Shown piece after piece: positions 1 through 64,000 of a DNA stretch of 64,000 bases. The stretch's first letter is position 1. The number at the start of each line of letters is the position of its first letter. A program made the translations under genes and the position numbers. The notes under the pieces are model-generated. The model saw nothing but the letters and a program-made list of their open reading frames with translations, was not told where the DNA came from and searched no databases. The DNA comes from an uncultured Gammaproteobacteria bacterium (lineage in GTDB: Bacteria; Pseudomonadota; Gammaproteobacteria; Pseudomonadales; Pseudohongiellaceae): contig CAJXSF010000009.1 of assembly GCA_913061515.1 (NCBI GenBank), positions 1-64,000 of the forward strand, read 5' to 3'.

Positions 1-49
1 ACGAGATGTAGAGAGGTCTCGTGGGCTCGGAGATGTGTATAAGAGACAG
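1..49 (+). other. Illumina Nextera i7 adapter (library artefact)
   Basis: Bases 1-7 match the end of the P7 primer, 8-15 (GTAGAGAG) match the adapter-strand form of Nextera index N707, and 16-49 match the Nextera read-2 transposase sequence ending in AAGAGACAG. This is not genomic DNA. A reading frame across it gives the well-known contaminant peptide MCIRDS, so an ORF starting at base 21 is chimeric. Genomic sequence starts at base 50. Confidence 0.97.
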
Positions 50-376
50 TTTTTCCCGTGAAAAACTACCGGACAACGCTAGAAGCACGTCGCCTTCTAA
101 TTGCGTTTGCTCTGCAAGATGCTGCAAATGCGAGAACGCTATATCAGCATTGTGTCGAAAATGCGCCACTGGTCGCGCAAAAGGGTCCACACTTAATCTG
201 TGCCAAAATTGGTTATAACTATTAAGCGGATTTAAACGCGATTGCGACAGCGCGCTATCCCCAAACTCTATCGCCTGGGGCGAGACGAGTGCGTATCCAG
301 GGCTGCTATGCAAAACCCCCGAGCCATCACTCAAGCGCAAACCTTTGTCATTTAACTCTAGAACCCGCAGTGTCAT
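50..376 (-). CDS. Hsp70/actin-like ATPase, N-terminal fragment
   Basis: A 109-codon open frame reads leftward from ATG at 376 and is cut by the contig end and adapter, so only the N-terminus (MTLRVLELNDKGLRLSDGSG) is visible. Its ATG overlaps the stop of the upstream channel gene (ATGA), which shows translational coupling. The start resembles the first beta strands of Hsp70/actin-fold ATPases, with a self-reading LxLxDKGxRLSDG segment and a later GDVLLALSGSFSRE that resembles the strand leading to the next nucleotide-binding loop. The phosphate loops that would prove the family are missing, so the assignment is tentative. It is the last visible gene of the envelope operon. Confidence 0.5.
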
Positions 377-1188
377 TCCAAAGTTTCCTTATCGGGCACT
401 TGTAAATAACGCAACAGATGTTCATCACAGTAGGCTTGGGTATCGTGGACGAGACGGTCTTGCAGCAATAATAATTGGTGCAATAAAAACATCAGCAAAA
501 TGCTGGTGACCAATGCTACAAACGTCGAGTTAAATGCAACACCCAGACTCATCGTCACCCCTAGAATGTCGCCACTGACGGCCTGATGCGCCTGACTGAG
601 CGCCGAGCCAATGCCACGCACTGTCCCGATAAAGCCAATTGAGGGAATTGCCCAAGCGATGTAGCGCACGATACTCAATTCACTATCGAGCCTATCGGAT
701 TCATTGTTACAGATATCTTTGATCGTATCGGATGCATCTTGAATGCTGCGCGTGCTTCCGAACCGATGCAGGCCAGCAAGCAAGGCACGGGGAAGAAGAA
801 AATCTTTTTCTTTTTCCGGCAGTGCTTGTACGGGCCTTGCAAAATGGCGAGCATCATCGGGAAGAATGCTGATTCCTTCTGAGACTTGCAGCAATTCCCT
901 ATCGAGCAACGCGCGCTCTTGCATCGTTCGCCGGGTTTTCATACCGATAAGTGATAAGGCCCAGAGCATCAAAATGATACAAGTCTCTTGCTCGATATCG
1001 CGCAAAATTATGTACAGTGAACGCTCTGCCACATAGTTCTCGTCTGCCTCTTGCAGCAGGGTTTGCTGCTCTTGAATATAGTCTGCATTGGGGCGGATCA
1101 CTGCCACATAGATTGCATGAACCATTATCACCACTATGATCAAGGCAAAAATCTGGTAAATGACTTCGGAAAGATAATTCTGCTTCAT
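373..1188 (-). CDS. MotA/TolQ/ExbB-family proton channel protein
   Basis: This 271-residue inner-membrane protein resembles the ExbB/TolQ/MotA family, which uses the proton gradient to drive a periplasmic partner. Hydrophobic segments lie at about residues 9-30, 67-85, 178-200 and 207-242. The last two carry the family signature: GFIGTVRGIGSAL, then a second helix with SLGVAFNSTFVAL. A basic, charged cytoplasmic loop joins helices 2 and 3. It differs from ordinary ExbB in having an extra N-terminal helix and a long loop. It lies 44 bp after a small secreted protein and overlaps the Hsp70-like gene by 4 bp. No ExbD/TolR partner gene is visible; a TonB-like tail is present on the first gene of the operon. 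Confidence 0.8.
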   Translation of the reverse strand: MKQNYLSEVIYQIFALIIVVIMVHAIYVAVIRPNADYIQEQQTLLQEADENYVAERSLYIILRDIEQETCIILMLWALSLIGMKTRRTMQERALLDRELLQVSEGISILPDDARHFARPVQALPEKEKDFLLPRALLAGLHRFGSTRSIQDASDTIKDICNNESDRLDSELSIVRYIAWAIPSIGFIGTVRGIGSALSQAHQAVSGDILGVTMSLGVAFNSTFVALVTSILLMFLLHQLLLLQDRLVHDTQAYCDEHLLRYLQVPDKETLE

Positions 1189-1232
1189 GCATTAGCCCTT
1201 AATTGTTAATTATGCGCGCTGTGATTCCCTGT

Positions 1233-1523
1233 TTAGATGTCGACAGGAAATGAGGCACCTAAGTCTTGAGAAAGTTGCTCTGTGGGAATAAACCTACTCG
1301 AGCTTTGCTCTTCTTCATCTTCTACTTGCGCAATCTCTGGCGCTGTCTCTTCTGTCGATTGTTCTTGTTGCTGAGCCACATCATCTGCAATCTCAGTTTC
1401 AATGTCGCTGGCTGGCTCTTGCACGTCGGCATCTGAACTTTGCGAATACGCCAACGGAGTAAACATGGCGAGCCACGTTAAAGCGATTAGTAAACACAGT
1501 GACTTCGAGAAATTATTCCTCAT
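1233..1523 (-). CDS. small secreted acidic protein of unknown function
   Basis: This 96-residue protein has a typical signal peptide (about residues 1-28, cleavage after YS or AYS-Q), followed by a low-complexity segment rich in Glu, Asp, Gln and Ser. It ends in an ordered-looking tail, FIPTEQLSQDLGASFPVDI. I recall similar tails ending in SFPVDI on other short secreted proteins of Gammaproteobacteria, but cannot verify this here. The start lies only 3 bp downstream of the PEGA/FGE gene, so the two are co-transcribed. It is probably a periplasmic linker or docking peptide. No enzymatic motif is visible. Confidence 0.7.
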   Translation of the reverse strand: MRNNFSKSLCLLIALTWLAMFTPLAYSQSSDADVQEPASDIETEIADDVAQQQEQSTEETAPEIAQVEDEEEQSSSRFIPTEQLSQDLGASFPVDI

Positions 1524-1526
1524 GCT

Positions 1527-3644
1527 TTACTCCTCAAGATAACGTGCAATTCGAAAGCCCAAATCATTTCTGGCCGTGTCACCGAAATCTCGGAAAGAGA
1601 GCCTTAGTTCGGTAATGCCGCTATGCGCCCAACTTGACCCTTTAATCGTGTGATAAGTGCCACTGCTAGGCCCTTGCGGGTCTACTTCGACGGAGTTTCC
1701 CAGAGACAGTGTAGTGCCATAGTAGTCATGGACCCATTCAGACACATTGCCCGCCATGTCGTACATGCCATGACTATTGACTGGGAATTGCCCAACAGGG
1801 GCGGTTCCTAAGAAAGTATCATCGTAGCCTGAAATATAAGCGCCCATAAAACTGCGAACCGACATGTCCGCAAAATTTCCGGCGCGCTCTGGCGGAGGCA
1901 TTTGTTCACCCCATGGGTAGCGCAGGATGTTGTCGCTACCATCTGTTCGCGCTGCCCATTCCCACTCTGCCTCAGTTGGAAGGCGATAACCTGTCGCCTC
2001 TGGATTAAACCCTGTGTACTCGTCGCCATCAAAATTGTAGAACACTGGCAAACCTTCTTGTTCGCTTAACCAGTTACAGTATAAAGCCGCGTCATTCCAA
2101 GTGACCTGAAGCACTGGCTGATTGTCTAAGTCGAGTGTACGACCTTGCAATACACCAGAGGAATGGTTGGCTCGGAAGCGTTTGAACTGTGCATTAGTCA
2201 CCTCGTGCGGTGACAGATAAAACGGTTTCTCTAGACGTACTTCACGCAAGTCTTCGTTAGCTCTTCGCCCAGGCTCTCGACGCGAGGCGCCCATGGTGAA
2301 CTGCCCTGGATAGAGCAGCTTGAGGGTTTGTCCAGCCACAGTGGTAATGACCGGTTTAATGGCCTCTAGGCGCGCCTGCTCAAGGGATTTTAACGTAATA
2401 CGTAGCTCTTGCTCTAAACCCGGGCGGGAGGTAAAGCTGCCGGTATAGGGCACATAGCCTTCCTTACGTACTTCGATGATCTGGCTTGCCGCAAGTAGCT
2501 CTAAAGTTTGAGTCGCCGAGCCTTTGAATTCGCCATCGACGTAAAGCTCTGCATCCGCCGGTTCAGTGATCACTTGCACCGTGGACGTTATTGGCACCAA
2601 TGCGACCGTGATGTCTTGTTCTTCATCTGGGCGCGTCGTCAGGGTTCGGTTTGCAGCGTTAAAGCCGCTACGGAAAAAATTTAGCTCGTGCGGCTGTCCT
2701 GGCGCCAAGGCTACTTCTAATGGCGTCTGCCCACGGAACTCACCATTAATGGTGACATTCGCCCCGCTAGGTTGCGAGCGGATAAACACAAGCCCATCGG
2801 CTCGCTCTAATGGAATATTGGTCAATTGAATATTTTGCCCGGCAATTATTTCCAGTTCATCTTGCCAAGCTTTATGCCCGGCAAGCTTTAGGGTGACTTC
2901 GTGTTCGCCCTGAAGAACTTCTGCCGTGTAGGGTGTCACTCCCAATGCTTGGCCATCGAGCTGCACTTCCGCTCCTGGTGGGGTGGTGCTGAAACTCACT
3001 TCTGCCCAAGCTTGCTCTAGCGTTAAGGCGAATGCATTGTCTTGTTGTTTGCCAAGCACCACTATCGTTTGTGAGTCAGGCTGATAGCGCTCGGCCTGAA
3101 CACTAAGGACATATTCTCCGGGCTCGATTTGCACATTGCGCAGCGGTGTTCTACCAATGCTCTCTCCATTGAGCGAGACATCGGCGCCACTTAATGGCCC
3201 ATTCACACCCGATACTTCGACGCTAACGATTCCTGGAAGTTCGCGCATTTGGATCGGAAAATCTTGAGCAGAGGGCTCCCCTATGTCTAGCTGCAAGTTC
3301 TCTTGGTGATACCCTTCATTGCGAATACTCACACCATAGGTGCCAGGCCGCATTAAATAACGCTGGCCTACTTTTATGTGAAAGCCGGAATTCACTTCCA
3401 CCGCTGCAGTTACAGGCGTCACTTGTATTGAAATAGACTTCGCTGTGAGCACAAACCAGCCGGCAATGCCTGCAACGATTAAAAACCCTGCCACCAAGAA
3501 ATGCGGCCACTTAGGTTTAAAACCAAGACGTTTTTTATCAACATCAGGCGGGGTAAAATCAATAGGAACAATCGGGTCTGAGAAAGAATGAGCGTCGATT
3601 GAATCGCCATGCTCTGGTGCTTTGTGGTCAGTGTTATCCTGCAT
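1527..3644 (-). CDS. membrane-anchored PEGA-repeat protein with FGE-like domain
   Basis: The 705 residues have a short cytoplasmic N-terminus, one transmembrane helix (about 48-67), four to five tandem PEGA-type beta domains (about 70-430, recurring GANVTINGEFRGQTP-like turns), and a C-terminal formylglycine-generating-enzyme/SUMF1 fold (about 440-703). The fold is marked by GYRLPTEAEWEWAAR, MYDMAGNVSEWV, KGSSW and the final LGFRIAR. The segment after KGSSW (AHSGITELRLSFR) has no cysteine, whereas true FGE has its two active cysteines there, so the domain is more likely a binding module than an oxidase. The topology puts all domains in the periplasm. The gene starts 4 bp after the TPR/PEGA gene and is its likely partner. 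Confidence 0.88.
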   Translation of the reverse strand: MQDNTDHKAPEHGDSIDAHSFSDPIVPIDFTPPDVDKKRLGFKPKWPHFLVAGFLIVAGIAGWFVLTAKSISIQVTPVTAAVEVNSGFHIKVGQRYLMRPGTYGVSIRNEGYHQENLQLDIGEPSAQDFPIQMRELPGIVSVEVSGVNGPLSGADVSLNGESIGRTPLRNVQIEPGEYVLSVQAERYQPDSQTIVVLGKQQDNAFALTLEQAWAEVSFSTTPPGAEVQLDGQALGVTPYTAEVLQGEHEVTLKLAGHKAWQDELEIIAGQNIQLTNIPLERADGLVFIRSQPSGANVTINGEFRGQTPLEVALAPGQPHELNFFRSGFNAANRTLTTRPDEEQDITVALVPITSTVQVITEPADAELYVDGEFKGSATQTLELLAASQIIEVRKEGYVPYTGSFTSRPGLEQELRITLKSLEQARLEAIKPVITTVAGQTLKLLYPGQFTMGASRREPGRRANEDLREVRLEKPFYLSPHEVTNAQFKRFRANHSSGVLQGRTLDLDNQPVLQVTWNDAALYCNWLSEQEGLPVFYNFDGDEYTGFNPEATGYRLPTEAEWEWAARTDGSDNILRYPWGEQMPPPERAGNFADMSVRSFMGAYISGYDDTFLGTAPVGQFPVNSHGMYDMAGNVSEWVHDYYGTTLSLGNSVEVDPQGPSSGTYHTIKGSSWAHSGITELRLSFRDFGDTARNDLGFRIARYLEE

Positions 3645-3648
3645 GAGA

Positions 3649-5187
3649 TCAGCGCCTATTTACTGCTACTATTTCTTCCGTACACGCGACCGTCACGGGA
3701 GCGCTGCGATTATCAAAGCCAACTTCAAATTCTTTGCGGACGTCACGATAGCCAGGCTTTGTTCCCACCGCGACATACTTGCCTGGCTTTAGGCTTAACA
3801 CTCGCGATTCAAAGGTCCCAAGCTCACCCACTTGATAGACAGTGACTTGCGTAGAGTTATCCGAAAAAATTTGTACTTCGACTGGCACTTGCGCTTTATT
3901 TAGCAAGTTTTCTAATGCGTCGAGCTGGGCTAGTAATCTTGTTCCGGCAGATTCAATATTGCGACCGGTGTAATAAACCTGCACTGCTTGTTCATACACT
4001 TCAGTATCAGCCAACCGCTCCGGCTGATCGATAGCGTTTTGCAACAGTTGATCGAGTTGCAGACGCTTACTTGCGTAGTCTTTACCTTGCACGGCAAAAA
4101 TAATATTAGGATCAATACTTAGAGCGCTGTCGTACTCTTTAACGGCGTCAGCCCAACGCTCTTGCTCTTCAAATTGTTGCGCGGCTTGGCGGTTAGCCGA
4201 GATCTGCGCCACTGCAATTTGATCCTGAGTTTGGGTTATCGCTTCTTGGGCTTGTGTAGACCCTGGTCGCATCGCCAATGCCCGTTCAAACGCCTCTATC
4301 GCGGCATTCGGATTATCATTTTGCAAGGCTGCAAAACCATCAGACATAATTTGATTGAATGTGTTATTCGCAATTTGACTGCGCAGCTCACTCGCTAAGT
4401 TGCGAGCGCTATTATTAGCCCCGTCTAAGGCAATTGCGTCTTGCGCTGTGTTTAGTGCGGCATCCAATGCCAGTGCTTCACGCTGGTCTCTTGCTTGCTC
4501 TAAAAGCGCTTCCACTTCGTCCAATGTTTTTGCACGGTTGAGCCCTGTTTGCGCATTACTATTATTAGCTTCGATAAGCAAAGCTAAGTTGAACTGTTCA
4601 GTTGCTAAAACCGAATCGCCATCTACTAAGGCTTGCTGCCCCGTGGCGATTGCTTGCGCAAGAACTTGCGGTGCTGATTCCTGCAATCGTGCTAAGGCAT
4701 CGTCTGCAAGCTGGTACTGCGCACCGGCTTCTAAAAACGATTGGGTTCTATAAGATTCGTCACCTAGGCGTGCAAACTCTAGCGCCTCGTTATACTCAGC
4801 CTCTGCCCACAGCGATACCTGCAATGCTTCGAGTGCCTCTTGGCGCTCTAGAAGACTTGCCAAGACCTCCTGTGCATCTTGGCGCTGCTTAGCCCGTTGC
4901 GCCTCTTCAAACGGCGATAAAGCGGGCGTGGTGCTTACCTGATTTGCATTTGGCCTAATAAGCGGCTCACTTACCTCAGCGCGCGGCGTGAATGGCAGCT
5001 CATAGTTCTCGACAACACCAGGCAGAACGAAAATCACAGCAAGAGCTAAGAGACTCAATACACCAAGCATTAACCACACCACAGGTGCGGGCCCTTTGCG
5101 TGCCGCGCTAGTGCTCGATTGCGCATTTTGCGACGACCAAGACTCCTTTCTAGATTCGTCGGTTTGATTCACTACTTTATCGTCCAT
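3649..5187 (-). CDS. membrane-anchored TPR protein with C-terminal PEGA-like domain
   Basis: This 512-residue protein has a Ser-rich cytoplasmic N-terminus, one transmembrane helix (about 36-57), a long Ala/Gln/Glu-rich helical region with TPR-like repeats (about 85-420; for example NPNAAIEAFERALAMRPGS and WADAVKEYDSALSIDPN) and a C-terminal beta domain (about 430-505) with the PEGA-type LKPGKYVAVGTKPGYRDV. It resembles a periplasmic scaffold. It shares the TM-plus-PEGA layout with the next gene, 4 bp away, which suggests physical partnership. No catalytic motif is seen. Confidence 0.8.
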   Translation of the reverse strand: MDDKVVNQTDESRKESWSSQNAQSSTSAARKGPAPVVWLMLGVLSLLALAVIFVLPGVVENYELPFTPRAEVSEPLIRPNANQVSTTPALSPFEEAQRAKQRQDAQEVLASLLERQEALEALQVSLWAEAEYNEALEFARLGDESYRTQSFLEAGAQYQLADDALARLQESAPQVLAQAIATGQQALVDGDSVLATEQFNLALLIEANNSNAQTGLNRAKTLDEVEALLEQARDQREALALDAALNTAQDAIALDGANNSARNLASELRSQIANNTFNQIMSDGFAALQNDNPNAAIEAFERALAMRPGSTQAQEAITQTQDQIAVAQISANRQAAQQFEEQERWADAVKEYDSALSIDPNIIFAVQGKDYASKRLQLDQLLQNAIDQPERLADTEVYEQAVQVYYTGRNIESAGTRLLAQLDALENLLNKAQVPVEVQIFSDNSTQVTVYQVGELGTFESRVLSLKPGKYVAVGTKPGYRDVRKEFEVGFDNRSAPVTVACTEEIVAVNRR

Positions 5188-5248
5188 ATTCTCATTCTGT
5201 TTATCATGAGCGTTAAGCTTGTCCGAAACTTAAAACTTTGGCTCTGAT

Positions 5249-6430
5249 TCAGAGGCCTCCTGTTTCAGTATTGTAAAGTTCAACAAGAATATCGCGCCAT
5301 TGGGCATATTGCTCTTCAACTGTGCCCGTTAACATAATAGTGCGATCATCAAGATCGATCATTTTAGGTGCCACTTCTGATTCGAGAGACTCACCCAATT
5401 CTTGTAATGCTGCTATATGAATCTGCGCCTCAGCACTTTTATCAAAGCCACTCTTGATCATATAGGCGCCTGCGCCCACCCCTACCAAGCTGCCAGTCTG
5501 TACGGCGCCATTGCTACTCGTTGCAGCGGCGATACCACCAACGATCGCCATTGTGCCGGCAATAAAACGACGGCGCGCCGAAGCCTCTAGCTCATCCAAT
5601 GCCATCGTTGCGTGATAGCTTTGTTCGCGCCAAGAATCGTAGGGCACACGCATTTCACGAGCATAGTTGGCATAGTAATCCTGCACCGTATCGACAAACA
5701 GATTGTCTCGTTGCCGAATGCTACGAATACGCTCTAGCGAAGGGTCATTATCCGCAGGAAGTCTTACAATTTCGGTAATGCCACGATTATTAACCCGTAA
5801 ATATTCATTAAAAATTTCTGGCGCGAAGTTTCTAGCAAATTGCAGCTCTGAGATGGTGCGTATGCGCGCTATCCGATTCTCAGTCAGATTGGCTTTCCGC
5901 CACGCCAGCAGGTCATTGGCAATATTATTGTAAATGACTTGAAAGGGGTCATTCGCCTGCCGTTGACTCGCTTCGTAGCTAAATTGGCTTATGTGCTCTT
6001 CATACTCTTTTGTGTACCAAATCAAACCGGTCGAATCGCGCGCTGTCACTTTGATGATCATGCCTTCGCCATCCGATTGCAGGATTTGGCCATGCAAATA
6101 GATGTCCATCGTTGTGGTTTCATTAGGCAATACGCGCACGACGCCCCAGTTGCCTGAGCCCTGCAAAGTCTCAGCTAAAAGATACGGCGCATAGCGCGCC
6201 TCTGCATTGCGAATCTCGGGGCTAACGCGCTCCTCTTCTTTGCGATCTATTTCATCAATACCCGCGTCAAACACCGTGACTCCTACATCCATTAACAGAT
6301 CTTCTGCGATTGGCGTGGTGTCTTGGACGATTTGGACATATTCGGTCGTTTTAACCGACGTTGTTGAGCACGCGACTAACGCAATACTCAACATTGTGAA
6401 CACTGCTATTTTTACTGCTCGAAGAGTCAT
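5249..6430 (-). CDS. lipoprotein of unknown function
   Basis: The 393-residue product carries a lipoprotein signal: positively charged start, hydrophobic core and lipobox LVAC with the lipidated Cys at 21; residue +2 is Ser, which favours outer-membrane sorting. The middle part is an alpha/beta region with QVIYNNIANDLLAWR, and residues about 285-330 form a Gly/Ala-rich, possibly membrane-associating helical hairpin. I do not recognise the family. It starts 2 bp after the upstream Ser-rich lipoprotein gene and is 61 bp from the TPR/PEGA gene, so it belongs to the same operon. Confidence 0.72.
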   Translation of the reverse strand: MTLRAVKIAVFTMLSIALVACSTTSVKTTEYVQIVQDTTPIAEDLLMDVGVTVFDAGIDEIDRKEEERVSPEIRNAEARYAPYLLAETLQGSGNWGVVRVLPNETTTMDIYLHGQILQSDGEGMIIKVTARDSTGLIWYTKEYEEHISQFSYEASQRQANDPFQVIYNNIANDLLAWRKANLTENRIARIRTISELQFARNFAPEIFNEYLRVNNRGITEIVRLPADNDPSLERIRSIRQRDNLFVDTVQDYYANYAREMRVPYDSWREQSYHATMALDELEASARRRFIAGTMAIVGGIAAATSSNGAVQTGSLVGVGAGAYMIKSGFDKSAEAQIHIAALQELGESLESEVAPKMIDLDDRTIMLTGTVEEQYAQWRDILVELYNTETGGL

Positions 6431-6432
6431 AT

Positions 6433-7446
6433 CTAGTTGCCTATACCTGTGTAGTTACGATATTCATCCCAGAGCGCTTCGCGCAGCTCTGGATCCGGCT
6501 CACGCATCGCCGCTTCACGCAGCTGGCGCGCAACGATGTCATCATCTCTGCCTGATGGAATATCCTCGGGTGGAGGGAATGTTTCTTGTGACTCGCCATT
6601 GCTCGAACCACCACCGACTCCAGGGGAGCCTTGCTGGCCGCCAGGAATAGTGTTTTCTCTGCCCACAATAATCGAAGAATTTCCTAAGCCACCGCCGCTA
6701 GCGCCGGCGCCACTGGAATCGCCTGGAATTTCTGTATTCCTAGCGGCTGCGGCTTGCGCCTGCGCTCTTGCCCGCTCAGCCAAGATGACCCCATCGAAGT
6801 CTTCATAGCCTCGATTTAGTTCACCCGCTAGCACTTGCGCACGCTCCGCAGCGGTCTGAGGACCAGAGGCGGAGTCTCCCGTGCCACCGGGAAGATTATC
6901 TAGGCTGTAGTTACCATTGGCTCCAGAGCCTATTTGCCCAACACCAGCGTTGGCACCACCTGCGGCTGCTTGCGCGCCGCCGGCTTGCCCAGCAGAGTCT
7001 CCCGCTGCGGTGCCGTCCAAACCGGGTAAACTTCCACCAATACTTGGGCTAACTCCGACGCTACCGCTTTGCGTTTGCCCAGATGGACTACTATCTCGCC
7101 CAGATTGCGGCGCGCCCGACGAAGGGCTTGATGAGTCTCTCCCCCCAGCTGACGATGACTGACTCCCTGATGCACTCGCCGTGCTTGCCGATGGAAACGA
7201 AGATGCACTTGCGCCAGCGGATCCAGACGGAGTCGAAGGCCGTGAGCTTGAAGAAGAGGACGAGCTAGATGAGCTGCTCGAGCTCGAAGAGGAGCTGGAG
7301 CTAGAACTTGAGCTTGATGACGAAGAGCTCGACGGCATGGACGGCATCGAGCTCTGCGAAGACTGCTGGCTAGTTGATTCGCACGCCGCTAAAAGCACAG
7401 ATGCCGCACCGATCAAGAGCATGTTTCTGATAGGTGTTTTGTTCAT
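6433..7446 (-). CDS. Ser-rich lipoprotein with 30-serine run
   Basis: The 337-residue product has a lipoprotein signal with lipobox LLAAC (Cys at 22), then an uninterrupted run of 30 serines (residues 39-68), a long Ser/Gly/Ala/Gln disordered region to about residue 300, and a short charged C-terminal helix. All six serine codons are used in the run, so it is not a simple DNA microsatellite. The protein probably forms a flexible tether from the membrane to a partner bound by its C-terminus (DDIVARQLREAAMREPDPEL). No catalytic domain is visible. It is the second gene of the envelope operon, separated by 2 bp from the next lipoprotein. Confidence 0.72.
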   Translation of the reverse strand: MNKTPIRNMLLIGAASVLLAACESTSQQSSQSSMPSMPSSSSSSSSSSSSSSSSSSSSSSSSSSSSSSRPSTPSGSAGASASSFPSASTASASGSQSSSAGGRDSSSPSSGAPQSGRDSSPSGQTQSGSVGVSPSIGGSLPGLDGTAAGDSAGQAGGAQAAAGGANAGVGQIGSGANGNYSLDNLPGGTGDSASGPQTAAERAQVLAGELNRGYEDFDGVILAERARAQAQAAAARNTEIPGDSSGAGASGGGLGNSSIIVGRENTIPGGQQGSPGVGGGSSNGESQETFPPPEDIPSGRDDDIVARQLREAAMREPDPELREALWDEYRNYTGIGN

Positions 7447-7527
7447 TCGCTTTGTCCTATTTCGATAGCCTGCATAACGCAGACGGCTGATTAGTATGTA
7501 TCTTAGACCGTGTAATCGAAAGATTTA

Positions 7528-8997
7528 TTAATACCAAAAATTAAATCGAAAGCGCTCCATGTCTGAGGAGACCGTTTTACCTTCTCGAACCTTCGGACGC
7601 ACCAAAGTTGACCGTATAGAGTTAAGAACCTGGATATCGGCCCGAGCGATGTCTGCAGGGGCTAATTCCAGTATTTCGAAATTGCTCAAACGTCCATACT
7701 GGTTTACATCAAACGCAATATCAACATAGCCCATCTGGGCGCCAGAGTCTGGCCCTACTCCATAGGCTTCCATTCTTTGAGCGTCGAAATTGGAATATGT
7801 GGGGATAAAAACCACTTCTCCAAAGACTTGCTCTAACATCTGTTCACTATTCTCTTCGTTAGCTAGCAAGTTGTATGCCTCTTCATACGTCCGCATCGCC
7901 GCTTGCCGTCGGTCAGCTATCAGATACCAGTCCGCTAATTCCGCCACCGCTTTTGCTTTGGCTATTTTATTCTCATCGCTTGGTGGTAGTTTCGGGTCAT
8001 CGTAGTAATCGATGATTCTTGCTAAGGCCCTAGCTCCTCCGTCATTTCTGCCCTGTGGGCGTGTCGACTCGCCTATATATTCAGAAGTTAAGCGCAGCTC
8101 AGGATTCATACGAGAGCCAACGAGCTCGCCAGGTAAGGAATAACGGTTAATCATGTCCGCTGCACCGGCCTCTTTGCGTAAGAAATCTAAGTAGCGCGGA
8201 TCTTGGGTACCAAAATGGGTGGCTACTGACTCTGTTGCCGTGCGATACAATAAATAAGTCTGCAAAAGCCGCGGACCGGGGTTTTCATCAATGCCGCGAT
8301 AAAAACTCGCAATATTCCAGCGAGCCAGACTATCGAAAGCGTCGATCATCCGCGGGTCATCGATATTGTAGGTGCGAGTTTGCACGTAGAACGCGTATTG
8401 CTTGCGTGCGTCAGCTTCTTGCCATTGCCCGAGCGCGAAATGACCATTCACAATTCTTTCTACTAGGGGAACCTGCGTCGTACTAAAGAGCCCTTCATTG
8501 ACCCGATTGATGTGCACAGCGCGATCATAGATTTCAATCGCTTGCTGATGCTCGCCTTGCGCCTGAAGAAGATCCCCGAGACTTGTCAATTCTTCGGCTA
8601 TTTGCATACTCCATGCGCCGCCCTCAATCTCTAAGTCTTCAAGCACTTGGTCGAAACTATCGATATCTTTGAGACGATCCAGATACTCTTGTTGCTCGGC
8701 GCTCAGTTGGGACAGATCAAAGCTGGCGCCCGCGGATGGCTGTGCTGCCGCCACTGCAAATTGTTGGCTAAAGCTCGTTGATTCTTGCTTTTGTAATTGC
8801 GCGAACGAGATTGGTTTTTCGATATGCAAAACCCGCACGGACTCGGGTGCTTCCGCTTCTTCTTGTTCTGCTATTGAGCCGGCTCCTGCAGAAGGAGCCT
8901 CGTCGGGGGTGTTAGTGACATCTTGTGCATTAACGAGTTGAAACACACAAAACAGGCTGAATATTAAAAAGGCCTTCTCTCTACCTGAAAGTTTCAC
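7528..8997 (-). CDS. periplasmic TPR protein with TonB-like C-terminus
   Basis: The 489-residue product starts at GTG (8997), with AGGA seven bases upstream. It has a signal peptide (cleavage likely after VNA, residue 24), an acidic linker, and helical TPR-like repeats (for example QGEHQQAIEIYDRAVHINR). Its C-terminal domain of about 75 residues (GYVDIAFDVNQYGRLSNFEI to RFRFNFWY) resembles the TonB C-terminal fold, including the VRPKV step before the last strand. With an ExbB-like protein in the same operon, this suggests energy coupling, but there is no N-terminal membrane helix left after signal cleavage, so it is not a classical TonB. It appears to be the first gene of the operon. Confidence 0.75.
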   Translation of the reverse strand: MKLSGREKAFLIFSLFCVFQLVNAQDVTNTPDEAPSAGAGSIAEQEEAEAPESVRVLHIEKPISFAQLQKQESTSFSQQFAVAAAQPSAGASFDLSQLSAEQQEYLDRLKDIDSFDQVLEDLEIEGGAWSMQIAEELTSLGDLLQAQGEHQQAIEIYDRAVHINRVNEGLFSTTQVPLVERIVNGHFALGQWQEADARKQYAFYVQTRTYNIDDPRMIDAFDSLARWNIASFYRGIDENPGPRLLQTYLLYRTATESVATHFGTQDPRYLDFLRKEAGAADMINRYSLPGELVGSRMNPELRLTSEYIGESTRPQGRNDGGARALARIIDYYDDPKLPPSDENKIAKAKAVAELADWYLIADRRQAAMRTYEEAYNLLANEENSEQMLEQVFGEVVFIPTYSNFDAQRMEAYGVGPDSGAQMGYVDIAFDVNQYGRLSNFEILELAPADIARADIQVLNSIRSTLVRPKVREGKTVSSDMERFRFNFWY

Positions 8998-9324
8998 GAA
9001 TCGATCCTAAGGTCTTGATTGAAATTTACTGGTTTTCGATAGTCTTGCTTCCTATTGATACGTGCGTCGTTGGCTATCAGTTTTCGATTTAGAGCGCATT
9101 GGGTCAAGAAAATAGTGTTCGCACTAAAAATGTGATCTGTTGCACTAATTTTACGTTAGCATTCCTACCCTAACGCTTAGATAGACGCAGAACAGCCAAT
9201 GAGCACTGGCTTTTTAAACGCGATATTCACTCTTATACACTGGGCTAATCACCCTGTAAACAGGGGTAATCTATTGAAAAGCTCCACATTTACTGACTTT
9301 AGAGCGAAATAAGAGCGAGCCGCA
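8998..9324. promoter_or_regulatory. divergent intergenic region, envelope operon / mutM
   Basis: These 327 bases separate the leftward envelope operon from rightward mutM and must hold both promoters. The visible structure is a small palindrome CCCTGTAAACAGGG at 9252-9265 upstream of mutM, and a TTGACC on the minus strand near 9105-9110 that could be a -35 box for the envelope operon, though no good -10 follows at proper spacing. Nothing coding is seen. Confidence 0.35.
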
Positions 9325-10140
9325 ATGCCAGAATTACCAGAAGTCGAAACCACACGCTTAGGCATAAAAGATCACCTTATCGATCGCACCGTGAGCGCAG
9401 TGACCGTGCGAAATTTCCAGCTGCGCTGGCCGATCCCCCAAACCTTGCTAGATGAATTACCCCAAAGCCGGTTCACCCGAATCGAGCGCCGCGGAAAGTA
9501 CTTATTAGCCTATGCTGGCAATGGCTGCCTACTGATTCATCTCGGCATGTCAGGCAGCCTTCGCATTACCAGCATCGAAGATGCCGCCTTAAAGCACGAT
9601 CATGTAGACATCGTTCTGGATAATGGCAAAATATTACGCTACTGCGACCCTCGCCGATTCGGTTGCATATTATGGCTAACCGAGCCCCCAAGCGAACACC
9701 CATTACTCAAACGCTTAGGGCCAGAACCCCTTACCGATGAATTTAGTACACACGCATTGTTTGCGCGCTCACGAGGCCGCAAGATGCCCGTCAAAACATT
9801 CATTATGGACAGCCATATTGTCGTCGGAGTGGGTAATATCTACGCCAATGAGGCGCTTTATGTCGCCGGCATTCGGCCTAATCGTGAAGCAGGAAAAGTT
9901 TCTAAACAACGCTATGAGAAATTGGTCGTAGCGGTGAAAGAGATTTTGCTTCGGGCCATCACGCAAGGCGGCACGACTCTGAGAGATTTTGTCGGGGGAG
10001 ATGGTAAGCCGGGGTACTTCAAACAGTCACTGCTTGTGTATGGCCGCGCCGGTCAGCCTTGTAATAGCTGCCAAACGATACTCAAAGAAATCAGAATTTC
10101 TGGGCGCAGCAGCGTTTACTGCCCCCAATGTCAAAAGTAG
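9325..10140 (+). CDS. mutM: formamidopyrimidine-DNA glycosylase
   Basis: MutM/Fpg removes 8-oxoguanine and other oxidised purines and nicks the abasic site in base-excision repair. The 271 residues match the family length. The start MPELPEVETTR carries the catalytic Pro2 and Glu3. The beta-hairpin Lys lies in RRGKYLLAY, the helix-two-turn-helix has VGVGNIYANEALY, and the C-terminal zinc finger has CNSC and CPQC. It is convergent with coaD, with only 2 bp between the stops, so the two probably share a termination region. Confidence 0.97.
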   Translation: MPELPEVETTRLGIKDHLIDRTVSAVTVRNFQLRWPIPQTLLDELPQSRFTRIERRGKYLLAYAGNGCLLIHLGMSGSLRITSIEDAALKHDHVDIVLDNGKILRYCDPRRFGCILWLTEPPSEHPLLKRLGPEPLTDEFSTHALFARSRGRKMPVKTFIMDSHIVVGVGNIYANEALYVAGIRPNREAGKVSKQRYEKLVVAVKEILLRAITQGGTTLRDFVGGDGKPGYFKQSLLVYGRAGQPCNSCQTILKEIRISGRSSVYCPQCQK

Positions 10141-10142
10141 CG

Positions 10143-10646
<504 letters not shown>

Positions 10647-10737
10647 TTATCGAGGGGGCAATTGGCTTTTTGATTGGCGCCAGTTGCGCGCAAGTCAATC
10701 GCGATTCTCTGGAGTCGCGGCCATTCTAATCAAAGCG

Positions 10738-11787
10738 CTAGCCCAGCTCAATCGATGACTTGGCTTGTACGCTCATTTTACTAAGCGACTCAAATACTTG
10801 TTCTTCCAACCACAAAGGGGCTCCTACGCAAGTAAACCCTACATGCCCCCCCTCTTTAGTGAGCTGCATTTGCGTCTGTTGCGCAAGCGCCGTGGCGCTA
10901 GGCAGCGTATCGACAGGAATGATTGGGTCATTAGCACTTTGAATTAACCGCACCGGCTTAACAATGGCATGCAAACTAGTCCCGCTACTACAGCGCTCAT
11001 AGTAGTCCTTTGCCCCAGCAAACCCATGCAAAGGTGCCGTAACCTGGTCGTCAAACTCCCAAAGAGTGCGCAAACGCCTTAAATCACCTAGCTCATCTAA
11101 ACGCGCTAACTCTTGTTGCCAACCGTCGTGGCGGGCTTTTTGGCGAAAATAGCGACGTTTCTTCTCTACATCGCTTATCAAGCGCCGCCGAAAATACTCT
11201 CCGTAGAATCTGCCACCGCCGAAATTCAGCGCCTCTGAGCAACTAACAAGCGAAAACGGAGTCGACACGGCCACCGCACCCATCACGCCAGGTTCATCGC
11301 CCACCTCCGCTAGCCACTTCAACATGACATTAGCACCAAGCGAAAAACCCGTGAAGGCGAACTCCCGATCCGGATATTCCCGACGCAACGTGCGAAACAC
11401 TTCATCGATGTCTTCTGTGCACCCTGAGTGATAAGCACGCGCCTTGCGATTGATTTCACCGCTACAACCACGGAAATTCATTGCGACGCTAGTAAAGCCA
11501 CGAATTTGCAACAAGCGCTGCAAGGACAGGATATAAGAGGATTGTGAGCACCCACTTAGCCCATGTAAAAGAAAGACGATCGGTCGCCCTCTATTAGCAA
11601 GACTCTCCTCGGCATCTACCCAGTCAACATCGATAAAATCGCCATCTTCTAGCTCGACACGCTGGCGTCTTTGTTTGGCTTTGGCCTGAGGGCTAAAGCG
11701 GCGCCACAAGGTTTGCGAGTGCCCCTCTGGCAACCACCATGGTGAGCGAAACTTAGTGCTTGCAGCATGCAACTGGTACCCGTTCAT
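10738..11787 (-). CDS. YheT-family alpha/beta hydrolase
   Basis: The 349-residue product fits the YheT/EMB8 family of alpha/beta-hydrolases, a group with mostly unknown substrates. The visible family features are WLPEGHSQTLWRR near the N-terminus, the VFLLHGLSG oxyanion region, AMNFRGCSGEINR, nucleophile elbow GFSLGANV (Ser), the acid in DPIIPVDTLP and the catalytic His in GGHVGF. It overlaps rsmD by 4 bp and so is co-translated with it. No signal peptide is present, so it is cytoplasmic. Confidence 0.88.
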   Translation of the reverse strand: MNGYQLHAASTKFRSPWWLPEGHSQTLWRRFSPQAKAKQRRQRVELEDGDFIDVDWVDAEESLANRGRPIVFLLHGLSGCSQSSYILSLQRLLQIRGFTSVAMNFRGCSGEINRKARAYHSGCTEDIDEVFRTLRREYPDREFAFTGFSLGANVMLKWLAEVGDEPGVMGAVAVSTPFSLVSCSEALNFGGGRFYGEYFRRRLISDVEKKRRYFRQKARHDGWQQELARLDELGDLRRLRTLWEFDDQVTAPLHGFAGAKDYYERCSSGTSLHAIVKPVRLIQSANDPIIPVDTLPSATALAQQTQMQLTKEGGHVGFTCVGAPLWLEEQVFESLSKMSVQAKSSIELG

Positions 11788-12389
11788 TTGGCCTCACTTT
11801 TAGGTTCATCTCGTTGATAAAGGTAAAAATGGACTTTGCCGGCTTTCTTCGCTTTGCGCATCTGCCAATTCAGTGGCAACAAATTGGACGATACTTCTTG
11901 TGCACTTTCAATATAAATATAGGCATCTTCTGCCAATGTTCCACTTGCCTCTACAGCCTTTACTGCTCGCGCAAGTAAATCGCTCGCAAATGGTGGGTCG
12001 AGAAAAACCACATCATAACGCGACTGTGGCTCTTTTTTAACAGCCGCTATCCAAGTTAGTGAGTCTTTGCATACAATCTCGAACTCACTGGCACCTAGCA
12101 ACGCTAAGTTACGCTTTATCGCCGCAGTCGCTGAAGGGGAAACATCCACGAAACTGACAAAGCCAGCGCCTCGAGAAAGCGCCTCGATACCGCAGGCACC
12201 GCTGCCTGCGAACAGATCCAAACACTTGGCAAAGGGGATGCGCTCTTGCAGCCAATTGAACAAGGTTTCACGCACACGGTCCGAAGTCGGGCGTAAACCA
12301 TCACTATCTGGGAACTCCAGTTTGCGACTGCGCCACTTACCTGCAATGACTCGCAAGCTGTTGCTTGGCCTCTTTTTCAATATTGTCAT
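11784..12389 (-). CDS. rsmD: 16S rRNA (guanine966-N2)-methyltransferase
   Basis: RsmD methylates G966 of 16S rRNA in the assembled small subunit. The 201 residues are normal length. The SAM-binding motif is LDLFAGSGACGIEALSRGA and the catalytic motif IV is FLDPPF. The N-terminal RVIAGKWRSRKLEFPD with RPTSDRVRETLFNWL is highly typical. It is divergent from ftsY, the classical gammaproteobacterial arrangement, and heads a two-gene unit with the YheT-like hydrolase. Confidence 0.96.
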   Translation of the reverse strand: MTILKKRPSNSLRVIAGKWRSRKLEFPDSDGLRPTSDRVRETLFNWLQERIPFAKCLDLFAGSGACGIEALSRGAGFVSFVDVSPSATAAIKRNLALLGASEFEIVCKDSLTWIAAVKKEPQSRYDVVFLDPPFASDLLARAVKAVEASGTLAEDAYIYIESAQEVSSNLLPLNWQMRKAKKAGKVHFYLYQRDEPKSEAK

Positions 12390-12497
12390 TCAATCATTCC
12401 GTGAATTGCATTGTCGGCGCAGCGGGTTTTCTGTTTTAAGATCGCGGGAAATGTTAGCATAACGCCCCCAAGACAGCGCGTTGGAAGAATCCCACTC

Positions 12498-13535
12498 ATG
12501 TTCAGTTTCATCAAGAAGAAATCTTCAGAAAAGCCAGAGCAACCGTCTCAAGAATCTCCACAAGCCATTGACGAGCCCATTCAAGCCCCTATTGAGGCCG
12601 CTGAACAAAGCAGTCCAGGTTTGTTCTCGCGCCTGCGTCAAAGCCTTAGCAAAACCAGAACAGCACTGAGTGATTCACTTAGCTCTTTGATTCTAGGGCG
12701 CAAAACCATCGATGACGATTTGCTGGAAGAAATCGAAACGCAATTGCTAAGCGCAGATTTAGGCATTGCCGCCACTGATCACATCATACAGGGGCTTACG
12801 CAAAAACTTGGGCGCAAACAGTTAACGAACCCTGAAGCCTTACTCGCAAGCATAAAAACGGAGCTTGCAGACCTACTAGGCCCTTGCGATGTCCCTCTGG
12901 TTATTGATACCAGTGTTAAACCTTATGTCATCCTAGTCGTCGGTGTGAACGGTGCCGGCAAGACTACCACCATTGGCAAACTTGCTAAACGCTTACAGTC
13001 TCAGGGTCACAAGATCATGCTGGCCGCTGGCGACACCTTTCGCGCGGCAGCTGTTGAGCAGCTCAAGGTTTGGGGCGATCGCAACAATGTTCCCGTTATT
13101 GCACAGCCAACCGGGTCTGATAGCGCCTCGGTGATTTTCGATGCCTACCAGTCAGCAAAGGCACGCGGCATGGACGTTTTGATTGCCGATACTGCTGGGC
13201 GCTTGCATACCAAAGACAACTTGATGCAAGAACTTGAGAAAATCGTTCGCGTACTCAAAAAGCTCGATGACAATCTGCCTCATGAAACCTTATTAGTGTT
13301 GGACTCCACCACTGGACAGAATTCGCTTAACCAGGCCCGCAGTTTTCATAAATCAGTCGATGTCACGGGCATTGCATTAACTAAATTGGACGGCACTGCG
13401 AAAGGCGGCATGGTATTTGGCATTGCGAAAGAGCTACAGCTACCGATACGCTATATTGGTGTGGGCGAAAAAGTCGATGATCTGCGTCCGTTCGCCGCGC
13501 AGGAGTTCGTCGACGCGCTATTTGCTGAGCGTTGA
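12498..13535 (+). CDS. ftsY: signal recognition particle receptor FtsY
   Basis: FtsY is the SRP receptor GTPase that delivers nascent membrane proteins to the translocon. I choose the start at 12498 (MFSFIKKK, 345 residues) because GGAAG lies upstream at 12483-12487; the frame is open back to 12411 but that extension is unlike the family. An acidic, Gln/Pro-rich A region is followed by the N domain and the G domain with GVNGAGKTTTIGKLA (P-loop), DTFRAAAVEQL, DTAGRLHT and TKLDGTAKGG. It heads the ftsY-ftsE-ftsX cluster. Confidence 0.96.
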   Translation: MFSFIKKKSSEKPEQPSQESPQAIDEPIQAPIEAAEQSSPGLFSRLRQSLSKTRTALSDSLSSLILGRKTIDDDLLEEIETQLLSADLGIAATDHIIQGLTQKLGRKQLTNPEALLASIKTELADLLGPCDVPLVIDTSVKPYVILVVGVNGAGKTTTIGKLAKRLQSQGHKIMLAAGDTFRAAAVEQLKVWGDRNNVPVIAQPTGSDSASVIFDAYQSAKARGMDVLIADTAGRLHTKDNLMQELEKIVRVLKKLDDNLPHETLLVLDSTTGQNSLNQARSFHKSVDVTGIALTKLDGTAKGGMVFGIAKELQLPIRYIGVGEKVDDLRPFAAQEFVDALFAER

Positions 13536-13563
13536 AACCCCGATCATCTGTTGAGGCTGTGCG

Positions 13564-14265
13564 ATGATTAAGTTCGACAATGTAAGCAAACGCTACCCCG
13601 GAGGCCACCAAGCACTTTCACAAGTTGATTTCGAGCTAGCAGACGGTGAAATGGCCTTTCTCACCGGGCGCTCAGGCGCTGGCAAAAGCACCTTGCTAAA
13701 GCTAATTATGCTGATGGAAACCTCTAGCCAGGGGCAAATCTTCGTGAACGGCAAGAACCTAAGCCGGATGCCAAGCCACCGTATTCCCTTTTATCGACGA
13801 CGCATAGGCGTGGTATTTCAAGACCATCAGCTCCTATTCGATCGCAATGTCTTCGAAAATGTCGCCCTGCCTTTGCAAATCGAAGGTTATCCAAAGCATG
13901 AAGCGGATCGCCGAGTACGCGCCGCTCTGGACAAGGTCGGACTACTTAAAAAAGAGAAAATGCTGCCCATCACGCTATCTGGTGGTGAACAACAAAGAAT
14001 TGGCATCGCTCGCGCTGTGGTAAACAGGCCGCAAATATTGTTGGCCGATGAGCCTACCGGTAATCTGGACCCCGAGCTTGCAGCAGAAATCATGAACCTC
14101 TTTGAACAGTTCAACCAAGTTGGCGTCAGCATGCTTATTGCGAGCCATGACTTATCACTCATTACGCGTTTGCAGCACCGTATTCTGACTTTGGATAACG
14201 GTCGGCTAGTTCACGATGCTCATCATACGGCTGCCGGTGCGCAGCCCAAAGGGGTGAAGCAATGA
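13564..14265 (+). CDS. ftsE: cell division ATP-binding protein FtsE
   Basis: FtsE is the ABC ATPase of the FtsEX complex, which controls septal peptidoglycan hydrolases and divisome assembly. The 233 residues include Walker A GRSGAGKST, signature LSGGEQQRIGIARA and Walker B ILLADEPTGNLD, then the switch His in ASHDLSL. A GAGG precedes the ATG. It starts 28 bp after ftsY and its last codons overlap ftsX (ATGA), so the subunits are translationally coupled. Confidence 0.97.
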   Translation: MIKFDNVSKRYPGGHQALSQVDFELADGEMAFLTGRSGAGKSTLLKLIMLMETSSQGQIFVNGKNLSRMPSHRIPFYRRRIGVVFQDHQLLFDRNVFENVALPLQIEGYPKHEADRRVRAALDKVGLLKKEKMLPITLSGGEQQRIGIARAVVNRPQILLADEPTGNLDPELAAEIMNLFEQFNQVGVSMLIASHDLSLITRLQHRILTLDNGRLVHDAHHTAAGAQPKGVKQ

Positions 14266-15224
14266 GTCGGCGCGCATCCGGAGCAAAAACAAGCAGCAGG
14301 ACTGCTCGCGGCGCGCTACAGTCACATTGGCAGCAGCATTTGAAGATTGCCAGCGACAGTTTTAAGCGTTTGCTGCAACAACCTAGCGCCACATTAATGA
14401 CCATTGCGGTGATAGGGATTGCGTTGTTGTTACCCAGCACCTTGTTCGTCAGCATGAACAATCTTAACGCGCTTAGCGACAACATCAACGGCGCGAGCAA
14501 AATTACACTGTATTTGCATGACAACCACAACGAAGTAGAGGCTTTACAGGTTAGTGAACAACTACTTCAACGAGAGTCCATTGCTACTGCCACCTATGTA
14601 TCTCCTGCACAAGCGGCCGCAGAGTTTAGTGTGTATTCCGGCCTTGGGGATGTCATCGAAGCCTTGGAAGAAAACCCTCTTCCTGGGTCCATTATCGTGA
14701 CACCGGCTCGCATTGATGCCAATACGGCGCAGGCGCTTGCCGAAGAGCTCGCTCAGATCAACATCGTCAGCTCGACGCAGCTCGATCTTGAGTGGGTAGA
14801 GCGATTGCAGCGCTTCTTACAGCTTGTGCAACGTGCCTCGACGGGGCTTATGTTGATTTTAGCCCTTGCTGTCTTATTTATTGTTGGCAATACCATACGT
14901 CTTGCCATAGAGGGGCGTCGCGCCGAAATAGTCGTCGTTAAGCTTGTCGGCGGCACCAATAGCTATGTCGCTAGACCGTTTTTGTACGCTGGTGCGTATT
15001 ATGGTTTAGCAGGAAGTTTATTAGCATGCATTATGCTCGGTTTGCTGATGTGGGCTGTTAGTGGCCCTGCTAGAGCACTGTTAGCACTGTATGACAGCGA
15101 TTTTCAGTTGCGCACGCTCGGGTTTAGCTCAACCCTATTGCTACTGCTCATCGGCACCGGGCTGGGTTGGCTAGGCGCCTTGATTTCAGTGCGGCAACAC
15201 CTAACGGACATCGAGCCCGCATAA
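14262..15224 (+). CDS. ftsX: cell division membrane protein FtsX
   Basis: FtsX is the permease-like partner of FtsE that passes ATP-driven motion to periplasmic hydrolase activators. The 320 residues show the expected layout: a cytoplasmic basic N-terminus, TM1 at about 44-66, a large periplasmic domain (about 70-195), and three further helices at about 198-220, 245-270 and 285-310. It overlaps ftsE by 4 bp and is followed after 221 bp by rpoH. Confidence 0.95.
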   Translation: MSRRASGAKTSSRTARGALQSHWQQHLKIASDSFKRLLQQPSATLMTIAVIGIALLLPSTLFVSMNNLNALSDNINGASKITLYLHDNHNEVEALQVSEQLLQRESIATATYVSPAQAAAEFSVYSGLGDVIEALEENPLPGSIIVTPARIDANTAQALAEELAQINIVSSTQLDLEWVERLQRFLQLVQRASTGLMLILALAVLFIVGNTIRLAIEGRRAEIVVVKLVGGTNSYVARPFLYAGAYYGLAGSLLACIMLGLLMWAVSGPARALLALYDSDFQLRTLGFSSTLLLLLIGTGLGWLGALISVRQHLTDIEPA

Positions 15225-15445
15225 CCATTGAAAAAGTGCATAATCGCGATTTATTTAAACAACTAGCAAGAAATGCAAAAAAAGTGCATTTTAGACTTGA
15301 AAACACTGTTTTCGGCCGCAATAGAAGTACGACTGCATTGTATATTGGCGCTTCGACACAATAGCCAGCATTAAGCAAGCAATGCTAGAATGAAGCGGTC
15401 TAAGACCTATCAACACGCAAGTTTTGGAAGTAACAAAGGCTAATT

Positions 15446-16306
15446 ATGAGTATCGGACAAAGTTTACAAGTTATGGGCCCAATCGTTCCGGGTCGTGATT
15501 TGACGGCGTACATCTCGTCGGTCAACAGCATTGCTGTGTTAACTCCGGAGCAAGAAAAAGAATTGGCTAACCAGTATTACTATGACAACAACGTTGATGC
15601 CGCTCGCCAGTTGGTGTTGGCGCATCTACGCTTTGTGGTGCACCTAGCTAAGAGCTATGCAGGATACGGCCTGTCACAAGCCGACCTCATCCAGGAAGGC
15701 AATGTTGGCCTTATGAAAGCGGTTAAGCGCTTCAACCCAGAAGTGGGTGTACGCTTAGTATCGTTTGCCGTGCATTGGATCAAAGCTGAGATGCATGAGT
15801 TCATCCTGCGCAATTGGCGTATCGTGAAAATTGCCACGACAAAAGCCCAGCGCAAATTATTCTTCAACCTACGCAGCTCTAAGAAGTCACTTGGTTGGCT
15901 TACTAATGACGAAGCGCAGGCGATGGCCGAAGACCTAGGAGTCGACGCTAAAGTTGTTAGGCAGATGGAAGGCCGAATGAGCTCCTATGACATGGCCTTT
16001 GATGCCGATGTTGATGCCGACGATGATACAGCTTATCGCTCGCCTGCCTATTACCTGCAAGACACTGAGTCCGATATGGCAGCGTCTATCGAAGAGCAGG
16101 AATGGGAAGACAGCAAAAACGACAGCCTGTACCTTGCAATGGACGGTTTAGACGATCGCAGCAAAGACATCATCAAGAGCCGCTGGCTAAGTGAAGAGAA
16201 AGCAACTCTGCACGAGCTGGCTGCGAAGTACTCGGTCTCTGCTGAGCGTATTCGCCAGCTAGAGAAAAACGCAATGGAAAAGGTAAAAAATCTTATCCAA
16301 GCGTAA
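15446..16306 (+). CDS. rpoH: heat-shock sigma factor RpoH (sigma-32)
   Basis: RpoH directs RNA polymerase to heat-shock promoters. The 286 residues are normal length. Region 2 has [19 protein letters not shown] and [19 protein letters not shown], the RpoH box has [11 protein letters not shown], and region 4.2 ends with [20 protein letters not shown]. It follows ftsX as in most Gammaproteobacteria, with 221 bp of upstream DNA that must hold its own promoter. A rho-independent terminator follows directly. Confidence 0.97.
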
Positions 16307-16320
16307 ATTAACTTTGTAAG

Positions 16321-16357
16321 AAAAAGCCGCTAAGTGCACAACTTTGGCGGCTTTTTT
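16321..16357 (+). terminator. rpoH terminator
   Basis: The arms AAAAAGCCGC (16321-16330) and GCGGCTTTTT (16347-16356) form a 10-bp GC-centred stem followed by a T run, 14 bases after the rpoH stop. The A-tract and T-tract symmetry would allow use in either direction. Confidence 0.9.
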
Positions 16358-16416
16358 ATTTCAACATATAGCTGACCACCTTATCTGACTCTCTTTGAAG
16401 GCAGGAGAACCACTCC

Positions 16417-16788
16417 ATGCAACACCTCTTTCTGTTTATGGCTGGAGTTAATGGTTTTATCGCCGTAGCACTGGGCGCCTTTGCCGCACATGGCCTAAAG
16501 AATAGTTTAAGCCCCGAGCTCCTCGCCACCTTTCAAACTGGGGTCCAGTATCACATGTACCATACCTTAGCTTTGTTCGGGGTTGGTATATTGGCGCTTT
16601 CGTTTCCTAACCAGTCATTACTGAAAATCGCTGGGTACCTATTTCTAGCTGGCATTCTAATTTTTTCCGGTAGCCTATACGTACTGGCGTTAAGTGGAAT
16701 TCGTTGGCTTGGCGCCATTACGCCAATCGGTGGCCTTGCATTTCTAGGCGGTTGGGCATTACTAGCTTGGTCAATGCTACGAGCATAG
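16417..16788 (+). CDS. DUF423 family membrane protein
   Basis: This 123-residue inner-membrane protein has about four hydrophobic helices and the family start with FIAVALGAFAAHGLKNSLSPE, followed by FQTGVQYHMYHTLALFGVG. The DUF423 (YgdD-like) family is widespread but without a firm function. AGGAG lies upstream of the ATG. It is 12 bp ahead of thiS and may share transcription with it. Confidence 0.9.
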   Translation: MQHLFLFMAGVNGFIAVALGAFAAHGLKNSLSPELLATFQTGVQYHMYHTLALFGVGILALSFPNQSLLKIAGYLFLAGILIFSGSLYVLALSGIRWLGAITPIGGLAFLGGWALLAWSMLRA

Positions 16789-16800
16789 GGAGAGTATGAC

Positions 16801-17001
16801 GTGCAAGTCTATGTCAATGGCGACACCGTACAGCTAAATGACGGCGCCTCCTTAATCGATCTACTACAGCAGCTGCAATTAGCTGACGCGAAAATCGCCG
16901 TAGAGCTCAATGAGTCGATCGTTCCGCGTAGTCAACACCAGGACCAAGCGCTGCATGAAAACGATCGACTAGAGATCGTACACGCCATTGGCGGCGGTTA
17001 A
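16801..17001 (+). CDS. thiS: thiamine biosynthesis sulfur carrier ThiS
   Basis: ThiS is the ubiquitin-like carrier that brings sulfur as a C-terminal thiocarboxylate to the thiazole synthase. The 66 residues start at GTG with GGGAG nine to ten bases upstream, and end in IGGG, the Gly-Gly tail that is activated. It is directly upstream of thiG, its client enzyme, as in many proteobacteria. Confidence 0.95.
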   Translation: MQVYVNGDTVQLNDGASLIDLLQQLQLADAKIAVELNESIVPRSQHQDQALHENDRLEIVHAIGGG

Positions 17002-17057
17002 ATGTGCCTTGCGGCGCTCACAAATATCACCACCTGACTCCCCTGAATAGGTAGCCT

Positions 17058-17846
17058 ATGACTTCTATCGACACCCCTCTCGAAATTGCTGGCAAACAAT
17101 ACCAATCACGCCTGATCGTAGGCAGCGGTAAATACCAAAGCTTTCAACAAAACTTAGAAGCGCTCGAGGCTAGCGGCGCGCAAATGATCACCGTCGCCAT
17201 CCGTCGCGTTAATCTTGGGCAGAATAAAGATGAGCCGAGCTTGTTGGAGATTATCTCTCCTACTAAATACACAATATTGCCAAACACCGCGGGCTGCTAT
17301 ACCGCCGCCGATGCCGTGCGCACTTGTCGCATGGCCCGAGAATTACTAGACGGGCACAAACTTGTAAAGCTCGAGGTGCTCGGCGATCAGAAGACCCTTT
17401 ACCCGAATGTTACCGAAACCTTAGTGGCAGCGCAGGAGCTTGTCGACGATGGCTTTGATGTCATGGTGTATACCAGCGATGACCCGTTGATCGCTAAGCG
17501 CTTAGAAGACATGGGCTGTGTTGCCGTTATGCCCTTGGGCGCCCCAATTGGCTCCGGCCTCGGAATTCGCAACCCTTACAACATCCGCATGATTCTAGAA
17601 AATGCAAAAGTCCCCATCATTGTCGACGCAGGCGTTGGCACAGCCTCTGATGCAGCCATCGCAATGGAGCTGGGCTGCGAGGGCGTCTTGATGAACACAG
17701 CGATCGCTGAGGCCAAGGATCCTATTCTTATGGCTTCAGCCATGCGCAAAGCCGTTGAGTCAGGACGAGAAGCCTTTCTAGCTGGCCGTATGCCGCGCCG
17801 TTTGTATGCAAGCGCCTCATCACCGATCGATGGCACTTTTTTCTAA
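17058..17846 (+). CDS. thiG: thiazole synthase ThiG
   Basis: ThiG builds the thiazole phosphate of thiamine from deoxyxylulose phosphate, dehydroglycine or iminoglycine, and ThiS thiocarboxylate. The 262 residues show the TIM-barrel family features: [34 protein letters not shown] with the Schiff-base Lys, [17 protein letters not shown] and [12 protein letters not shown]. The other thiazole-branch genes (thiO/thiH, thiF) are not nearby. Confidence 0.97.
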
Positions 17847-17867
17847 TTATTGAGCAATAGTTCTTCT

Positions 17868-18584
17868 ATGTCTGACCCTAAAAACAGCAACGCTGCTAGC
17901 GAATCTACTCCTCATCTACGCACTGTGCGCAGCTATGTTATTCGTGGCGGCCGGCTCACTCCATCGCAGCAAAACGCACTTGAAAAACTTTGGCCAATCT
18001 ATGGGCTAGAGATCGCTAAAGGGCTAATCGATCCAGAACAAGTCTTTGGCCGCAAAGCTCCGCTAGTGATGGAGATTGGTTTTGGTATGGGCGATTCGCT
18101 CCTACAGATGGCACAGCAGAACCCCCACAAAGATTTTATTGGCATTGAAGTGCACAAACCTGGCGTTGGCCGCCTGCTGCACGAGATTGCCGACAAAGGC
18201 ATTAGCAATTTGCGTGTGTATTGTCACGATGCAAAAGAGATTTTGCGGGACTGCATCGCCGAACAAAGCCTAGATTGTGTGCAAATCTTTTTCCCTGATC
18301 CGTGGCATAAAAAGAAACACAATAAGCGCCGACTAGTGCAAAGCCCCTTTATTGAAGCGTTGCGCCCTAAATTAAAACTCGGCGGTACAATTCATATGGC
18401 AACAGACTGGGTGCCTTATGCAGAGCACATGATGGAAGTCATGAGCGCTCAAGCACATTTTAGCAATGCCGCAGGCGCACAGAACTTCAGTCTTGCCACT
18501 GATCGCCCCCTGACAAAATTCGAGAAACGCGGCCAACGTTTAGGCCATGTGGTGAATGACCTCATTTTCATTCGCGAGGCATAA
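17868..18584 (+). CDS. trmB: tRNA (guanine46-N7)-methyltransferase
   Basis: TrmB forms m7G46 in the variable loop of tRNAs. From the ATG at 17868 it has 238 residues; an upstream TTG at 17850 is in frame, and neither has a strong ribosome site. The SAM motif is EIGFGMGDSLLQMA and the family signature is FFPDPWHKKKHNKRRLVQ, followed by GGTIHMATDW. The gene follows thiG with a short gap and may be in its operon, a common pairing in Gammaproteobacteria. Confidence 0.95.
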   Translation: MSDPKNSNAASESTPHLRTVRSYVIRGGRLTPSQQNALEKLWPIYGLEIAKGLIDPEQVFGRKAPLVMEIGFGMGDSLLQMAQQNPHKDFIGIEVHKPGVGRLLHEIADKGISNLRVYCHDAKEILRDCIAEQSLDCVQIFFPDPWHKKKHNKRRLVQSPFIEALRPKLKLGGTIHMATDWVPYAEHMMEVMSAQAHFSNAAGAQNFSLATDRPLTKFEKRGQRLGHVVNDLIFIREA

Positions 18585-18687
18585 CGATAAAAACATTCCC
18601 TTAGTCGAAGCTGTTTCAGTCTCAATAGCATTGCCCCGATAGCTGGGGTATGCTCCCTAGACGCATATCTTGCTTCGGGGGGGAAAC

Positions 18688-19875
18688 ATGATGTTACGTA
18701 TTCGGGCTATTAGTGCTCAATTGGGCAAGCCCACCGCTGTGCTAGTCTTAGTATTTGGCCTTTGTGCCGGCCTTCTCGCCGCTGACAACCCAGGCCTACC
18801 ACGCACTATCGCTTGGTCTGCCTACCCTACTGGCACTGGCGGTTACAGCCAAGCAGTCGCTATTGGCAGCATTCTTCGACGCGAATACGGCGTCAATCTT
18901 CGTGTCATTCCTGGCCGCAATGATGTTTCTCGGTTGGCCACTTTGCTTGCCGAACGTGTGCATTTCTCCGCTGGCGGCTCCGAGGCCGTCTATGCCCAAG
19001 AAGGTGTGCTTAATTTCGCATCTAGAATATGGGGTCCACAACCGCTTCGCGCCCTGATGTCGAATTTCTCCGAAAGCTGCTCATTCACTCTCGCCGCCGC
19101 CACTGACGCCAATATCGACACCATTGCCGATATCCGAGGCAAGCGGGTGACTTGGGTGCAAGGCTCCCCCTCATTAAACAATGCCCTGACCGCGCTACTG
19201 GCCTATGGCAATCTTACTTGGGATGACGTTGAGAGAGTTGAGGTAGGCGGCTACAACGCATCCATAGAGGCCGTAATCAATAACCGAGCCGACGTCGTAG
19301 GTGGCGCTTGCAACTCTCCGCCCTTCCTTCGTCTTGAAGCCTCACCAAGGGGCTTAGAGTTTATCTCCTTTCCTCATGACGACCTTGAAGCGGTACAAAG
19401 AACTCGCTCGCTTTTGCCTTGGTACGTCACCCATATCGCCACAGAGGGCCCTACGATTCCGGAACAAGGGATCCAAGTCTTTACTTCCGCCTACCCCTTG
19501 TTGGTGGGTTTAGATACTGCTGATGACACTTTGGTTTATAACCTCGTGAAAGTGATGCATGAGCAGTTCGATGACTACAAAGATGCGGCCCCTGGCGCTG
19601 GCGGTTGGTTGATGGAACGGCAAAAATTTGAGTCGGCATTTATTCCCTACCACCCAGCTGCCATTCGTTATTTTAAGGAAATCGGCGCGTGGACTGACGA
19701 AGCACAGGCCACCCAAGACGCTAACTTGTATCGGCAGAAAGTGCTACACGACGCATGGCAAGCTTACAAAGCCGTGGCGCCGAATACCCCTGGTGAATAT
19801 GAACAAGGATGGTTTGCAGCAAGAGAGAAAGCGCTCGCAGAACAAGGCCTGCTAACCCTGGCTGATAACATTTAA
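18688..19875 (+). CDS. TAXI-type TRAP transporter substrate-binding protein
   Basis: This periplasmic binding protein belongs to the TAXI family of TRAP transporters. I choose ATG 18688 because a strong G-rich ribosome site (18677-18683) lies just upstream; an in-frame TTG at 18670 is less likely. The signal peptide spans about residues 1-32. Then come WSAYPTGTGGYSQAVAIGSIL, VHFSAGGSEAVYAQEG and DIRGKRVTWVQGSPSLNNALTALL, typical of TAXI proteins. The fused permease gene follows after 40 bp. The ligand cannot be told from sequence; TAXI proteins often bind glutamate or other carboxylates. Confidence 0.88.
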   Translation: MMLRIRAISAQLGKPTAVLVLVFGLCAGLLAADNPGLPRTIAWSAYPTGTGGYSQAVAIGSILRREYGVNLRVIPGRNDVSRLATLLAERVHFSAGGSEAVYAQEGVLNFASRIWGPQPLRALMSNFSESCSFTLAAATDANIDTIADIRGKRVTWVQGSPSLNNALTALLAYGNLTWDDVERVEVGGYNASIEAVINNRADVVGGACNSPPFLRLEASPRGLEFISFPHDDLEAVQRTRSLLPWYVTHIATEGPTIPEQGIQVFTSAYPLLVGLDTADDTLVYNLVKVMHEQFDDYKDAAPGAGGWLMERQKFESAFIPYHPAAIRYFKEIGAWTDEAQATQDANLYRQKVLHDAWQAYKAVAPNTPGEYEQGWFAAREKALAEQGLLTLADNI

Positions 19876-19915
19876 ATTCTGCAGTAATGTCGTCACACTT
19901 TGGAAATAGCAGCCC

Positions 19916-21904
19916 ATGAGAGAAGCCATAAAAATAACACTGCCAGAGAACGAAGATGATGCACCCATTATAGGACGCTACCGCGAGTTAAGCCGGCCAT
20001 GGCGCAATGCCATGACCGTCCTTACCGCAGCCGCTATTTGTCTGGCGATCAACCAAATTTTCGCGTTTGGGTTTTTCGTCGATAGCGTCATGCTCGATAG
20101 CCGTTACCTCTATCTTATTACCGGCATTATGCTGTCGATGGTATTCATTACTTTTCCCGCCACGCGTCATAATAGAGATCATGTGCCGTGGTATGACATC
20201 GCCATTATCATTACGATTGCCTGCATTTTTTCTTATTTCGCCTGGAATGCAGAACGCATCGTCTTGGAGGCTTGGGAATTCGTCGCCCCACCTATTGGCA
20301 TCGCCCTAGCACTTATTACTTGGCCAATCATTCTTGAAGCTGGGCGGCGAGCTGGTGGCTTACCGATCTTCATCATTGTGACAGTATTGTCCTTCTACCC
20401 AATGTACTCGCATTTGCTTCCCGATGTTGTCGCTGGTATTGGCCTTCCCATTGATGACGTTGCGATTTTCCACATCCTAGGAGAAGAAAGTTTATTCGGT
20501 TTGCCGATGCAAGCATTTGCCATGTTGGTGTTTGGCTTTCTATTGTTTGGTGTGGCTTTGCAATACACCGGAGGTGGGCCATTTTTCATCAATTTTGCGT
20601 TTGCCCTTCTTGGTCATATGCGCGGCGGCCCAGCGAAAGTAGCCATTTTTTCTAGCGGACTGTTAGGCTCTATGAGTGGTGGGCCTGTTACTAATGTCTT
20701 AACCACCGGGCCTCTAACTATTCCCGCTATGCGGCGCACCGGGTTTACTCGGCACTACGCCGCTGGCGTCGAAGCTTGTGCATCAACGGGCGGAGTGTTG
20801 ATGCCCCCTATCATGGGCGCCACCGCGTTCGTAATGGCCAGCTTTTTAAGTGTGAGTTATGTCACTGTCGCCATTGCGGCGATTGTGCCATCGATCTTGT
20901 ATTTCTTTGGCTTGTTCGTGCAGATCGATGCCTATGCGGCCAAAAACAATTTGCAAGGTTTGCCTAAAGAAGAACTACCAAAAGCGAAACAGGTGTTTAA
21001 AGAGGGCTGGTATTTTCTTGCCGTTTTTGTGCTATTGGTTTGGATGTTGGTGTATTTGCAACAAGAGGCCACAGCGCCCTTCTATGCCACCGCTGTGCTC
21101 CTGTTTATCAATCATTTCACTTCGCACCGGATGTCATTTGAAAAATTTATGCAGATGGTAGCGGCCACTGGCAAGCTCATGGCCGAGCTCGCCGGCATAC
21201 TAGCAGCCATTGGTTTGATAGTCGGCGCATTAGCCGTCACAGGAATGGCAGGCACCCTTGCGAACGATCTTGTGTACATTGCAGGAGACAATGTTTTAGT
21301 GTTGTTAATCATGGGAGCTGTGACGAGCTTTGTGCTTGGCATTGGCATGACCGTCACCGCCGCTTATATATTTCTCGCCATCATCTTGGCACCGGCACTA
21401 GTGAATGCGGGGCTCGACCCACTCGCCTCACATATGTTCATCATGTATTGGGGAATGCTCAGTTTCATAACGCCGCCGGTGGCATTGTCGGCATTTGCCG
21501 CTGCCTCCGTCGCGCAAACTTCGCCAATGCGCGTTGGTTTAGAATCGATGCGCTTAGGCGCCATCATTTATTTCATTCCGTTTTTCTTCGTGTTTAACCC
21601 CGCCATGTTATTGCAAGGAAGCTTTATGGAGATTGCTCCGGTACTCGTGACGGCCATCATTGGCGTGACTTTAGTATCTGGCGCTTTGCAAGGTTATGTC
21701 ATTGGCTTTGGGGCACTAGGGGGCGGCAGCCTTGGTATCGTAACTCGTGCCATCATCGCTTTTGCAGGCTTGGTCTTTGCGATTCCCGGGGGCGGCTTGT
21801 TGGGGCTCAATCAAGTGAGTTTAGCCTTGAGCGCTTGCGTGATTGCTGCTTGCGGGCTTGGCCTTGCGCTTATGCAGCGACGACAACAAAGCGCCGCTGC
21901 ATAA
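19916..21904 (+). CDS. TRAP transporter permease, fused small and large subunits
   Basis: This 662-residue membrane protein combines the 4-helix (DctQ-like) and 12-helix (DctM-like) TRAP subunits, the usual form in TAXI systems, which run on ion gradients. About 15-17 hydrophobic helices are visible. Family features include the segment with SSGLLGSMSGGPVTNVLTTGPLTIP, CASTGGVLMPPIMGATAFVMA and PVALSAFAAASVA. It lies directly after its binding protein and converges with the serine hydrolase gene, the stops being 7 bp apart. Confidence 0.93.
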   Translation: MREAIKITLPENEDDAPIIGRYRELSRPWRNAMTVLTAAAICLAINQIFAFGFFVDSVMLDSRYLYLITGIMLSMVFITFPATRHNRDHVPWYDIAIIITIACIFSYFAWNAERIVLEAWEFVAPPIGIALALITWPIILEAGRRAGGLPIFIIVTVLSFYPMYSHLLPDVVAGIGLPIDDVAIFHILGEESLFGLPMQAFAMLVFGFLLFGVALQYTGGGPFFINFAFALLGHMRGGPAKVAIFSSGLLGSMSGGPVTNVLTTGPLTIPAMRRTGFTRHYAAGVEACASTGGVLMPPIMGATAFVMASFLSVSYVTVAIAAIVPSILYFFGLFVQIDAYAAKNNLQGLPKEELPKAKQVFKEGWYFLAVFVLLVWMLVYLQQEATAPFYATAVLLFINHFTSHRMSFEKFMQMVAATGKLMAELAGILAAIGLIVGALAVTGMAGTLANDLVYIAGDNVLVLLIMGAVTSFVLGIGMTVTAAYIFLAIILAPALVNAGLDPLASHMFIMYWGMLSFITPPVALSAFAAASVAQTSPMRVGLESMRLGAIIYFIPFFFVFNPAMLLQGSFMEIAPVLVTAIIGVTLVSGALQGYVIGFGALGGGSLGIVTRAIIAFAGLVFAIPGGGLLGLNQVSLALSACVIAACGLGLALMQRRQQSAAA

Positions 21905-21911
21905 ACAAACG

Positions 21912-23168
21912 CTACGGGCGGTCGGTGATCGCCTCGTAGACGCCATTTTTAAATTCTTCACGAAATCCTTGTCCGCTAGAGGGTGACACTTGTGCCATGA
22001 TGACTGTCACTATGCCTTCAACAGGGTCTATCGAGAATCGCGTCCCTGCAGAACCATCCCACCACACTTCCCCTGGGCTTACCGTAAATGGATAATCCTC
22101 AGGGGTCAGCGCATAGGCAAACCCACCGATTGTCCAACCCGAGGCGGCCATATAGCCGCCACGACCGATAGGCAGCAAGGCCTCAGCAATGCTGTTCTCC
22201 ATCATCAGGTCAACGGTCTCTGGCTGCAAAAGGCGACGTCCGAAAAGCTCGCCACGATTTAAGTAAAGCTGCGAGAATTTCGCGAAGTCTAGAGTCGAGG
22301 CAACAAGCCCAACACCGCCTTCGATTAGAGGCGCTTGTTCAGTAAATGGAATGTCCTCCATCTCATGGACCTGCAATTGGCCATCCGCGTCTGGTCGATA
22401 GACAGTTGCCAGACGCGCTTGGCGCTCAGGGTCTACATAGAATACGGTATCGTGCATTTCTAATGGCGCAAATACTCGCTCATTTAGAAACTCATCGAGG
22501 CTCTGTCCCGACCAAACTTCCACTAAGCGCCCCAGTACCGTTGCCGAAAGACCGTAACGAAACTCAGTGCCTGGGTCCGAGAACAAGGGCACACGCGCGG
22601 CATTGCTTGTGACCTGCGCGGCAGTCAACGAGCGTAGACGAACCCCTTGTTCAACATAAATGGACGAACTACGGCTACCTAAGCCCGAAGTGTGGCGCAT
22701 AAGATCCGCCACCTCGATGTCACCTATTCTGGCACGCGTTTGCGCCATACTAGGACTTGACGGGTTAACAAAGACTTCTTGCTGGGCAAATTCAGGAAGG
22801 TATTTCGAAATCGGGTCATCGAGCTGGAAGTGCCCCTCCTCCCATAGAACCATTGCTGCCAAACTTGTCACTGGACGCGTCATGGAATAGGTTCTGAACA
22901 AGGCATCCTCTGGCATTGGGCTGGCTGTGGCGAGGTCTCTTTGGCCAAGTGCTTCGTGATAGACGAGCTTGCCATCCTTTAACACCGCCGCAACTACCCC
23001 GGCGATATGCCCTGCATCCACATGAGCCTGCAAGTTTGCAGTCACTTGCGCCAAGGCAGTGCTAGACAGACCTACTGATTCAGGGCTCGCAGTCGGTAGA
23101 CTCTGTGCAAGGCTATAAGTGCTGCCAACGCAAGCAAGGGCAGCGAGAATGGAGGTAGAGAGACGCAT
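21912..23168 (-). CDS. class C beta-lactamase-fold serine hydrolase
   Basis: The 418-residue product is a secreted serine hydrolase (esterase/beta-lactamase-like, PF00144). I set the start at ATG 23168, preceded by AGGAAC, which gives a clean signal peptide cut after SLAQS; the longer frame to 23267 has no support. The active-site block is FRTYSMTRPVTSLAAMV, where family members normally have SxxK but here show SMTR. The downstream Tyr is in FRYGLSATVLGRLVE, and the HTSGLGS loop is present. The substrate is unknown. It converges on the TRAP permease. Confidence 0.85.
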   Translation of the reverse strand: MRLSTSILAALACVGSTYSLAQSLPTASPESVGLSSTALAQVTANLQAHVDAGHIAGVVAAVLKDGKLVYHEALGQRDLATASPMPEDALFRTYSMTRPVTSLAAMVLWEEGHFQLDDPISKYLPEFAQQEVFVNPSSPSMAQTRARIGDIEVADLMRHTSGLGSRSSSIYVEQGVRLRSLTAAQVTSNAARVPLFSDPGTEFRYGLSATVLGRLVEVWSGQSLDEFLNERVFAPLEMHDTVFYVDPERQARLATVYRPDADGQLQVHEMEDIPFTEQAPLIEGGVGLVASTLDFAKFSQLYLNRGELFGRRLLQPETVDLMMENSIAEALLPIGRGGYMAASGWTIGGFAYALTPEDYPFTVSPGEVWWDGSAGTRFSIDPVEGIVTVIMAQVSPSSGQGFREEFKNGVYEAITDRP

Positions 23169-23193
23169 GGAATTGTTCCTTTTATTATTGAGG

Positions 23194-23958
23194 CTATAAC
23201 CACAGCCGATGTTCATGTTTACGCAACCAACGCACATAGACCCGATAATCCGGACAGACTGATTCAACTAGCGCCCAAAACTTCGCGGAATGATTCATGA
23301 CCAGTAAATGGCTTACTTCATGGCATATCATATAATCGATAATCGCATCGGGGGCTAACATAATCAGCCAGTTGAATTGGATTCTACCTGACGAAGTGCA
23401 ATGCCCCCACTTGGTTTTAGTTTTACGAAACACTACGTCTTTTAGTTTAGTGTCGGCATTAAGATGTGCCGCTAATGCACGAGTTCTTTGAGGCAATATT
23501 GCCTTTGCCTGGGCAAGCAACCAACGTTGTAGGACTGCTGCAACTGTGCGTTCATCTGTGCGCTTGGCATAGACGTGCAGCTCAGTGCCTGTTACTTCGA
23601 CCGCCTCGGCGGCACGCACAAACAGACGCAGGCGCAGCGTTTTGCCTTTATAAAATATTTTCCCATTGTCCTGCAGCCGTAAACGCTGACTATCTTGCTG
23701 CGCCTTCTCTGACAACTTACGGCTAATCCACTGCGAGTGTTTTTCCACAAATTCCGCGATTTGCGCATCACTGACGAAATGCGGAGCGCGCACTTGCACT
23801 TGTTGGTGCTGCACATGGACAACCATCGTTTTACGCCTGCTGCGCACAATCTCATAAGGAAACGGGATAGGTGCACCCAAGACTTTAGCGCTTGCTGCTT
23901 GCGTATTCGAAGTTAGAGCAATGATGGGCTTATTTGAATGTGTCATGAATTGACGCAT
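23194..23958 (-). CDS. YgjP-like (SprT/DUF45) zinc metallopeptidase
   Basis: The 254-residue product belongs to the YgjP/DUF45 group of M48-like metal-dependent hydrolases. The motif CHEVSHLLVMNHSAKFW holds HExxH and the third metal ligand His; VFRKTKTKWGHCTSSGRIQFNWLIM is the strongly conserved strand before it. I chose ATG 23958 because GAGG lies upstream; ATG 23946 and TTG 23967 are alternatives. It is divergent from cmoA, with 29 bp between starts. Confidence 0.88.
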   Translation of the reverse strand: MRQFMTHSNKPIIALTSNTQAASAKVLGAPIPFPYEIVRSRRKTMVVHVQHQQVQVRAPHFVSDAQIAEFVEKHSQWISRKLSEKAQQDSQRLRLQDNGKIFYKGKTLRLRLFVRAAEAVEVTGTELHVYAKRTDERTVAAVLQRWLLAQAKAILPQRTRALAAHLNADTKLKDVVFRKTKTKWGHCTSSGRIQFNWLIMLAPDAIIDYMICHEVSHLLVMNHSAKFWALVESVCPDYRVYVRWLRKHEHRLWL

Positions 23959-23987
23959 AATACGCAAAACCTCAATAGATCACCATC

Positions 23988-24719
23988 ATGAGCACTGACA
24001 AGCACGATAGCATTTACGCGACACAGAGGCCTCGAGAAGACTTTGTCTTCGATGAAAAGGTCGCCGCCGTGTTCACCGATATGATCAGCCGCTCGGTGCC
24101 AGGATATGCCACCATCATTTCGATGATTGGCGTTCTTGCAAATCGCTACTGCTCTAAAGGGTCTAACCTATATGATCTTGGCTGTTCTCTTGGCGGCGCC
24201 ACATTCGCCATGGCACACCATATAGAGCATAAAGACTATCAATTATTCGCTGTCGATAATTCCGCGGCAATGATGTCACGCTTGAAGAAATCAGTAGATA
24301 GCAGCGAAGAGACCTACCCAATCGTGCTATCACAAGCAGATATAAGCGACATTGAGATTCGTGATGCTTCTGTAGTGGTATTGAATTTCACACTGCAGTT
24401 TATTGACCCGGCTCAGCGTGAAGCGCTCATGCGTAAGATCTATCTTGGCATGCGCCCTGGCGGAATCTTGATCCTATCAGAGAAGATACGGCTCGCAGAT
24501 GATGACCTCAACGCCTTGCTCATCGACATGTATCACCAATTTAAAGAAGCCCAGGGCTACTCGAAACTGGAAATTAGCCAAAAGCGTTCTGCATTAGAAA
24601 ACGTATTGATTCCAGAAACGCTTGCCGCCCATAAAAGTCGCCTTCTCAATGCAGGCTTTCGCAGCGTCGATTCATGGTTTCAATGTTTTAACTTCGCCTC
24701 AATGATCGCATTCAAATAA
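23988..24719 (+). CDS. cmoA: carboxy-S-adenosyl-L-methionine synthase
   Basis: CmoA makes carboxy-SAM from SAM and prephenate, the donor for tRNA wobble U34 modification (cmo5U). The 243 residues include DNFxxEKVAAVFTDMISRSVPGY-type N-terminus (here FVFDEKVAAVFTDMISRSVP), SAM loop LYDLGCSLGGATFAMA, and LNFTLQFIDPAQREALMRKI. It is 8 bp upstream of cmoB, its partner. Confidence 0.97.
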   Translation: MSTDKHDSIYATQRPREDFVFDEKVAAVFTDMISRSVPGYATIISMIGVLANRYCSKGSNLYDLGCSLGGATFAMAHHIEHKDYQLFAVDNSAAMMSRLKKSVDSSEETYPIVLSQADISDIEIRDASVVVLNFTLQFIDPAQREALMRKIYLGMRPGGILILSEKIRLADDDLNALLIDMYHQFKEAQGYSKLEISQKRSALENVLIPETLAAHKSRLLNAGFRSVDSWFQCFNFASMIAFK

Positions 24720-24727
24720 AGAGTTCT

Positions 24728-25702
24728 ATGCCTTATTCCAATCTGTCGGCCCTGCTTGCAGGCACCGAACTAAGACCCTTAACGCAGTTTTGCAGTCAGG
24801 CCTGGTTTGATAGCCGCAATAACGGGGACTACCCGAAGTGGCGCCAAGCATTAGATGTGCTTCCCCAGATAACAGCAAGCAAGGTCGACCTTAGCAACGC
24901 TGTTAGTATCGGTGCCAGTACCGACTGTGATGACAGTACGCGTGCGCAGTTACGCCAAGCGCTGCAGGTGATGATCCCTTGGCGAAAAGGGCCATTCTCT
25001 TTATTTGGGATTGATATCGACACAGAGTGGCGATCTGACTGGAAGTGGGACAGAGTACTCCCTCACATCAGTCCTCTTGCTGGACGTACCATCCTCGATG
25101 TGGGCTGCGGCAATGGCTATCACTGTTTCCGCATGGCCGGAGAAGGGGCACGCCTAGCGTTAGGGATCGACTCACAGCTTGCTTACTCGATGCAGTTTCA
25201 AGCCATCAAACACTATGTACCAGACGCGCCAGTCTATGTGCTGCCCACCACGTTTGAAGAAGCTCTTGCCACATTGAGCGAAGAGCCTGAGGCATTCGAC
25301 TCAGTCTTTTCAATGGGCGTGCTCTACCACCGCCGCTCCCCCATAGATCACTTGCTACAGTTGAAGAGCTGTTTGCGCCCAGGTGGCGAGTTAGTCTTGG
25401 AAACTTTGGTGGTGGATGGAGAGCGAGGCTATGCGCTAACACCCGATGATCGTTATAGCCGGATGCGCAATGTATGGTTTGTTCCCTCATGCGCTACAAT
25501 CCTCAGCTGGCTAACCCGATGCGGGTTCAAGGATTGCAAAGTCATTGATACCGGCATCACTAGCTTAGACGAACAAAGGACGACTGATTGGATGCGCTTT
25601 CAGTCTCTAGTGGATAGCTTAGACCCCAATGATCACAGCCTTACAGTAGAAGGGCTTCCTGCCCCTCAACGTGCTGTATTTGTCGCTACGAAACCTCAGT
25701 AA
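24728..25702 (+). CDS. cmoB: tRNA U34 carboxymethyltransferase
   Basis: CmoB transfers the carboxymethyl group from carboxy-SAM to 5-hydroxyuridine at position 34 of tRNA. The 324 residues are of usual length, with WRKGPFSLFGIDIDTEWRSDWKW, then ILDVGCGNGYHCFRMAGEGA, DSVFSMGVLYHRRSPIDHL and the ending RTTDWMRFQSLVDSLDPND. It forms an operon with cmoA and is followed by a 9-bp stem-loop. Confidence 0.97.
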   Translation: MPYSNLSALLAGTELRPLTQFCSQAWFDSRNNGDYPKWRQALDVLPQITASKVDLSNAVSIGASTDCDDSTRAQLRQALQVMIPWRKGPFSLFGIDIDTEWRSDWKWDRVLPHISPLAGRTILDVGCGNGYHCFRMAGEGARLALGIDSQLAYSMQFQAIKHYVPDAPVYVLPTTFEEALATLSEEPEAFDSVFSMGVLYHRRSPIDHLLQLKSCLRPGGELVLETLVVDGERGYALTPDDRYSRMRNVWFVPSCATILSWLTRCGFKDCKVIDTGITSLDEQRTTDWMRFQSLVDSLDPNDHSLTVEGLPAPQRAVFVATKPQ

Positions 25703-25714
25703 GCTATCAATTGA

Positions 25715-25738
25715 GCACCTTTGACTTAGCAAAGGTGC
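25715..25738 (+). terminator. stem-loop after cmoB
   Basis: A perfect 9-bp hairpin, GCACCTTTG (25715-25723) and CAAAGGTGC (25730-25738) with a 6-base loop, lies 12 bases after the cmoB stop. No T run follows, so it may act as an mRNA end stabiliser or a weak terminator. Confidence 0.5.
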
Positions 25739-25954
25739 CCTGCCTAGCTTTAAAGCAGCAGTGGAATAAGAAGTTTATAACCACCAACTTCGGGGCAACT
25801 GCTAGCAAAATATCCCTATATATAAAGTGATCATCCTTTTTGGTTGACGGGCTTACTTATTTCAGTTATCACTATATTTGTAAATTTAGGGTCATCTCTA
25901 ACTCGATAACCAGTTGCATAATAAATATTAAAAACACAACCCGGGAATAAAACA

Positions 25955-26923
25955 ATGGCCAGACCATTACGAATAGAATACCCAGATGCGTATTATCATG
26001 TCTCAAATGTTGGTGTAGATAAGCAGAAGATCTTTCCCTCGCAAAAATACTACGAAGCATTTATCGCAGGCCTAGAAGAAACGTGTTTTAGACTCAATGT
26101 CGAAGTCCACGCCTACTGCCTACTCAAAGATCAGTACCATCTGCTCATTAAAACCCCCGAAGGCAATCTCAGCCGCTTTATGCGCCAAGTGGACGGGCTT
26201 TATACCCAACACTACCAACGCATTAAGAAGACTGAAGGCTCACTGTTTAAAGGCCGCTACAAGGCGGTGCTCGTACAAGCCAACAATTACCTGCTGCCTC
26301 TTACTCGCTATATTCATCTTGGTGTTCGCAAGGCCGACCTAGAGACTTACCAATGGTCTAGCTACCCCGCGTATATCAATAAGGCGAAAGCGCCCTCTTG
26401 GTTAGTCCGCGACGAAGTCTTCGCCCAGATTGGCCTCACAGGAGCTAAACGCACTGCCGCTATAAAGCAATATATGGCCGATGGCGTCGACGAAGAACTT
26501 GCGCACTTCTACGGTAAAAAGAACTTGTCCTCTATTATGGGTGACGAGAAGTTTAAGAAGTCAGCGAAGAGTAAGCGTAATGCCACCAAGGCCAGAGGTG
26601 TCTCACGCGGGGCTCATGCGAAATGGCGCCCATCTTGCAAAGACATCATCAGCGCTGTGGCCAAGCAGTTCAAGGTGAGTGAAGAGAGTATCTACACCGC
26701 CGCACGTGGCCCTGGCTCGAAGAACGTTCCGCGCTGGGTGGCGATGTACCTCTGCCAAGAGCTATCGGCTGTGACTCTGCAGGCCATAGCCAAGCTGTTT
26801 AAGCTTAAGCGTTATGGCACTGTCTCTACCACCGTTGGCAAGCTGAAAAAGGAGTTTGCAGAAGACACCAAGCTGCTCAACACCACTAATCGGCTGATGA
26901 AAGCACTTAGTAAAGAGAAATAA
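25955..26923 (+). CDS. Y1/RAYT-type transposase-like protein with DnaA-like C-terminus
   Basis: The 322-residue product has an N-terminal Y1 (REP-associated tyrosine) transposase fold, MARPLRIEYPDAYYHVSNVG to SLFKGRYKAVLV and the helix with the candidate Tyr, LTRYIHLG. The metal-binding HUH site normally read as HxH is here QYH (DQYHLLI), and the loop after RYIHL is shortened. The C-terminus (about 225-320) resembles the DnaA-like helix-turn-helix found on many relatives, DIISAVAKQFKVSEESIY and LFKLKRYGTVSTTVGKLKKE. No other transposon gene or obvious terminal repeat is seen, so this looks like a single-copy, perhaps domesticated, gene. A bidirectional terminator follows. Confidence 0.85.
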   Translation: MARPLRIEYPDAYYHVSNVGVDKQKIFPSQKYYEAFIAGLEETCFRLNVEVHAYCLLKDQYHLLIKTPEGNLSRFMRQVDGLYTQHYQRIKKTEGSLFKGRYKAVLVQANNYLLPLTRYIHLGVRKADLETYQWSSYPAYINKAKAPSWLVRDEVFAQIGLTGAKRTAAIKQYMADGVDEELAHFYGKKNLSSIMGDEKFKKSAKSKRNATKARGVSRGAHAKWRPSCKDIISAVAKQFKVSEESIYTAARGPGSKNVPRWVAMYLCQELSAVTLQAIAKLFKLKRYGTVSTTVGKLKKEFAEDTKLLNTTNRLMKALSKEK

Positions 26924-26943
26924 ACTGAGTTTTTCTTAGCAAC

Positions 26944-26985
26944 AAAAACGCCGCCCCTGGGTTTTCACTCAGGGGCGGCGTTTTT
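26944..26985. terminator. bidirectional terminator between RAYT gene and rpmG
   Basis: A perfect 16-bp stem, AAAAACGCCGCCCCTG (26944-26959) with its complement at 26970-26985, encloses a 10-base loop. The A and T runs at the two ends let it stop transcription from both the rightward transposase-like gene and the leftward rpmB-rpmG unit. Confidence 0.93.
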
Positions 26986-27044
26986 ACACGTGTCGCTCTA
27001 TTTAGGCAGATCGAGGCAAGCGTTGAGCCTTACGGCCCAACAAA

Positions 27045-27200
27045 TTACTTAATCTTAGCCTCTTTATAGATGACGTGCTTGCGAACAACGGGATCAAACT
27101 TTTTGATCTCCATTTTGTCAGGCATAGTTCGCTTGTTTTTGTCTGTAGTGTAGAAGTGCCCTGTGTTTGCTGAAGACACTAATTTAATTTTATCGCGCAT
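27045..27200 (-). CDS. rpmG: 50S ribosomal protein L33
   Basis: This 51-residue gene encodes L33 of the large ribosomal subunit: [19 protein letters not shown] at the start and [18 protein letters not shown] at the end. It is the cysteine-free form, without the zinc-ribbon CxxC pairs of the other L33 type. It lies 32 bp after rpmB, the usual pair. Confidence 0.97.
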
Positions 27201-27232
27201 TGCTGCTCACCACCTGCATCAGGATTTAAATA

Positions 27233-27469
27233 TTAAACTTTACCGCCATTGGCGCGGATATCAGACAATACGGCATCGATGCCGTTCTTATCAATGATAC
27301 GCATACCTTTTGTAGAAACCTTAAGTTTCACAAAACGCTTTTCAGATTCCACCCAAAAACGATGTGTATGGATGTTAGGTGAAAAACGGCGTCTGGTTCT
27401 GTTGTTTGCGTGAGAAACATTATTGCCTGTAATCGGTTTTTTACCGGTTACGATACATACGTTAGCCAT
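27233..27469 (-). CDS. rpmB: 50S ribosomal protein L28
   Basis: This 78-residue protein starts [29 protein letters not shown] in segments typical of L28 and ends with the ILSDIRANG-like helix (here [12 protein letters not shown]). It leads the rpmB-rpmG operon downstream of radC, as in many Gammaproteobacteria. The 186 bp upstream, to the radC stop, should hold the ribosomal operon promoter; an inverted repeat GCGTTTT/AAAACGC lies at 27565-27583. Confidence 0.97.
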
Positions 27470-27655
27470 TGCCTTGCCTCGTTACAGAGCCCGAATTATC
27501 TGGTGAAAGACCACATTCGGGACTTCTACCTGACCATTGCTACTGTCTTGCCAAAAAAAGAGCTGCGTTTTATACCAAAACGCTGCCCCAATAGCAACAA
27601 AAAAGCCAGACTTTGTGAAATTGTCTAGTACGGCGATCTTGCCAACACCCCACCA

Positions 27656-28330
27656 TCATAGCAGCCCTCGCTCTGCAAAACTCACTGCCTCATTACGCCC
27701 CACAACCACATGATCAAGAACTCGGACATCGATTGTGTTTAAAGCGCTTGTCAGGCGGGTCGTGATCGCGATATCGGCCTGACTAGGTTCGGCCACCCCC
27801 GAGGGGTGATTATGCGCGAAGATGACCGCTGCGGCGTTATTGCGCAGACAACGTTTGACGACTTCTCGGGGGTAGACGGCCGCCCCATCTATAGTGCCCG
27901 TGAAAAGCTCCTCTAATTTGACCACGCGGTGCTGGTTATCCAGATACAAACAGGCGAACACCTCGTGCTCGTAATGGCGCAGCCTTGCTCGCAGGTACTG
28001 CCGTGTCAGCTCAGAACTGGTCAAAGCGTCCCTTTCCTCTAACTGCTCGTGCAAATGCCGCTTAGAGAGCTCTAACATCGCCTGAAGTTGCACAAAGCTA
28101 ACAAGACCCAAGCCTGCACTGCGGCAAAACTCATCTTTGCTCGCAAGAAATATCTGCGTCAATGATCCATATTCATTGAGCAGGGTTCTCGCAATCTCTA
28201 TTGCGCTGCGGCCCCTGCCCCCAGAGCGTACCACCAGCGCCAACAACTCGGCATCTGACAAACCCACAGCCCCTAGGTTAATTAGTTTCTCGCGCGGACG
28301 CTCTGTTACTGGCCAATCCTTGATGCTCAT
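27656..28330 (-). CDS. radC: RadC family JAMM-domain protein
   Basis: The 224-residue product has the family start [20 protein letters not shown], a helix-hairpin-helix segment ([18 protein letters not shown]-like) and the JAMM metal site at the C-terminus, [19 protein letters not shown], followed by [20 protein letters not shown]. The name is historical: the supposed DNA-repair role in E. coli was not upheld, and the biochemical activity is uncertain. It is divergent from coaBC. Confidence 0.95.
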
Positions 28331-28476
28331 GTCGCCTCCTTGGCGTTTTGCCTATACCATTGATATTAGCAAAGCTTCACAATTGCGCTTTTGCCGACAA
28401 ATTGAATAGCTGCAGGCTTGCTGCTAGTCTTTGCCACCAACTTAAACATCGACGTGTACCGCGTCCCAGGCCGCCC

Positions 28477-29682
28477 ATGAAAAGCCTTAGCAATCGACGT
28501 GTTCTTCTTGGCATTACAGGCGGTATAGCCGCCTATAAGAGCGCAGAGCTCACACGCATGCTTACCAAGGCCGGTGCCGAGGTGCGCGTGGTGATGACAC
28601 AGGCTGCGACCGAGTTCATTACGCCACTAACCCTGCAAGCGCTCTCAGGCAATCGCGTCCACACCACCCTGCTCGACACTGAGGCAGAGGCCGGCATGGG
28701 GCATATCGAGCTAGCACGGTGGCCCGACCTTGTGCTGATCGCACCTACCAGCGCCAACTTCATTGCTAAGATCGCCGATGGCAAAGCCGATGACATTCTC
28801 AGCACGCTGTTACTGGCGACGAAGGCTCCTATCGCTATCGCTCCGGCAATGAACCAAGCGATGTGGTCCAACCAAGCCACACAGCAAAACCTGCAGACCT
28901 TGCAGCAGCGTGGTATCGCTATTTTTGGTCCAGAGTCCGGGGAGCAGGCCTGTGGCGATGTCGGCCTTGGCCGCATGCTCGAACCTGCTCAGATACTAGA
29001 GATGAGTGGCGCCTTATTCGATGAAGGACTTCTCGCTGGCATGCGCATAGTCATCACAGCGGGGCCGACACAAGAGGCCATAGACCCTGTGCGCTATATC
29101 AGCAATCGCAGCTCCGGCAAGATGGCCTATGCCCTGGCCACCGAAGCTGCTGCCGCCGGTGCACAAGTGACATTAATCAGTGGCCCGGTGGCCTTAGCCA
29201 CTCCCGATAGAGTTAAGCGCATCGACGTCATCAGCGCCCAACAGATGCTAGAGGCCAGCCTTGGCTGTGCCCCTGAATGTGACGTGTTTATTGGTGTGGC
29301 GGCAGTGGCAGACTATCGCCCCGCGCAATTCGCCGAGCAAAAAATCAAGAAATCGAGCGACACCATGACGCTCGCTCTAGTGAAAAACCCAGACATCATT
29401 ACGGCCATTGCAGCCCTCGAAAAACGGCCGTTTACCGTGGGCTTTGCCGCCGAAACTAACGATATTGAGCAACATGGCGCCGAGAAACTTGCCCGCAAGA
29501 AACTCGACCTTCTTTTTGCCAATGATGCCAATGCCACATTGGGCAGTGACAACATCGGTGCCACAGCCCTTTGGCCTGAGGGTTCGCAAGCGTTAGGGCC
29601 CGCCTCTAAACGCCTTGTCGCATTGCAAATGCTAACGCTTATTCGCAGTCGCTACGACGCAAGCTCAAACCGCAAAAGCTGA
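28477..29682 (+). CDS. coaBC: bifunctional phosphopantothenoylcysteine decarboxylase/synthase
   Basis: CoaBC joins cysteine to 4'-phosphopantothenate and decarboxylates the product in CoA synthesis. I place the start at 28477 (MKSLSNRRVLLGITGGIAAYKS, 401 residues); the open frame to 28348 is atypical. The N-terminal CoaC flavoprotein half has PAMNQAMW and the catalytic Cys in EQACGDVGLGRM. The C-terminal CoaB half has ITAGPTQEAIDPVRYISNRSSGKM, AAVADYRP and ALVKNPDII. It is divergent from radC. The usual neighbour dut is absent and a phosphohexomutase gene follows. Confidence 0.96.
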   Translation: MKSLSNRRVLLGITGGIAAYKSAELTRMLTKAGAEVRVVMTQAATEFITPLTLQALSGNRVHTTLLDTEAEAGMGHIELARWPDLVLIAPTSANFIAKIADGKADDILSTLLLATKAPIAIAPAMNQAMWSNQATQQNLQTLQQRGIAIFGPESGEQACGDVGLGRMLEPAQILEMSGALFDEGLLAGMRIVITAGPTQEAIDPVRYISNRSSGKMAYALATEAAAAGAQVTLISGPVALATPDRVKRIDVISAQQMLEASLGCAPECDVFIGVAAVADYRPAQFAEQKIKKSSDTMTLALVKNPDIITAIAALEKRPFTVGFAAETNDIEQHGAEKLARKKLDLLFANDANATLGSDNIGATALWPEGSQALGPASKRLVALQMLTLIRSRYDASSNRKS

Positions 29683-29767
29683 ATATAAATTAGCCAATTC
29701 AGACGAGAATCATGGATACTCCTAGTGCATAGACACTAGTGCAATAAAACAAAAAAGCAGTAAGCAC

Positions 29768-31180
29768 ATGACAAGCACACAAGAACTAACAAATGATGAG
29801 ACAACGCCACGCTTAAGCTCCGATATCTTTCGCGCCTATGATATTCGCGGCATTGTCGATACCCAGCTCAATGAGCACTCTATTTCGCTCATCGGCAAGT
29901 CTTTGGCCAGCATTGCACTAGAGTCAGGCGAGACGACCGTACTATTTGGCTGTGACGCGCGCCTTTCTAGCCCACGACTGCGTGAACCGTTATTGCAGGC
30001 GGTATTGTCCACCGGTCTTAATGTCGTTGACCTAGGGACAATCCCGACGCCACTGCTCTATTTTGCCGCCCATACAGGCCCTTGGGCATCGGGCTTAATG
30101 CTTACCGCCAGTCACAACCCTGCCGATTACAACGGCATAAAGATCATTCGCCAACGTACCTGCCTTACCCCTGAGCAAATTCAGCAGATTCGCGCTCGCG
30201 CGCAAAAGGGTGACTTCGCCCAAGGCCAAGGCACACTGCAAACCATCGACATCCTGCCGGACTATGTCGCTCGGCTTCGCAAGGATATTGAGATCAAACG
30301 CCCTCTGAAGATCGTCGTCGACTGTGCGAACGCCGTCCCTGGCCGGGTGGCACCGGCGCTGTTCGAAGCGCTAGGCTGTGACGTCATCCCCATGTATTGC
30401 GAGCTCGACGGAAACTTTCCAAATCACCACCCTGACCCGACTATTGCTGCCAACCTAGAGGCGCTGATCGCTAAAGTCACAACTACGGATGCCGACCTAG
30501 GCATTGCCTTAGATGGAGACGGAGATCGCGTTGTGGTCGTGACCAATGCAGGAAGCATTATCGACACCGATCGCCTGCTAATGCTGTTCATCAAAGACAT
30601 TCTGCCCAAATACAAAAACCCCAATGTAGTATTCGACGTCAAATGCAGCACCCTATTGGCCCAGTTGATTCGCGACGGCGGGGGCAAAGCAATCATGAGC
30701 CGCAGTGGTCACTCGTTCATGAAACAAAGCATGCAAGAGAGCAATGCCGTCGTAGGCGCCGAGTTCTCTGCCCATGTGTTCATTAAAGACCGCTGGTATG
30801 GATACGATGATGGGCTCTATGTAGCGGCTCGCTTCTTAGAGCTATTGAGCCAACAGGGTGAAAGCGCCGAGACGCTTTTCCAGCGCCTTCCTAGCAGCAT
30901 CGTCACCCCAGAGTTGCGAGTCGATGTCAGTGAAGATCGAAAATTTGACCTCATGGAGCGCATCAAATCCATCGCCAGCTTTCCTCAGGGCAAGATTAGC
31001 CTTCTAGACGGAATACGTGTGGACTTCGACGATGGCTGGGGCCTTGTGCGGGCCTCCAATACCACACCCGCTCTATTGCTGCGCTTTGAGGCCCAAAGCC
31101 GGCAGTCACTGCAGCTCATCCAAACGCTTTTTCGCGATTTGCTCATGGAAGTCGACAGCCGCCTAGTCCTAAACTTCTAA
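29768..31180 (+). CDS. algC: phosphomannomutase/phosphoglucomutase
   Basis: This enzyme interconverts hexose 1- and 6-phosphates for exopolysaccharide and LPS precursors. The 470 residues show the catalytic phospho-Ser loop TASHNPADYNG, the metal loop DGDGDRVVVV, and phosphate-binding RASNTTPALLLRFEA at the C-terminus. The sugar-specificity loop reads GAEFSAHVFI, where relatives usually have GEMSGH, a mild divergence. Position between coaBC and argB matches algC of Pseudomonas, so the symbol is used on synteny plus sequence. Confidence 0.9.
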   Translation: MTSTQELTNDETTPRLSSDIFRAYDIRGIVDTQLNEHSISLIGKSLASIALESGETTVLFGCDARLSSPRLREPLLQAVLSTGLNVVDLGTIPTPLLYFAAHTGPWASGLMLTASHNPADYNGIKIIRQRTCLTPEQIQQIRARAQKGDFAQGQGTLQTIDILPDYVARLRKDIEIKRPLKIVVDCANAVPGRVAPALFEALGCDVIPMYCELDGNFPNHHPDPTIAANLEALIAKVTTTDADLGIALDGDGDRVVVVTNAGSIIDTDRLLMLFIKDILPKYKNPNVVFDVKCSTLLAQLIRDGGGKAIMSRSGHSFMKQSMQESNAVVGAEFSAHVFIKDRWYGYDDGLYVAARFLELLSQQGESAETLFQRLPSSIVTPELRVDVSEDRKFDLMERIKSIASFPQGKISLLDGIRVDFDDGWGLVRASNTTPALLLRFEAQSRQSLQLIQTLFRDLLMEVDSRLVLNF

Positions 31181-31254
31181 ACCTAAGCCTGTTTGCGACT
31201 GCTTTTATGAAAAATGCCGCGCAAGCTGTATACTTTGCGCCTTGAGCCCTTTGA

Positions 31255-32175
<921 letters not shown>

Positions 32176-32208
32176 TCGCTACCACTTTTAAGGAACAATC
32201 AACACAAA

Positions 32209-32811
32209 ATGTCGTCCGAGACTAAAATTTCACGTAAAGAACACATCCTACAAAGCCTTGCCCGTATGCTAGAGAACGGCCCAGGCGAGCGGATCACCAC
32301 GGCTGCACTGGCAAAAGAGGTCGGCGTTTCTGAAGCCGCGCTTTATCGACACTTCCCCAGCAAAGCAAAGATGTTTGAAGGCCTGATTGTGTTTATCGAA
32401 GAGACGCTGTTCAGTCGTATCACACGCATCTTAGAAGATGAGCCATCCGCGCAAAAACGCTGTGAGAAAATACTAACGCTTGTGCTTACCTTTGCCGAGA
32501 AGAACCCAGGCATGACGCGTTTGATGACCGGTGATGCATTAGCCGGTGAAACTGAACGTTTACGAGTTCGCATCAGCCAATTATTCGACCGGCTTGAAGC
32601 GCAAGTGAAGCAAATTTTACGTGAAGCACAGATTCGCGAAAACCTACGCTGCTCAGTTTCCCCAAGCATACTTTCAAACTTATTGATGGCCAATGTTGAA
32701 GGCCGCTTGATGCAGTTTGTGCGCAGCGAATTTAAAAAGCGCCCGACTGAAGCATGGGAAACCCAATGGGCTTATCTTTCCCGTGACATGCTTATTCCCT
32801 TCGGCGTTTAA
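32209..32811 (+). CDS. slmA: nucleoid occlusion factor SlmA
   Basis: SlmA is a TetR-family DNA-binding protein that blocks FtsZ assembly over the nucleoid. The 200 residues have the HTH near the N-terminus ([34 protein letters not shown] in the usual place), [17 protein letters not shown] and the C-terminal [15 protein letters not shown]. Its stop overlaps the convergent pyrE stop by 4 bp. Confidence 0.95.
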
Positions 32812-33455
32812 ACCCCGAACTCGTCACGATAGCGCTGTACGGCTTCCAAGTTGGAAGCCAGTGCAGGGTCATTCTGCTCACGCAAATAATCGACGATTTG
32901 CGCCAGCGAAATAATGCTTAGCACTGGAATATTGTACTGCTCTTCAATCTCTTGAATCGCAGATTTGCTGCCGGCACCACGCTCTTGCCTGTCTAAGGCC
33001 ACTAAGATACCTGCAGGCTTTGCGCCAGCCTTTGCGAAAATCTCCATCACTTCACGCACTGCCGTGCCCGCCGTAATGACGTCATCGACAATCAACGCGC
33101 GCCCTTGCAATGGTGCACCAACGGTTAAACCACCTTCACCATGGTCTTTTGCTTCTTTGCGATTGAAACAATAGGGCTTATCGATGCCATGCTGCTGCGC
33201 TAAAGCCGCTGCCGTCACCGATACTAGCGGAATGCCCTTATAGGCTGGGCCGAACAACAAATCATAATCGATATTAGCGCCAGCCAGTGCCGTGGCATAA
33301 GAGCTTCCTATAAAGTTCAACGCGGCACCTGTGTTAAACAGACCCGCGTTAAAGAAGTAGGGGCTAGTGCGACCGGATTTCAGAGTAAAACTGCCAAAGC
33401 GTAATATCTCATGCTCAATCACATAGTCGATAAACTCTTTTTGGAAATCCTGCAT
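32808..33455 (-). CDS. pyrE: orotate phosphoribosyltransferase
   Basis: PyrE makes orotidine 5'-phosphate from orotate and PRPP in pyrimidine synthesis. I start at ATG 33455 (215 residues), with GAGGGG upstream; a GTG at 33458 is in frame. Motifs are [48 protein letters not shown] and the PRPP loop [13 protein letters not shown]. It is downstream of rph with a short gap, a common operon. Confidence 0.97.
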
Positions 33456-33478
33456 CACACTACCCCTCGTCTAATTGA

Positions 33479-34207
33479 TTAAATACCCAATGCTTGTTTT
33501 TGCAGTGTCAGCAATTCGCTGATGCCTTTTTGCGCAATTGCAATCATCGCTTGCAGCTCATCGTTGTCAAAGTCGTTCTCTTCACCAGTGCCTTGCAACT
33601 CGATAAAGCGTAGCTTGTCAGTCATCACCACGTTCATATCCGTTTCGGCATTGGAGTCTTCGGCATAATCGAGGTCTAGCACCGGCACACCCTTGTAGAT
33701 ACCCACAGACACCGAAGCAATCAATTGCTTCATCGGGTTTTGCTTGATGCGGCCATTCTTAATCAACACACTGATCGCATCGTGCAATGCCACGCAGGCA
33801 CCTGTAATTGACGCCGTGCGTGTGCCGCCGTCGGCTTGGATCACATCACAGTCAATCTTGATGGTATTTTCACCAAGCAGTTTCATATCTAGCGCGGCGC
33901 GTAATGAACGGCCAATAAGACGCGAGATCTCCATCGTGCGGCCGCCTTGCTTGCCACGAACCGACTCGCGGTCCATGCGTGAACCGGTCGAGCGCGGCAA
34001 CATGCCATACTCGGCTGTCACCCAGCCAGTGCCTTGGCCTTTCAAGAAACGCGGGACGGACTCTTCGACGCTAGCGGTACAAATCACTTTCGTATCGCCA
34101 AACTCTACTAACACCGAGCCTTCAGCGTGTTTAGTGTAGTGCCGGGTAATACGGACTTCGCGGAGTTGATCGGGTTGGCGCTTACTAGGTCTAATCGTAT
34201 CTTGCAT
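33479..34207 (-). CDS. rph: ribonuclease PH
   Basis: RNase PH trims the 3' ends of tRNA precursors using phosphate. The 242 residues include [28 protein letters not shown] in the canonical N-terminal place, [34 protein letters not shown] and [17 protein letters not shown]. It is 21 bp ahead of pyrE and divergent from yicC, as in E. coli and relatives. Confidence 0.97.
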
Positions 34208-34366
34208 GGTGCCTCACTCGGGGTCTTAAAGATTTGGGCCGCAATTATCCTTGATCTGTCCATTGATGGCGAGTCACAAGCGTCATATTGGAGTAAGATA
34301 CGGGCCTAAGCTAACGGTTTAGACGTAAAGCCGTTGTAATTCTTAATGTTTTTAAGCAGGTGCCCC

Positions 34367-35233
34367 ATGGTCTTAAGCATGACCGCTTTCGCCAGAAAGC
34401 AAAGCAGTATTGGTCAAACTCTCCTCGTGTGGGAGATCCGTTCCGTCAATCACCGCTATCTAGAGACTGGCTTTCGCTTCCCTGAGGCCCTGCGCACCCT
34501 AGAGCCCGCCGTACGCGATGCGCTGCGCAAGACCCTTGCCCGCGGCAAAGTCGATTGTCAGCTGCGCATAGAGACCGAAGGCAGCCAAAACAACACCCTG
34601 CAGATTGATGAGGCACTTGTCACTCAGCTCAATAATGTCAGCGGCGATGTGCTACACCTGACTGGCGGCGGCAATGCCTTAACCGTCCACGAGATCCTCA
34701 AGTGGCCAGGCGTGCTACAAGAGAGCAAAGCGTTACCAGAAGACCTAGAAACCCAAGCCCTTGCCCTGTTTAAAGAAACCCTTGCCGAGCTTGTAGACAC
34801 ACGCAAGCGCGAAGGCGAAGAGCTTTACGGTTTCGTGAACCAACGCGTCAAAGCCATTCGCGAGATTGTCTTTGAGGTCAAAACGCGCATGCCAGAGATT
34901 CTTGCTGCCCAGCAACAAGCGCTACGCGACCGCCTTGAAGCCTTGAAGATCGACCTAGACCCCACGCGCCTGGAGCAAGAGATTGTGATGTTTGCGCAGA
35001 AGTGGGACATCGACGAAGAGACCGATCGCCTTGAAGTACACTTGAATGAAGTAGAACGCGTGCTGGAGTTGGGCGAACCTTCTGGCCGGCGCTTGGATTT
35101 TTTGATGCAGGAGCTCAACCGTGAGGCGAATACGCTTTCGTCAAAAGCGATTGTGTCTGAGACCACGCACAAGGCTGTGGATTTGAAGGTGCTGATTGAG
35201 CAGATGCGGGAGCAAATCCAAAACATCGAATAG
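34367..35233 (+). CDS. yicC: YicC family endoribonuclease-like protein
   Basis: The 288-residue product is a YicC-family protein, reported as an endoribonuclease family. I start at ATG 34367 (MVLSMTAFARKQ), with AGG six bases upstream; ATG 34346 lies in frame but lacks the family start. Typical segments are WEIRSVNHRYLETGFRFPE, GKVDCQLRIE, and the C-terminal GRRLDFLMQELNREANTLSSKA to EQMREQIQNIE. Its 3' end is the insertion point of the following island, and the reading frame is intact. Confidence 0.95.
   Translation: MVLSMTAFARKQSSIGQTLLVWEIRSVNHRYLETGFRFPEALRTLEPAVRDALRKTLARGKVDCQLRIETEGSQNNTLQIDEALVTQLNNVSGDVLHLTGGGNALTVHEILKWPGVLQESKALPEDLETQALALFKETLAELVDTRKREGEELYGFVNQRVKAIREIVFEVKTRMPEILAAQQQALRDRLEALKIDLDPTRLEQEIVMFAQKWDIDEETDRLEVHLNEVERVLELGEPSGRRLDFLMQELNREANTLSSKAIVSETTHKAVDLKVLIEQMREQIQNIE
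35210..35233 (+). repeat. putative attL core (yicC last eight codons)
   Basis: These 24 bases encode EQIQNIE and the stop of yicC. They pair with the copy at 53359-53382, with 18 of 24 bases the same and all differences in third codon positions. Confidence 0.6.
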
Positions 35234-35261
35234 TTTTTTCACCCGTCCAAGAATGTCTTAG

Positions 35262-35298
35262 AAGCCCTGTTACTTGCTTGTAAATACAGGGCTTTTTT
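35262..35298 (+). terminator. yicC terminator
   Basis: The arms AAGCCCTGT (35262-35270) and ACAGGGCTT (35286-35294) form a 9-bp stem with a 15-base loop, then six T, 28 bases after the yicC stop. Confidence 0.85.
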
Positions 35299-35350
35299 AT
35301 TTTTCCCGTCCAAATCGGTTTGCAGATGTCCGTTACCAACTGCCTGTTTA

Positions 35351-35505
35351 GTGGTGGGCAGAATGGTGGGCAGTCCCCTCATTTTGGCTCAATAAGCGTT
35401 TTGCGGTGAGCAAATTGGTGGGCAGTAAGTTACCCAATTTTCGCATTTAACTCGCCACCACAACAGGTTAGCTGCTGATTCAATAAGCAAATCGGTGGTG
35501 GGCAG
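35351..35505 (+). repeat. GGTGGGCA direct repeats, left island end
   Basis: GGTGGGCAG occurs at 35353-35361, 35365-35373, 35417-35425 and 35497-35505; a variant GGTGAGCA at 35405-35412 also precedes the third copy by 12 bases. The 12-base start-to-start spacing of the pairs, about one helical turn, is typical of protein-binding arms. They lie between yicC and the integrase start and recur at the right island end. Confidence 0.75.
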
Positions 35506-35548
35506 CCATTATTGCCCCCTCCATTATTTCAGCAACTATGGAGTAAAC

Positions 35549-36826
35549 ATGGGAAAACTCACAACAAAACAGGTTATTGCATACAGCAAAGCCGACCCAA
35601 AAAAATATTCAGATGGTGAAGGTCTATACTTTTGCGTCCGCAAACAAGGCTCGCCTTACTGGATGATCCGCTACACCACAGCCAAAGGAAGACGAGAAGC
35701 AACCTTGGGGCAATTTCCTTTAATGTCGTTGGCAGACGCTCGAATTGCCGCCGTATACTTTCGAAAGGAAGTACGTGACGGCATAGATCCTCTTCTAGAA
35801 AAACAGAAAATCGAGTTACCTGACATTGAAACCGTGGATCAACTGTTCCATGACTGGTATCGAACCGATCTTAGTCGACGACTTAAGCATCCCAAGATTC
35901 CGTATCGGGTTTACACCAAAGACATAAGCCCAGTCATTGGCATTAAGTGTATTGCTGAGGTGACCGCACGTGACGTGCGGGAGGTGCTAGAGCGCATTCG
36001 AGAAAGTAACCGCCCTACCATTGCCAACGATACCTTGATGTACATGAAGCAGCTATTTCGGCATGCGATAAAGCTCGACTTAACGCTGAACAACCCAGCC
36101 GCAGCATTTACCGTAGACGATGCCGGTGGCGTGGAGTCCAGTAAAGACAGGATGCTTAGCAAAGAGGAAATTCACTACGCCTTTAGCGTGTTTCATACCC
36201 ATATCAATAGCTTTGGCCGCGACAACTACCTCGCTTGCTGCCTGTTTTTGGTATTGGGTGTACGCAAAAGCGAACTGTGCGAAGCCATGTGGCGTGAAAT
36301 GGATTTAACCACAGGCGTGTGGGATCTGCCCAAAGAACGCAGCAAAACCGGCGTGCCAATCAGCATTCCCTTACCACGCCAAGCCATTGCTTGGTTTAAC
36401 GAGTTGCAAATCCGCGCTTGTGGCTCGCCTTATGTTTTCCCAGCCAGACGAGCAAGCCATCGTCCACATATGGGGCCAGATACGCTAAACCGTGCCATTT
36501 CTAAGCTCTTTGGTCGCGAGCCTGGGCGCAAAAAACAGCCTCCCAATAAAATGGGCAAACTTGAACACTTCACCGTACACGATTTGCGCCGCACCTTTCG
36601 CAGCCTTGCCGCCTCTTTGGGTATTGCAGGCAACGTAGCCGAACGCTGTCTTAACCATAAGCTAAAAGGCGTTGAGGGTATTTACGACCGCCACGATTAC
36701 TTTGAAGAGCGCCGAATTGCCCATCAAACCGTAGCTGATGTGGTTGAACCACTGGTGAACTTTGAGCCCGCTTCACAACACCACACAGGAGGGCGCTATA
36801 GCCAAACTACTGGGAGTTGCAGCTAG
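35549..36826 (+). CDS. P4-type tyrosine integrase
   Basis: The 425-residue site-specific recombinase would insert and excise the island. I start at ATG 35549 (MGKLTTKQVIAYSKADPKKYSDGEGLYF in the family place), with GGAG upstream, rather than at 35495. The N-terminal DUF4102 arm-binding domain (about 1-90) has LYFCVRKQGSPYWMIRYTTAKG. The catalytic domain shows the first Arg in LGVRKSELCEAMW, HDLRR, the second His in NHKLKGVEGIY and the nucleophile Tyr just after it (YDRHDY region). It reads away from yicC. Confidence 0.93.
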   Translation: MGKLTTKQVIAYSKADPKKYSDGEGLYFCVRKQGSPYWMIRYTTAKGRREATLGQFPLMSLADARIAAVYFRKEVRDGIDPLLEKQKIELPDIETVDQLFHDWYRTDLSRRLKHPKIPYRVYTKDISPVIGIKCIAEVTARDVREVLERIRESNRPTIANDTLMYMKQLFRHAIKLDLTLNNPAAAFTVDDAGGVESSKDRMLSKEEIHYAFSVFHTHINSFGRDNYLACCLFLVLGVRKSELCEAMWREMDLTTGVWDLPKERSKTGVPISIPLPRQAIAWFNELQIRACGSPYVFPARRASHRPHMGPDTLNRAISKLFGREPGRKKQPPNKMGKLEHFTVHDLRRTFRSLAASLGIAGNVAERCLNHKLKGVEGIYDRHDYFEERRIAHQTVADVVEPLVNFEPASQHHTGGRYSQTTGSCS

Positions 36827-36926
36827 GCGGCAAGTGAATGAATCCCCATGAGCATAGACATACTATGTGATTGGGGTGAACGAACGCAGCCAACACCGCT
36901 GCAACTTCAAGTAGGAAGGATATAAC

Positions 36927-37265
36927 ATGCAATTTATGATGCGACTTGCCCCCATTACCTTTCCAATCACCATGCTGGCAGGGCTTGGTTGGTGTATTGG
37001 CATTGCCTTACTCGAACAACCTCATGGTATAGGCTACGCACTTACTCGGCATTGCCTGATGGTATTCGTGGTACTCGCTCCTTGGTTGATGCTAAAGCTC
37101 ATGTTCTACGTGATTGTCAGTTTAGGACGCAAACTGGGGCTCATCCCGCCTGCACGTCCAACGCACAGTTTGGGGTATGAAGAATCACTCTATTGGTTCA
37201 GAGTATTGGCCTTTTTCGATGGCAAACGCAGCCGCATGCCGAAAAGGCCCATCAGGCGAAACTAA
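36927..37265 (+). CDS. small membrane protein of unknown function
   Basis: This 112-residue protein has two or three hydrophobic helices (about 9-30 and 42-70) and a basic C-terminus ending KRPIRRN. AGGAAGG lies eight bases upstream of the ATG. It follows the integrase by 100 bp in the same direction, a place where such small membrane proteins are common in P4-like islands. I do not recognise a named family. Confidence 0.6.
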   Translation: MQFMMRLAPITFPITMLAGLGWCIGIALLEQPHGIGYALTRHCLMVFVVLAPWLMLKLMFYVIVSLGRKLGLIPPARPTHSLGYEESLYWFRVLAFFDGKRSRMPKRPIRRN

Positions 37266-38077
37266 CAAGCCCCCATTTGCTCACTTACCGTGGGCAGTTG
37301 GGGCAATGGGGCAACACTTGATACACCAAGCTTTAGAGGGAGAATAAGAGGAAAGCAAACTGCCCCAAGGAATGGGGCAATTGGGGCTTTGATTGACAAA
37401 ATAGGTCACTAAACATAATCTTCAAGCCAATATGGCCGACGCCTCTGCATTTCTGTACGCGTCGGTTCTCATTTCGCCTTGTCACTATTCAGCCATTGCT
37501 TTTCCTACCGATAGCTCGCTTACAAAATACCACACCCAGCTTTAAGCTAAATCAACCAACCCAATTACTTACTTTGATCAGCTGATGCAATCCCCCCTAG
37601 GCGTCATTTGCTAATCCATGAGTTTCAACAGCCGCCACACACTTCCCCATGCCTTTACCCCCTTACGCCAAAACCACTATCCGTTTGGCTTTTGGATCGA
37701 AACGCCAAACAGGGAAATTAGCCCATTCACTGTTTGGCTTCTCGATTGAAATCCAACGCTGCTAAGCCTTGCCAGTACTGGATCAAAGCAAGGTTTGGCA
37801 CTTTTTGCGCCTTAAACCAACCTCGGCATCAAAGTACAAACCGTTTGATTTTTTAAACCCAGAATGCAAACGATCGTTTGGCGTCTCGATTTTTTTGCAC
37901 TTGGCGAACACAGCCAAACAGCACCGTATTGGACTATGTATATCAAACAGTTAGCCGCGCAAAGGTCATCATAAAAAGCCGATTTGACTGGTTAGTTTGA
38001 TGGCCATTTCTTTCATCTAATTCACCACCGCGTCTGCACCAGACCACTGAAAATAGACGGCATGACGAACCAACAAG
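37266..38077. repeat. non-coding island region with GTTTGGC repeats
   Basis: These 812 bases hold no convincing gene. Three partly conserved 20-base repeats start with GTTTGGC and contain a GATCGA/TCGATT block, at 37683-37702, 37732-37751 and 37876-37895. The first and third are followed by the inverted copy GCCAAAC (37704-37710 and 37913-37919). They may be binding sites for a replication or regulatory protein of the island; a 61-codon frame at 37769 looks like chance. Confidence 0.5.
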
Positions 38078-38764
38078 GTGATAAGTGACGTGTTATGGGC
38101 AAGTGCTAACGATTTGGATAGAGAATGGATACAGCAGCTAGTCGCGTTACTGGTTGGGCATGGCGCGTTTACCCTCTACCCAGCATTAAGCCAGTGCGAT
38201 AATGCAGCCGAACGTTTAACCCGCTGGCTAACCAATCAGTTACCACGCGTTAAACAAGCGCACCCAGGCTGCCCGATTCACCAATGGCTGAATAGCATTG
38301 GCGCGCAAGTGATCATAGAAAAATGGCAGAGCCCTGAGCAATGGCCAAACCTGTATTGGCTACCTTTACCTGAGGTTGAAGGCCACCCGCAAGGCGGGTT
38401 AGTTTTGTTACCGGCATGTGCGAATGACACAAGCCAAACCAGAACATTGCAAGCAAACACACCGGCCAACACCTGTATTTTTTGGTGCATCACGCCTTTA
38501 TCTAAAACAGGAAAGCGCGCTACCTTGCACCCCAAACAGCAAAACCGCGCCTTTTGCCTGCCCACTTCGCCGGAGCAAATAGGAAAATCGTGCACAGGTT
38601 TATTACTGAGAGGTTTGAAAAAAGAGAGCCAAAAACGAAACAGCAACGTGATCAGCCACCAGATCAACCTAGCGCTGCTGCACCACCTTTGTGGACCGGA
38701 GAATGATGTGTGGATTACGAACAAATGCTTTGGTAACGAGAACGAAACTCAACAACAAGGCTAA
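38078..38764 (+). CDS. island protein of unknown function
   Basis: A 228-codon frame starts at GTG 38078 (MISDVLWASANDLDREW). A short upstream ATG frame (38062) ends just inside it. The product is soluble, with five to six cysteines in the middle third (ACANDTS, CIFWCITPL, FCLPTSP, SCTGLLL) and no clear catalytic motif or signal peptide. It lies in the variable part of the island ahead of the leftward restriction operon. Coding status is supported by length and unbroken frame only. Confidence 0.5.
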   Translation: MISDVLWASANDLDREWIQQLVALLVGHGAFTLYPALSQCDNAAERLTRWLTNQLPRVKQAHPGCPIHQWLNSIGAQVIIEKWQSPEQWPNLYWLPLPEVEGHPQGGLVLLPACANDTSQTRTLQANTPANTCIFWCITPLSKTGKRATLHPKQQNRAFCLPTSPEQIGKSCTGLLLRGLKKESQKRNSNVISHQINLALLHHLCGPENDVWITNKCFGNENETQQQG

Positions 38765-39047
38765 ATAGCTTGATATTTGTTTTGAAGAAAATCACAATTT
38801 CACTCAAGCTATTTAAAGCTGGTTGAGCCTTTACCTAGTGTTTTGGCTCGTGGCTGCGCCTCAGTCGCCGTTAAGACTGGGGCTTATCTCTTAAAAACTA
38901 CCCGAAATCACAAGCCCCAGAAACGAGTAACCCCTCACAGGGCGCTGTTCTAACGGGTAGCGGGAGGGGTGTTGTTGGTGCGATTTTAATATTAACAATG
39001 CTAAATGGCCATATACTCGTACCATCTCGTGATGATCCACGAAATGG

Positions 39048-39515
39048 TTAGTAATCTTTAGCTGCTTCGATCGCTTCAAATATAGCCAATTTAACGGACT
39101 CTGGATAATCGTCGTCATAAAGTACTGAGCTGATGATCTGACGTAATAGATCCTTGTCGATCACGTTATCTGCAACCCAAACGACGATGTTTTCCATTTC
39201 TTTGGCAAAGCGCTTTACCACATAGTCAAAACCGTTTAATTCAAGGAAGTAAGCGCCTAACACCAACGATGATCGCTTATTGCCATCATTAAAAGCATGG
39301 TTTTTATTAATGGAGAATACCAAGTGAGTCAGCTTGTCCTCCATTTCTGGGTAATACCAGTCATTTTGTATGTGCTCTAAGGGGCTGGCTAACTGACCAA
39401 CGTCCTTGGTGCCTGCTAGCCCGCCAGAATGCTCTATAATCCAATCGTGAACGCTAATCGCATGCGCCACATCGAAATAGAAGAACCGTAAGCCTGTGTC
39501 TGAAGAATCGCTCAT
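39048..39515 (-). CDS. Doc-type Fic family protein
   Basis: This 155-residue protein carries the Fic/Doc motif HAFNDGNKRSS, with the catalytic-type His, Asp and Asn-Lys-Arg. Doc enzymes phosphorylate or AMPylate target proteins and act as toxins. The start at ATG 39515 has AGGA seven to eight bases upstream; an in-frame GTG at 39521 lies too close. It is the last gene of the restriction operon, 16 bp after the DNA-binding protein gene, which may be its antitoxin or regulator. No Phd-like small antitoxin is visible. Confidence 0.88.
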   Translation of the reverse strand: MSDSSDTGLRFFYFDVAHAISVHDWIIEHSGGLAGTKDVGQLASPLEHIQNDWYYPEMEDKLTHLVFSINKNHAFNDGNKRSSLVLGAYFLELNGFDYVVKRFAKEMENIVVWVADNVIDKDLLRQIISSVLYDDDYPESVKLAIFEAIEAAKDY

Positions 39516-39531
39516 AGCCACATTCCTTTGC

Positions 39532-40545
39532 TTATCGATCTTTCAAACGTTTGAGTACAGCTAATGTTTCTGGATCACTCAATTGCTCTTCCAAAGAACG
39601 GCTCTTCTCACCCAAGAAGCGATCAAAATCAGCTTCGGGTACCGATTGAATATAAGCTTCCAGCTTTTCATGCAAGGCATCACGGAAGCACAAATCGCGA
39701 CTGGCCATTTTAGTTCTGGCATCCAAAATCAGAGGTTTGAATAGAGGATGGCTTTCAAAACTCGCAAACAACCCCTCCGCCTCGTTCTGCGAAAGCTTGC
39801 GGCCTAATTTATTGCTGGCGTGCTCTAGTTCATGAGCAATACCTGATTCGTAGCTGGCAATCAGATTAAGTACTTCTGAATATAGGGTCTCGCGGATATT
39901 GGTTTTCGTTGCTAGGTTTAAAACCTTTTTATATTCAGCCGCGTTTTCATGAAAAATGCTTTGATATATAAGGTTAGTAAAGCGTGCATACGTCCATTTA
40001 TTGACTTCTACATACTTATCCAATGCATCGGTGAACTGACGACGGTAGTTTTCTTCTTGCAGAGCAGAGACAAGGTAATTTTCATCACGCTGATTAATAA
40101 ACTTAGTATGACCACCCACACGCTCAGCCATTACATCCAGTACAATATCGAGCAGACGCGAACGCATAAGGCGTGCCGACTCACTTTCAGTTAGCAACAT
40201 CCCTATGTTGAGCACTGCACGAAAACTGAACAAACCAAGCGCGGTGGTTTTGGTACCGTCATTGATGTCGGTACCAGACATTAATTCCTTGAATTCCTTT
40301 AGTTTTTTACCTTTTAGCACCTGGTAGCCGTTGCTTTTTAACTCACCGGCATGGCTAGATAAATAGCGCTCAATAGTACGGTCTGTAACGTCATACAAGG
40401 CAACTACCTGTGCCTTGATGAATACTGTCTCGCCTTCAAAGATCACTCCTCCCAAGCCCAAGTGCTGCTCGGCTTGTTGCAGGGCGTAGCGGTTGTTAAG
40501 GATATTTTGACGGTCATGTGATGATGCGGTTAGGTCTTTAGGCAT
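39532..40545 (-). CDS. putative DNA-binding protein, RhuM-like restriction accessory
   Basis: The 337-residue product has an N-terminal helix-turn-helix-like segment (ALYDVTDRTIERYLSSHAGEL), then KGKKLKEFKELMSGTDINDGTKTTALGLFSFRAVLNIGMLL, and a long helical C-terminus. Similar proteins sit beside Doc/Fic toxins in type I restriction loci, where they are usually listed only as DNA-binding proteins. It overlaps the upstream ATPase gene by 8 bp. A role as Doc antitoxin is inference from position. Confidence 0.6.
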   Translation of the reverse strand: MPKDLTASSHDRQNILNNRYALQQAEQHLGLGGVIFEGETVFIKAQVVALYDVTDRTIERYLSSHAGELKSNGYQVLKGKKLKEFKELMSGTDINDGTKTTALGLFSFRAVLNIGMLLTESESARLMRSRLLDIVLDVMAERVGGHTKFINQRDENYLVSALQEENYRRQFTDALDKYVEVNKWTYARFTNLIYQSIFHENAAEYKKVLNLATKTNIRETLYSEVLNLIASYESGIAHELEHASNKLGRKLSQNEAEGLFASFESHPLFKPLILDARTKMASRDLCFRDALHEKLEAYIQSVPEADFDRFLGEKSRSLEEQLSDPETLAVLKRLKDR

Positions 40546-42673
40546 TCAAATTAACCTCGCTAAATTCTTCTAGAATTTTGTCACATTCATCCACAACGTA
40601 CTCGGGAATAAGATCAAAGCGCGTAGGATCAAGCTGAAATATAAACTCATTTTCAATATGGTAAGTTTCGTTGATGAATTTTCTAATTACTGAATTATTA
40701 ACCATATCGATATCTAACAAGATTCTGATCAGTTGCAATTTCTCATAGCCATTATTACTTTGCAGGTACAGCTCATTTATTTTTTCGTTATTACTGAACA
40801 GAGCAACTAAGGAAGGATAATCAACTGGAAGCTCAGAAATAAAGCGTTTTATATTATTAATACCATCACTTAGATCAATGGCTGATAACGGCGCATTTAG
40901 CCCCTCTGCATTTCTAGGAATGCGAAAATCTTCTGGATTAGTTCGTTTTTTAAACAAATTTGATAGAATTTGGTATCCACTCTCAAGGTCGCCTAAAACT
41001 TCATATCTTCGGCGTAGATATATCAGCTTGATAATTGGGTCTTGCGTAGATGAAAATAAATTTTCACAGATCTGGATAAAGGTTTTAATATCATCACTAG
41101 AAATGGATTGCTCGGTAATTTCTCCGCTTCGCAAGCGTAAATACGACGCAAAAACTTGGTTACTAAACTGCCCACGTACCGACCTCAGAGTATCAATGAT
41201 AGGTTCAACATCATGGGTAAGCATCAAGACTGTCTTGCTTTTTAAACAATCGCTAGCATCTCGGCGAAACAACATCTCTAAAATTGCATATTTTTTATTT
41301 TTATCAAAAGACGATATCGGGTCGTCAAGTATCACTAAATCAGGCTTTTTAGCTAGGCATTCATACATGAAAAGCACTATTGAGAAGGCATTGCGTTCAC
41401 CAAAACTTAAATGCTGACTTCCACCGCTAAGATGAGTTGAATTATCGATATGTCGTAATTTTAACTGCGCCTGTTCACCTTCACCAACAATTGCAACTTG
41501 ATAGCGATACCCTGCAAAAGTAAGAAAAGCATTAATATCCGTTTGATGCTTTTTAATAAGTCGTTGTATCTCTGTTCGCTGTTGATTAATTTTGCCTTGT
41601 AACGGGCCAGCCTGTTTTATCAGATCATCAATTGACTGGTTAATAACGGCTATTGTTTCATTGGTTTTTATCGAATTTAAGGTATCAAAAAACTGAAGAT
41701 CTATTTTGTAGCCTAATAATTTTTGTCCAACATTTTCCCCTTCATTGAAATCAAACCCAGTTAAACCTTTCAATTTTTCTAGCTTTGCCATCAAATCATC
41801 AATCTGTGATTTCACCGTTACTATGAAAGTTTCGTGTTCTTTTTCGAGGCCATTTTTTAGCGATTTAATGACATTTAATTTTTCTCTTGCTGAATCTGAA
41901 AAATATTCGCCCAGTTTGTTGATAACATCAATTACACTCACAAGATTTTTAATTAAATTTTTATCGTATTCTTTACTTACATTTGCTATTTGCTCTTTCT
42001 TACTTGTCGAATCACTTGTACAAAATGGACAAGAATCTGATAAATCAGAAAATTCCTTGTGCCCTTTCGCTTGCCAATCAATCCAGTTTACACAATTCGA
42101 ACTTTGAATAAAGGGTTGATAAGGCTGTAACCCTTCAGGAATATGTTCAATTTTATTTGAACTAGAGAGCGCCTTCGCACCGGTCGATGTTTTGGCCAAA
42201 CCACCACTAGCTGTAACTTTAAATGCCCGTGACAGTTCATTTAAATTTGATATAAGCGCTTCCAGTTCTGAGTTGTTCGCAAATTGTTGCTTAACTAAAC
42301 TGGTGAATGTTTCTATATCTCGCTCTTTTTCTTGATAAGCATCTGTACGTATAAAAATATTAAAACTATTGCTAACTAGCTCTTCAGGCTTAAAAGTAAA
42401 CTTATTCACGTACTCTTCGTTAAAACAGAGAACACTTTTGATATTTTCAATACCAAGCACATCGGGTTGGATATCATCTACATTTTCGCTGCGAAACTTA
42501 AAGGGTAAAAGATCAGCAAGCGCTTTTTCGTCATCTGTTACAGCATATTGGATGGCTTTAGAAATTGTGCTTTTACCGGTTCCATTCGGGGCAAACTTAA
42601 TATTCAACTTACTCGGCACGATAGCCACTTTGGACACCGTGATGTTGTTACAGTTTTTAATTTCAATGTCCAT
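40538..42673 (-). CDS. AAA_13 family ATPase, RloC/PrrC-like
   Basis: This 711-residue ABC/SMC-type ATPase has Walker A in APNGTGKSTIS near residue 30, a long coiled-coil insert (about 110-400) interrupted by CPFC at 215-218, the signature block SFGERNAFSIVLF and Walker B LVILDDPISSFD with the D-loop. A C-rich hook between coiled coils and this N-terminal P-loop match RloC and PrrC, the tRNA anticodon nucleases linked to type I restriction. The C-terminal half (about 500-711, HIENEFIFQLDP, IPEYVVDECDKILEEF) may hold the nuclease triad, which I cannot place with certainty. It lies 15 bp after hsdS. Confidence 0.78.
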   Translation of the reverse strand: MDIEIKNCNNITVSKVAIVPSKLNIKFAPNGTGKSTISKAIQYAVTDDEKALADLLPFKFRSENVDDIQPDVLGIENIKSVLCFNEEYVNKFTFKPEELVSNSFNIFIRTDAYQEKERDIETFTSLVKQQFANNSELEALISNLNELSRAFKVTASGGLAKTSTGAKALSSSNKIEHIPEGLQPYQPFIQSSNCVNWIDWQAKGHKEFSDLSDSCPFCTSDSTSKKEQIANVSKEYDKNLIKNLVSVIDVINKLGEYFSDSAREKLNVIKSLKNGLEKEHETFIVTVKSQIDDLMAKLEKLKGLTGFDFNEGENVGQKLLGYKIDLQFFDTLNSIKTNETIAVINQSIDDLIKQAGPLQGKINQQRTEIQRLIKKHQTDINAFLTFAGYRYQVAIVGEGEQAQLKLRHIDNSTHLSGGSQHLSFGERNAFSIVLFMYECLAKKPDLVILDDPISSFDKNKKYAILEMLFRRDASDCLKSKTVLMLTHDVEPIIDTLRSVRGQFSNQVFASYLRLRSGEITEQSISSDDIKTFIQICENLFSSTQDPIIKLIYLRRRYEVLGDLESGYQILSNLFKKRTNPEDFRIPRNAEGLNAPLSAIDLSDGINNIKRFISELPVDYPSLVALFSNNEKINELYLQSNNGYEKLQLIRILLDIDMVNNSVIRKFINETYHIENEFIFQLDPTRFDLIPEYVVDECDKILEEFSEVNLNA

Positions 42674-42688
42674 ATCGCCATCCTTAAA

Positions 42689-43954
42689 TTATTTCACAGT
42701 GACTTGGCCGTTCATTAGCATGGGGAGAAGCCAGTCTCGTAGCGAAGCTAGCTTTGTATTTTCTCGCTGATTTACAATCAGTTGCTTTAATATTGGCTCT
42801 AAATGTTGTCCGAGTTTTTCAGCGACTTTCAAGTTAAATGGTTGATCAAATCGCATCATCACGTTTGGATTTACACGCTTATGGCTATTTGATGTACCTG
42901 TCGCCGATTGAGTGCAATGCGCAATAAATTGCGGGGATGTTGCGATCATATACATAAAGTTTTTGATAGAGGCATTCGGACAACGCCAAACAACAAATTC
43001 AGTTGAGCAAATCTGTTCAGGCTCTGCCATTGCATACACAACCCTGTTAAACCAAGGGTTTAGTTTTGATACGAGCAAGTCGGTATCTTTAACAGTGAAT
43101 TTGTTACTTCCAATAGTATCTCCCCGCTCAACACCGAAAGTATTTGTTGCATCAAATACAGGGATACTGAAATGCTTAAATAGTTTTTCGGGGTAGTCTG
43201 CGGGATTAATAGACTCGTTGCTTACTCTAGTAATTGAAGATAAAGGCGCATCCTCCCACCCATCCGGTATTTCCCGCTTTAGGGTTGGGTTGTAGACCAT
43301 TTTGCCGCCGGAGGTTTTGTAGGGTTTGCCTTGGCCTTGTGGTGAGTCGTCGGGGAAGTCGAACTGCACAAACCAATAGTCGTACAAGGTTTTTGCCATA
43401 GCTTCCAGCTCGGCGTTGATGCGGTTGTTGAGTTCGATTTTTTTGTCGATTGCCGAAAGTGCTTGCCCTATCTTTCGTTGGGTTTGTAAATCCGGTGCGG
43501 AGATAGGTACCAGTTTGAGTCGATTAATTGGCAACTGTGGCTGTGCAGATCCACTTCCAAACTTTTTCATTGTCCGGAGGTAAGTCTCGCTGGAAAGCAA
43601 ATAGTAAAGATACTGAGAATCCAGATCATCTTGGTTTGTACGAATAAAAGCGAGTTGAGCGTTGATGTTACACTCACCAATTTCGTCTTTGAAGTAGCCT
43701 ACCTTTCCAATTCCATTTCCGCGTACAACAATTACTACGTCGCCAACTTTTAAGTGTCCTTTTGTTAGCCGGCCGAAATGCAAGCCTTCTGTAATAAACT
43801 TTATATTCTTATAGTTAAACTCTCGGCCATCAAAATCAGAAGCGGAAATAAACGGAATACCCTGATCTGAAAATTCCTCTTTTTCAGGGTATAATTCACC
43901 GTAATTACCATCATTAATATAAATATCGAATAGTCCTAGGGGTTTATTTAACAT
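42689..43954 (-). CDS. hsdS: type I restriction specificity subunit HsdS
   Basis: HsdS gives sequence recognition to the type I complex. The 421 residues show two target-recognition halves (about 1-170 and 235-400), each followed by a conserved helical spacer: QTQRKIGQALSAIDKKIELNNRINAELEAMAKTLYDYWF and the C-terminal EPILKQLIVNQRENTKLASLRDWLLPMLMNGQ region. The start overlaps the hsdM stop by 11 bp. No second, silent hsdS or inverted repeat for shuffling is seen nearby. Confidence 0.93.
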   Translation of the reverse strand: MLNKPLGLFDIYINDGNYGELYPEKEEFSDQGIPFISASDFDGREFNYKNIKFITEGLHFGRLTKGHLKVGDVVIVVRGNGIGKVGYFKDEIGECNINAQLAFIRTNQDDLDSQYLYYLLSSETYLRTMKKFGSGSAQPQLPINRLKLVPISAPDLQTQRKIGQALSAIDKKIELNNRINAELEAMAKTLYDYWFVQFDFPDDSPQGQGKPYKTSGGKMVYNPTLKREIPDGWEDAPLSSITRVSNESINPADYPEKLFKHFSIPVFDATNTFGVERGDTIGSNKFTVKDTDLLVSKLNPWFNRVVYAMAEPEQICSTEFVVWRCPNASIKNFMYMIATSPQFIAHCTQSATGTSNSHKRVNPNVMMRFDQPFNLKVAEKLGQHLEPILKQLIVNQRENTKLASLRDWLLPMLMNGQVTVK

Positions 43955-45581
43955 ACTTCAACCCCGCCAACTGCTTTTTAATCTCTGTTTCTAATTCACG
44001 AGATTGACTAAACAGGCTATCTAAATTGCTGGTAAAGCCCTGCATTTTTTCAGCAAACTGTTCTGGGGTGATATCGACATATTCGATTTTGACATCAAAA
44101 TACTGGCCTGCACTTAATGAATAGTTTTTAGCTTCGATCTCGTCATAACTCACCGCTACCGAAAGATCTTCGATGGTTTCTTTGGCGTTAAAGACATCAA
44201 TAATCTGTTGTTCTTCATCAGCGGTTAATACGGTTTTTTGGTTTTTGCCGTCTTTGATTTTTTCGCCCAAGTTTGAGGCATCCACCAGCACCACATCGCC
44301 ATCATTGCTGGCGTCGATAAACAAAATGGATACGTTAGTGCCGGTGGTGGCGAAGATATTGGATGGCATGGAAACTACACCCGCCAGCATTTTGTTTTTC
44401 ACCAAATGTTCACGGATTTTTTTATCGATACCCGATTGGGCGGTAATAAAACCGGTTGGCACGACCACCGCCGCTTTGCCGCCCGGTTTAAGCGAAGCAA
44501 TGATGTGCTGTAAAAACAGCGAATAAATCGCCATTTTGTCTTTGGCTTTAGCAGGCGCTTTAGGAATACCGGCAAAGAAGCGTTCTTTATTTTCTTTGCT
44601 GTCCAGCTCATCTCTAAAGTCGCTGAAATCCAGCTTAAACGGTGGGTTAGAAACAATATAGTCAAAGCGTTTTAACTCTTTGCCGTCTTTGTGGTAGGGG
44701 TGTAATACCGTATTGCCTTGGATCACATTCGGGATTGAGTGCACCAAGTTATTTAAGATCAGGTTTAACCGCAGCAGGTTAGAGGATTTTTGTGAAATAT
44801 CCTGCGTGTAGATGCTACAGCGGTTTTCACCAATGGCGTGCGCCACGTTCATCAGCAACGTACCCGAACCTGCTGATGGGTCGTAACAAGCCACGTTACG
44901 TACTGTGCCACGCTGATCTTTAGGCACTAAGATTTCCGCCATAATGCGCGCTACCGCATGGGGGGTAAAATACTCAGCGTATTTACCGCCAGAGTTGCTG
45001 TTGTAGTCTTTGATCAGGTATTCAAAGATGGTGGCATAGAAGTCGAATTTTTGCGTGAAGATACGCTCAAAACTGAACTCCACCAGTTTGTTGATGATGG
45101 CGCGGCAGAAGGCATCGCGTTTTGAGTCGTCAGCAATGTATTGGCTGATGCGGTCGAACAGCACCACTTTTGCACCACCATCGGTTTTTACCGCGAACAC
45201 ATCGTTATTGCTAATGGCGATATCGATAAGGGTATCGTCAAACAGTTTGGCAAAATCCGGCGCGTTTTGTTGGCTGAACAGGTAGCTGATAAAGTGCTGT
45301 GGTTTTAAGCGAGCGGTATCGCCGCCCATTTGCAGTTGCAGCATGTCGAGATCGTCTTCGCTCATGTCTGCGAGGGCTTCCTCCCACTTGTCGGCCTTGG
45401 CGATGGTGTCGTCGAGCTTTTTGGCTTCAAAGGCAAACTTGTCGTTTAAAAACTTGTACAAAAACGTTTGGGTAATGATTTTAAATTCGTTACCGTCGTT
45501 ACCTAAACCATAGTTAGCACAGATGCTTTTTAAGCTATCAATTAAGGTTTTGGTTTTTTGCTGAAATTCTAATTCAACCAT
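43944..45581 (-). CDS. hsdM: type I DNA methyltransferase subunit HsdM
   Basis: HsdM is the N6-adenine methylating subunit. The 545 residues have the helical N-terminal domain, the SAM motif DPSAGSGTLLMNVAHA, and the catalytic NPPF in IVSNPPFKLDF. The region KYAEYFTPHAVARIMAEIL is characteristic of HsdM. It follows hsdR by 33 bp and overlaps hsdS by 11 bp. Confidence 0.96.
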   Translation of the reverse strand: MVELEFQQKTKTLIDSLKSICANYGLGNDGNEFKIITQTFLYKFLNDKFAFEAKKLDDTIAKADKWEEALADMSEDDLDMLQLQMGGDTARLKPQHFISYLFSQQNAPDFAKLFDDTLIDIAISNNDVFAVKTDGGAKVVLFDRISQYIADDSKRDAFCRAIINKLVEFSFERIFTQKFDFYATIFEYLIKDYNSNSGGKYAEYFTPHAVARIMAEILVPKDQRGTVRNVACYDPSAGSGTLLMNVAHAIGENRCSIYTQDISQKSSNLLRLNLILNNLVHSIPNVIQGNTVLHPYHKDGKELKRFDYIVSNPPFKLDFSDFRDELDSKENKERFFAGIPKAPAKAKDKMAIYSLFLQHIIASLKPGGKAAVVVPTGFITAQSGIDKKIREHLVKNKMLAGVVSMPSNIFATTGTNVSILFIDASNDGDVVLVDASNLGEKIKDGKNQKTVLTADEEQQIIDVFNAKETIEDLSVAVSYDEIEAKNYSLSAGQYFDVKIEYVDITPEQFAEKMQGFTSNLDSLFSQSRELETEIKKQLAGLKYVK

Positions 45582-45614
45582 TTGTTGTTTACTTCCTAAT
45601 TAGTTTTACCGGCA

Positions 45615-48600
45615 TTACCACGCTTGGCTGCCGGTATTAAATTCTTTTAAGTATTCCGCGACGACGAGGTGATTAATATACCGTGAGGCGTCGGCGTTGA
45701 GTTTGATATTTTGTTCTTTCATAAAGCGCGCTATTACCAGCGGCATCATTTGCCGTTCAAAGTAACTTTCGTTATCGAGCACTTGGCTGTTGTTGAGCAC
45801 TTGCTCGTCGGCGTCTTGTTTTACACCTGCCAATGCTTCAAAAATTTTGCGCTCCGATTCGCTGATGTCGCTTTGGCTTTGCTGGCGCTCTTGCAAGCGT
45901 TTGTGAATACGGGTGTATTTGGCATCACCTAAGTACTTTTGCCGCAGTTGGTTGTTTTGGCGGTTGAGCTCTTTGACGCGATCGTGAATTTTATTCAGCG
46001 CGTCGATGTTGGCAACCATTTCATCTTGAGTCACTTCGCTGAGGTTTTTCTTCTTAAACAGGCGCTCTAGCTCTTCTTTTAAGCTAATAAACTGTGGGTC
46101 TTGCTGGTCAAAATTGCTGGCCAGTGCTTCGCGGGTTTGGCGTAGCGTGTTTTTTAGCTTGTCGGCCAATACCAGCTCTTCTTCGCCGATTTTTACAAAC
46201 TTAAAGATCACGTCTTCCAAGGCGCGGTTGAGCAGATTTGTGGTGTCTTGGCCACTTTCTAAATCGTTTTTGAGATTGAGTAAGTCCAAGTGATTACTGG
46301 TTTCACGATACAACACATTGAGCTTGGCAAAATCCAGTTCATCGAGAAAGTCATACTCGCCTTGCAAACGGATCAAGTTATACAAGCTGCGAGCATCGGC
46401 TAAGGCTTTTTTGAGCGCCAGTACGGTGTCGCGATCTTGTATTTGGCTGATTTGATTGCAGAACTCTTCCATGTTGTCGGTATCAAAACGGAACAGCACG
46501 TCTTTGATATGCTCAATTTCTTGTTTGATCTCTTCCTGAGATTTAAACAGCTGTGAGTAATGCTCCATCTCATCGCCGAGTTCCGACTGTAATTCGTCGA
46601 AATAGGCTTTGTTGGTGGCATCGAACTCTTTACGAATATCGGCAAAATCCACCACATAGCCGTAGCGAAAATCTTTGTAAGTACGGTTCACTCGAGTGAG
46701 TGCTTGCAGCAGATTGTGCTTGCGGATCACCCGACCAAGGTAAAGCTTTTTCAGGCGCTTGGCGTCAAAACCGGTGAGTAGCATGTTGTACACAAACAAA
46801 AAGTCGATTTTGCCTGCTTTGAAGTCTTCTACCCAGTTTTTGCGTTCTTCTTTGGTGCCGATGTCGTGCAGGATTAGGGCGGCGTTTTTTACCTTTTGCG
46901 CTTGTTTAACCGACTCGGCATAACTGGTTGGCGCAGGCTCAGCGACTTCGAGTAGCTGGCTATTTGAATTGGGTGTTTGCGGCAGTATAGGCGTTTCAGC
47001 GTAAACGCCATTGAAAATTTCAAACATCTGTTTAGCTTGATCTGAGCTGTCGCAAATGACCATGCCACCAATGGTTGTATCGTTTAATGCGCCACGGCTT
47101 TTTTCAAAGTCGTTTACGATGTAAGTCAGCATGGGCTCAACAAAGCTTGGGTGGGCGTAAATCAGCTTGCGATCCACATCGCCCATTTTCACTTCGGCTT
47201 CTTCGAGGGCTTTTTGCAGTTCAATTTTGTATTGTGTGCTGATCTCCTCACGAATGAGCCGCAAGGTGTAGCCGTCGGCAATGGACGCGTTGTAGTAGTA
47301 CTTGTGAATGTAATCACCAAACAAGGCGCGTGAGTTGTAGTCATCCCCCAATAGCGGCGTACCGGTTAAGCCTATTTTTATGGCGTTGCTGTCTGACTGA
47401 CTCAAGTTGGCCAAAAAACTGCCCTTGGGATTATAGCTGCGGTGTACTTCGTCTAAAAAGTACACGCGTTGTATCGTGACGTTGTAGTCTTTGGTGCTGA
47501 CTACATCTGGGTCGTCTTGAAATTTTTGAATGTTTACCACGGTAATTTCTGGCTTGCCTGAATGGTTATGGATCACCTGCGTGGCTTTAATGTCACGGGT
47601 AAAGGCATCCCGTGAGTTGATGGTGTGCACGGTTAAACCACGGGCGGTAAATTCGCGTTGCGCTTGTTGCAGTAGGTCTAGGCGGTCAACGATAAAGTAA
47701 AACTTAGGGATGACTTGCTGCTTTTGGAAGTAGTCGGTTAAAAAGCGTACGTTGTAAAACGTTAGGGCGGTTTTTCCACTGCCTTGGGTGTGCCAAATAA
47801 TACCTTTTTTAACACCTTCGCTGAGCTTTTGCTCAATGGCTTTAGTGGCAAACAACTGCGGATAACGCATGATGTGTTTTTGTAACCCGTCTGTCTCGGA
47901 CACATACGCCAAGGCGTAACGCAAAATAAAGGCTAAGCGCTCACGACTGAGTAAAGAGGTACAAATGCGGTTAGTTGGGCGCTCGGGCTGCTTGTTAGTC
48001 TGGAACTCTGGGTTACTGCGGATCACTTCCAGATTATTGTCTTTTAAGACTTTTAGCTCGTCATCGTCCGATACCGGCTTCAGCAAGGCGGTTAAGTTTA
48101 AGATTTCTTCTTCGCGGAAATAATTAAATACCGGCTTATGGTAAGAACTACTGGCATAGAAAGCGCCTTGTACGGGTTCTGGGTCGCCGTCGTCGTACTC
48201 CATGTTATTGGAGAAAATCATAAACTGGGTGATGTTGGCAAAACGCTTGAACTTAGGGTTTTGAAAGCGTTTGTTGATGCGGTCGCGCTCGGCCAAGATA
48301 CCTTCGCGGTTATTGGGCTTTTTCACCTCGATAAACACTAACGGCATACCATTGATAAGCAATGTGATATCTGGGCGGAATTCTTCATCGCCGTTTTGAC
48401 ACGTTAGCTCGGTAACAACATGGAAGGTATTGTTATTGAAATTCTCAAAGTCGATCAGCTTGGTATTTGAACGTTCTGACAGGCGCTCAAAGAAGGCTTT
48501 GCCTAGGTCTTCGTTATCCAGCAGTAGTTTGACATCTTCCAGCAAACGACCGGCTTCAGCATCTTCAATACCAGGGTTAATTTTGCCGATAGCGGTTTTG

Positions 48601-48743
48601 AATACGTCAGGGAAGATATTAGTGTCGAGATCCCAGCTTTGCCCTTTAAGTGACAGATATTGGTAGCCTAGGCGCATTAAATGAAGAATTGCAGGGATTT
48701 TTACTCGGCTATCTTCATTGAATTTTTTGGTATTGAAGGCCAT
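45615..48743 (-). CDS. hsdR: type I restriction endonuclease subunit HsdR
   Basis: HsdR is the motor and nuclease subunit. I start at ATG 48743 (MAFNTKKFNEDSRVKIP, 1042 residues), with AGGA upstream; the frame extends to 48782. The nuclease domain carries PDITLLINGMPLVFIEVKK (PD-ExK type). Helicase motifs are HTQGSGKTALTFY (Walker A), FLDEVHRSY (DExH), GLTGTPLL and QALTRVNRTYKD. It is downstream of the HTH gene with a 19-bp gap and is the largest gene of the operon. Confidence 0.96.
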   Translation of the reverse strand: MAFNTKKFNEDSRVKIPAILHLMRLGYQYLSLKGQSWDLDTNIFPDVFKTAIGKINPGIEDAEAGRLLEDVKLLLDNEDLGKAFFERLSERSNTKLIDFENFNNNTFHVVTELTCQNGDEEFRPDITLLINGMPLVFIEVKKPNNREGILAERDRINKRFQNPKFKRFANITQFMIFSNNMEYDDGDPEPVQGAFYASSSYHKPVFNYFREEEILNLTALLKPVSDDDELKVLKDNNLEVIRSNPEFQTNKQPERPTNRICTSLLSRERLAFILRYALAYVSETDGLQKHIMRYPQLFATKAIEQKLSEGVKKGIIWHTQGSGKTALTFYNVRFLTDYFQKQQVIPKFYFIVDRLDLLQQAQREFTARGLTVHTINSRDAFTRDIKATQVIHNHSGKPEITVVNIQKFQDDPDVVSTKDYNVTIQRVYFLDEVHRSYNPKGSFLANLSQSDSNAIKIGLTGTPLLGDDYNSRALFGDYIHKYYYNASIADGYTLRLIREEISTQYKIELQKALEEAEVKMGDVDRKLIYAHPSFVEPMLTYIVNDFEKSRGALNDTTIGGMVICDSSDQAKQMFEIFNGVYAETPILPQTPNSNSQLLEVAEPAPTSYAESVKQAQKVKNAALILHDIGTKEERKNWVEDFKAGKIDFLFVYNMLLTGFDAKRLKKLYLGRVIRKHNLLQALTRVNRTYKDFRYGYVVDFADIRKEFDATNKAYFDELQSELGDEMEHYSQLFKSQEEIKQEIEHIKDVLFRFDTDNMEEFCNQISQIQDRDTVLALKKALADARSLYNLIRLQGEYDFLDELDFAKLNVLYRETSNHLDLLNLKNDLESGQDTTNLLNRALEDVIFKFVKIGEEELVLADKLKNTLRQTREALASNFDQQDPQFISLKEELERLFKKKNLSEVTQDEMVANIDALNKIHDRVKELNRQNNQLRQKYLGDAKYTRIHKRLQERQQSQSDISESERKIFEALAGVKQDADEQVLNNSQVLDNESYFERQMMPLVIARFMKEQNIKLNADASRYINHLVVAEYLKEFNTGSQAW

Positions 48744-48762
48744 AACATTCCTTGTAATCGTT

Positions 48763-48966
48763 TTAATTAGGAACCTGCTCAAGCAAATCGCTTAGAGGGC
48801 AGTTAAACAAATCGCACAGCTTATCGAGCGCTTCTAAATCCACCTTGAGCGCGGTTTCTTTGTACAGTAGCGTGACGGTGGTACGGCTGAGGCCGGTTTC
48901 TCGCATCACGTCGCTAATGCGCATTTTTCTCTCACCCATTAATCGGGCTAGGTGGCAGCGGATCAT
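48763..48966 (-). CDS. Cro/C1-type HTH regulator of the restriction operon
   Basis: This 67-residue protein is a bare helix-turn-helix domain: MGERKMRISDVMRETGLSRTTVTLLYKE, then LDKLCDLFNCPLSDLLEQVPN, as in XRE-family regulators. GGAGAG lies just upstream of the ATG. It is the first gene of the hsd operon and so probably autoregulates it, delaying restriction after entry into a new host. A CTCAA/TTGAG palindrome (49045-49059) upstream could be its operator. Confidence 0.88.
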   Translation of the reverse strand: MIRCHLARLMGERKMRISDVMRETGLSRTTVTLLYKETALKVDLEALDKLCDLFNCPLSDLLEQVPN

Positions 48967-49238
48967 GCTCTCTCCACGGTGTTTTTTTAACCATAAACTT
49001 GGGGATTTTTCACTGTTGCTTACCCTACCACGATTATGATTATTCTCAACTTATTTGAGTTAAAACCAAATAATTGAGCCCATTTGTTATTCGTTCGGTT
49101 TTGGTTGTTGGTACGCTAGCGGTTCACGGGAATGCCTCTAGCGGTATTGTCTGCGTTGGACTTCAAACATCGCTAGCTATTTATGTTGACTGGCGGTGCA
49201 CTGCAAGGCGACAAGCCTACACAGAATTCATCGCCTCT
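48967..49238 (-). promoter_or_regulatory. promoter region of the hsd operon
   Basis: These 272 bases lie between the DUF927 stop and the HTH start. A palindrome CTCAACTTATTTGAG (49045-49059) lies 79 bases upstream of the HTH start codon, at a place suited to a repressor site. No other gene is visible. Confidence 0.4.
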
Positions 49239-50978
49239 TTAGTCATCCAAGATACTGCCTTTCACGCAGTACATGCGTGGGCGGGTGTTGTCGGGCAGGC
49301 TGACTTTGCGCTGTGGTCGGTTGCCATCGGGGATTAGGTAGCCTGCGGCCATCAGTGCTTTGGCAGCGCGATCTGGGCTTAGGCCTTCGGTGGCTTCACG
49401 CCAGCCAGTTGGGTAAAACAGGTAGAGGGTTTGTGGGCCGCTGGTGTCTATCCAACCCGCACGTTGGCGTACTTGGCTGCTGTAACCGGTTTGTTTGGGC
49501 GTAAAGCGGCTTTCGCCATGCTGCTCAATAAAGCTGCGCACCTGGCGAATGGCTTGTTGGTCTTCATTGGCAGCCACACCACCGCGGGCGAGTATCCATT
49601 GGTTTAGCTGGCTTAAACAAGCAGCTTCGACACTTTGGGTTGGCCAATCGAGTACCTTGGCTTGAATGGCTAACAGGCCTGCACTGGCCAGTAAGGCAAA
49701 CTTTTCGGCGACTCGGCGCACTTGGCCGTCTGACTCGGGAGGTAAACTGGCTAAAAAGCGTTGACGTACGTTTTGGAAAACGGGTCGCACCTGTGCGCCG
49801 TGCTGCGTTAAATACCGCAACCAGTCCAAGGCCAAGCTGCCGTAATGTTGGCGACTTTGATGTTTTAGATGATCGGCTAAATCGGCGGCGTTCATACCAT
49901 GACTCTGGTTAAACACGCCCATTTGCGATCCGGCATCGGCACTGAGATCAATCACGCGCACTTGCTGCCCCGCTTTCACGCGTTTGCCGATACTGGCAAG
50001 ATGGCTTTCGAGCGTCACTTCACCAGTAGATAAAAACACCAAACGCCAACGGGCTGGTAAGCGCATTTCACCGTATTTGCCTGCACGGGTTTTACCTTGG
50101 CCATTGGCAAGCATATAAGCGACATCGCCTGCCTCTTTTGGGTCAACTTCGCCCATTTCATCGAGCGCCAGCAAGGCATCGTTATGGGCTAACGCAGTGC
50201 CTTCTAAACCGTTGGCCGTGGCACGCCAACTGTGGCGCAGTTGATTAGGTTCGCCCCACACCGATAATGCCGGATACAGCGCCGCAGTTTTACCAGTACT
50301 GCTGGCACCGTAGAGGTGTAAACCAAAACCATCCACTCCGCACAAGTGCAACAAAGGCGCGGCCAGCGCAGCGCAGACACCAACAATCAATAGCGGGTTA
50401 TCCAGACAATAACGGCCAACGTGCTGCCGCCAACTGTCGCTACTACCTTGTTGAATAAAGCCTTCTATCGGGTGCATGGTTTGCAGCACCATGCGCGGGT
50501 TGTTGTGTTCGCTTGGGTAAAAGGTGAGGCGCGGATGCACATAAGCGTGGTGATGCCAGCCAATGCAGTTCACGCTAATGGCCTTTTGCGTAGCCAGTTC
50601 GCCCATTTGTTGAATAAACAGCGAGAGCAACTGCCGCGCTTTGACACTGTTACTCAGCCGCATGCCTCGGCTAAGTAATATCCGACGGTACTCGCTGCCG
50701 TCTCCGGCCAATAGTTCTGCTGGCATGGCCCAGTAGCGATGGCGATTGTCATCGTCTAACCAGTGCAATAAATAGCCGTAGTTGTCCCCTTGCGGATCGC
50801 GAGTACGAGCAGCTACTTGCAGCCAAGAACAGATTTTGACTGGGCTATCTTGCCCCGCTGGTTGCATCACCAGCCAGTTTTGCGCGTTATAGGCAAAACC
50901 AGCCGGTAATGTTGGCTCGTTGCTAGGCATATCACTGGCAGATAATTGGTTTAATGCTGATGGTTTATCCACGGCCAT
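49239..50978 (-). CDS. DUF927 domain protein (island replication/helicase-like)
   Basis: The 579-residue product, from ATG 50978, carries a DUF927 domain: the segment WRQHVGRYCLDNPLLIVGVCAALAAPLL-like region, a P-loop GASSTGKTAALYPALSVWG, ALLALDEMGEVDPKEAGDVAYMLANGQGK (Walker B-like) and FLSTGEVTLESHLASIGKRVKAGQQVRVIDL. Such proteins replace or accompany primase-helicases in P4-like islands. An in-frame TTG at 51005 is a weaker start. It overlaps the AlpA gene by 14 bp, so the two are coupled. Confidence 0.85.
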   Translation of the reverse strand: MAVDKPSALNQLSASDMPSNEPTLPAGFAYNAQNWLVMQPAGQDSPVKICSWLQVAARTRDPQGDNYGYLLHWLDDDNRHRYWAMPAELLAGDGSEYRRILLSRGMRLSNSVKARQLLSLFIQQMGELATQKAISVNCIGWHHHAYVHPRLTFYPSEHNNPRMVLQTMHPIEGFIQQGSSDSWRQHVGRYCLDNPLLIVGVCAALAAPLLHLCGVDGFGLHLYGASSTGKTAALYPALSVWGEPNQLRHSWRATANGLEGTALAHNDALLALDEMGEVDPKEAGDVAYMLANGQGKTRAGKYGEMRLPARWRLVFLSTGEVTLESHLASIGKRVKAGQQVRVIDLSADAGSQMGVFNQSHGMNAADLADHLKHQSRQHYGSLALDWLRYLTQHGAQVRPVFQNVRQRFLASLPPESDGQVRRVAEKFALLASAGLLAIQAKVLDWPTQSVEAACLSQLNQWILARGGVAANEDQQAIRQVRSFIEQHGESRFTPKQTGYSSQVRQRAGWIDTSGPQTLYLFYPTGWREATEGLSPDRAAKALMAAGYLIPDGNRPQRKVSLPDNTRPRMYCVKGSILDD

Positions 50979-51207
50979 AAGCAGCACCGATACGGCGGGT
51001 TTCAATCCACTGGTCGATATCGCTTTCTAACCAGCCCACGGCACGCGCGCCAATACGAATGGAACGGGGAAATTCACCATTGGCCATCAGGGCATAAATG
51101 GTACTGCGGCCAAAGCCTGTTTTTGCCTTTACCTCGGGCAAGCGCAAAATCCGCTGCTGACGCGCTGGGTGTAATGTGTTTGTGGGTGATTGTGTGGTTG
51201 GGTTCAT
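50965..51207 (-). CDS. AlpA family regulator
   Basis: This 80-residue MerR-like winged HTH protein has RILRLPEVKAKTGFGRSTIYALMANGEFPRSIRIGARAVGWLESDIDQWIETRR in the classical AlpA layout. AlpA proteins activate integrase or excision in P4-like elements. I start at ATG 51207, with AGGAAG upstream; a GTG at 51222 is in frame but too near the site. It is coupled to the DUF927 gene. Confidence 0.92.
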   Translation of the reverse strand: MNPTTQSPTNTLHPARQQRILRLPEVKAKTGFGRSTIYALMANGEFPRSIRIGARAVGWLESDIDQWIETRRIGAAYGRG

Positions 51208-51600
51208 CGTTTGCTTCCTCACTGATCTGTTAAGTTCAGTTAGGAGTTTGCCAGTACTAAACGGACGCAGTAGGCAGATAAATGCCCGGATCGTGCAGCT
51301 TTCTGAGGGTACAGGTAGCTACTTGCCCCAGTTTGTAGATAGTGCCCAAAACAATAAATGCTCTGTGGGCAGGGTTAGTGTGTGCCTAAGTGGCGTGAAC
51401 TAAAGCTTTGCCCAGACCGCCCCAAAAGCCCAAGGGATGAGTGCCAAAAGCTTTCTCAAAAAGGGAAAGTCTTGCTCAATTAGAACGCCACAACACTTTT
51501 ACGCGCATAAAAATGTAAAATTCCGCACTTTTCTGCGCGTAAAAGTGTAGACTGAGTTATACTACAGGCAGTTAACAGTCTTAATTGGCGGGAAATGACA
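51208..51600. promoter_or_regulatory. divergent promoter region, alpA / AAA-ATPase, with 15-bp palindrome
   Basis: This 393-bp stretch separates two divergent genes. Near the right end lies a perfect inverted repeat, ACACTTTTACGCGCA (51493-51507) and TGCGCGTAAAAGTGT (51534-51548), with a 26-base spacer that holds a further degenerate copy (GCGCATAAAAATGTA, 51503-51517). The repeats sit 53 bases upstream of the ATPase ATG and look like operator sites. Nothing coding is seen. Confidence 0.6.
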
Positions 51601-52914
51601 ATGCAGCGCAACTTACTCAACGCCCTAATAGCATGGAAAAGTCAACCTGTGCGCAAGCCATTATTGATCGATGGCGCAAGACAAACAGGTAAAACCTATC
51701 TACTGCAAGAGTTGTTTGGGAATACCTTTGCCAACATCCTTCGTATCGACTTCCTTGAAAACCCAGCTTACAAAGAAGCGTTCGATGGCTCGTTGTCACC
51801 TGACGAGCTAGTAATGAACATTGAGTTGTTAACCAACCAAGCGTTCAATCCAGACACCGACTTGCTGATATTAGATGAAATTGGCGAATGTGAACGAGCC
51901 GTAACTTCGCTGAAGTATTTTGCCGAAAAAGCGCCGTCCTATTTTGTCGCAGCCAGCGGTTCAAATATTGGTTTGCTCAACACCTTCCCTGTGGGCAAGG
52001 TAGAACAATACAATTTACGACCACTGACCTTCCAAGAATTTATTTACGCATCCAACGAGCAAGCACTGATCAAAGCATTTGATAGTCAAGCAAGCACACC
52101 GGCGGTGCACACTAAATTGATGGATAAACTAACCGACTATTTTTTTACCGGTGGTATGCCGGAAGCCGTTTCTGCTTGGTATCAGTTTAAGGATTCAAGC
52201 ATTCTAGAGCGTGTTGAAAAAGTCACAAAAATTCATGCCGATTTAGTTGAAGGTTATCGCCGCGATTTCGGTAAGTACGCGGGCAAGGTCGATGCCACAC
52301 TGATTGAATCGGTGTTTAATAGCATTCCAGCCCAGCTATCACTTGTCAGCGATGAGTCGGTTAAACGCTTTAAATTTAAGCATGTGCATGAGCGAAAATC
52401 TCGTTATAGCGATTTTGAAACCGCGATCCATTGGCTTAACTGTTGCCGCTTAGCTTTACCAAACTACCCTATTGAAGGATTGCCGAAATCTCCGTTGGCG
52501 GCGTATAAAAAAGACAATATGGTTAAACTATTTCTGTTTGATGTGGGCCTTCTCAATCATATGCTGGGCAGCAGTTATAAAGAGATTAAGCAACAAAACT
52601 ATGAATACAAAGGCTATGTGGCTGAAAACTTTGTGCAACAAGAGCTCACAGCTATTGGCGTTGACCCAAGCTATTCATGGAATGACGCCCGCGCCGAAAT
52701 CGAATTTATTTTGGCGACCGATGAAGGCGATATCATCCCTGTTGAAGTCAAAAGTGGTAAACGTACAAGAGCAAAATCGTTGGCATCCTACGTTGAAAAA
52801 TGTACTCCAAGTAAAACCTTTAAGTTAACGGGTACACAAGGCTCTTCAGCGTTAGAACAAACCAATATCGTGATGCCTTTGTATTTCACGCAGTATTTAC
52901 CTCAGAGATGGTAA
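51601..52914 (+). CDS. AAA_14/DUF4143 ATP-binding protein
   Basis: The 437-residue product (MQRNLLNALIAW) has an AAA P-loop LIDGARQTGKTYLLQ, Walker B LLILDEIGECERA and sensor ASGSNIGLLN, followed by a C-terminal DUF4143 domain with the PD-(D/E)xK-like EIEFILATDEGDIIPVEVKSGK. ATG 51601 is preferred because GGGA (51590-51593) sits at a normal distance; an ATG at 51595 is too close. This family is common on accessory DNA but lacks a firm function. It is a lone gene with palindromic sites in its promoter. Confidence 0.86.
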   Translation: MQRNLLNALIAWKSQPVRKPLLIDGARQTGKTYLLQELFGNTFANILRIDFLENPAYKEAFDGSLSPDELVMNIELLTNQAFNPDTDLLILDEIGECERAVTSLKYFAEKAPSYFVAASGSNIGLLNTFPVGKVEQYNLRPLTFQEFIYASNEQALIKAFDSQASTPAVHTKLMDKLTDYFFTGGMPEAVSAWYQFKDSSILERVEKVTKIHADLVEGYRRDFGKYAGKVDATLIESVFNSIPAQLSLVSDESVKRFKFKHVHERKSRYSDFETAIHWLNCCRLALPNYPIEGLPKSPLAAYKKDNMVKLFLFDVGLLNHMLGSSYKEIKQQNYEYKGYVAENFVQQELTAIGVDPSYSWNDARAEIEFILATDEGDIIPVEVKSGKRTRAKSLASYVEKCTPSKTFKLTGTQGSSALEQTNIVMPLYFTQYLPQRW

Positions 52915-53266
52915 AGGCGCGTTGCCTAGCCCCGAAGGTCTACACAAAGTTGCCTTAGGGATAACAATTTGTAGACCTGATGCTTACCATTCGACACTCA
53001 GTCTTATATCTCTTGGATACCATAGTATCCATGTTGAGCTTATTTCTATTAAAATGGACACCATAATGTCTATTTCAGGCTAAATGTGCTTTCTGCTGAC
53101 TCATTACTATCGCGTAGAACCAGTGAAAAAATGGCAAAGCTATGTTGACGGAAATCGTGCTCGATAAAGCCCTTCAAAACTGCTATGTTTTAGCTCTAAC
53201 AGCAGCATAAAAACGGCACTGTTTTTCCATTGCTAACCACTAAGATTTCGTAAAAGCCATAGGCAA

Positions 53267-53288
53267 GTGGTGGGCAGTTTGGTGGGCA
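53267..53288 (+). repeat. GGTGGGCA repeat pair, right island end
   Basis: GTGGTGGGCAG (53267-53277) followed by GGTGGGCA (53281-53288) has the same 12-base spacing as the left-end pair at 35351-35373 and differs only in two of three spacer bases. Same orientation as the left copy. Confidence 0.75.
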
Positions 53289-53358
53289 AACAGGCATTTT
53301 TGAACGGTTTCTTTTCGATAACTCGTTGAGTTTGTTAGGGTCTAGGCCGCTACTCAAT

Positions 53359-53382
53359 GAGCAGATTCAGAATATTGAATAA
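53359..53382 (+). repeat. putative attR core: displaced yicC 3' end
   Basis: These 24 bases read EQIQNIE plus stop, the C-terminus of YicC, with no yicC body in front. Compared with 35210-35233 all six differences are synonymous, so this is a copy of a yicC tail from a different lineage or an older insertion. Confidence 0.65.
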
Positions 53383-53753
53383 AGGTTTCTGAGTTTTCGA
53401 GTGAGTAAGGTTAATATAGCATCTCCTTGAAAATAGGATGACTTTTCATCACTAAGAAATCCGCAGGAAAGCTCAATTCACGAAAAGTTGTTTATTTGAC
53501 TAAAGGTCACCCATACAGAATTGAAAGTTTGTTTTAGTATATTCGAGAATAACTGCTCTCTCTTTTTACTGTAATTTCTAAAGCCATAAAGCGTAAGGTA
53601 GTCGAAAATTTACTAGATCCATTTAGTTCATATAAGAAGTGTCCAGTTACGCCTAGCACTTCTCAAGAATTCGACCAATTCTCTATAAATAAAAGCAAGA
53701 AAGAGTTACGAGCTAAGTTTCCGCACTCTATTTGAACTTGCAACAGGAAAACG

Positions 53754-53873
53754 ATGACAATAAACCACATATTTCGCGCTGAGAATATTCTAGAGTCACT
53801 TATAAAAAAGGAACTCTGCTTATTCCGAAAGCTAGATCACTCGAACTCGAGAGGGAAAAATGGTAGATACTAA
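53754..53873 (+). CDS. possible 39-residue leader ORF before the GHKL gene
   Basis: An ATG at 53754 with AGGA five bases upstream opens a 39-codon frame (MTINHIFRAENILESLIKKE) that ends at 53873, overlapping the first 14 bases of the GHKL gene in another frame. It could be a leader that couples translation to the kinase-like gene, or simply a chance frame. No family is recognised. Confidence 0.35.
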   Translation: MTINHIFRAENILESLIKKELCLFRKLDHSNSRGKNGRY

Positions 53874-56007
53874 GCCACTGATTAGACCGTTTAGAGCAAA
53901 TGCCCACTTGCTTAAGCTTTTAGGTGATGAATTAATTGGCGACGATCGTTTGGCTGTATTTGAGCTCGTGAAAAATGCTTACGATGCCAACGCAACTAAA
54001 GTAGATGTTACGCTGAATTTAGATTGTGATAACCCTCATATTGTAATTTGGGATCACAATGGTTTCGGTATGACAAAAGATGACATCCTAGACAAGTGGA
54101 TGGAAATCGGCACAAACAGTAAACGCAGCAAAAACAAAGTCAGGACACCCGCCCCACTAAGCCGCCTACCTTTAGGAGAGAAAGGCGTTGGTCGTCTAGC
54201 TGTGCACAAGCTAGGCAATCAATTAATAATCAATACAAGAAGTAAAAATTCTGCAGAATATCAGATCAAGATTGATTGGCCGAAGTTAATTGGTGAAGCT
54301 CAGTACATTGAAGATACGCGAGTGACAATTACACCTCTGGATACACCTAAATACTTCGGGTCAGAGACAGGGACAAGAATTGAAATTGGTGATTTGAATA
54401 ATACTCATTGGGTTCGTGGCGATTTAAGACGCCTAAAACGGCTGTTAACCAGCCTTGTCTCACCATTCAAGACTGTATCGGACTTCGATGTAAATTTAGC
54501 TGTTCCGGGAAGAGAAAAAGAAGTCGCAGATTTACTTGATGCCAGAGATATTCTAGACAAGGCTCTGTGGACATATCATTTTATTATCGATGAAAATGGT
54601 AGATTTTCGTCTACTTACTCTTTCAATCCACCTAAAACATTTAGAGAATTAGCTTCTTCTTCTATAGAGATTGCTGACGAACAACTAGAGCTTCTAGAGC
54701 CTAGCAGAGAAGAAGCATTGACTCGAGAGAAAAAAATCAGTGAATCACTATTGCTAAAGCCAGAAGACCTAAATGATATCGGCCCTCTATCCGGCACGTT
54801 TTATATATTCATAAAAAGCGGAGCCGTGTTAAGTGCTATTGGCTCGCCTCAACTAGTCAAAGATTACTTGAGGGAGCAATCTGGAGTACGTGTATATAGA
54901 GATGGAATACGTGTCTTTAATTATGGCGAAGGGAAAGATGACTGGCTCGGCTTGAATGCGGGGCGAATCAATATGCCCGGGCAAAAAATTGATACCGGCA
55001 TGGTAATAGGTGGTATTGATTTAAACCTAGAGGAAAGCTCAGGTCTCAAGGAAAAAACAAACCGAGAAGGCTTTGATGAAAATGACACATACAAGCGTTT
55101 TCGTTGGGTCGTGGCTAGTGTTGTAGAAGATTTCCACCTAAAGCACAGAAATGATCGCGAAGCCCTTGACCTCTATCTAAAAGGCGATATCAAGGACGGC
55201 TCACCAGCAACAACTCGCTTCGCCGAAAGCATCAAAGATATCAGGAAAACAATAAAAAAACATAAACTTGAAAAAGAAATGAACAGCAAGGTAACTCAAA
55301 TCGAATCCGATTATCTCCAAATGCGAGAGGTTACATTAAGCTCTGGGATCGCAGGAATTAATTTGGCGGTAATATTCCATGAGGTAGAAAGGGGCGTTGA
55401 TGATCTAAACGAAGCAATTCGTCAATCTGATGACTACAGTACTCTTTTAAAACGTGCAGAACACTTAGCAGAGTTGCTCGAAGGATTTGCTCCACTCCTT
55501 CGTCGCAATGAACAGAAAACATTTAATATTAAAGCACTTACTCAAAAGGTTGTTAGTCTGAATAGACATCGCTTTGAGCATCACAATATTACTCTTTCAT
55601 GTCCAATTAATACTGATGAGTCCGACTCATTTGAAGTAACAGCACCATTCGGCTTACTTCAAGCGACGCTAACGAACCTAATTGACAACTCTATACACTG
55701 GACAAACCTCAAGGCCGAAAAAGAAGGTAAAGATTATAGAGCGGCTATACGTATAGATAGCTTACCGAACTGGTTTAATGAAGGTCCAGCACTTGTAGTT
55801 ATGGATAATGGACCTGGCTTTAGTTTGACTCCAGAAGAAGCTATACAACCCTTTAAAACTTCTAGACCCGGAGGTATGGGAGTTGGGCTTTACTACTCCG
55901 ATAAAGTAATGGAAACAATCGGTGGTAGACTGCAAATATGCAACCCGGAAGATTTAGACCTACCTGAAGCGTATCAGGGGGCAGCCGTAGTAATGATTTT
56001 TAGCTAG
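53860..56007 (+). CDS. GHKL protein with two ATPase modules, histidine-kinase-like
   Basis: This 715-residue cytoplasmic protein has an N-terminal Hsp90/MutL-type GHKL domain (N box FELVKNAYDANATKVDV, G1 IWDHNGFGMT, G2 EKGVGRLAVHKLG), a middle region to about 450, then a DHp-like helix with GINLAVIFHEVERGVDDL (His at 507) and a C-terminal kinase-type HATPase (LTNLIDNSIHWT, MDNGPGF, SRPGGMGVGLYYS). Two GHKL modules in one chain are unusual. It starts with GAGGG upstream and is followed by the receiver gene after 8 bp. MutL/MORC-like GHKL proteins are known partners of restriction-modification enzymes; a role in defence here is inference. Confidence 0.82.
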   Translation: MVDTKPLIRPFRANAHLLKLLGDELIGDDRLAVFELVKNAYDANATKVDVTLNLDCDNPHIVIWDHNGFGMTKDDILDKWMEIGTNSKRSKNKVRTPAPLSRLPLGEKGVGRLAVHKLGNQLIINTRSKNSAEYQIKIDWPKLIGEAQYIEDTRVTITPLDTPKYFGSETGTRIEIGDLNNTHWVRGDLRRLKRLLTSLVSPFKTVSDFDVNLAVPGREKEVADLLDARDILDKALWTYHFIIDENGRFSSTYSFNPPKTFRELASSSIEIADEQLELLEPSREEALTREKKISESLLLKPEDLNDIGPLSGTFYIFIKSGAVLSAIGSPQLVKDYLREQSGVRVYRDGIRVFNYGEGKDDWLGLNAGRINMPGQKIDTGMVIGGIDLNLEESSGLKEKTNREGFDENDTYKRFRWVVASVVEDFHLKHRNDREALDLYLKGDIKDGSPATTRFAESIKDIRKTIKKHKLEKEMNSKVTQIESDYLQMREVTLSSGIAGINLAVIFHEVERGVDDLNEAIRQSDDYSTLLKRAEHLAELLEGFAPLLRRNEQKTFNIKALTQKVVSLNRHRFEHHNITLSCPINTDESDSFEVTAPFGLLQATLTNLIDNSIHWTNLKAEKEGKDYRAAIRIDSLPNWFNEGPALVVMDNGPGFSLTPEEAIQPFKTSRPGGMGVGLYYSDKVMETIGGRLQICNPEDLDLPEAYQGAAVVMIFS

Positions 56008-56015
56008 GAGAAATA

Positions 56016-57398
56016 ATGAGTAGCTTGCCAAGCATCGTACTTATCGACGATAACAAAAGTGATTTAGATACGCTCCAGAATAGTTTTGCACGCATCGGGT
56101 ACCCATGCCTTTCAGTACTCTATGAAGGAAATGAGCCCGATAATATGTCAGGTATAGATCACGTCAATCTGGATATGATAAAACCTCGTATTGTCATTTC
56201 TGACCTAAATCTACAAGAGCTTCATAAGCTCAACGCAACACAATTAGCCGGACCTATTGTTCAAATTCTCCAAAAGTTACCTCTAAACGGTCCTTTCATG
56301 TTGTACTTTTGGTCTCGCAATGCAACCACCGTCGAGCCAGTTTTGAAAGTTATTTATGAGCGATACCCTGACATTCCACACCCTATTCACTGGGGAGTGC
56401 TAGACAAGGCCCAATTTAAATCAGACCAACAAAACCTAGCAGAACGATTAGCTTCTAATATGAAGGGAAGTAGGGTGTTCGATGCTTTATGCAGCTGGGA
56501 AGGTCGGGTCTCAACCGCAGCACAAAAAACAACGAATTCATTATATAATTTAGCTAGAGCGCTTGAGCCTACTGATTTGACAGACTTCGAGACTAGAACA
56601 ACGGAAAAACTGCAGTCTATGCTGGCTGTAATAGGCAATGAAACCATAGGTATTCGAAATGCTGCTGCAGAACCAGAGAGCGCAATAGAGCTCGGTTTAA
56701 CTCCAGTTTTACATGATCACATAAGCTCAGTTAAAAATGAGGCAGACTCTGTTGATTGGGAAAATGCGGTTCCATCTATAGGAAGGAATATACAGCTCGA
56801 TAAGGAAGTGGCGACCAAGCTCAATTCCTTCTGTCACATTGAAGAGGTGGGCATTGATTATTCGAAAGGGTCTCGAGGTATATTCCTTGAATTATCATCT
56901 GACGTTCTAAACGACCCTGAGAAGCGAATGAAATTGGAATCTCGATTTGGCAGCAGCCTTAACACTATAATTGACGAAGAGTTCTTAATAAATATTGTAA
57001 AAGAGACCAATAGAGCCGTAGTAAGAGAGGCCACTAAAATAGGATTTATTGAAATTTCTGCTGAGTGTGACCAAGCACAGAAAAAGATAAAATTGCACAG
57101 ATATGTAATTGCTGCTCTTACACCTCTCAAACACACTCCTGAAGGTGAAGCAGAATTCGAACTATATGGAAAGCAAAATAAAAAATCTCACAACGGTATT
57201 TATCGCGTGCCTGATATAAATCTTCATGGCATTGATTACATGTTACAACTCTCTTTTAAATACCAAATTGGCTCACTCCCTAATGAAAGCTCATGGTTAG
57301 GAAATCCTTTACTAAGATTGCGAGATCAGATAATGGTCGATATTTCATTTAACTGTGCACAGTACATTTCACGACCTGGAATAATCGCTTTCAAGTAG
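56016..57398 (+). CDS. receiver-domain protein with unknown C-terminal domain
   Basis: The 460-residue product begins with a receiver-like domain: acidic pair at 11-12 (IVLIDDNKSD), a phospho-acceptor candidate Asp63 (VISDLNLQ) and a Lys131 (VLDKAQF). The remaining 300 residues, mainly helical at about 140-290 and then mixed, match nothing I recognise; there is no DNA-binding HTH of the usual regulators. Its partner is the upstream GHKL protein, 8 bp away, whose His507 could donate phosphate. Its last 30 bp overlap the end of the convergent methyltransferase gene. Confidence 0.75.
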   Translation: MSSLPSIVLIDDNKSDLDTLQNSFARIGYPCLSVLYEGNEPDNMSGIDHVNLDMIKPRIVISDLNLQELHKLNATQLAGPIVQILQKLPLNGPFMLYFWSRNATTVEPVLKVIYERYPDIPHPIHWGVLDKAQFKSDQQNLAERLASNMKGSRVFDALCSWEGRVSTAAQKTTNSLYNLARALEPTDLTDFETRTTEKLQSMLAVIGNETIGIRNAAAEPESAIELGLTPVLHDHISSVKNEADSVDWENAVPSIGRNIQLDKEVATKLNSFCHIEEVGIDYSKGSRGIFLELSSDVLNDPEKRMKLESRFGSSLNTIIDEEFLINIVKETNRAVVREATKIGFIEISAECDQAQKKIKLHRYVIAALTPLKHTPEGEAEFELYGKQNKKSHNGIYRVPDINLHGIDYMLQLSFKYQIGSLPNESSWLGNPLLRLRDQIMVDISFNCAQYISRPGIIAFK

Positions 57399-58913
57399 TT
57401 TGAATACGAGATTTCCGATCTGTTGCGCCAAATACGGTGGGACAGCATTACCTACTTGAACATATTGCTGCGTTCTATTTCCTTCAAACAAATAGTTATC
57501 CGGAAACGTTTGTAAACGAGCAGCTTCTCTAACGGTTAAACTACGACACTGCTTAGGATCATAGTGAATAAAATAGTGACCATCTTTTGAGATGTGGCTA
57601 GTTACTGTAGTTGAGCACTTATTTGCTGCTTGAGTTCTAAAACGATCTGCGTGTGAACCTGATTTCCAGTTTTCATGCGCTGGGGCTAATACGTCCGGGT
57701 AATCGCAAGACTTAGGCGAAGTACCTTCATTTAACTGGGTAAATGCAGCACTGAAAGCGTAACGTAGCAAATCACTTTCCATATGCCCACGAGTTTCATG
57801 ATTTAGCACGCAGGGGGGCTCGTTCGATGCATACCACTCGACTAAATGCTCAGGTATTTGGCTAAGGCTATTTGCAGGTTGAGATGCGGATCGTGCTAGC
57901 TTCTTGAACGGTTCAATATCTAGACTATTAGCTTGATTGAATTGCTTCTTGAGCAAACGCTTAACTGTAATAGCGTTCTTTGACACAATACTTTCCCAGT
58001 CTTTTCCTATGTCTTTGCGTTTTGAAAGTCCGCTTCGTAACTTAGGTAAATCAGCCAAAACTTGTTCAACCGTCGATCTCCGGGAAATTGGGGTAAGTGT
58101 TCCTGGGGTTCTTTCAATATCCGCGCGAACACCTAACAAAATTACTCGATGACGGGCCTGGGGAATTCCATAGTTTTCGGTTTTTAATAAATAGTCGGAA
58201 GGATCATCATAAATCGGCTTTAACGAATCTTTTGCTTCCACCACTAAAGAGTATATTTTGTATCTTGGTGTTGTTATTTTTGTGACGCGCCCTGGCATAC
58301 TCAAATCTTTGAGAATTCTCGGGAATATAATTTTCTCATCTATTTTTGCTGAGAGGATGCCTCGAACATTTTCCATCACAAATACATCCGGTTGAGCGAT
58401 TGATAGCACTCGTAAATATTCTTTGTACAGAAAATGTCGATGGTCTTTTACAGCATTATAATCTTTGATACCGGCGTTGCGAGAACGGCCAGCGAGCGAA
58501 TAAGCTTGGCAAGGGGGACCACCTATAACGACTTTAGGCTTGTTCCCGTGATTTTTTACAAGCTCAACGATTCGCTTATGAATCTTGCTATTGTCAGCAC
58601 CTAGCGCGTGGGGCGTATAGAAAGTCTCTTGCCGAGCTTCTTCGGCGTCTAAAGGGAAACGACTAAACAACTCTTCTCTAGTTACTCTACCAAGTAAATA
58701 GTCGTTGTAACTTTTTAGGCCTGCCTCTGAATCTTTAATTTTTCTATAAAAAGCCCGAGTAGTTAGCGTTTTGTGCGCACATGGTTCTTTTTCTATAGAC
58801 ACTCCTATTTTAAATGGATGATTTCCACTTTTATTAGTGACAGAGGATATACCTTCGCCTAGCCCGCCGGGCCCTGCAAAAAGGTCTATTACAAGAATTT
58901 CACCTGTTTTCAT
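57369..58913 (-). CDS. DNA (cytosine-5)-methyltransferase
   Basis: The 514-residue enzyme methylates C5 of cytosine in DNA. Motif I is DLFAGPGGLGEG, the catalytic Cys is in GGPPCQAYSLAGRSRN (motif IV), ENV is in VMENVRGIL (motif VI), motif VIII reads IPQARHRVILLG and motif X ends QVGNAVPPYLAQQIGN. A long variable region lies between VIII and IX-X. No restriction endonuclease gene adjoins it in the classical way; instead the tail-to-tail GHKL/receiver pair lies opposite. The target site cannot be predicted. Confidence 0.95.
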   Translation of the reverse strand: MKTGEILVIDLFAGPGGLGEGISSVTNKSGNHPFKIGVSIEKEPCAHKTLTTRAFYRKIKDSEAGLKSYNDYLLGRVTREELFSRFPLDAEEARQETFYTPHALGADNSKIHKRIVELVKNHGNKPKVVIGGPPCQAYSLAGRSRNAGIKDYNAVKDHRHFLYKEYLRVLSIAQPDVFVMENVRGILSAKIDEKIIFPRILKDLSMPGRVTKITTPRYKIYSLVVEAKDSLKPIYDDPSDYLLKTENYGIPQARHRVILLGVRADIERTPGTLTPISRRSTVEQVLADLPKLRSGLSKRKDIGKDWESIVSKNAITVKRLLKKQFNQANSLDIEPFKKLARSASQPANSLSQIPEHLVEWYASNEPPCVLNHETRGHMESDLLRYAFSAAFTQLNEGTSPKSCDYPDVLAPAHENWKSGSHADRFRTQAANKCSTTVTSHISKDGHYFIHYDPKQCRSLTVREAARLQTFPDNYLFEGNRTQQYVQVGNAVPPYLAQQIGNLVFKLLESDYSRS

Positions 58914-59177
58914 TAGCTCGCTATTGCAACCATTTTCAAATGATTGGCAATAATACCAGGCAATTGAACATAAACAATTACTTTAAGCTTATTCTCCAGT
59001 TTTTACTAAATTTCCTCTGTTTCTAATATACATGTTTTTCCAATCTAATTTCCTTGAAACAAGCTGAGTTATACATTGCTCGTAGATTCCGATTTGTTGC
59101 GTTATTATTCCCTTTATTGACTCGAGACGTTCTACGTAAATCTATATTTCATTTACCCTTGGTTTAAAGTTTTATAA

Positions 59178-60428
59178 CTACAGCCTAAACGCCTCCTGCT
59201 TAAGCAACAGCTCCGCACGACTAATTCCAAGTTTATTTGCCACGCCCTGCCAGCCTTTCACTGCCGCCAACACCTGGTCATATATTCTCGTAGCCTCTTC
59301 AACGCTTAAGCGAAAAAAGCTTATAACATCAAAGGCCAAACTATAGTCTAGGGCATTAGAGTTATCTGTGATATTCAGGTGTAGCCCGTTCTTGCCTACG
59401 ATAGGATTAAGGTCATAGGCTGGCGATAGCCTCCAGCCTTTTGCTGAAAGCAAAAAGCCATGGTTGCGTAGGTGATCATCGGTATTGGAAATTGCGATGT
59501 TGAAGATGATTCTTCGCCACAGCTGTGCAAGGTCTTCTTTGGTTTGGGCACCTTGGTTAACAAGGAACTCTGCAATCTCTAGATAGCTGGCCCCTTCTGA
59601 CTGTTCTCCGTCATAGTATTGCAATTGCGTCATTGCAGATGAGAAATGAATCCTTCGGCCATTGTCTCGATCAAAGCGTTTAGTCAAAAACGTATGATGC
59701 TGTGACGAGTACTTTTGTACCCTACTTGGGTACATCTCGATACCTGCGGCAATAGCCAGCTCATGACAAACCATCTCCCATGCACCCACATCAAAGCTGT
59801 CGTTTTGATTCGGGAATTTGGCGATCCACAGCTCTTTATCTTCATCGTATACGCAGGCTTTTGGTCTTGCACCGCCTAAGGATGAACCGGGTGATATCAA
59901 CATGCTCAACCAACGGTAGTACTCGCTGCTATCTATGTTTTCATCACTTTCAACCTGCAGTGCCGCGAACTCAAGTTCACGTAGCGAGGTCATAGGCGGG
60001 GCTGCAAACTCAGCATTGTTATCTAGAAACTCTTCACTACCACTGGTTTTGAATCTAATACCACCCATTCGGTATGAGTCATGTACGCCTAATAAATAGT
60101 CTAATTCGTTTAACTGAGCTGTTTGGCGTAAGCCTTTACGATGCTCAATGGCTGCGCGGCGCTGCATCAACACACGCCCCCACCGGTCAGGGGAGGAGTC
60201 TAGAAATGCACGAAAGTTTTTATCAGAAGAGTCGTTGTAAAGCTCACCGCTGTGCAGGGATAGTAGTGGATCTATTTGCACGCGGTAGCTAGAGCTAAGA
60301 AATGCTTTGTCGTAGGCGAAGCTAAAAACGCCGCCCCGTGTTGTGTCGCTAAAAGTAAGCTGCCCTATCAATAAAGGCTTTTCGATAGGCATCCAAGAAG
60401 CATAAACACCTACCACTTGCCGGCTCAC
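59178..60428 (-). CDS. hipA: HipA-family serine/threonine kinase toxin
   Basis: HipA kinases phosphorylate cellular targets such as glutamyl-tRNA synthetase and cause dormancy. The 416 residues include the HipA N-terminal domain, the glycine-rich SPGSSLGGARPKACV, catalytic NTDDHLRNHGF and the metal-binding Asp in SPAYDLNP. Its start overlaps the stop of the small HTH gene by 4 bp (ATGA), as in hipBA operons. The 264 bp after the preceding methyltransferase start show no gene. Confidence 0.92.
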   Translation of the reverse strand: MSRQVVGVYASWMPIEKPLLIGQLTFSDTTRGGVFSFAYDKAFLSSSYRVQIDPLLSLHSGELYNDSSDKNFRAFLDSSPDRWGRVLMQRRAAIEHRKGLRQTAQLNELDYLLGVHDSYRMGGIRFKTSGSEEFLDNNAEFAAPPMTSLRELEFAALQVESDENIDSSEYYRWLSMLISPGSSLGGARPKACVYDEDKELWIAKFPNQNDSFDVGAWEMVCHELAIAAGIEMYPSRVQKYSSQHHTFLTKRFDRDNGRRIHFSSAMTQLQYYDGEQSEGASYLEIAEFLVNQGAQTKEDLAQLWRRIIFNIAISNTDDHLRNHGFLLSAKGWRLSPAYDLNPIVGKNGLHLNITDNSNALDYSLAFDVISFFRLSVEEATRIYDQVLAAVKGWQGVANKLGISRAELLLKQEAFRL

Positions 60429-60730
60429 TTGGCACCTTCTAGCAATTTGATGTTTTGTAGCTTTATCCCTACTTCATCATGGGCGGCTAGCTCTGAGAAA
60501 TTTTCTTCCATCCCAAGCACAGCCATTATTTTTAGATAGGTACCGATCGCCACGCCTGGGTCGCCAGCAAACACCTTGTTCACCGTTTTGTTGTCGAAGC
60601 CTGTCCTCTCACAAATAAGCTTTTTAGTATATCCACGCCTTTTCATCGCCAACAGCAAGTCTTCCCCAAACGTTTTCAGCACTTTCACCTGCTTAGGGTA
60701 CAGCACTTTATGTAAATCTCTTTTTGCCAT
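60425..60730 (-). CDS. hipB: HipB-like HTH antitoxin
   Basis: This 101-residue protein has an XRE-type HTH (LLLAMKRRGYTKKLICERTGFDNKTVNKVFAG) and an acidic tail. It directly precedes hipA and overlaps it, so it is the likely antitoxin and repressor. It would bind the four palindromic sites just upstream (60745-60869), which flank or cover the promoter. Confidence 0.88.
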   Translation of the reverse strand: MAKRDLHKVLYPKQVKVLKTFGEDLLLAMKRRGYTKKLICERTGFDNKTVNKVFAGDPGVAIGTYLKIMAVLGMEENFSELAAHDEVGIKLQNIKLLEGAK

Positions 60731-60744
60731 GACTCTGCGCGCCT

Positions 60745-60869
60745 TAGGACTGTATTCCTATTATCTGGTCGTAACTAGGAATATAGTCCTATCATCAACA
60801 AGGCGCAAGAAAAAGACTGTTTTGGGACTGTATTCCCTATTTATTTAAAATAATGGGAATACAGTCCTA
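60745..60869 (-). promoter_or_regulatory. hipBA operators and promoter
   Basis: Four copies of a partly palindromic site, consensus TAGGACTGTATTCCTA, lie at 60745-60760, 60776-60791 (inverse), 60824-60839 and 60854-60869 (inverse). On the minus strand TTGCGC (60803-60808) and TATATT (60780-60785) are 17 bases apart and would be a fair -35/-10 pair; the -10 box lies inside the second operator, so bound HipB would block the promoter. The neighbouring NYN gene ends at 60906 beyond the sites. Confidence 0.75.
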
Positions 60870-60905
60870 TTCTTTAGCTTTTTTGCAGCGATTATAAATC
60901 TCGAA

Positions 60906-61658
60906 TCAATGGTGCTTTTTGGGCTTATAGGCATTGATAATGCCTTTGCCTTTAATTTTCGTCATCACAAATTCATCACTTAATGAAGCGATCACCTCTG
61001 TGAGCTTCGTTGCACCATAAGAGCGGGGGTCAAAATCTGGCTTGGATCGCTTCAGAAAACTTCCAGCTACTGACACGGTCGCCCACCCATCATCGTCTTG
61101 AAATTGTTCCCATGCTTTTTTAAGTACAGGCACTAATTCTTTCGCTTTAGTGGCCTCGCTCTTCTTGGTTTTGGCTTTAGTCGCATTAGACACATTCGAT
61201 ACTGCGGGGTCAGGTAAACCTAGATTTTCAGTAATGACAAAGTCATCGCAGGCATTTCGAAATGAAATAGGGGTTTTCTGCTCCCCCACACCAAACACGA
61301 AAATTTCTGATTCGCGCAATCTGGACGCCAGCTTCGTAAAGTCACTATCGCTAGATACCAAAGCAAAGGCATCAAATTTACTTGAATACAGTAGGTCCAT
61401 CGCATCGATAATCATCGATGCATCTGTGGAGTTTTTCCCCGTGGTGTAGGCAAACTGTTGAATGGGCTGTATAGCGAGTTCATTGAGGCTTTTCTTCCAG
61501 TTCTTTAAACAATCACTGGACCAGTCTCCATAGGCTCGTTTAATCACGATGTGTCCGTGTGCGGCTATCTCATCTAACACCACTTTAATCTTCTTAAGCT
61601 GCGCGTTGTCTGCATCGATTAAAACAGCAATCTTTTTGTGGTCATCTAAGTCCTTCAT
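60906..61658 (-). CDS. NYN domain RNase-like protein with LOTUS/OST-HTH domain
   Basis: The 250-residue product has an N-terminal NYN (LabA/DUF88) PIN-like nuclease fold: LIDADNAQL, GKNSTDASMIIDAMDLL and LVSSDSDFTKLASRLRE give the acidic metal-binding residues. The C-terminus (about 175-247) has an OST-HTH/LOTUS module (VPVLKKAWEQFQDDDGWATVSVAGSFLKR, FDPRSYGATKLTEVI). Such proteins are probable RNA-processing enzymes. GGGAG precedes the ATG. It is not clearly part of the neighbouring hipBA unit. Confidence 0.9.
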   Translation of the reverse strand: MKDLDDHKKIAVLIDADNAQLKKIKVVLDEIAAHGHIVIKRAYGDWSSDCLKNWKKSLNELAIQPIQQFAYTTGKNSTDASMIIDAMDLLYSSKFDAFALVSSDSDFTKLASRLRESEIFVFGVGEQKTPISFRNACDDFVITENLGLPDPAVSNVSNATKAKTKKSEATKAKELVPVLKKAWEQFQDDDGWATVSVAGSFLKRSKPDFDPRSYGATKLTEVIASLSDEFVMTKIKGKGIINAYKPKKHH

Positions 61659-61835
61659 GCGTGCTCCCTTTGTTTATGAAACAGGCGAAGCGACCCTTCA
61701 TCGTTCCTACTGTGTCATTCCTAAGCTAGCACTGTTAGACCCGTCAATTCCGTGAAAATGCTCACAATACTAAAACACTCTATATGCCCTTACTTAATTG
61801 AATCGCTCGAAAGCTGTTGCTTCAACACAGAGTTG

Positions 61836-62213
61836 TTATGTGATGGACCCAGCGCTAATAAAGATCACCGGCACCCAAACCGCGCAGGCTAGAAATACTG
61901 AGCACGCAACCACTGCCAGAACGCTGCTCGCTGTGGCATGAAGAAAATAGACGCGGGGTTTGAAGATATAGAGCTGCGCTATAAGGACAAACGTCATTTT
62001 GATGTTTTCCATAATCTGATGCAATTGGGCTATTTGTGCACGCATCAGGGTTTTGGAATAGGCAAACACTAAGACGATAAGGGCTTCTAGACCAACGAAA
62101 TCAATGAGAAGAATGAACTCGACCGCGAAAGGGGCGAAGTAAGGCACTAGCAGGATTAATGCCGCTAGCAGTAGTGTTTTAATGATGATGCTTCTTAGGA
62201 ACGGCCACTTCAT
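61836..62213 (-). CDS. small inner-membrane protein of unknown function
   Basis: From ATG 62213 (MKWPFLRSIIIK) the product has 125 residues with three hydrophobic segments (about 7-27, 30-52 and 88-120). The longer frame to 62336 lacks a membrane-like start. The upstream gap of 120-130 bases to the GST stop could hold a promoter. I do not recognise the family. Confidence 0.6.
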   Translation of the reverse strand: MKWPFLRSIIIKTLLLAALILLVPYFAPFAVEFILLIDFVGLEALIVLVFAYSKTLMRAQIAQLHQIMENIKMTFVLIAQLYIFKPRVYFLHATASSVLAVVACSVFLACAVWVPVIFISAGSIT

Positions 62214-62338
62214 CGCATACCCTTTGTTGTTATCATTTGCATAGAATATACAAACATTAAGTACAAAACGCGAGACGGCATTGGTGTTGTTTAAGGCATA
62301 AGAGGGCATTCCCCGCCCTCTCATGCACTCGCTCATGG

Positions 62339-62953
62339 CTATTTCATTAAGGCATCATCCAACTCGTTTGCTCTTTTCGCTGCAGGCCTAGACTCACACC
62401 GGTTAACGTAGTCAGTGAATACTGGCCGTGGCTCCAAGTTATTCATCATTATCGCCCAACCTAAGTTGCTCGACATGACGATGTCGGCGGCGGTGAAATT
62501 TTCGCCGCAAATATAGGGGCTCTTTTTCAAGGCGCCCTCAAGTGTGTTGATCGTATCTTCGATAAGGCCGCAACCAATGGACATGGCGTTCTCACCATCG
62601 ACATTCCATTTGTTCGATTTTGCGGTTAATGCCATCTCTAGTGGCCCCGCCGCAAAGAACAGCCAGCGATAATAGTCTCCACGCTGGGCGTCATGCCTTG
62701 CGGGTGCCAAATTTTCATCGGGAAACTGGTCGGCCAGGTAGGCGCAGATCGCAGCCACCTCTGTCACGATTTGTTTGCCGTGTTTAATCGCTGGCACTTT
62801 GCCCATTGGGTTAATGGCAAGATACTCCGGAGACTTAATGCTGCCACCATATTCCATCACTTCTAACTCATAGGGCACACCGATCTCTTCAAGAATCCAG
62901 CGCACAATGCGCCCGCGTGACTGAGGGTTGGTGTATAGCGTCAATGTTTTCAT
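62339..62953 (-). CDS. glutathione S-transferase family protein
   Basis: The 204-residue product, from ATG 62953 (MKTLTLYTNPQSRGRIVRWILEE) with AGGAAA upstream, has the thioredoxin-like N-terminal domain with NPMGKVPAI and the alpha-helical C-terminal domain with ENFTAADIVMSSNLGWA. The glutathione-activating residue is probably the Ser in the TNPQSRGR turn. It is divergent from the WYL regulator gene, which may control it. Confidence 0.92.
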   Translation of the reverse strand: MKTLTLYTNPQSRGRIVRWILEEIGVPYELEVMEYGGSIKSPEYLAINPMGKVPAIKHGKQIVTEVAAICAYLADQFPDENLAPARHDAQRGDYYRWLFFAAGPLEMALTAKSNKWNVDGENAMSIGCGLIEDTINTLEGALKKSPYICGENFTAADIVMSSNLGWAIMMNNLEPRPVFTDYVNRCESRPAAKRANELDDALMK

Positions 62954-63077
62954 GATTATTTCCTTTAATCCTAGCTTGCTTGTGGAGAGATTGTTTTGTC
63001 GAAGGCACAATACAAAATATATAGGTCAATTTATGCCCTGTTTAGTTTGTATAGTTAAAATTCACTAAAGGATCCTT

Positions 63078-64000
63078 ATGTCTAAGCCAGTCACTCGTGT
63101 TTTAACACTATTGGAGCTACTACAGACGCACGGCCTGCTCACGGGGGCGCAGATTGCGCAACGCTTAGATGTGGACGTGCGCACTGTGCGCCGTTATATC
63201 GCTGCCCTTGAAGAGCTAGGCATTCCCGTGATGACCGAACAAGGGCGATATGGTGGGTATCGTTTAGTGGCCGGCTTCAAACTCCCGCCTATGATGTTTA
63301 CCGAGGAAGAAACCCTGGCGATCTCACTGGGGTTGCTCGCAGCAAATCAACTTGGGCTGTCTGAATCCGCCCCTGCTATTTCAAGCGTGCAAGCCAAACT
63401 GGAAAGAGTGATGCCGGCAAACTTAAAGCGCAGAGTGCGAGCCATCAACAATAGTGCAAGCTTAATCCTACCCAAAGCGCATAGTGCAGAGAACAAAGAA
63501 GACCTACTGCTATTGACCGATGCAACGCATGATCAGCAACGCGTGCGCTTTGAATACGCATCAGACAGCAGCGCAAAGCGCACACGGGATGTTGACCCCT
63601 ATGGGATCGTCTTTAGGCGGGGACATTGGTATATGGTGGGCTTTTGTCATTTGCGCCAGGCACTGCGAACCTTTCGCTTGGATCGGCTGCAGTCGGTAAA
63701 GCCATTGCAACATAGTTTTTTGCGGCCATCGGAGTTTGATGCCGTAAAGCATTTGAATGAGAGCATGCAGAATGTACCTCGCCAACACCCAGTGCGGGTA
63801 TTAATGCACACCGACTTAGCATCGGCCTCATACTATCTGTATGGACTAGAGGGGGTAATGAAGGCGACTGACGAAGGCTTACTAATGGACACTAGCACGG
63901 ACAGCCTGGATTGGTTTGCCCGCTGGTTAACGCAAATGCCTTTTAAGATTACTGTGCTGCACCCAATAGCGCTTTGGGATGCATTGGAGTCACATCTTGC
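63078..64000 (+). CDS. HTH/WYL domain transcriptional regulator (partial)
   Basis: An ATG at 63078 with AAAGGA nearby opens a frame that runs out of the window after 307 residues. The N-terminus is a DeoR/HTH_11 domain (LLTGAQIAQRLDVDVRTVRRYIAALEE, then GRYGGYRL), and the middle carries the WYL fold (DVDPYGIVFRRGHWYMVGFCHLRQALRTFRLDRLQSV). It is divergent from the GST gene, with 124 bp between starts, which suggests local regulation. The C-terminal end is missing from the window. Confidence 0.9.
   Translation, partial: MSKPVTRVLTLLELLQTHGLLTGAQIAQRLDVDVRTVRRYIAALEELGIPVMTEQGRYGGYRLVAGFKLPPMMFTEEETLAISLGLLAANQLGLSESAPAISSVQAKLERVMPANLKRRVRAINNSASLILPKAHSAENKEDLLLLTDATHDQQRVRFEYASDSSAKRTRDVDPYGIVFRRGHWYMVGFCHLRQALRTFRLDRLQSVKPLQHSFLRPSEFDAVKHLNESMQNVPRQHPVRVLMHTDLASASYYLYGLEGVMKATDEGLLMDTSTDSLDWFARWLTQMPFKITVLHPIALWDALESHL

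Follow-up and report, generated by a model that had tools for sequence, protein, structure and literature searches.

Three neighbouring genes, encoding a histidine kinase with a MORC-type ATPase module, its receiver protein and a C5-cytosine DNA methyltransferase, are most likely a mobile cassette directed against phages or foreign DNA, whose DNA-clamp kinase would pass a signal to an effector that can be exchanged; we hold this reading with about even confidence. As to its type, restriction-modification (RM)-like or abortive defence is the best reading. The genes lie in a 64,000-nucleotide stretch of a contig from an uncultured gammaproteobacterium of the Pseudohongiellaceae, here called the window, and each member of the cassette named in the initial annotation (a dual GHKL protein, a receiver protein and a cytosine methyltransferase) is present and intact.

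The sensor kinase (715 aa, 53860..56007, + strand) combines in one chain a MORC-type GHKL+S5 ATPase module (residues 18-435, 53911..55164, +) and a DHp-CA histidine kinase module (residues about 490-715, 55327..56004, +). The start previously placed at 53754 had to be abandoned, as it opens a 39-codon ORF that is read in a different frame and lacks conservation in relatives, and the true kinase start is at 53860. Pfam matches were obtained for both GHKL regions (HATPase_c_3, 6e-17, residues 32-144; HATPase_c, 1e-14, residues 600-697). When the AlphaFold model (pLDDT 81) was compared with the PDB, residues 18-435 matched the Morc3 ATPase cassette 5ix2 (Z 20.2 over 296 residues, 3.6 A), so that this half, described earlier as an Hsp90/MutL-type GHKL domain, is structurally MORC-like, and residues about 450-715 matched DHp-CA histidine kinase structures (Z 18-20). 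The resemblance of the sensor half to MORC3, as predicted by the model, is new here. Both GHKL sites are invariant across 77 relatives, and the GHKL plus S5 module of the window kinase has its ATP-binding residues intact: E35, N39, D65, G68, G70, K108 and K399 of the MORC-type module are conserved in 77/77, as is H507, the candidate phospho-acceptor (55378-55380, +), and N606, N610, D649, G651 and G653 of the kinase module are likewise invariant. The kinases of two Rhizobiaceae loci (L002:5571-7976 and L003:5376-7976) are extended at the N-terminus by roughly 90-150 residues, and EcoRII-N-type and other RM genes are found near both.

The receiver protein (460 aa, 56016..57398, +) is assigned to the kinase as its partner by adjacency and coevolution, and had no match in any family library. 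Its AlphaFold model (pLDDT 90) comprises a CheY-type REC domain (residues 1-135, 56016..56420, +; D11/D12, D63, S100 and K131), a stretch of helices (residues about 139-275) and a terminal alpha/beta part. A structure search with the whole receiver model placed the REC domain close to CheY4 (4h60, Z 11.3) and returned REC matches alone. D11, D63 (56202-56204, +) and K131 are invariant in 73/73 relatives; with the kinase histidine, all His, Asp and Lys relay residues of the pair are thus present and invariant, in good agreement with the phospho-relay suggested earlier, and phosphotransfer itself may be presumed from these residues. The output region of about 320 residues is of no recognised family. 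By sequence it had no significant match in Pfam, NCBIfam, PHROGs, PADLOC or the PDB, so that a housekeeping family, which would have spoken against a role in defence, was not recovered there, and neither a nuclease or toxin motif in the output domain nor a DNA-binding domain in the receiver was recognised. Its Cys351 and Asp352 (57066-57071, +) are invariant in all relatives aligned, and residues about 240-460 (56733..57395, +) form an exchangeable output domain, as seen from a drop in DNA identity and from tree conflicts (below).

The methyltransferase gene (514 aa, 57369..58913, - strand; PF00145, 2.8e-44) is convergent with the receiver gene, which it overlaps by 30 bp, and motifs I, IV (PPCQ), VI, VIII and X are intact. 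PADLOC recognised nothing in the trio beyond a generic methyltransferase and weak GHKL similarity. The best PADLOC model for the methyltransferase was DrmMII (4.7e-96), but DISARM was rejected since the scanned neighbours belong to families other than drmA, drmB and drmC. No restriction nuclease was recognised among the scanned genes beside the window trio, and the output domain could be an unrecognised one. Rfam, promoter and terminator scans gave nothing beyond expectation.

The linkage of the trio is far beyond chance, since the receiver gene adjoins the kinase in 72/72 loci and a C5 methyltransferase lies within about 8 kb of it in 68/72, where the loci counted are those in which the kinase has 4 kb or more of sequence on each flank, drawn mainly from the best kinase matches and including the window and a few plasmid and viral loci found with the receiver, in which the receiver is present by construction. 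An alignment-based scan of the genome collection with the kinase alone gave at least 473 relatives, of which the best 80 were used as anchors, so that distant members are under-sampled; these 80 span Pseudomonadota, Bacteroidota, Chlorobiota, Actinomycetota, Spirochaetota and others. A neighbourhood search as proposed in the initial annotation therefore found the three genes widely conserved as neighbours, and not rare and scattered. The methyltransferase is placed upstream or downstream of the kinase, on either strand and in several gene orders, as judged from mechanical ORF calls in the compared loci. Searches with the receiver by tblastn picked up relatives on seven plasmids and on one contig labelled as phage, with kinase and C5 methyltransferase present on 6/6 contigs inspected, and the receiver as query also hit eight viral contigs. 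The cassette is rare but broad, as the receiver occurred in 1/274 sampled genomes of the class, its own genome only. The kinases of a Burkholderia plasmid (L004) and of a member of the Chlorobiaceae (L046) are 81% identical, which suggests wide transfer, and in four loci (L086, L099, L102 and L103) the trio adjoins phage tail protein D-like genes at the ends of tail operons.

In the window, an island and hipBA accompany the trio, as had been pointed out, and the trio is itself part of the island. The island abuts slmA-pyrE-rph-yicC, of which slmA and pyrE are putative names given on the strength of their sequence, and starts with a P4-type tyrosine integrase beside yicC at its left end (35495..36826, +; Pfam Arm-DNA-bind_3 and Phage_integrase). 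Its cargo includes Fic, an AAA_13 ATPase, HsdS, HsdM, HsdR, DUF927, an AlpA-like gene and an AAA_14/DUF4143 protein, and across the trio the GC content is about 41%, down from about 50%. The same yicC site holds the trio in Aliagarivorans (L016), Marinomonas (L017 and L020) and Salinivibrio (L019), among the closest relatives listed. On the 3' side follow the hipBA-like toxin-antitoxin genes (59178..60730, -; HipA_C, 2e-50, and HTH) and then a NYN-LOTUS protein. Members of the HipA cluster were found in only 3 other trio loci, and the hipBA-like pair is a neighbour rather than a part of the trio. Three further genes of the region deserve mention in their own right: the AAA_13 ATPase gene (40538-42673) adjoins hsdS-hsdM-hsdR and possibly encodes a guard of this type I system resembling PrrC; the AAA_14/DUF4143 protein (51595-52914), directly 5' of the non-coding leader of the trio, matches the PADLOC defence candidate PDC-S01 (6e-121); and the NYN-LOTUS protein (60906-61658) matches, along its full length, the phage family phrog_37744 (3.6e-128).

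RM and defence genes also neighbour the trio in relatives, among them AspBHI-, MvaI- and HaeII-type nucleases, HsdS and Mza-like genes. A conserved linked nuclease was sought among the genes adjoining the trio in about 50 loci and rejected, with GIY-YIG, AspBHI-, MvaI/BcnI-, EcoRII-, HNH- and HaeII-type genes each occurring in few loci. Nine loci (L028, L030, L035, L045, L048, L049, L076, L083 and L087) have an AspBHI-type modification-directed nuclease gene (cluster c5) close to the trio; beside a C5 methyltransferase such a nuclease looks self-harming unless it is gated or its sites differ. A gene for a small GIY-YIG-like protein is positioned directly 5' of the kinase in L018 (2759-3334) and in L096/L097 (L096:5247-5822), with a 19-residue remnant in L016 and nothing in the window, and the trios of L027, L029, L080 and L083 adjoin Z1/AIPR genes of a Mza-like defence system.

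The kinase and the receiver coevolve, and the methyltransferase is freely replaced. Across 75 loci, protein distances of the kinase correlated with those of the REC domain (rho 0.77, permutation maximum 0.14) and the output domain (rho 0.79, maximum 0.16), and with those of the methyltransferase at a rho of 0.16 (maximum 0.09); unrelated methyltransferases stand beside kinases at least 80% identical in L069/L072, L004/L046 and L025/L098. Recombination exchanges the output domain, and does so independently of the methyltransferase. In 11 of 53 pairs of loci with similar kinases (distance under 0.25; the pairs are not independent of each other), the divergence of the output domain exceeded that of REC by more than 0.15, and one pair showed the opposite; a difference of this size was never seen between the two kinase halves, and output and methyltransferase were swapped together in one pair only. 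Overall faster evolution of the output domain was dismissed as the cause, the all-pair medians being similar (REC 0.74 vs output 0.77) and the excess stemming from swaps among close relatives. Between the window and L016, a DNA identity of about 75-90% along the kinase gene and REC drops to about 50% in the output domain and recovers to about 80% in the methyltransferase, and the output allele of the window is shared with L017 and L096 instead of L016. In approximately-unbiased tests the output data rejected the kinase grouping in three clades (p 2.5e-10, 0.024 and 0.021, values that are optimistic since the groups were named after inspection), and the kinase data rejected the output grouping in both clades tested.

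The earlier suggestion that methylation marks self for this effector finds no support in these exchanges, as the methyltransferase is swapped without a matching output swap, which argues against an output domain that reads the methyltransferase's own DNA site. The methyltransferase is needed as a kind and not as a particular sequence, and this leaves three options: general sensing of cytosine methylation or DNA state by the MORC module, guarding of the methyltransferase, or regulation of a local RM system. Defence with DNA sensing ranks first among them, with a probability that we would set near one half. It is favoured by the linkage, the mobility, the defence-type neighbours and the exchange of the output domain, which resembles that of arms-race modules, by sites of the kind that defence cargo occupies (the integrase island beside HsdRMS, the yicC site, the ends of phage tail operons and plasmids), and by the module structures and the invariant residues. 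Against it count the little that PADLOC recognises of the trio and an output domain with no recognised nuclease or toxin motif. In the mechanism proposed, the C5 methyltransferase would mark host DNA, and the kinase would sense foreign or unmodified DNA, or interference of a phage with DNA. The MORC-type module, by analogy with MORC and MutL, would close on DNA with ATP and thereby activate the fused histidine kinase, which would autophosphorylate at His507 and pass the phosphate to Asp63 of the receiver. Phosphorylation would then free the output domain with its Cys351-Asp352 pair, which may execute or license the attack. More tentatively, the trio may be an immune phospho-relay with a MORC clamp as the input of its histidine kinase; it would team up with whichever C5 methyltransferase is at hand instead of a fixed one, and its swapped Cys-Asp output domain would be a new effector class. 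On this reading the trio would be a modular form of RM that lacks a restriction enzyme of the classical sort.

Complete RM sets (EcoRII, MvaI_BcnI or HaeII) beside the trio in some loci also count against defence, because the pair could there merely regulate them. A regulatory two-component system controlling the expression or activity of the adjacent cytosine RM system was proposed, with RM enrichment as support, by Bellieny-Rabelo et al. 2021 (PMC8011034), and would suit a kinase-receiver pair that works with unrelated methyltransferases. For the trio we find it rather unlikely: the receiver has no recognised DNA-binding domain, recognisable restriction nucleases flank the trio in a minority of loci, a MORC-type sensor would be unusual for gene control, and the output domain is exchanged among close relatives independently of the methyltransferase. 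It is unlikely, too, that kinase and receiver keep watch over the methyltransferase, or over the methylation of the genome, and release a toxic output upon loss of methylation or inhibition of RM, and we give equally low credence to the consequence, by which the element would be stabilised or the infection aborted. Such guarding or addiction would account for the near-obligate yet promiscuous link to a C5 methyltransferase, for carriage on plasmids, islands and prophages and for an exchangeable output domain, but four complete loci (L023, L058, L083 and L085) had no detected C5 methyltransferase. Housekeeping or repair, for example MutL/Vsr-like processing of 5-methylcytosine deamination, is very improbable: Vsr occurs in 41/72 loci and the ATPase of the kinase shows MutL similarity, but Vsr is absent from the window and from 31/72 loci, the distribution is patchy and mobile, and the output domain is exchanged.

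To our knowledge, it is rare for a MORC ATPase to be joined to two-component signalling. The cassette would offer simple bacterial genetics for what the MORC module senses, with phosphorylation of Asp63 as the readout, and, since methyltransferase and output domain are swapped separately, two distinct selective pressures seem to be at work.

Among known systems, Detocs is a defensive two-component system in which a phospho-relay to a receiver with an effector drives phage defence, and by its description it may serve as a precedent for how the trio works; we know of no MORC module or methyltransferase described for it. Predicted HATPase and REC proteins are named in a figure legend of DefensePredictor 2026, in terms insufficient to fix their identity, and no experimental test of the cassette was found in the open-access literature. 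No named system with exactly these three genes had been known in the initial annotation, but the trio does have a precedent, for a homologous association of kinase, receiver, C5 methyltransferase and Vsr was published in 2021 (PMC8011034). That study described in silico an HK-like/RR-like pair (HEF_HK/Response_reg_2; PF19191/PF19192) with C5 methylases and Vsr, suggested regulation of RM and did not mention phage. The window type resembles it in having a HATPase_c_3 + DHp + HATPase_c kinase beside a REC-type protein, a receiver output of no recognised family and a C5 methyltransferase neighbour (68/72), with Vsr also in relatives. A profile of 77 window-type kinases matches the long-type kinases at E about 1e-52 to 1e-64, and the two are therefore homologous, whereas homology of the receivers is suggestive at most (hhalign probability 5-17%), with a Cys-Asp motif discernible by eye in long-type receivers also. 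Both proteins are smaller in the window type, where the kinase has 715 aa against about 1000 and the receiver 460 aa against about 590. PF19191 and PF19192 match long-type proteins; the PF19191 model matches the long-type kinases of L104 and L106 and had no match to the window kinase at E<=1, and PF19192 had none to the receivers of the window and its relatives. As these models do not detect the window proteins, the window type is a separate, shorter subfamily, overlooked by surveys using PF19191/PF19192 or the PADLOC version searched; the orthologue groups of 2021 may have included short types. MORC/paraMORC ATPases were predicted in RM systems by Iyer, Abhiman and Aravind 2008 (PMC2292703), whose text names no receiver or two-component partner. 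The window type shares with them the GHKL+S5 module, the MORC3 fold match and a cytosine methylase and Vsr neighbourhood, and differs in carrying a kinase where theirs have nuclease, TIR or unknown C-terminal extensions. A similar relation holds to restriction enzymes of the BbrUII/HgiDII family (NF050001): the N-terminal GHKL region is alike (7e-23 over residues 32-224), but the match is far under the family cut-off and the window protein has a kinase C-terminus in place of the nuclease.
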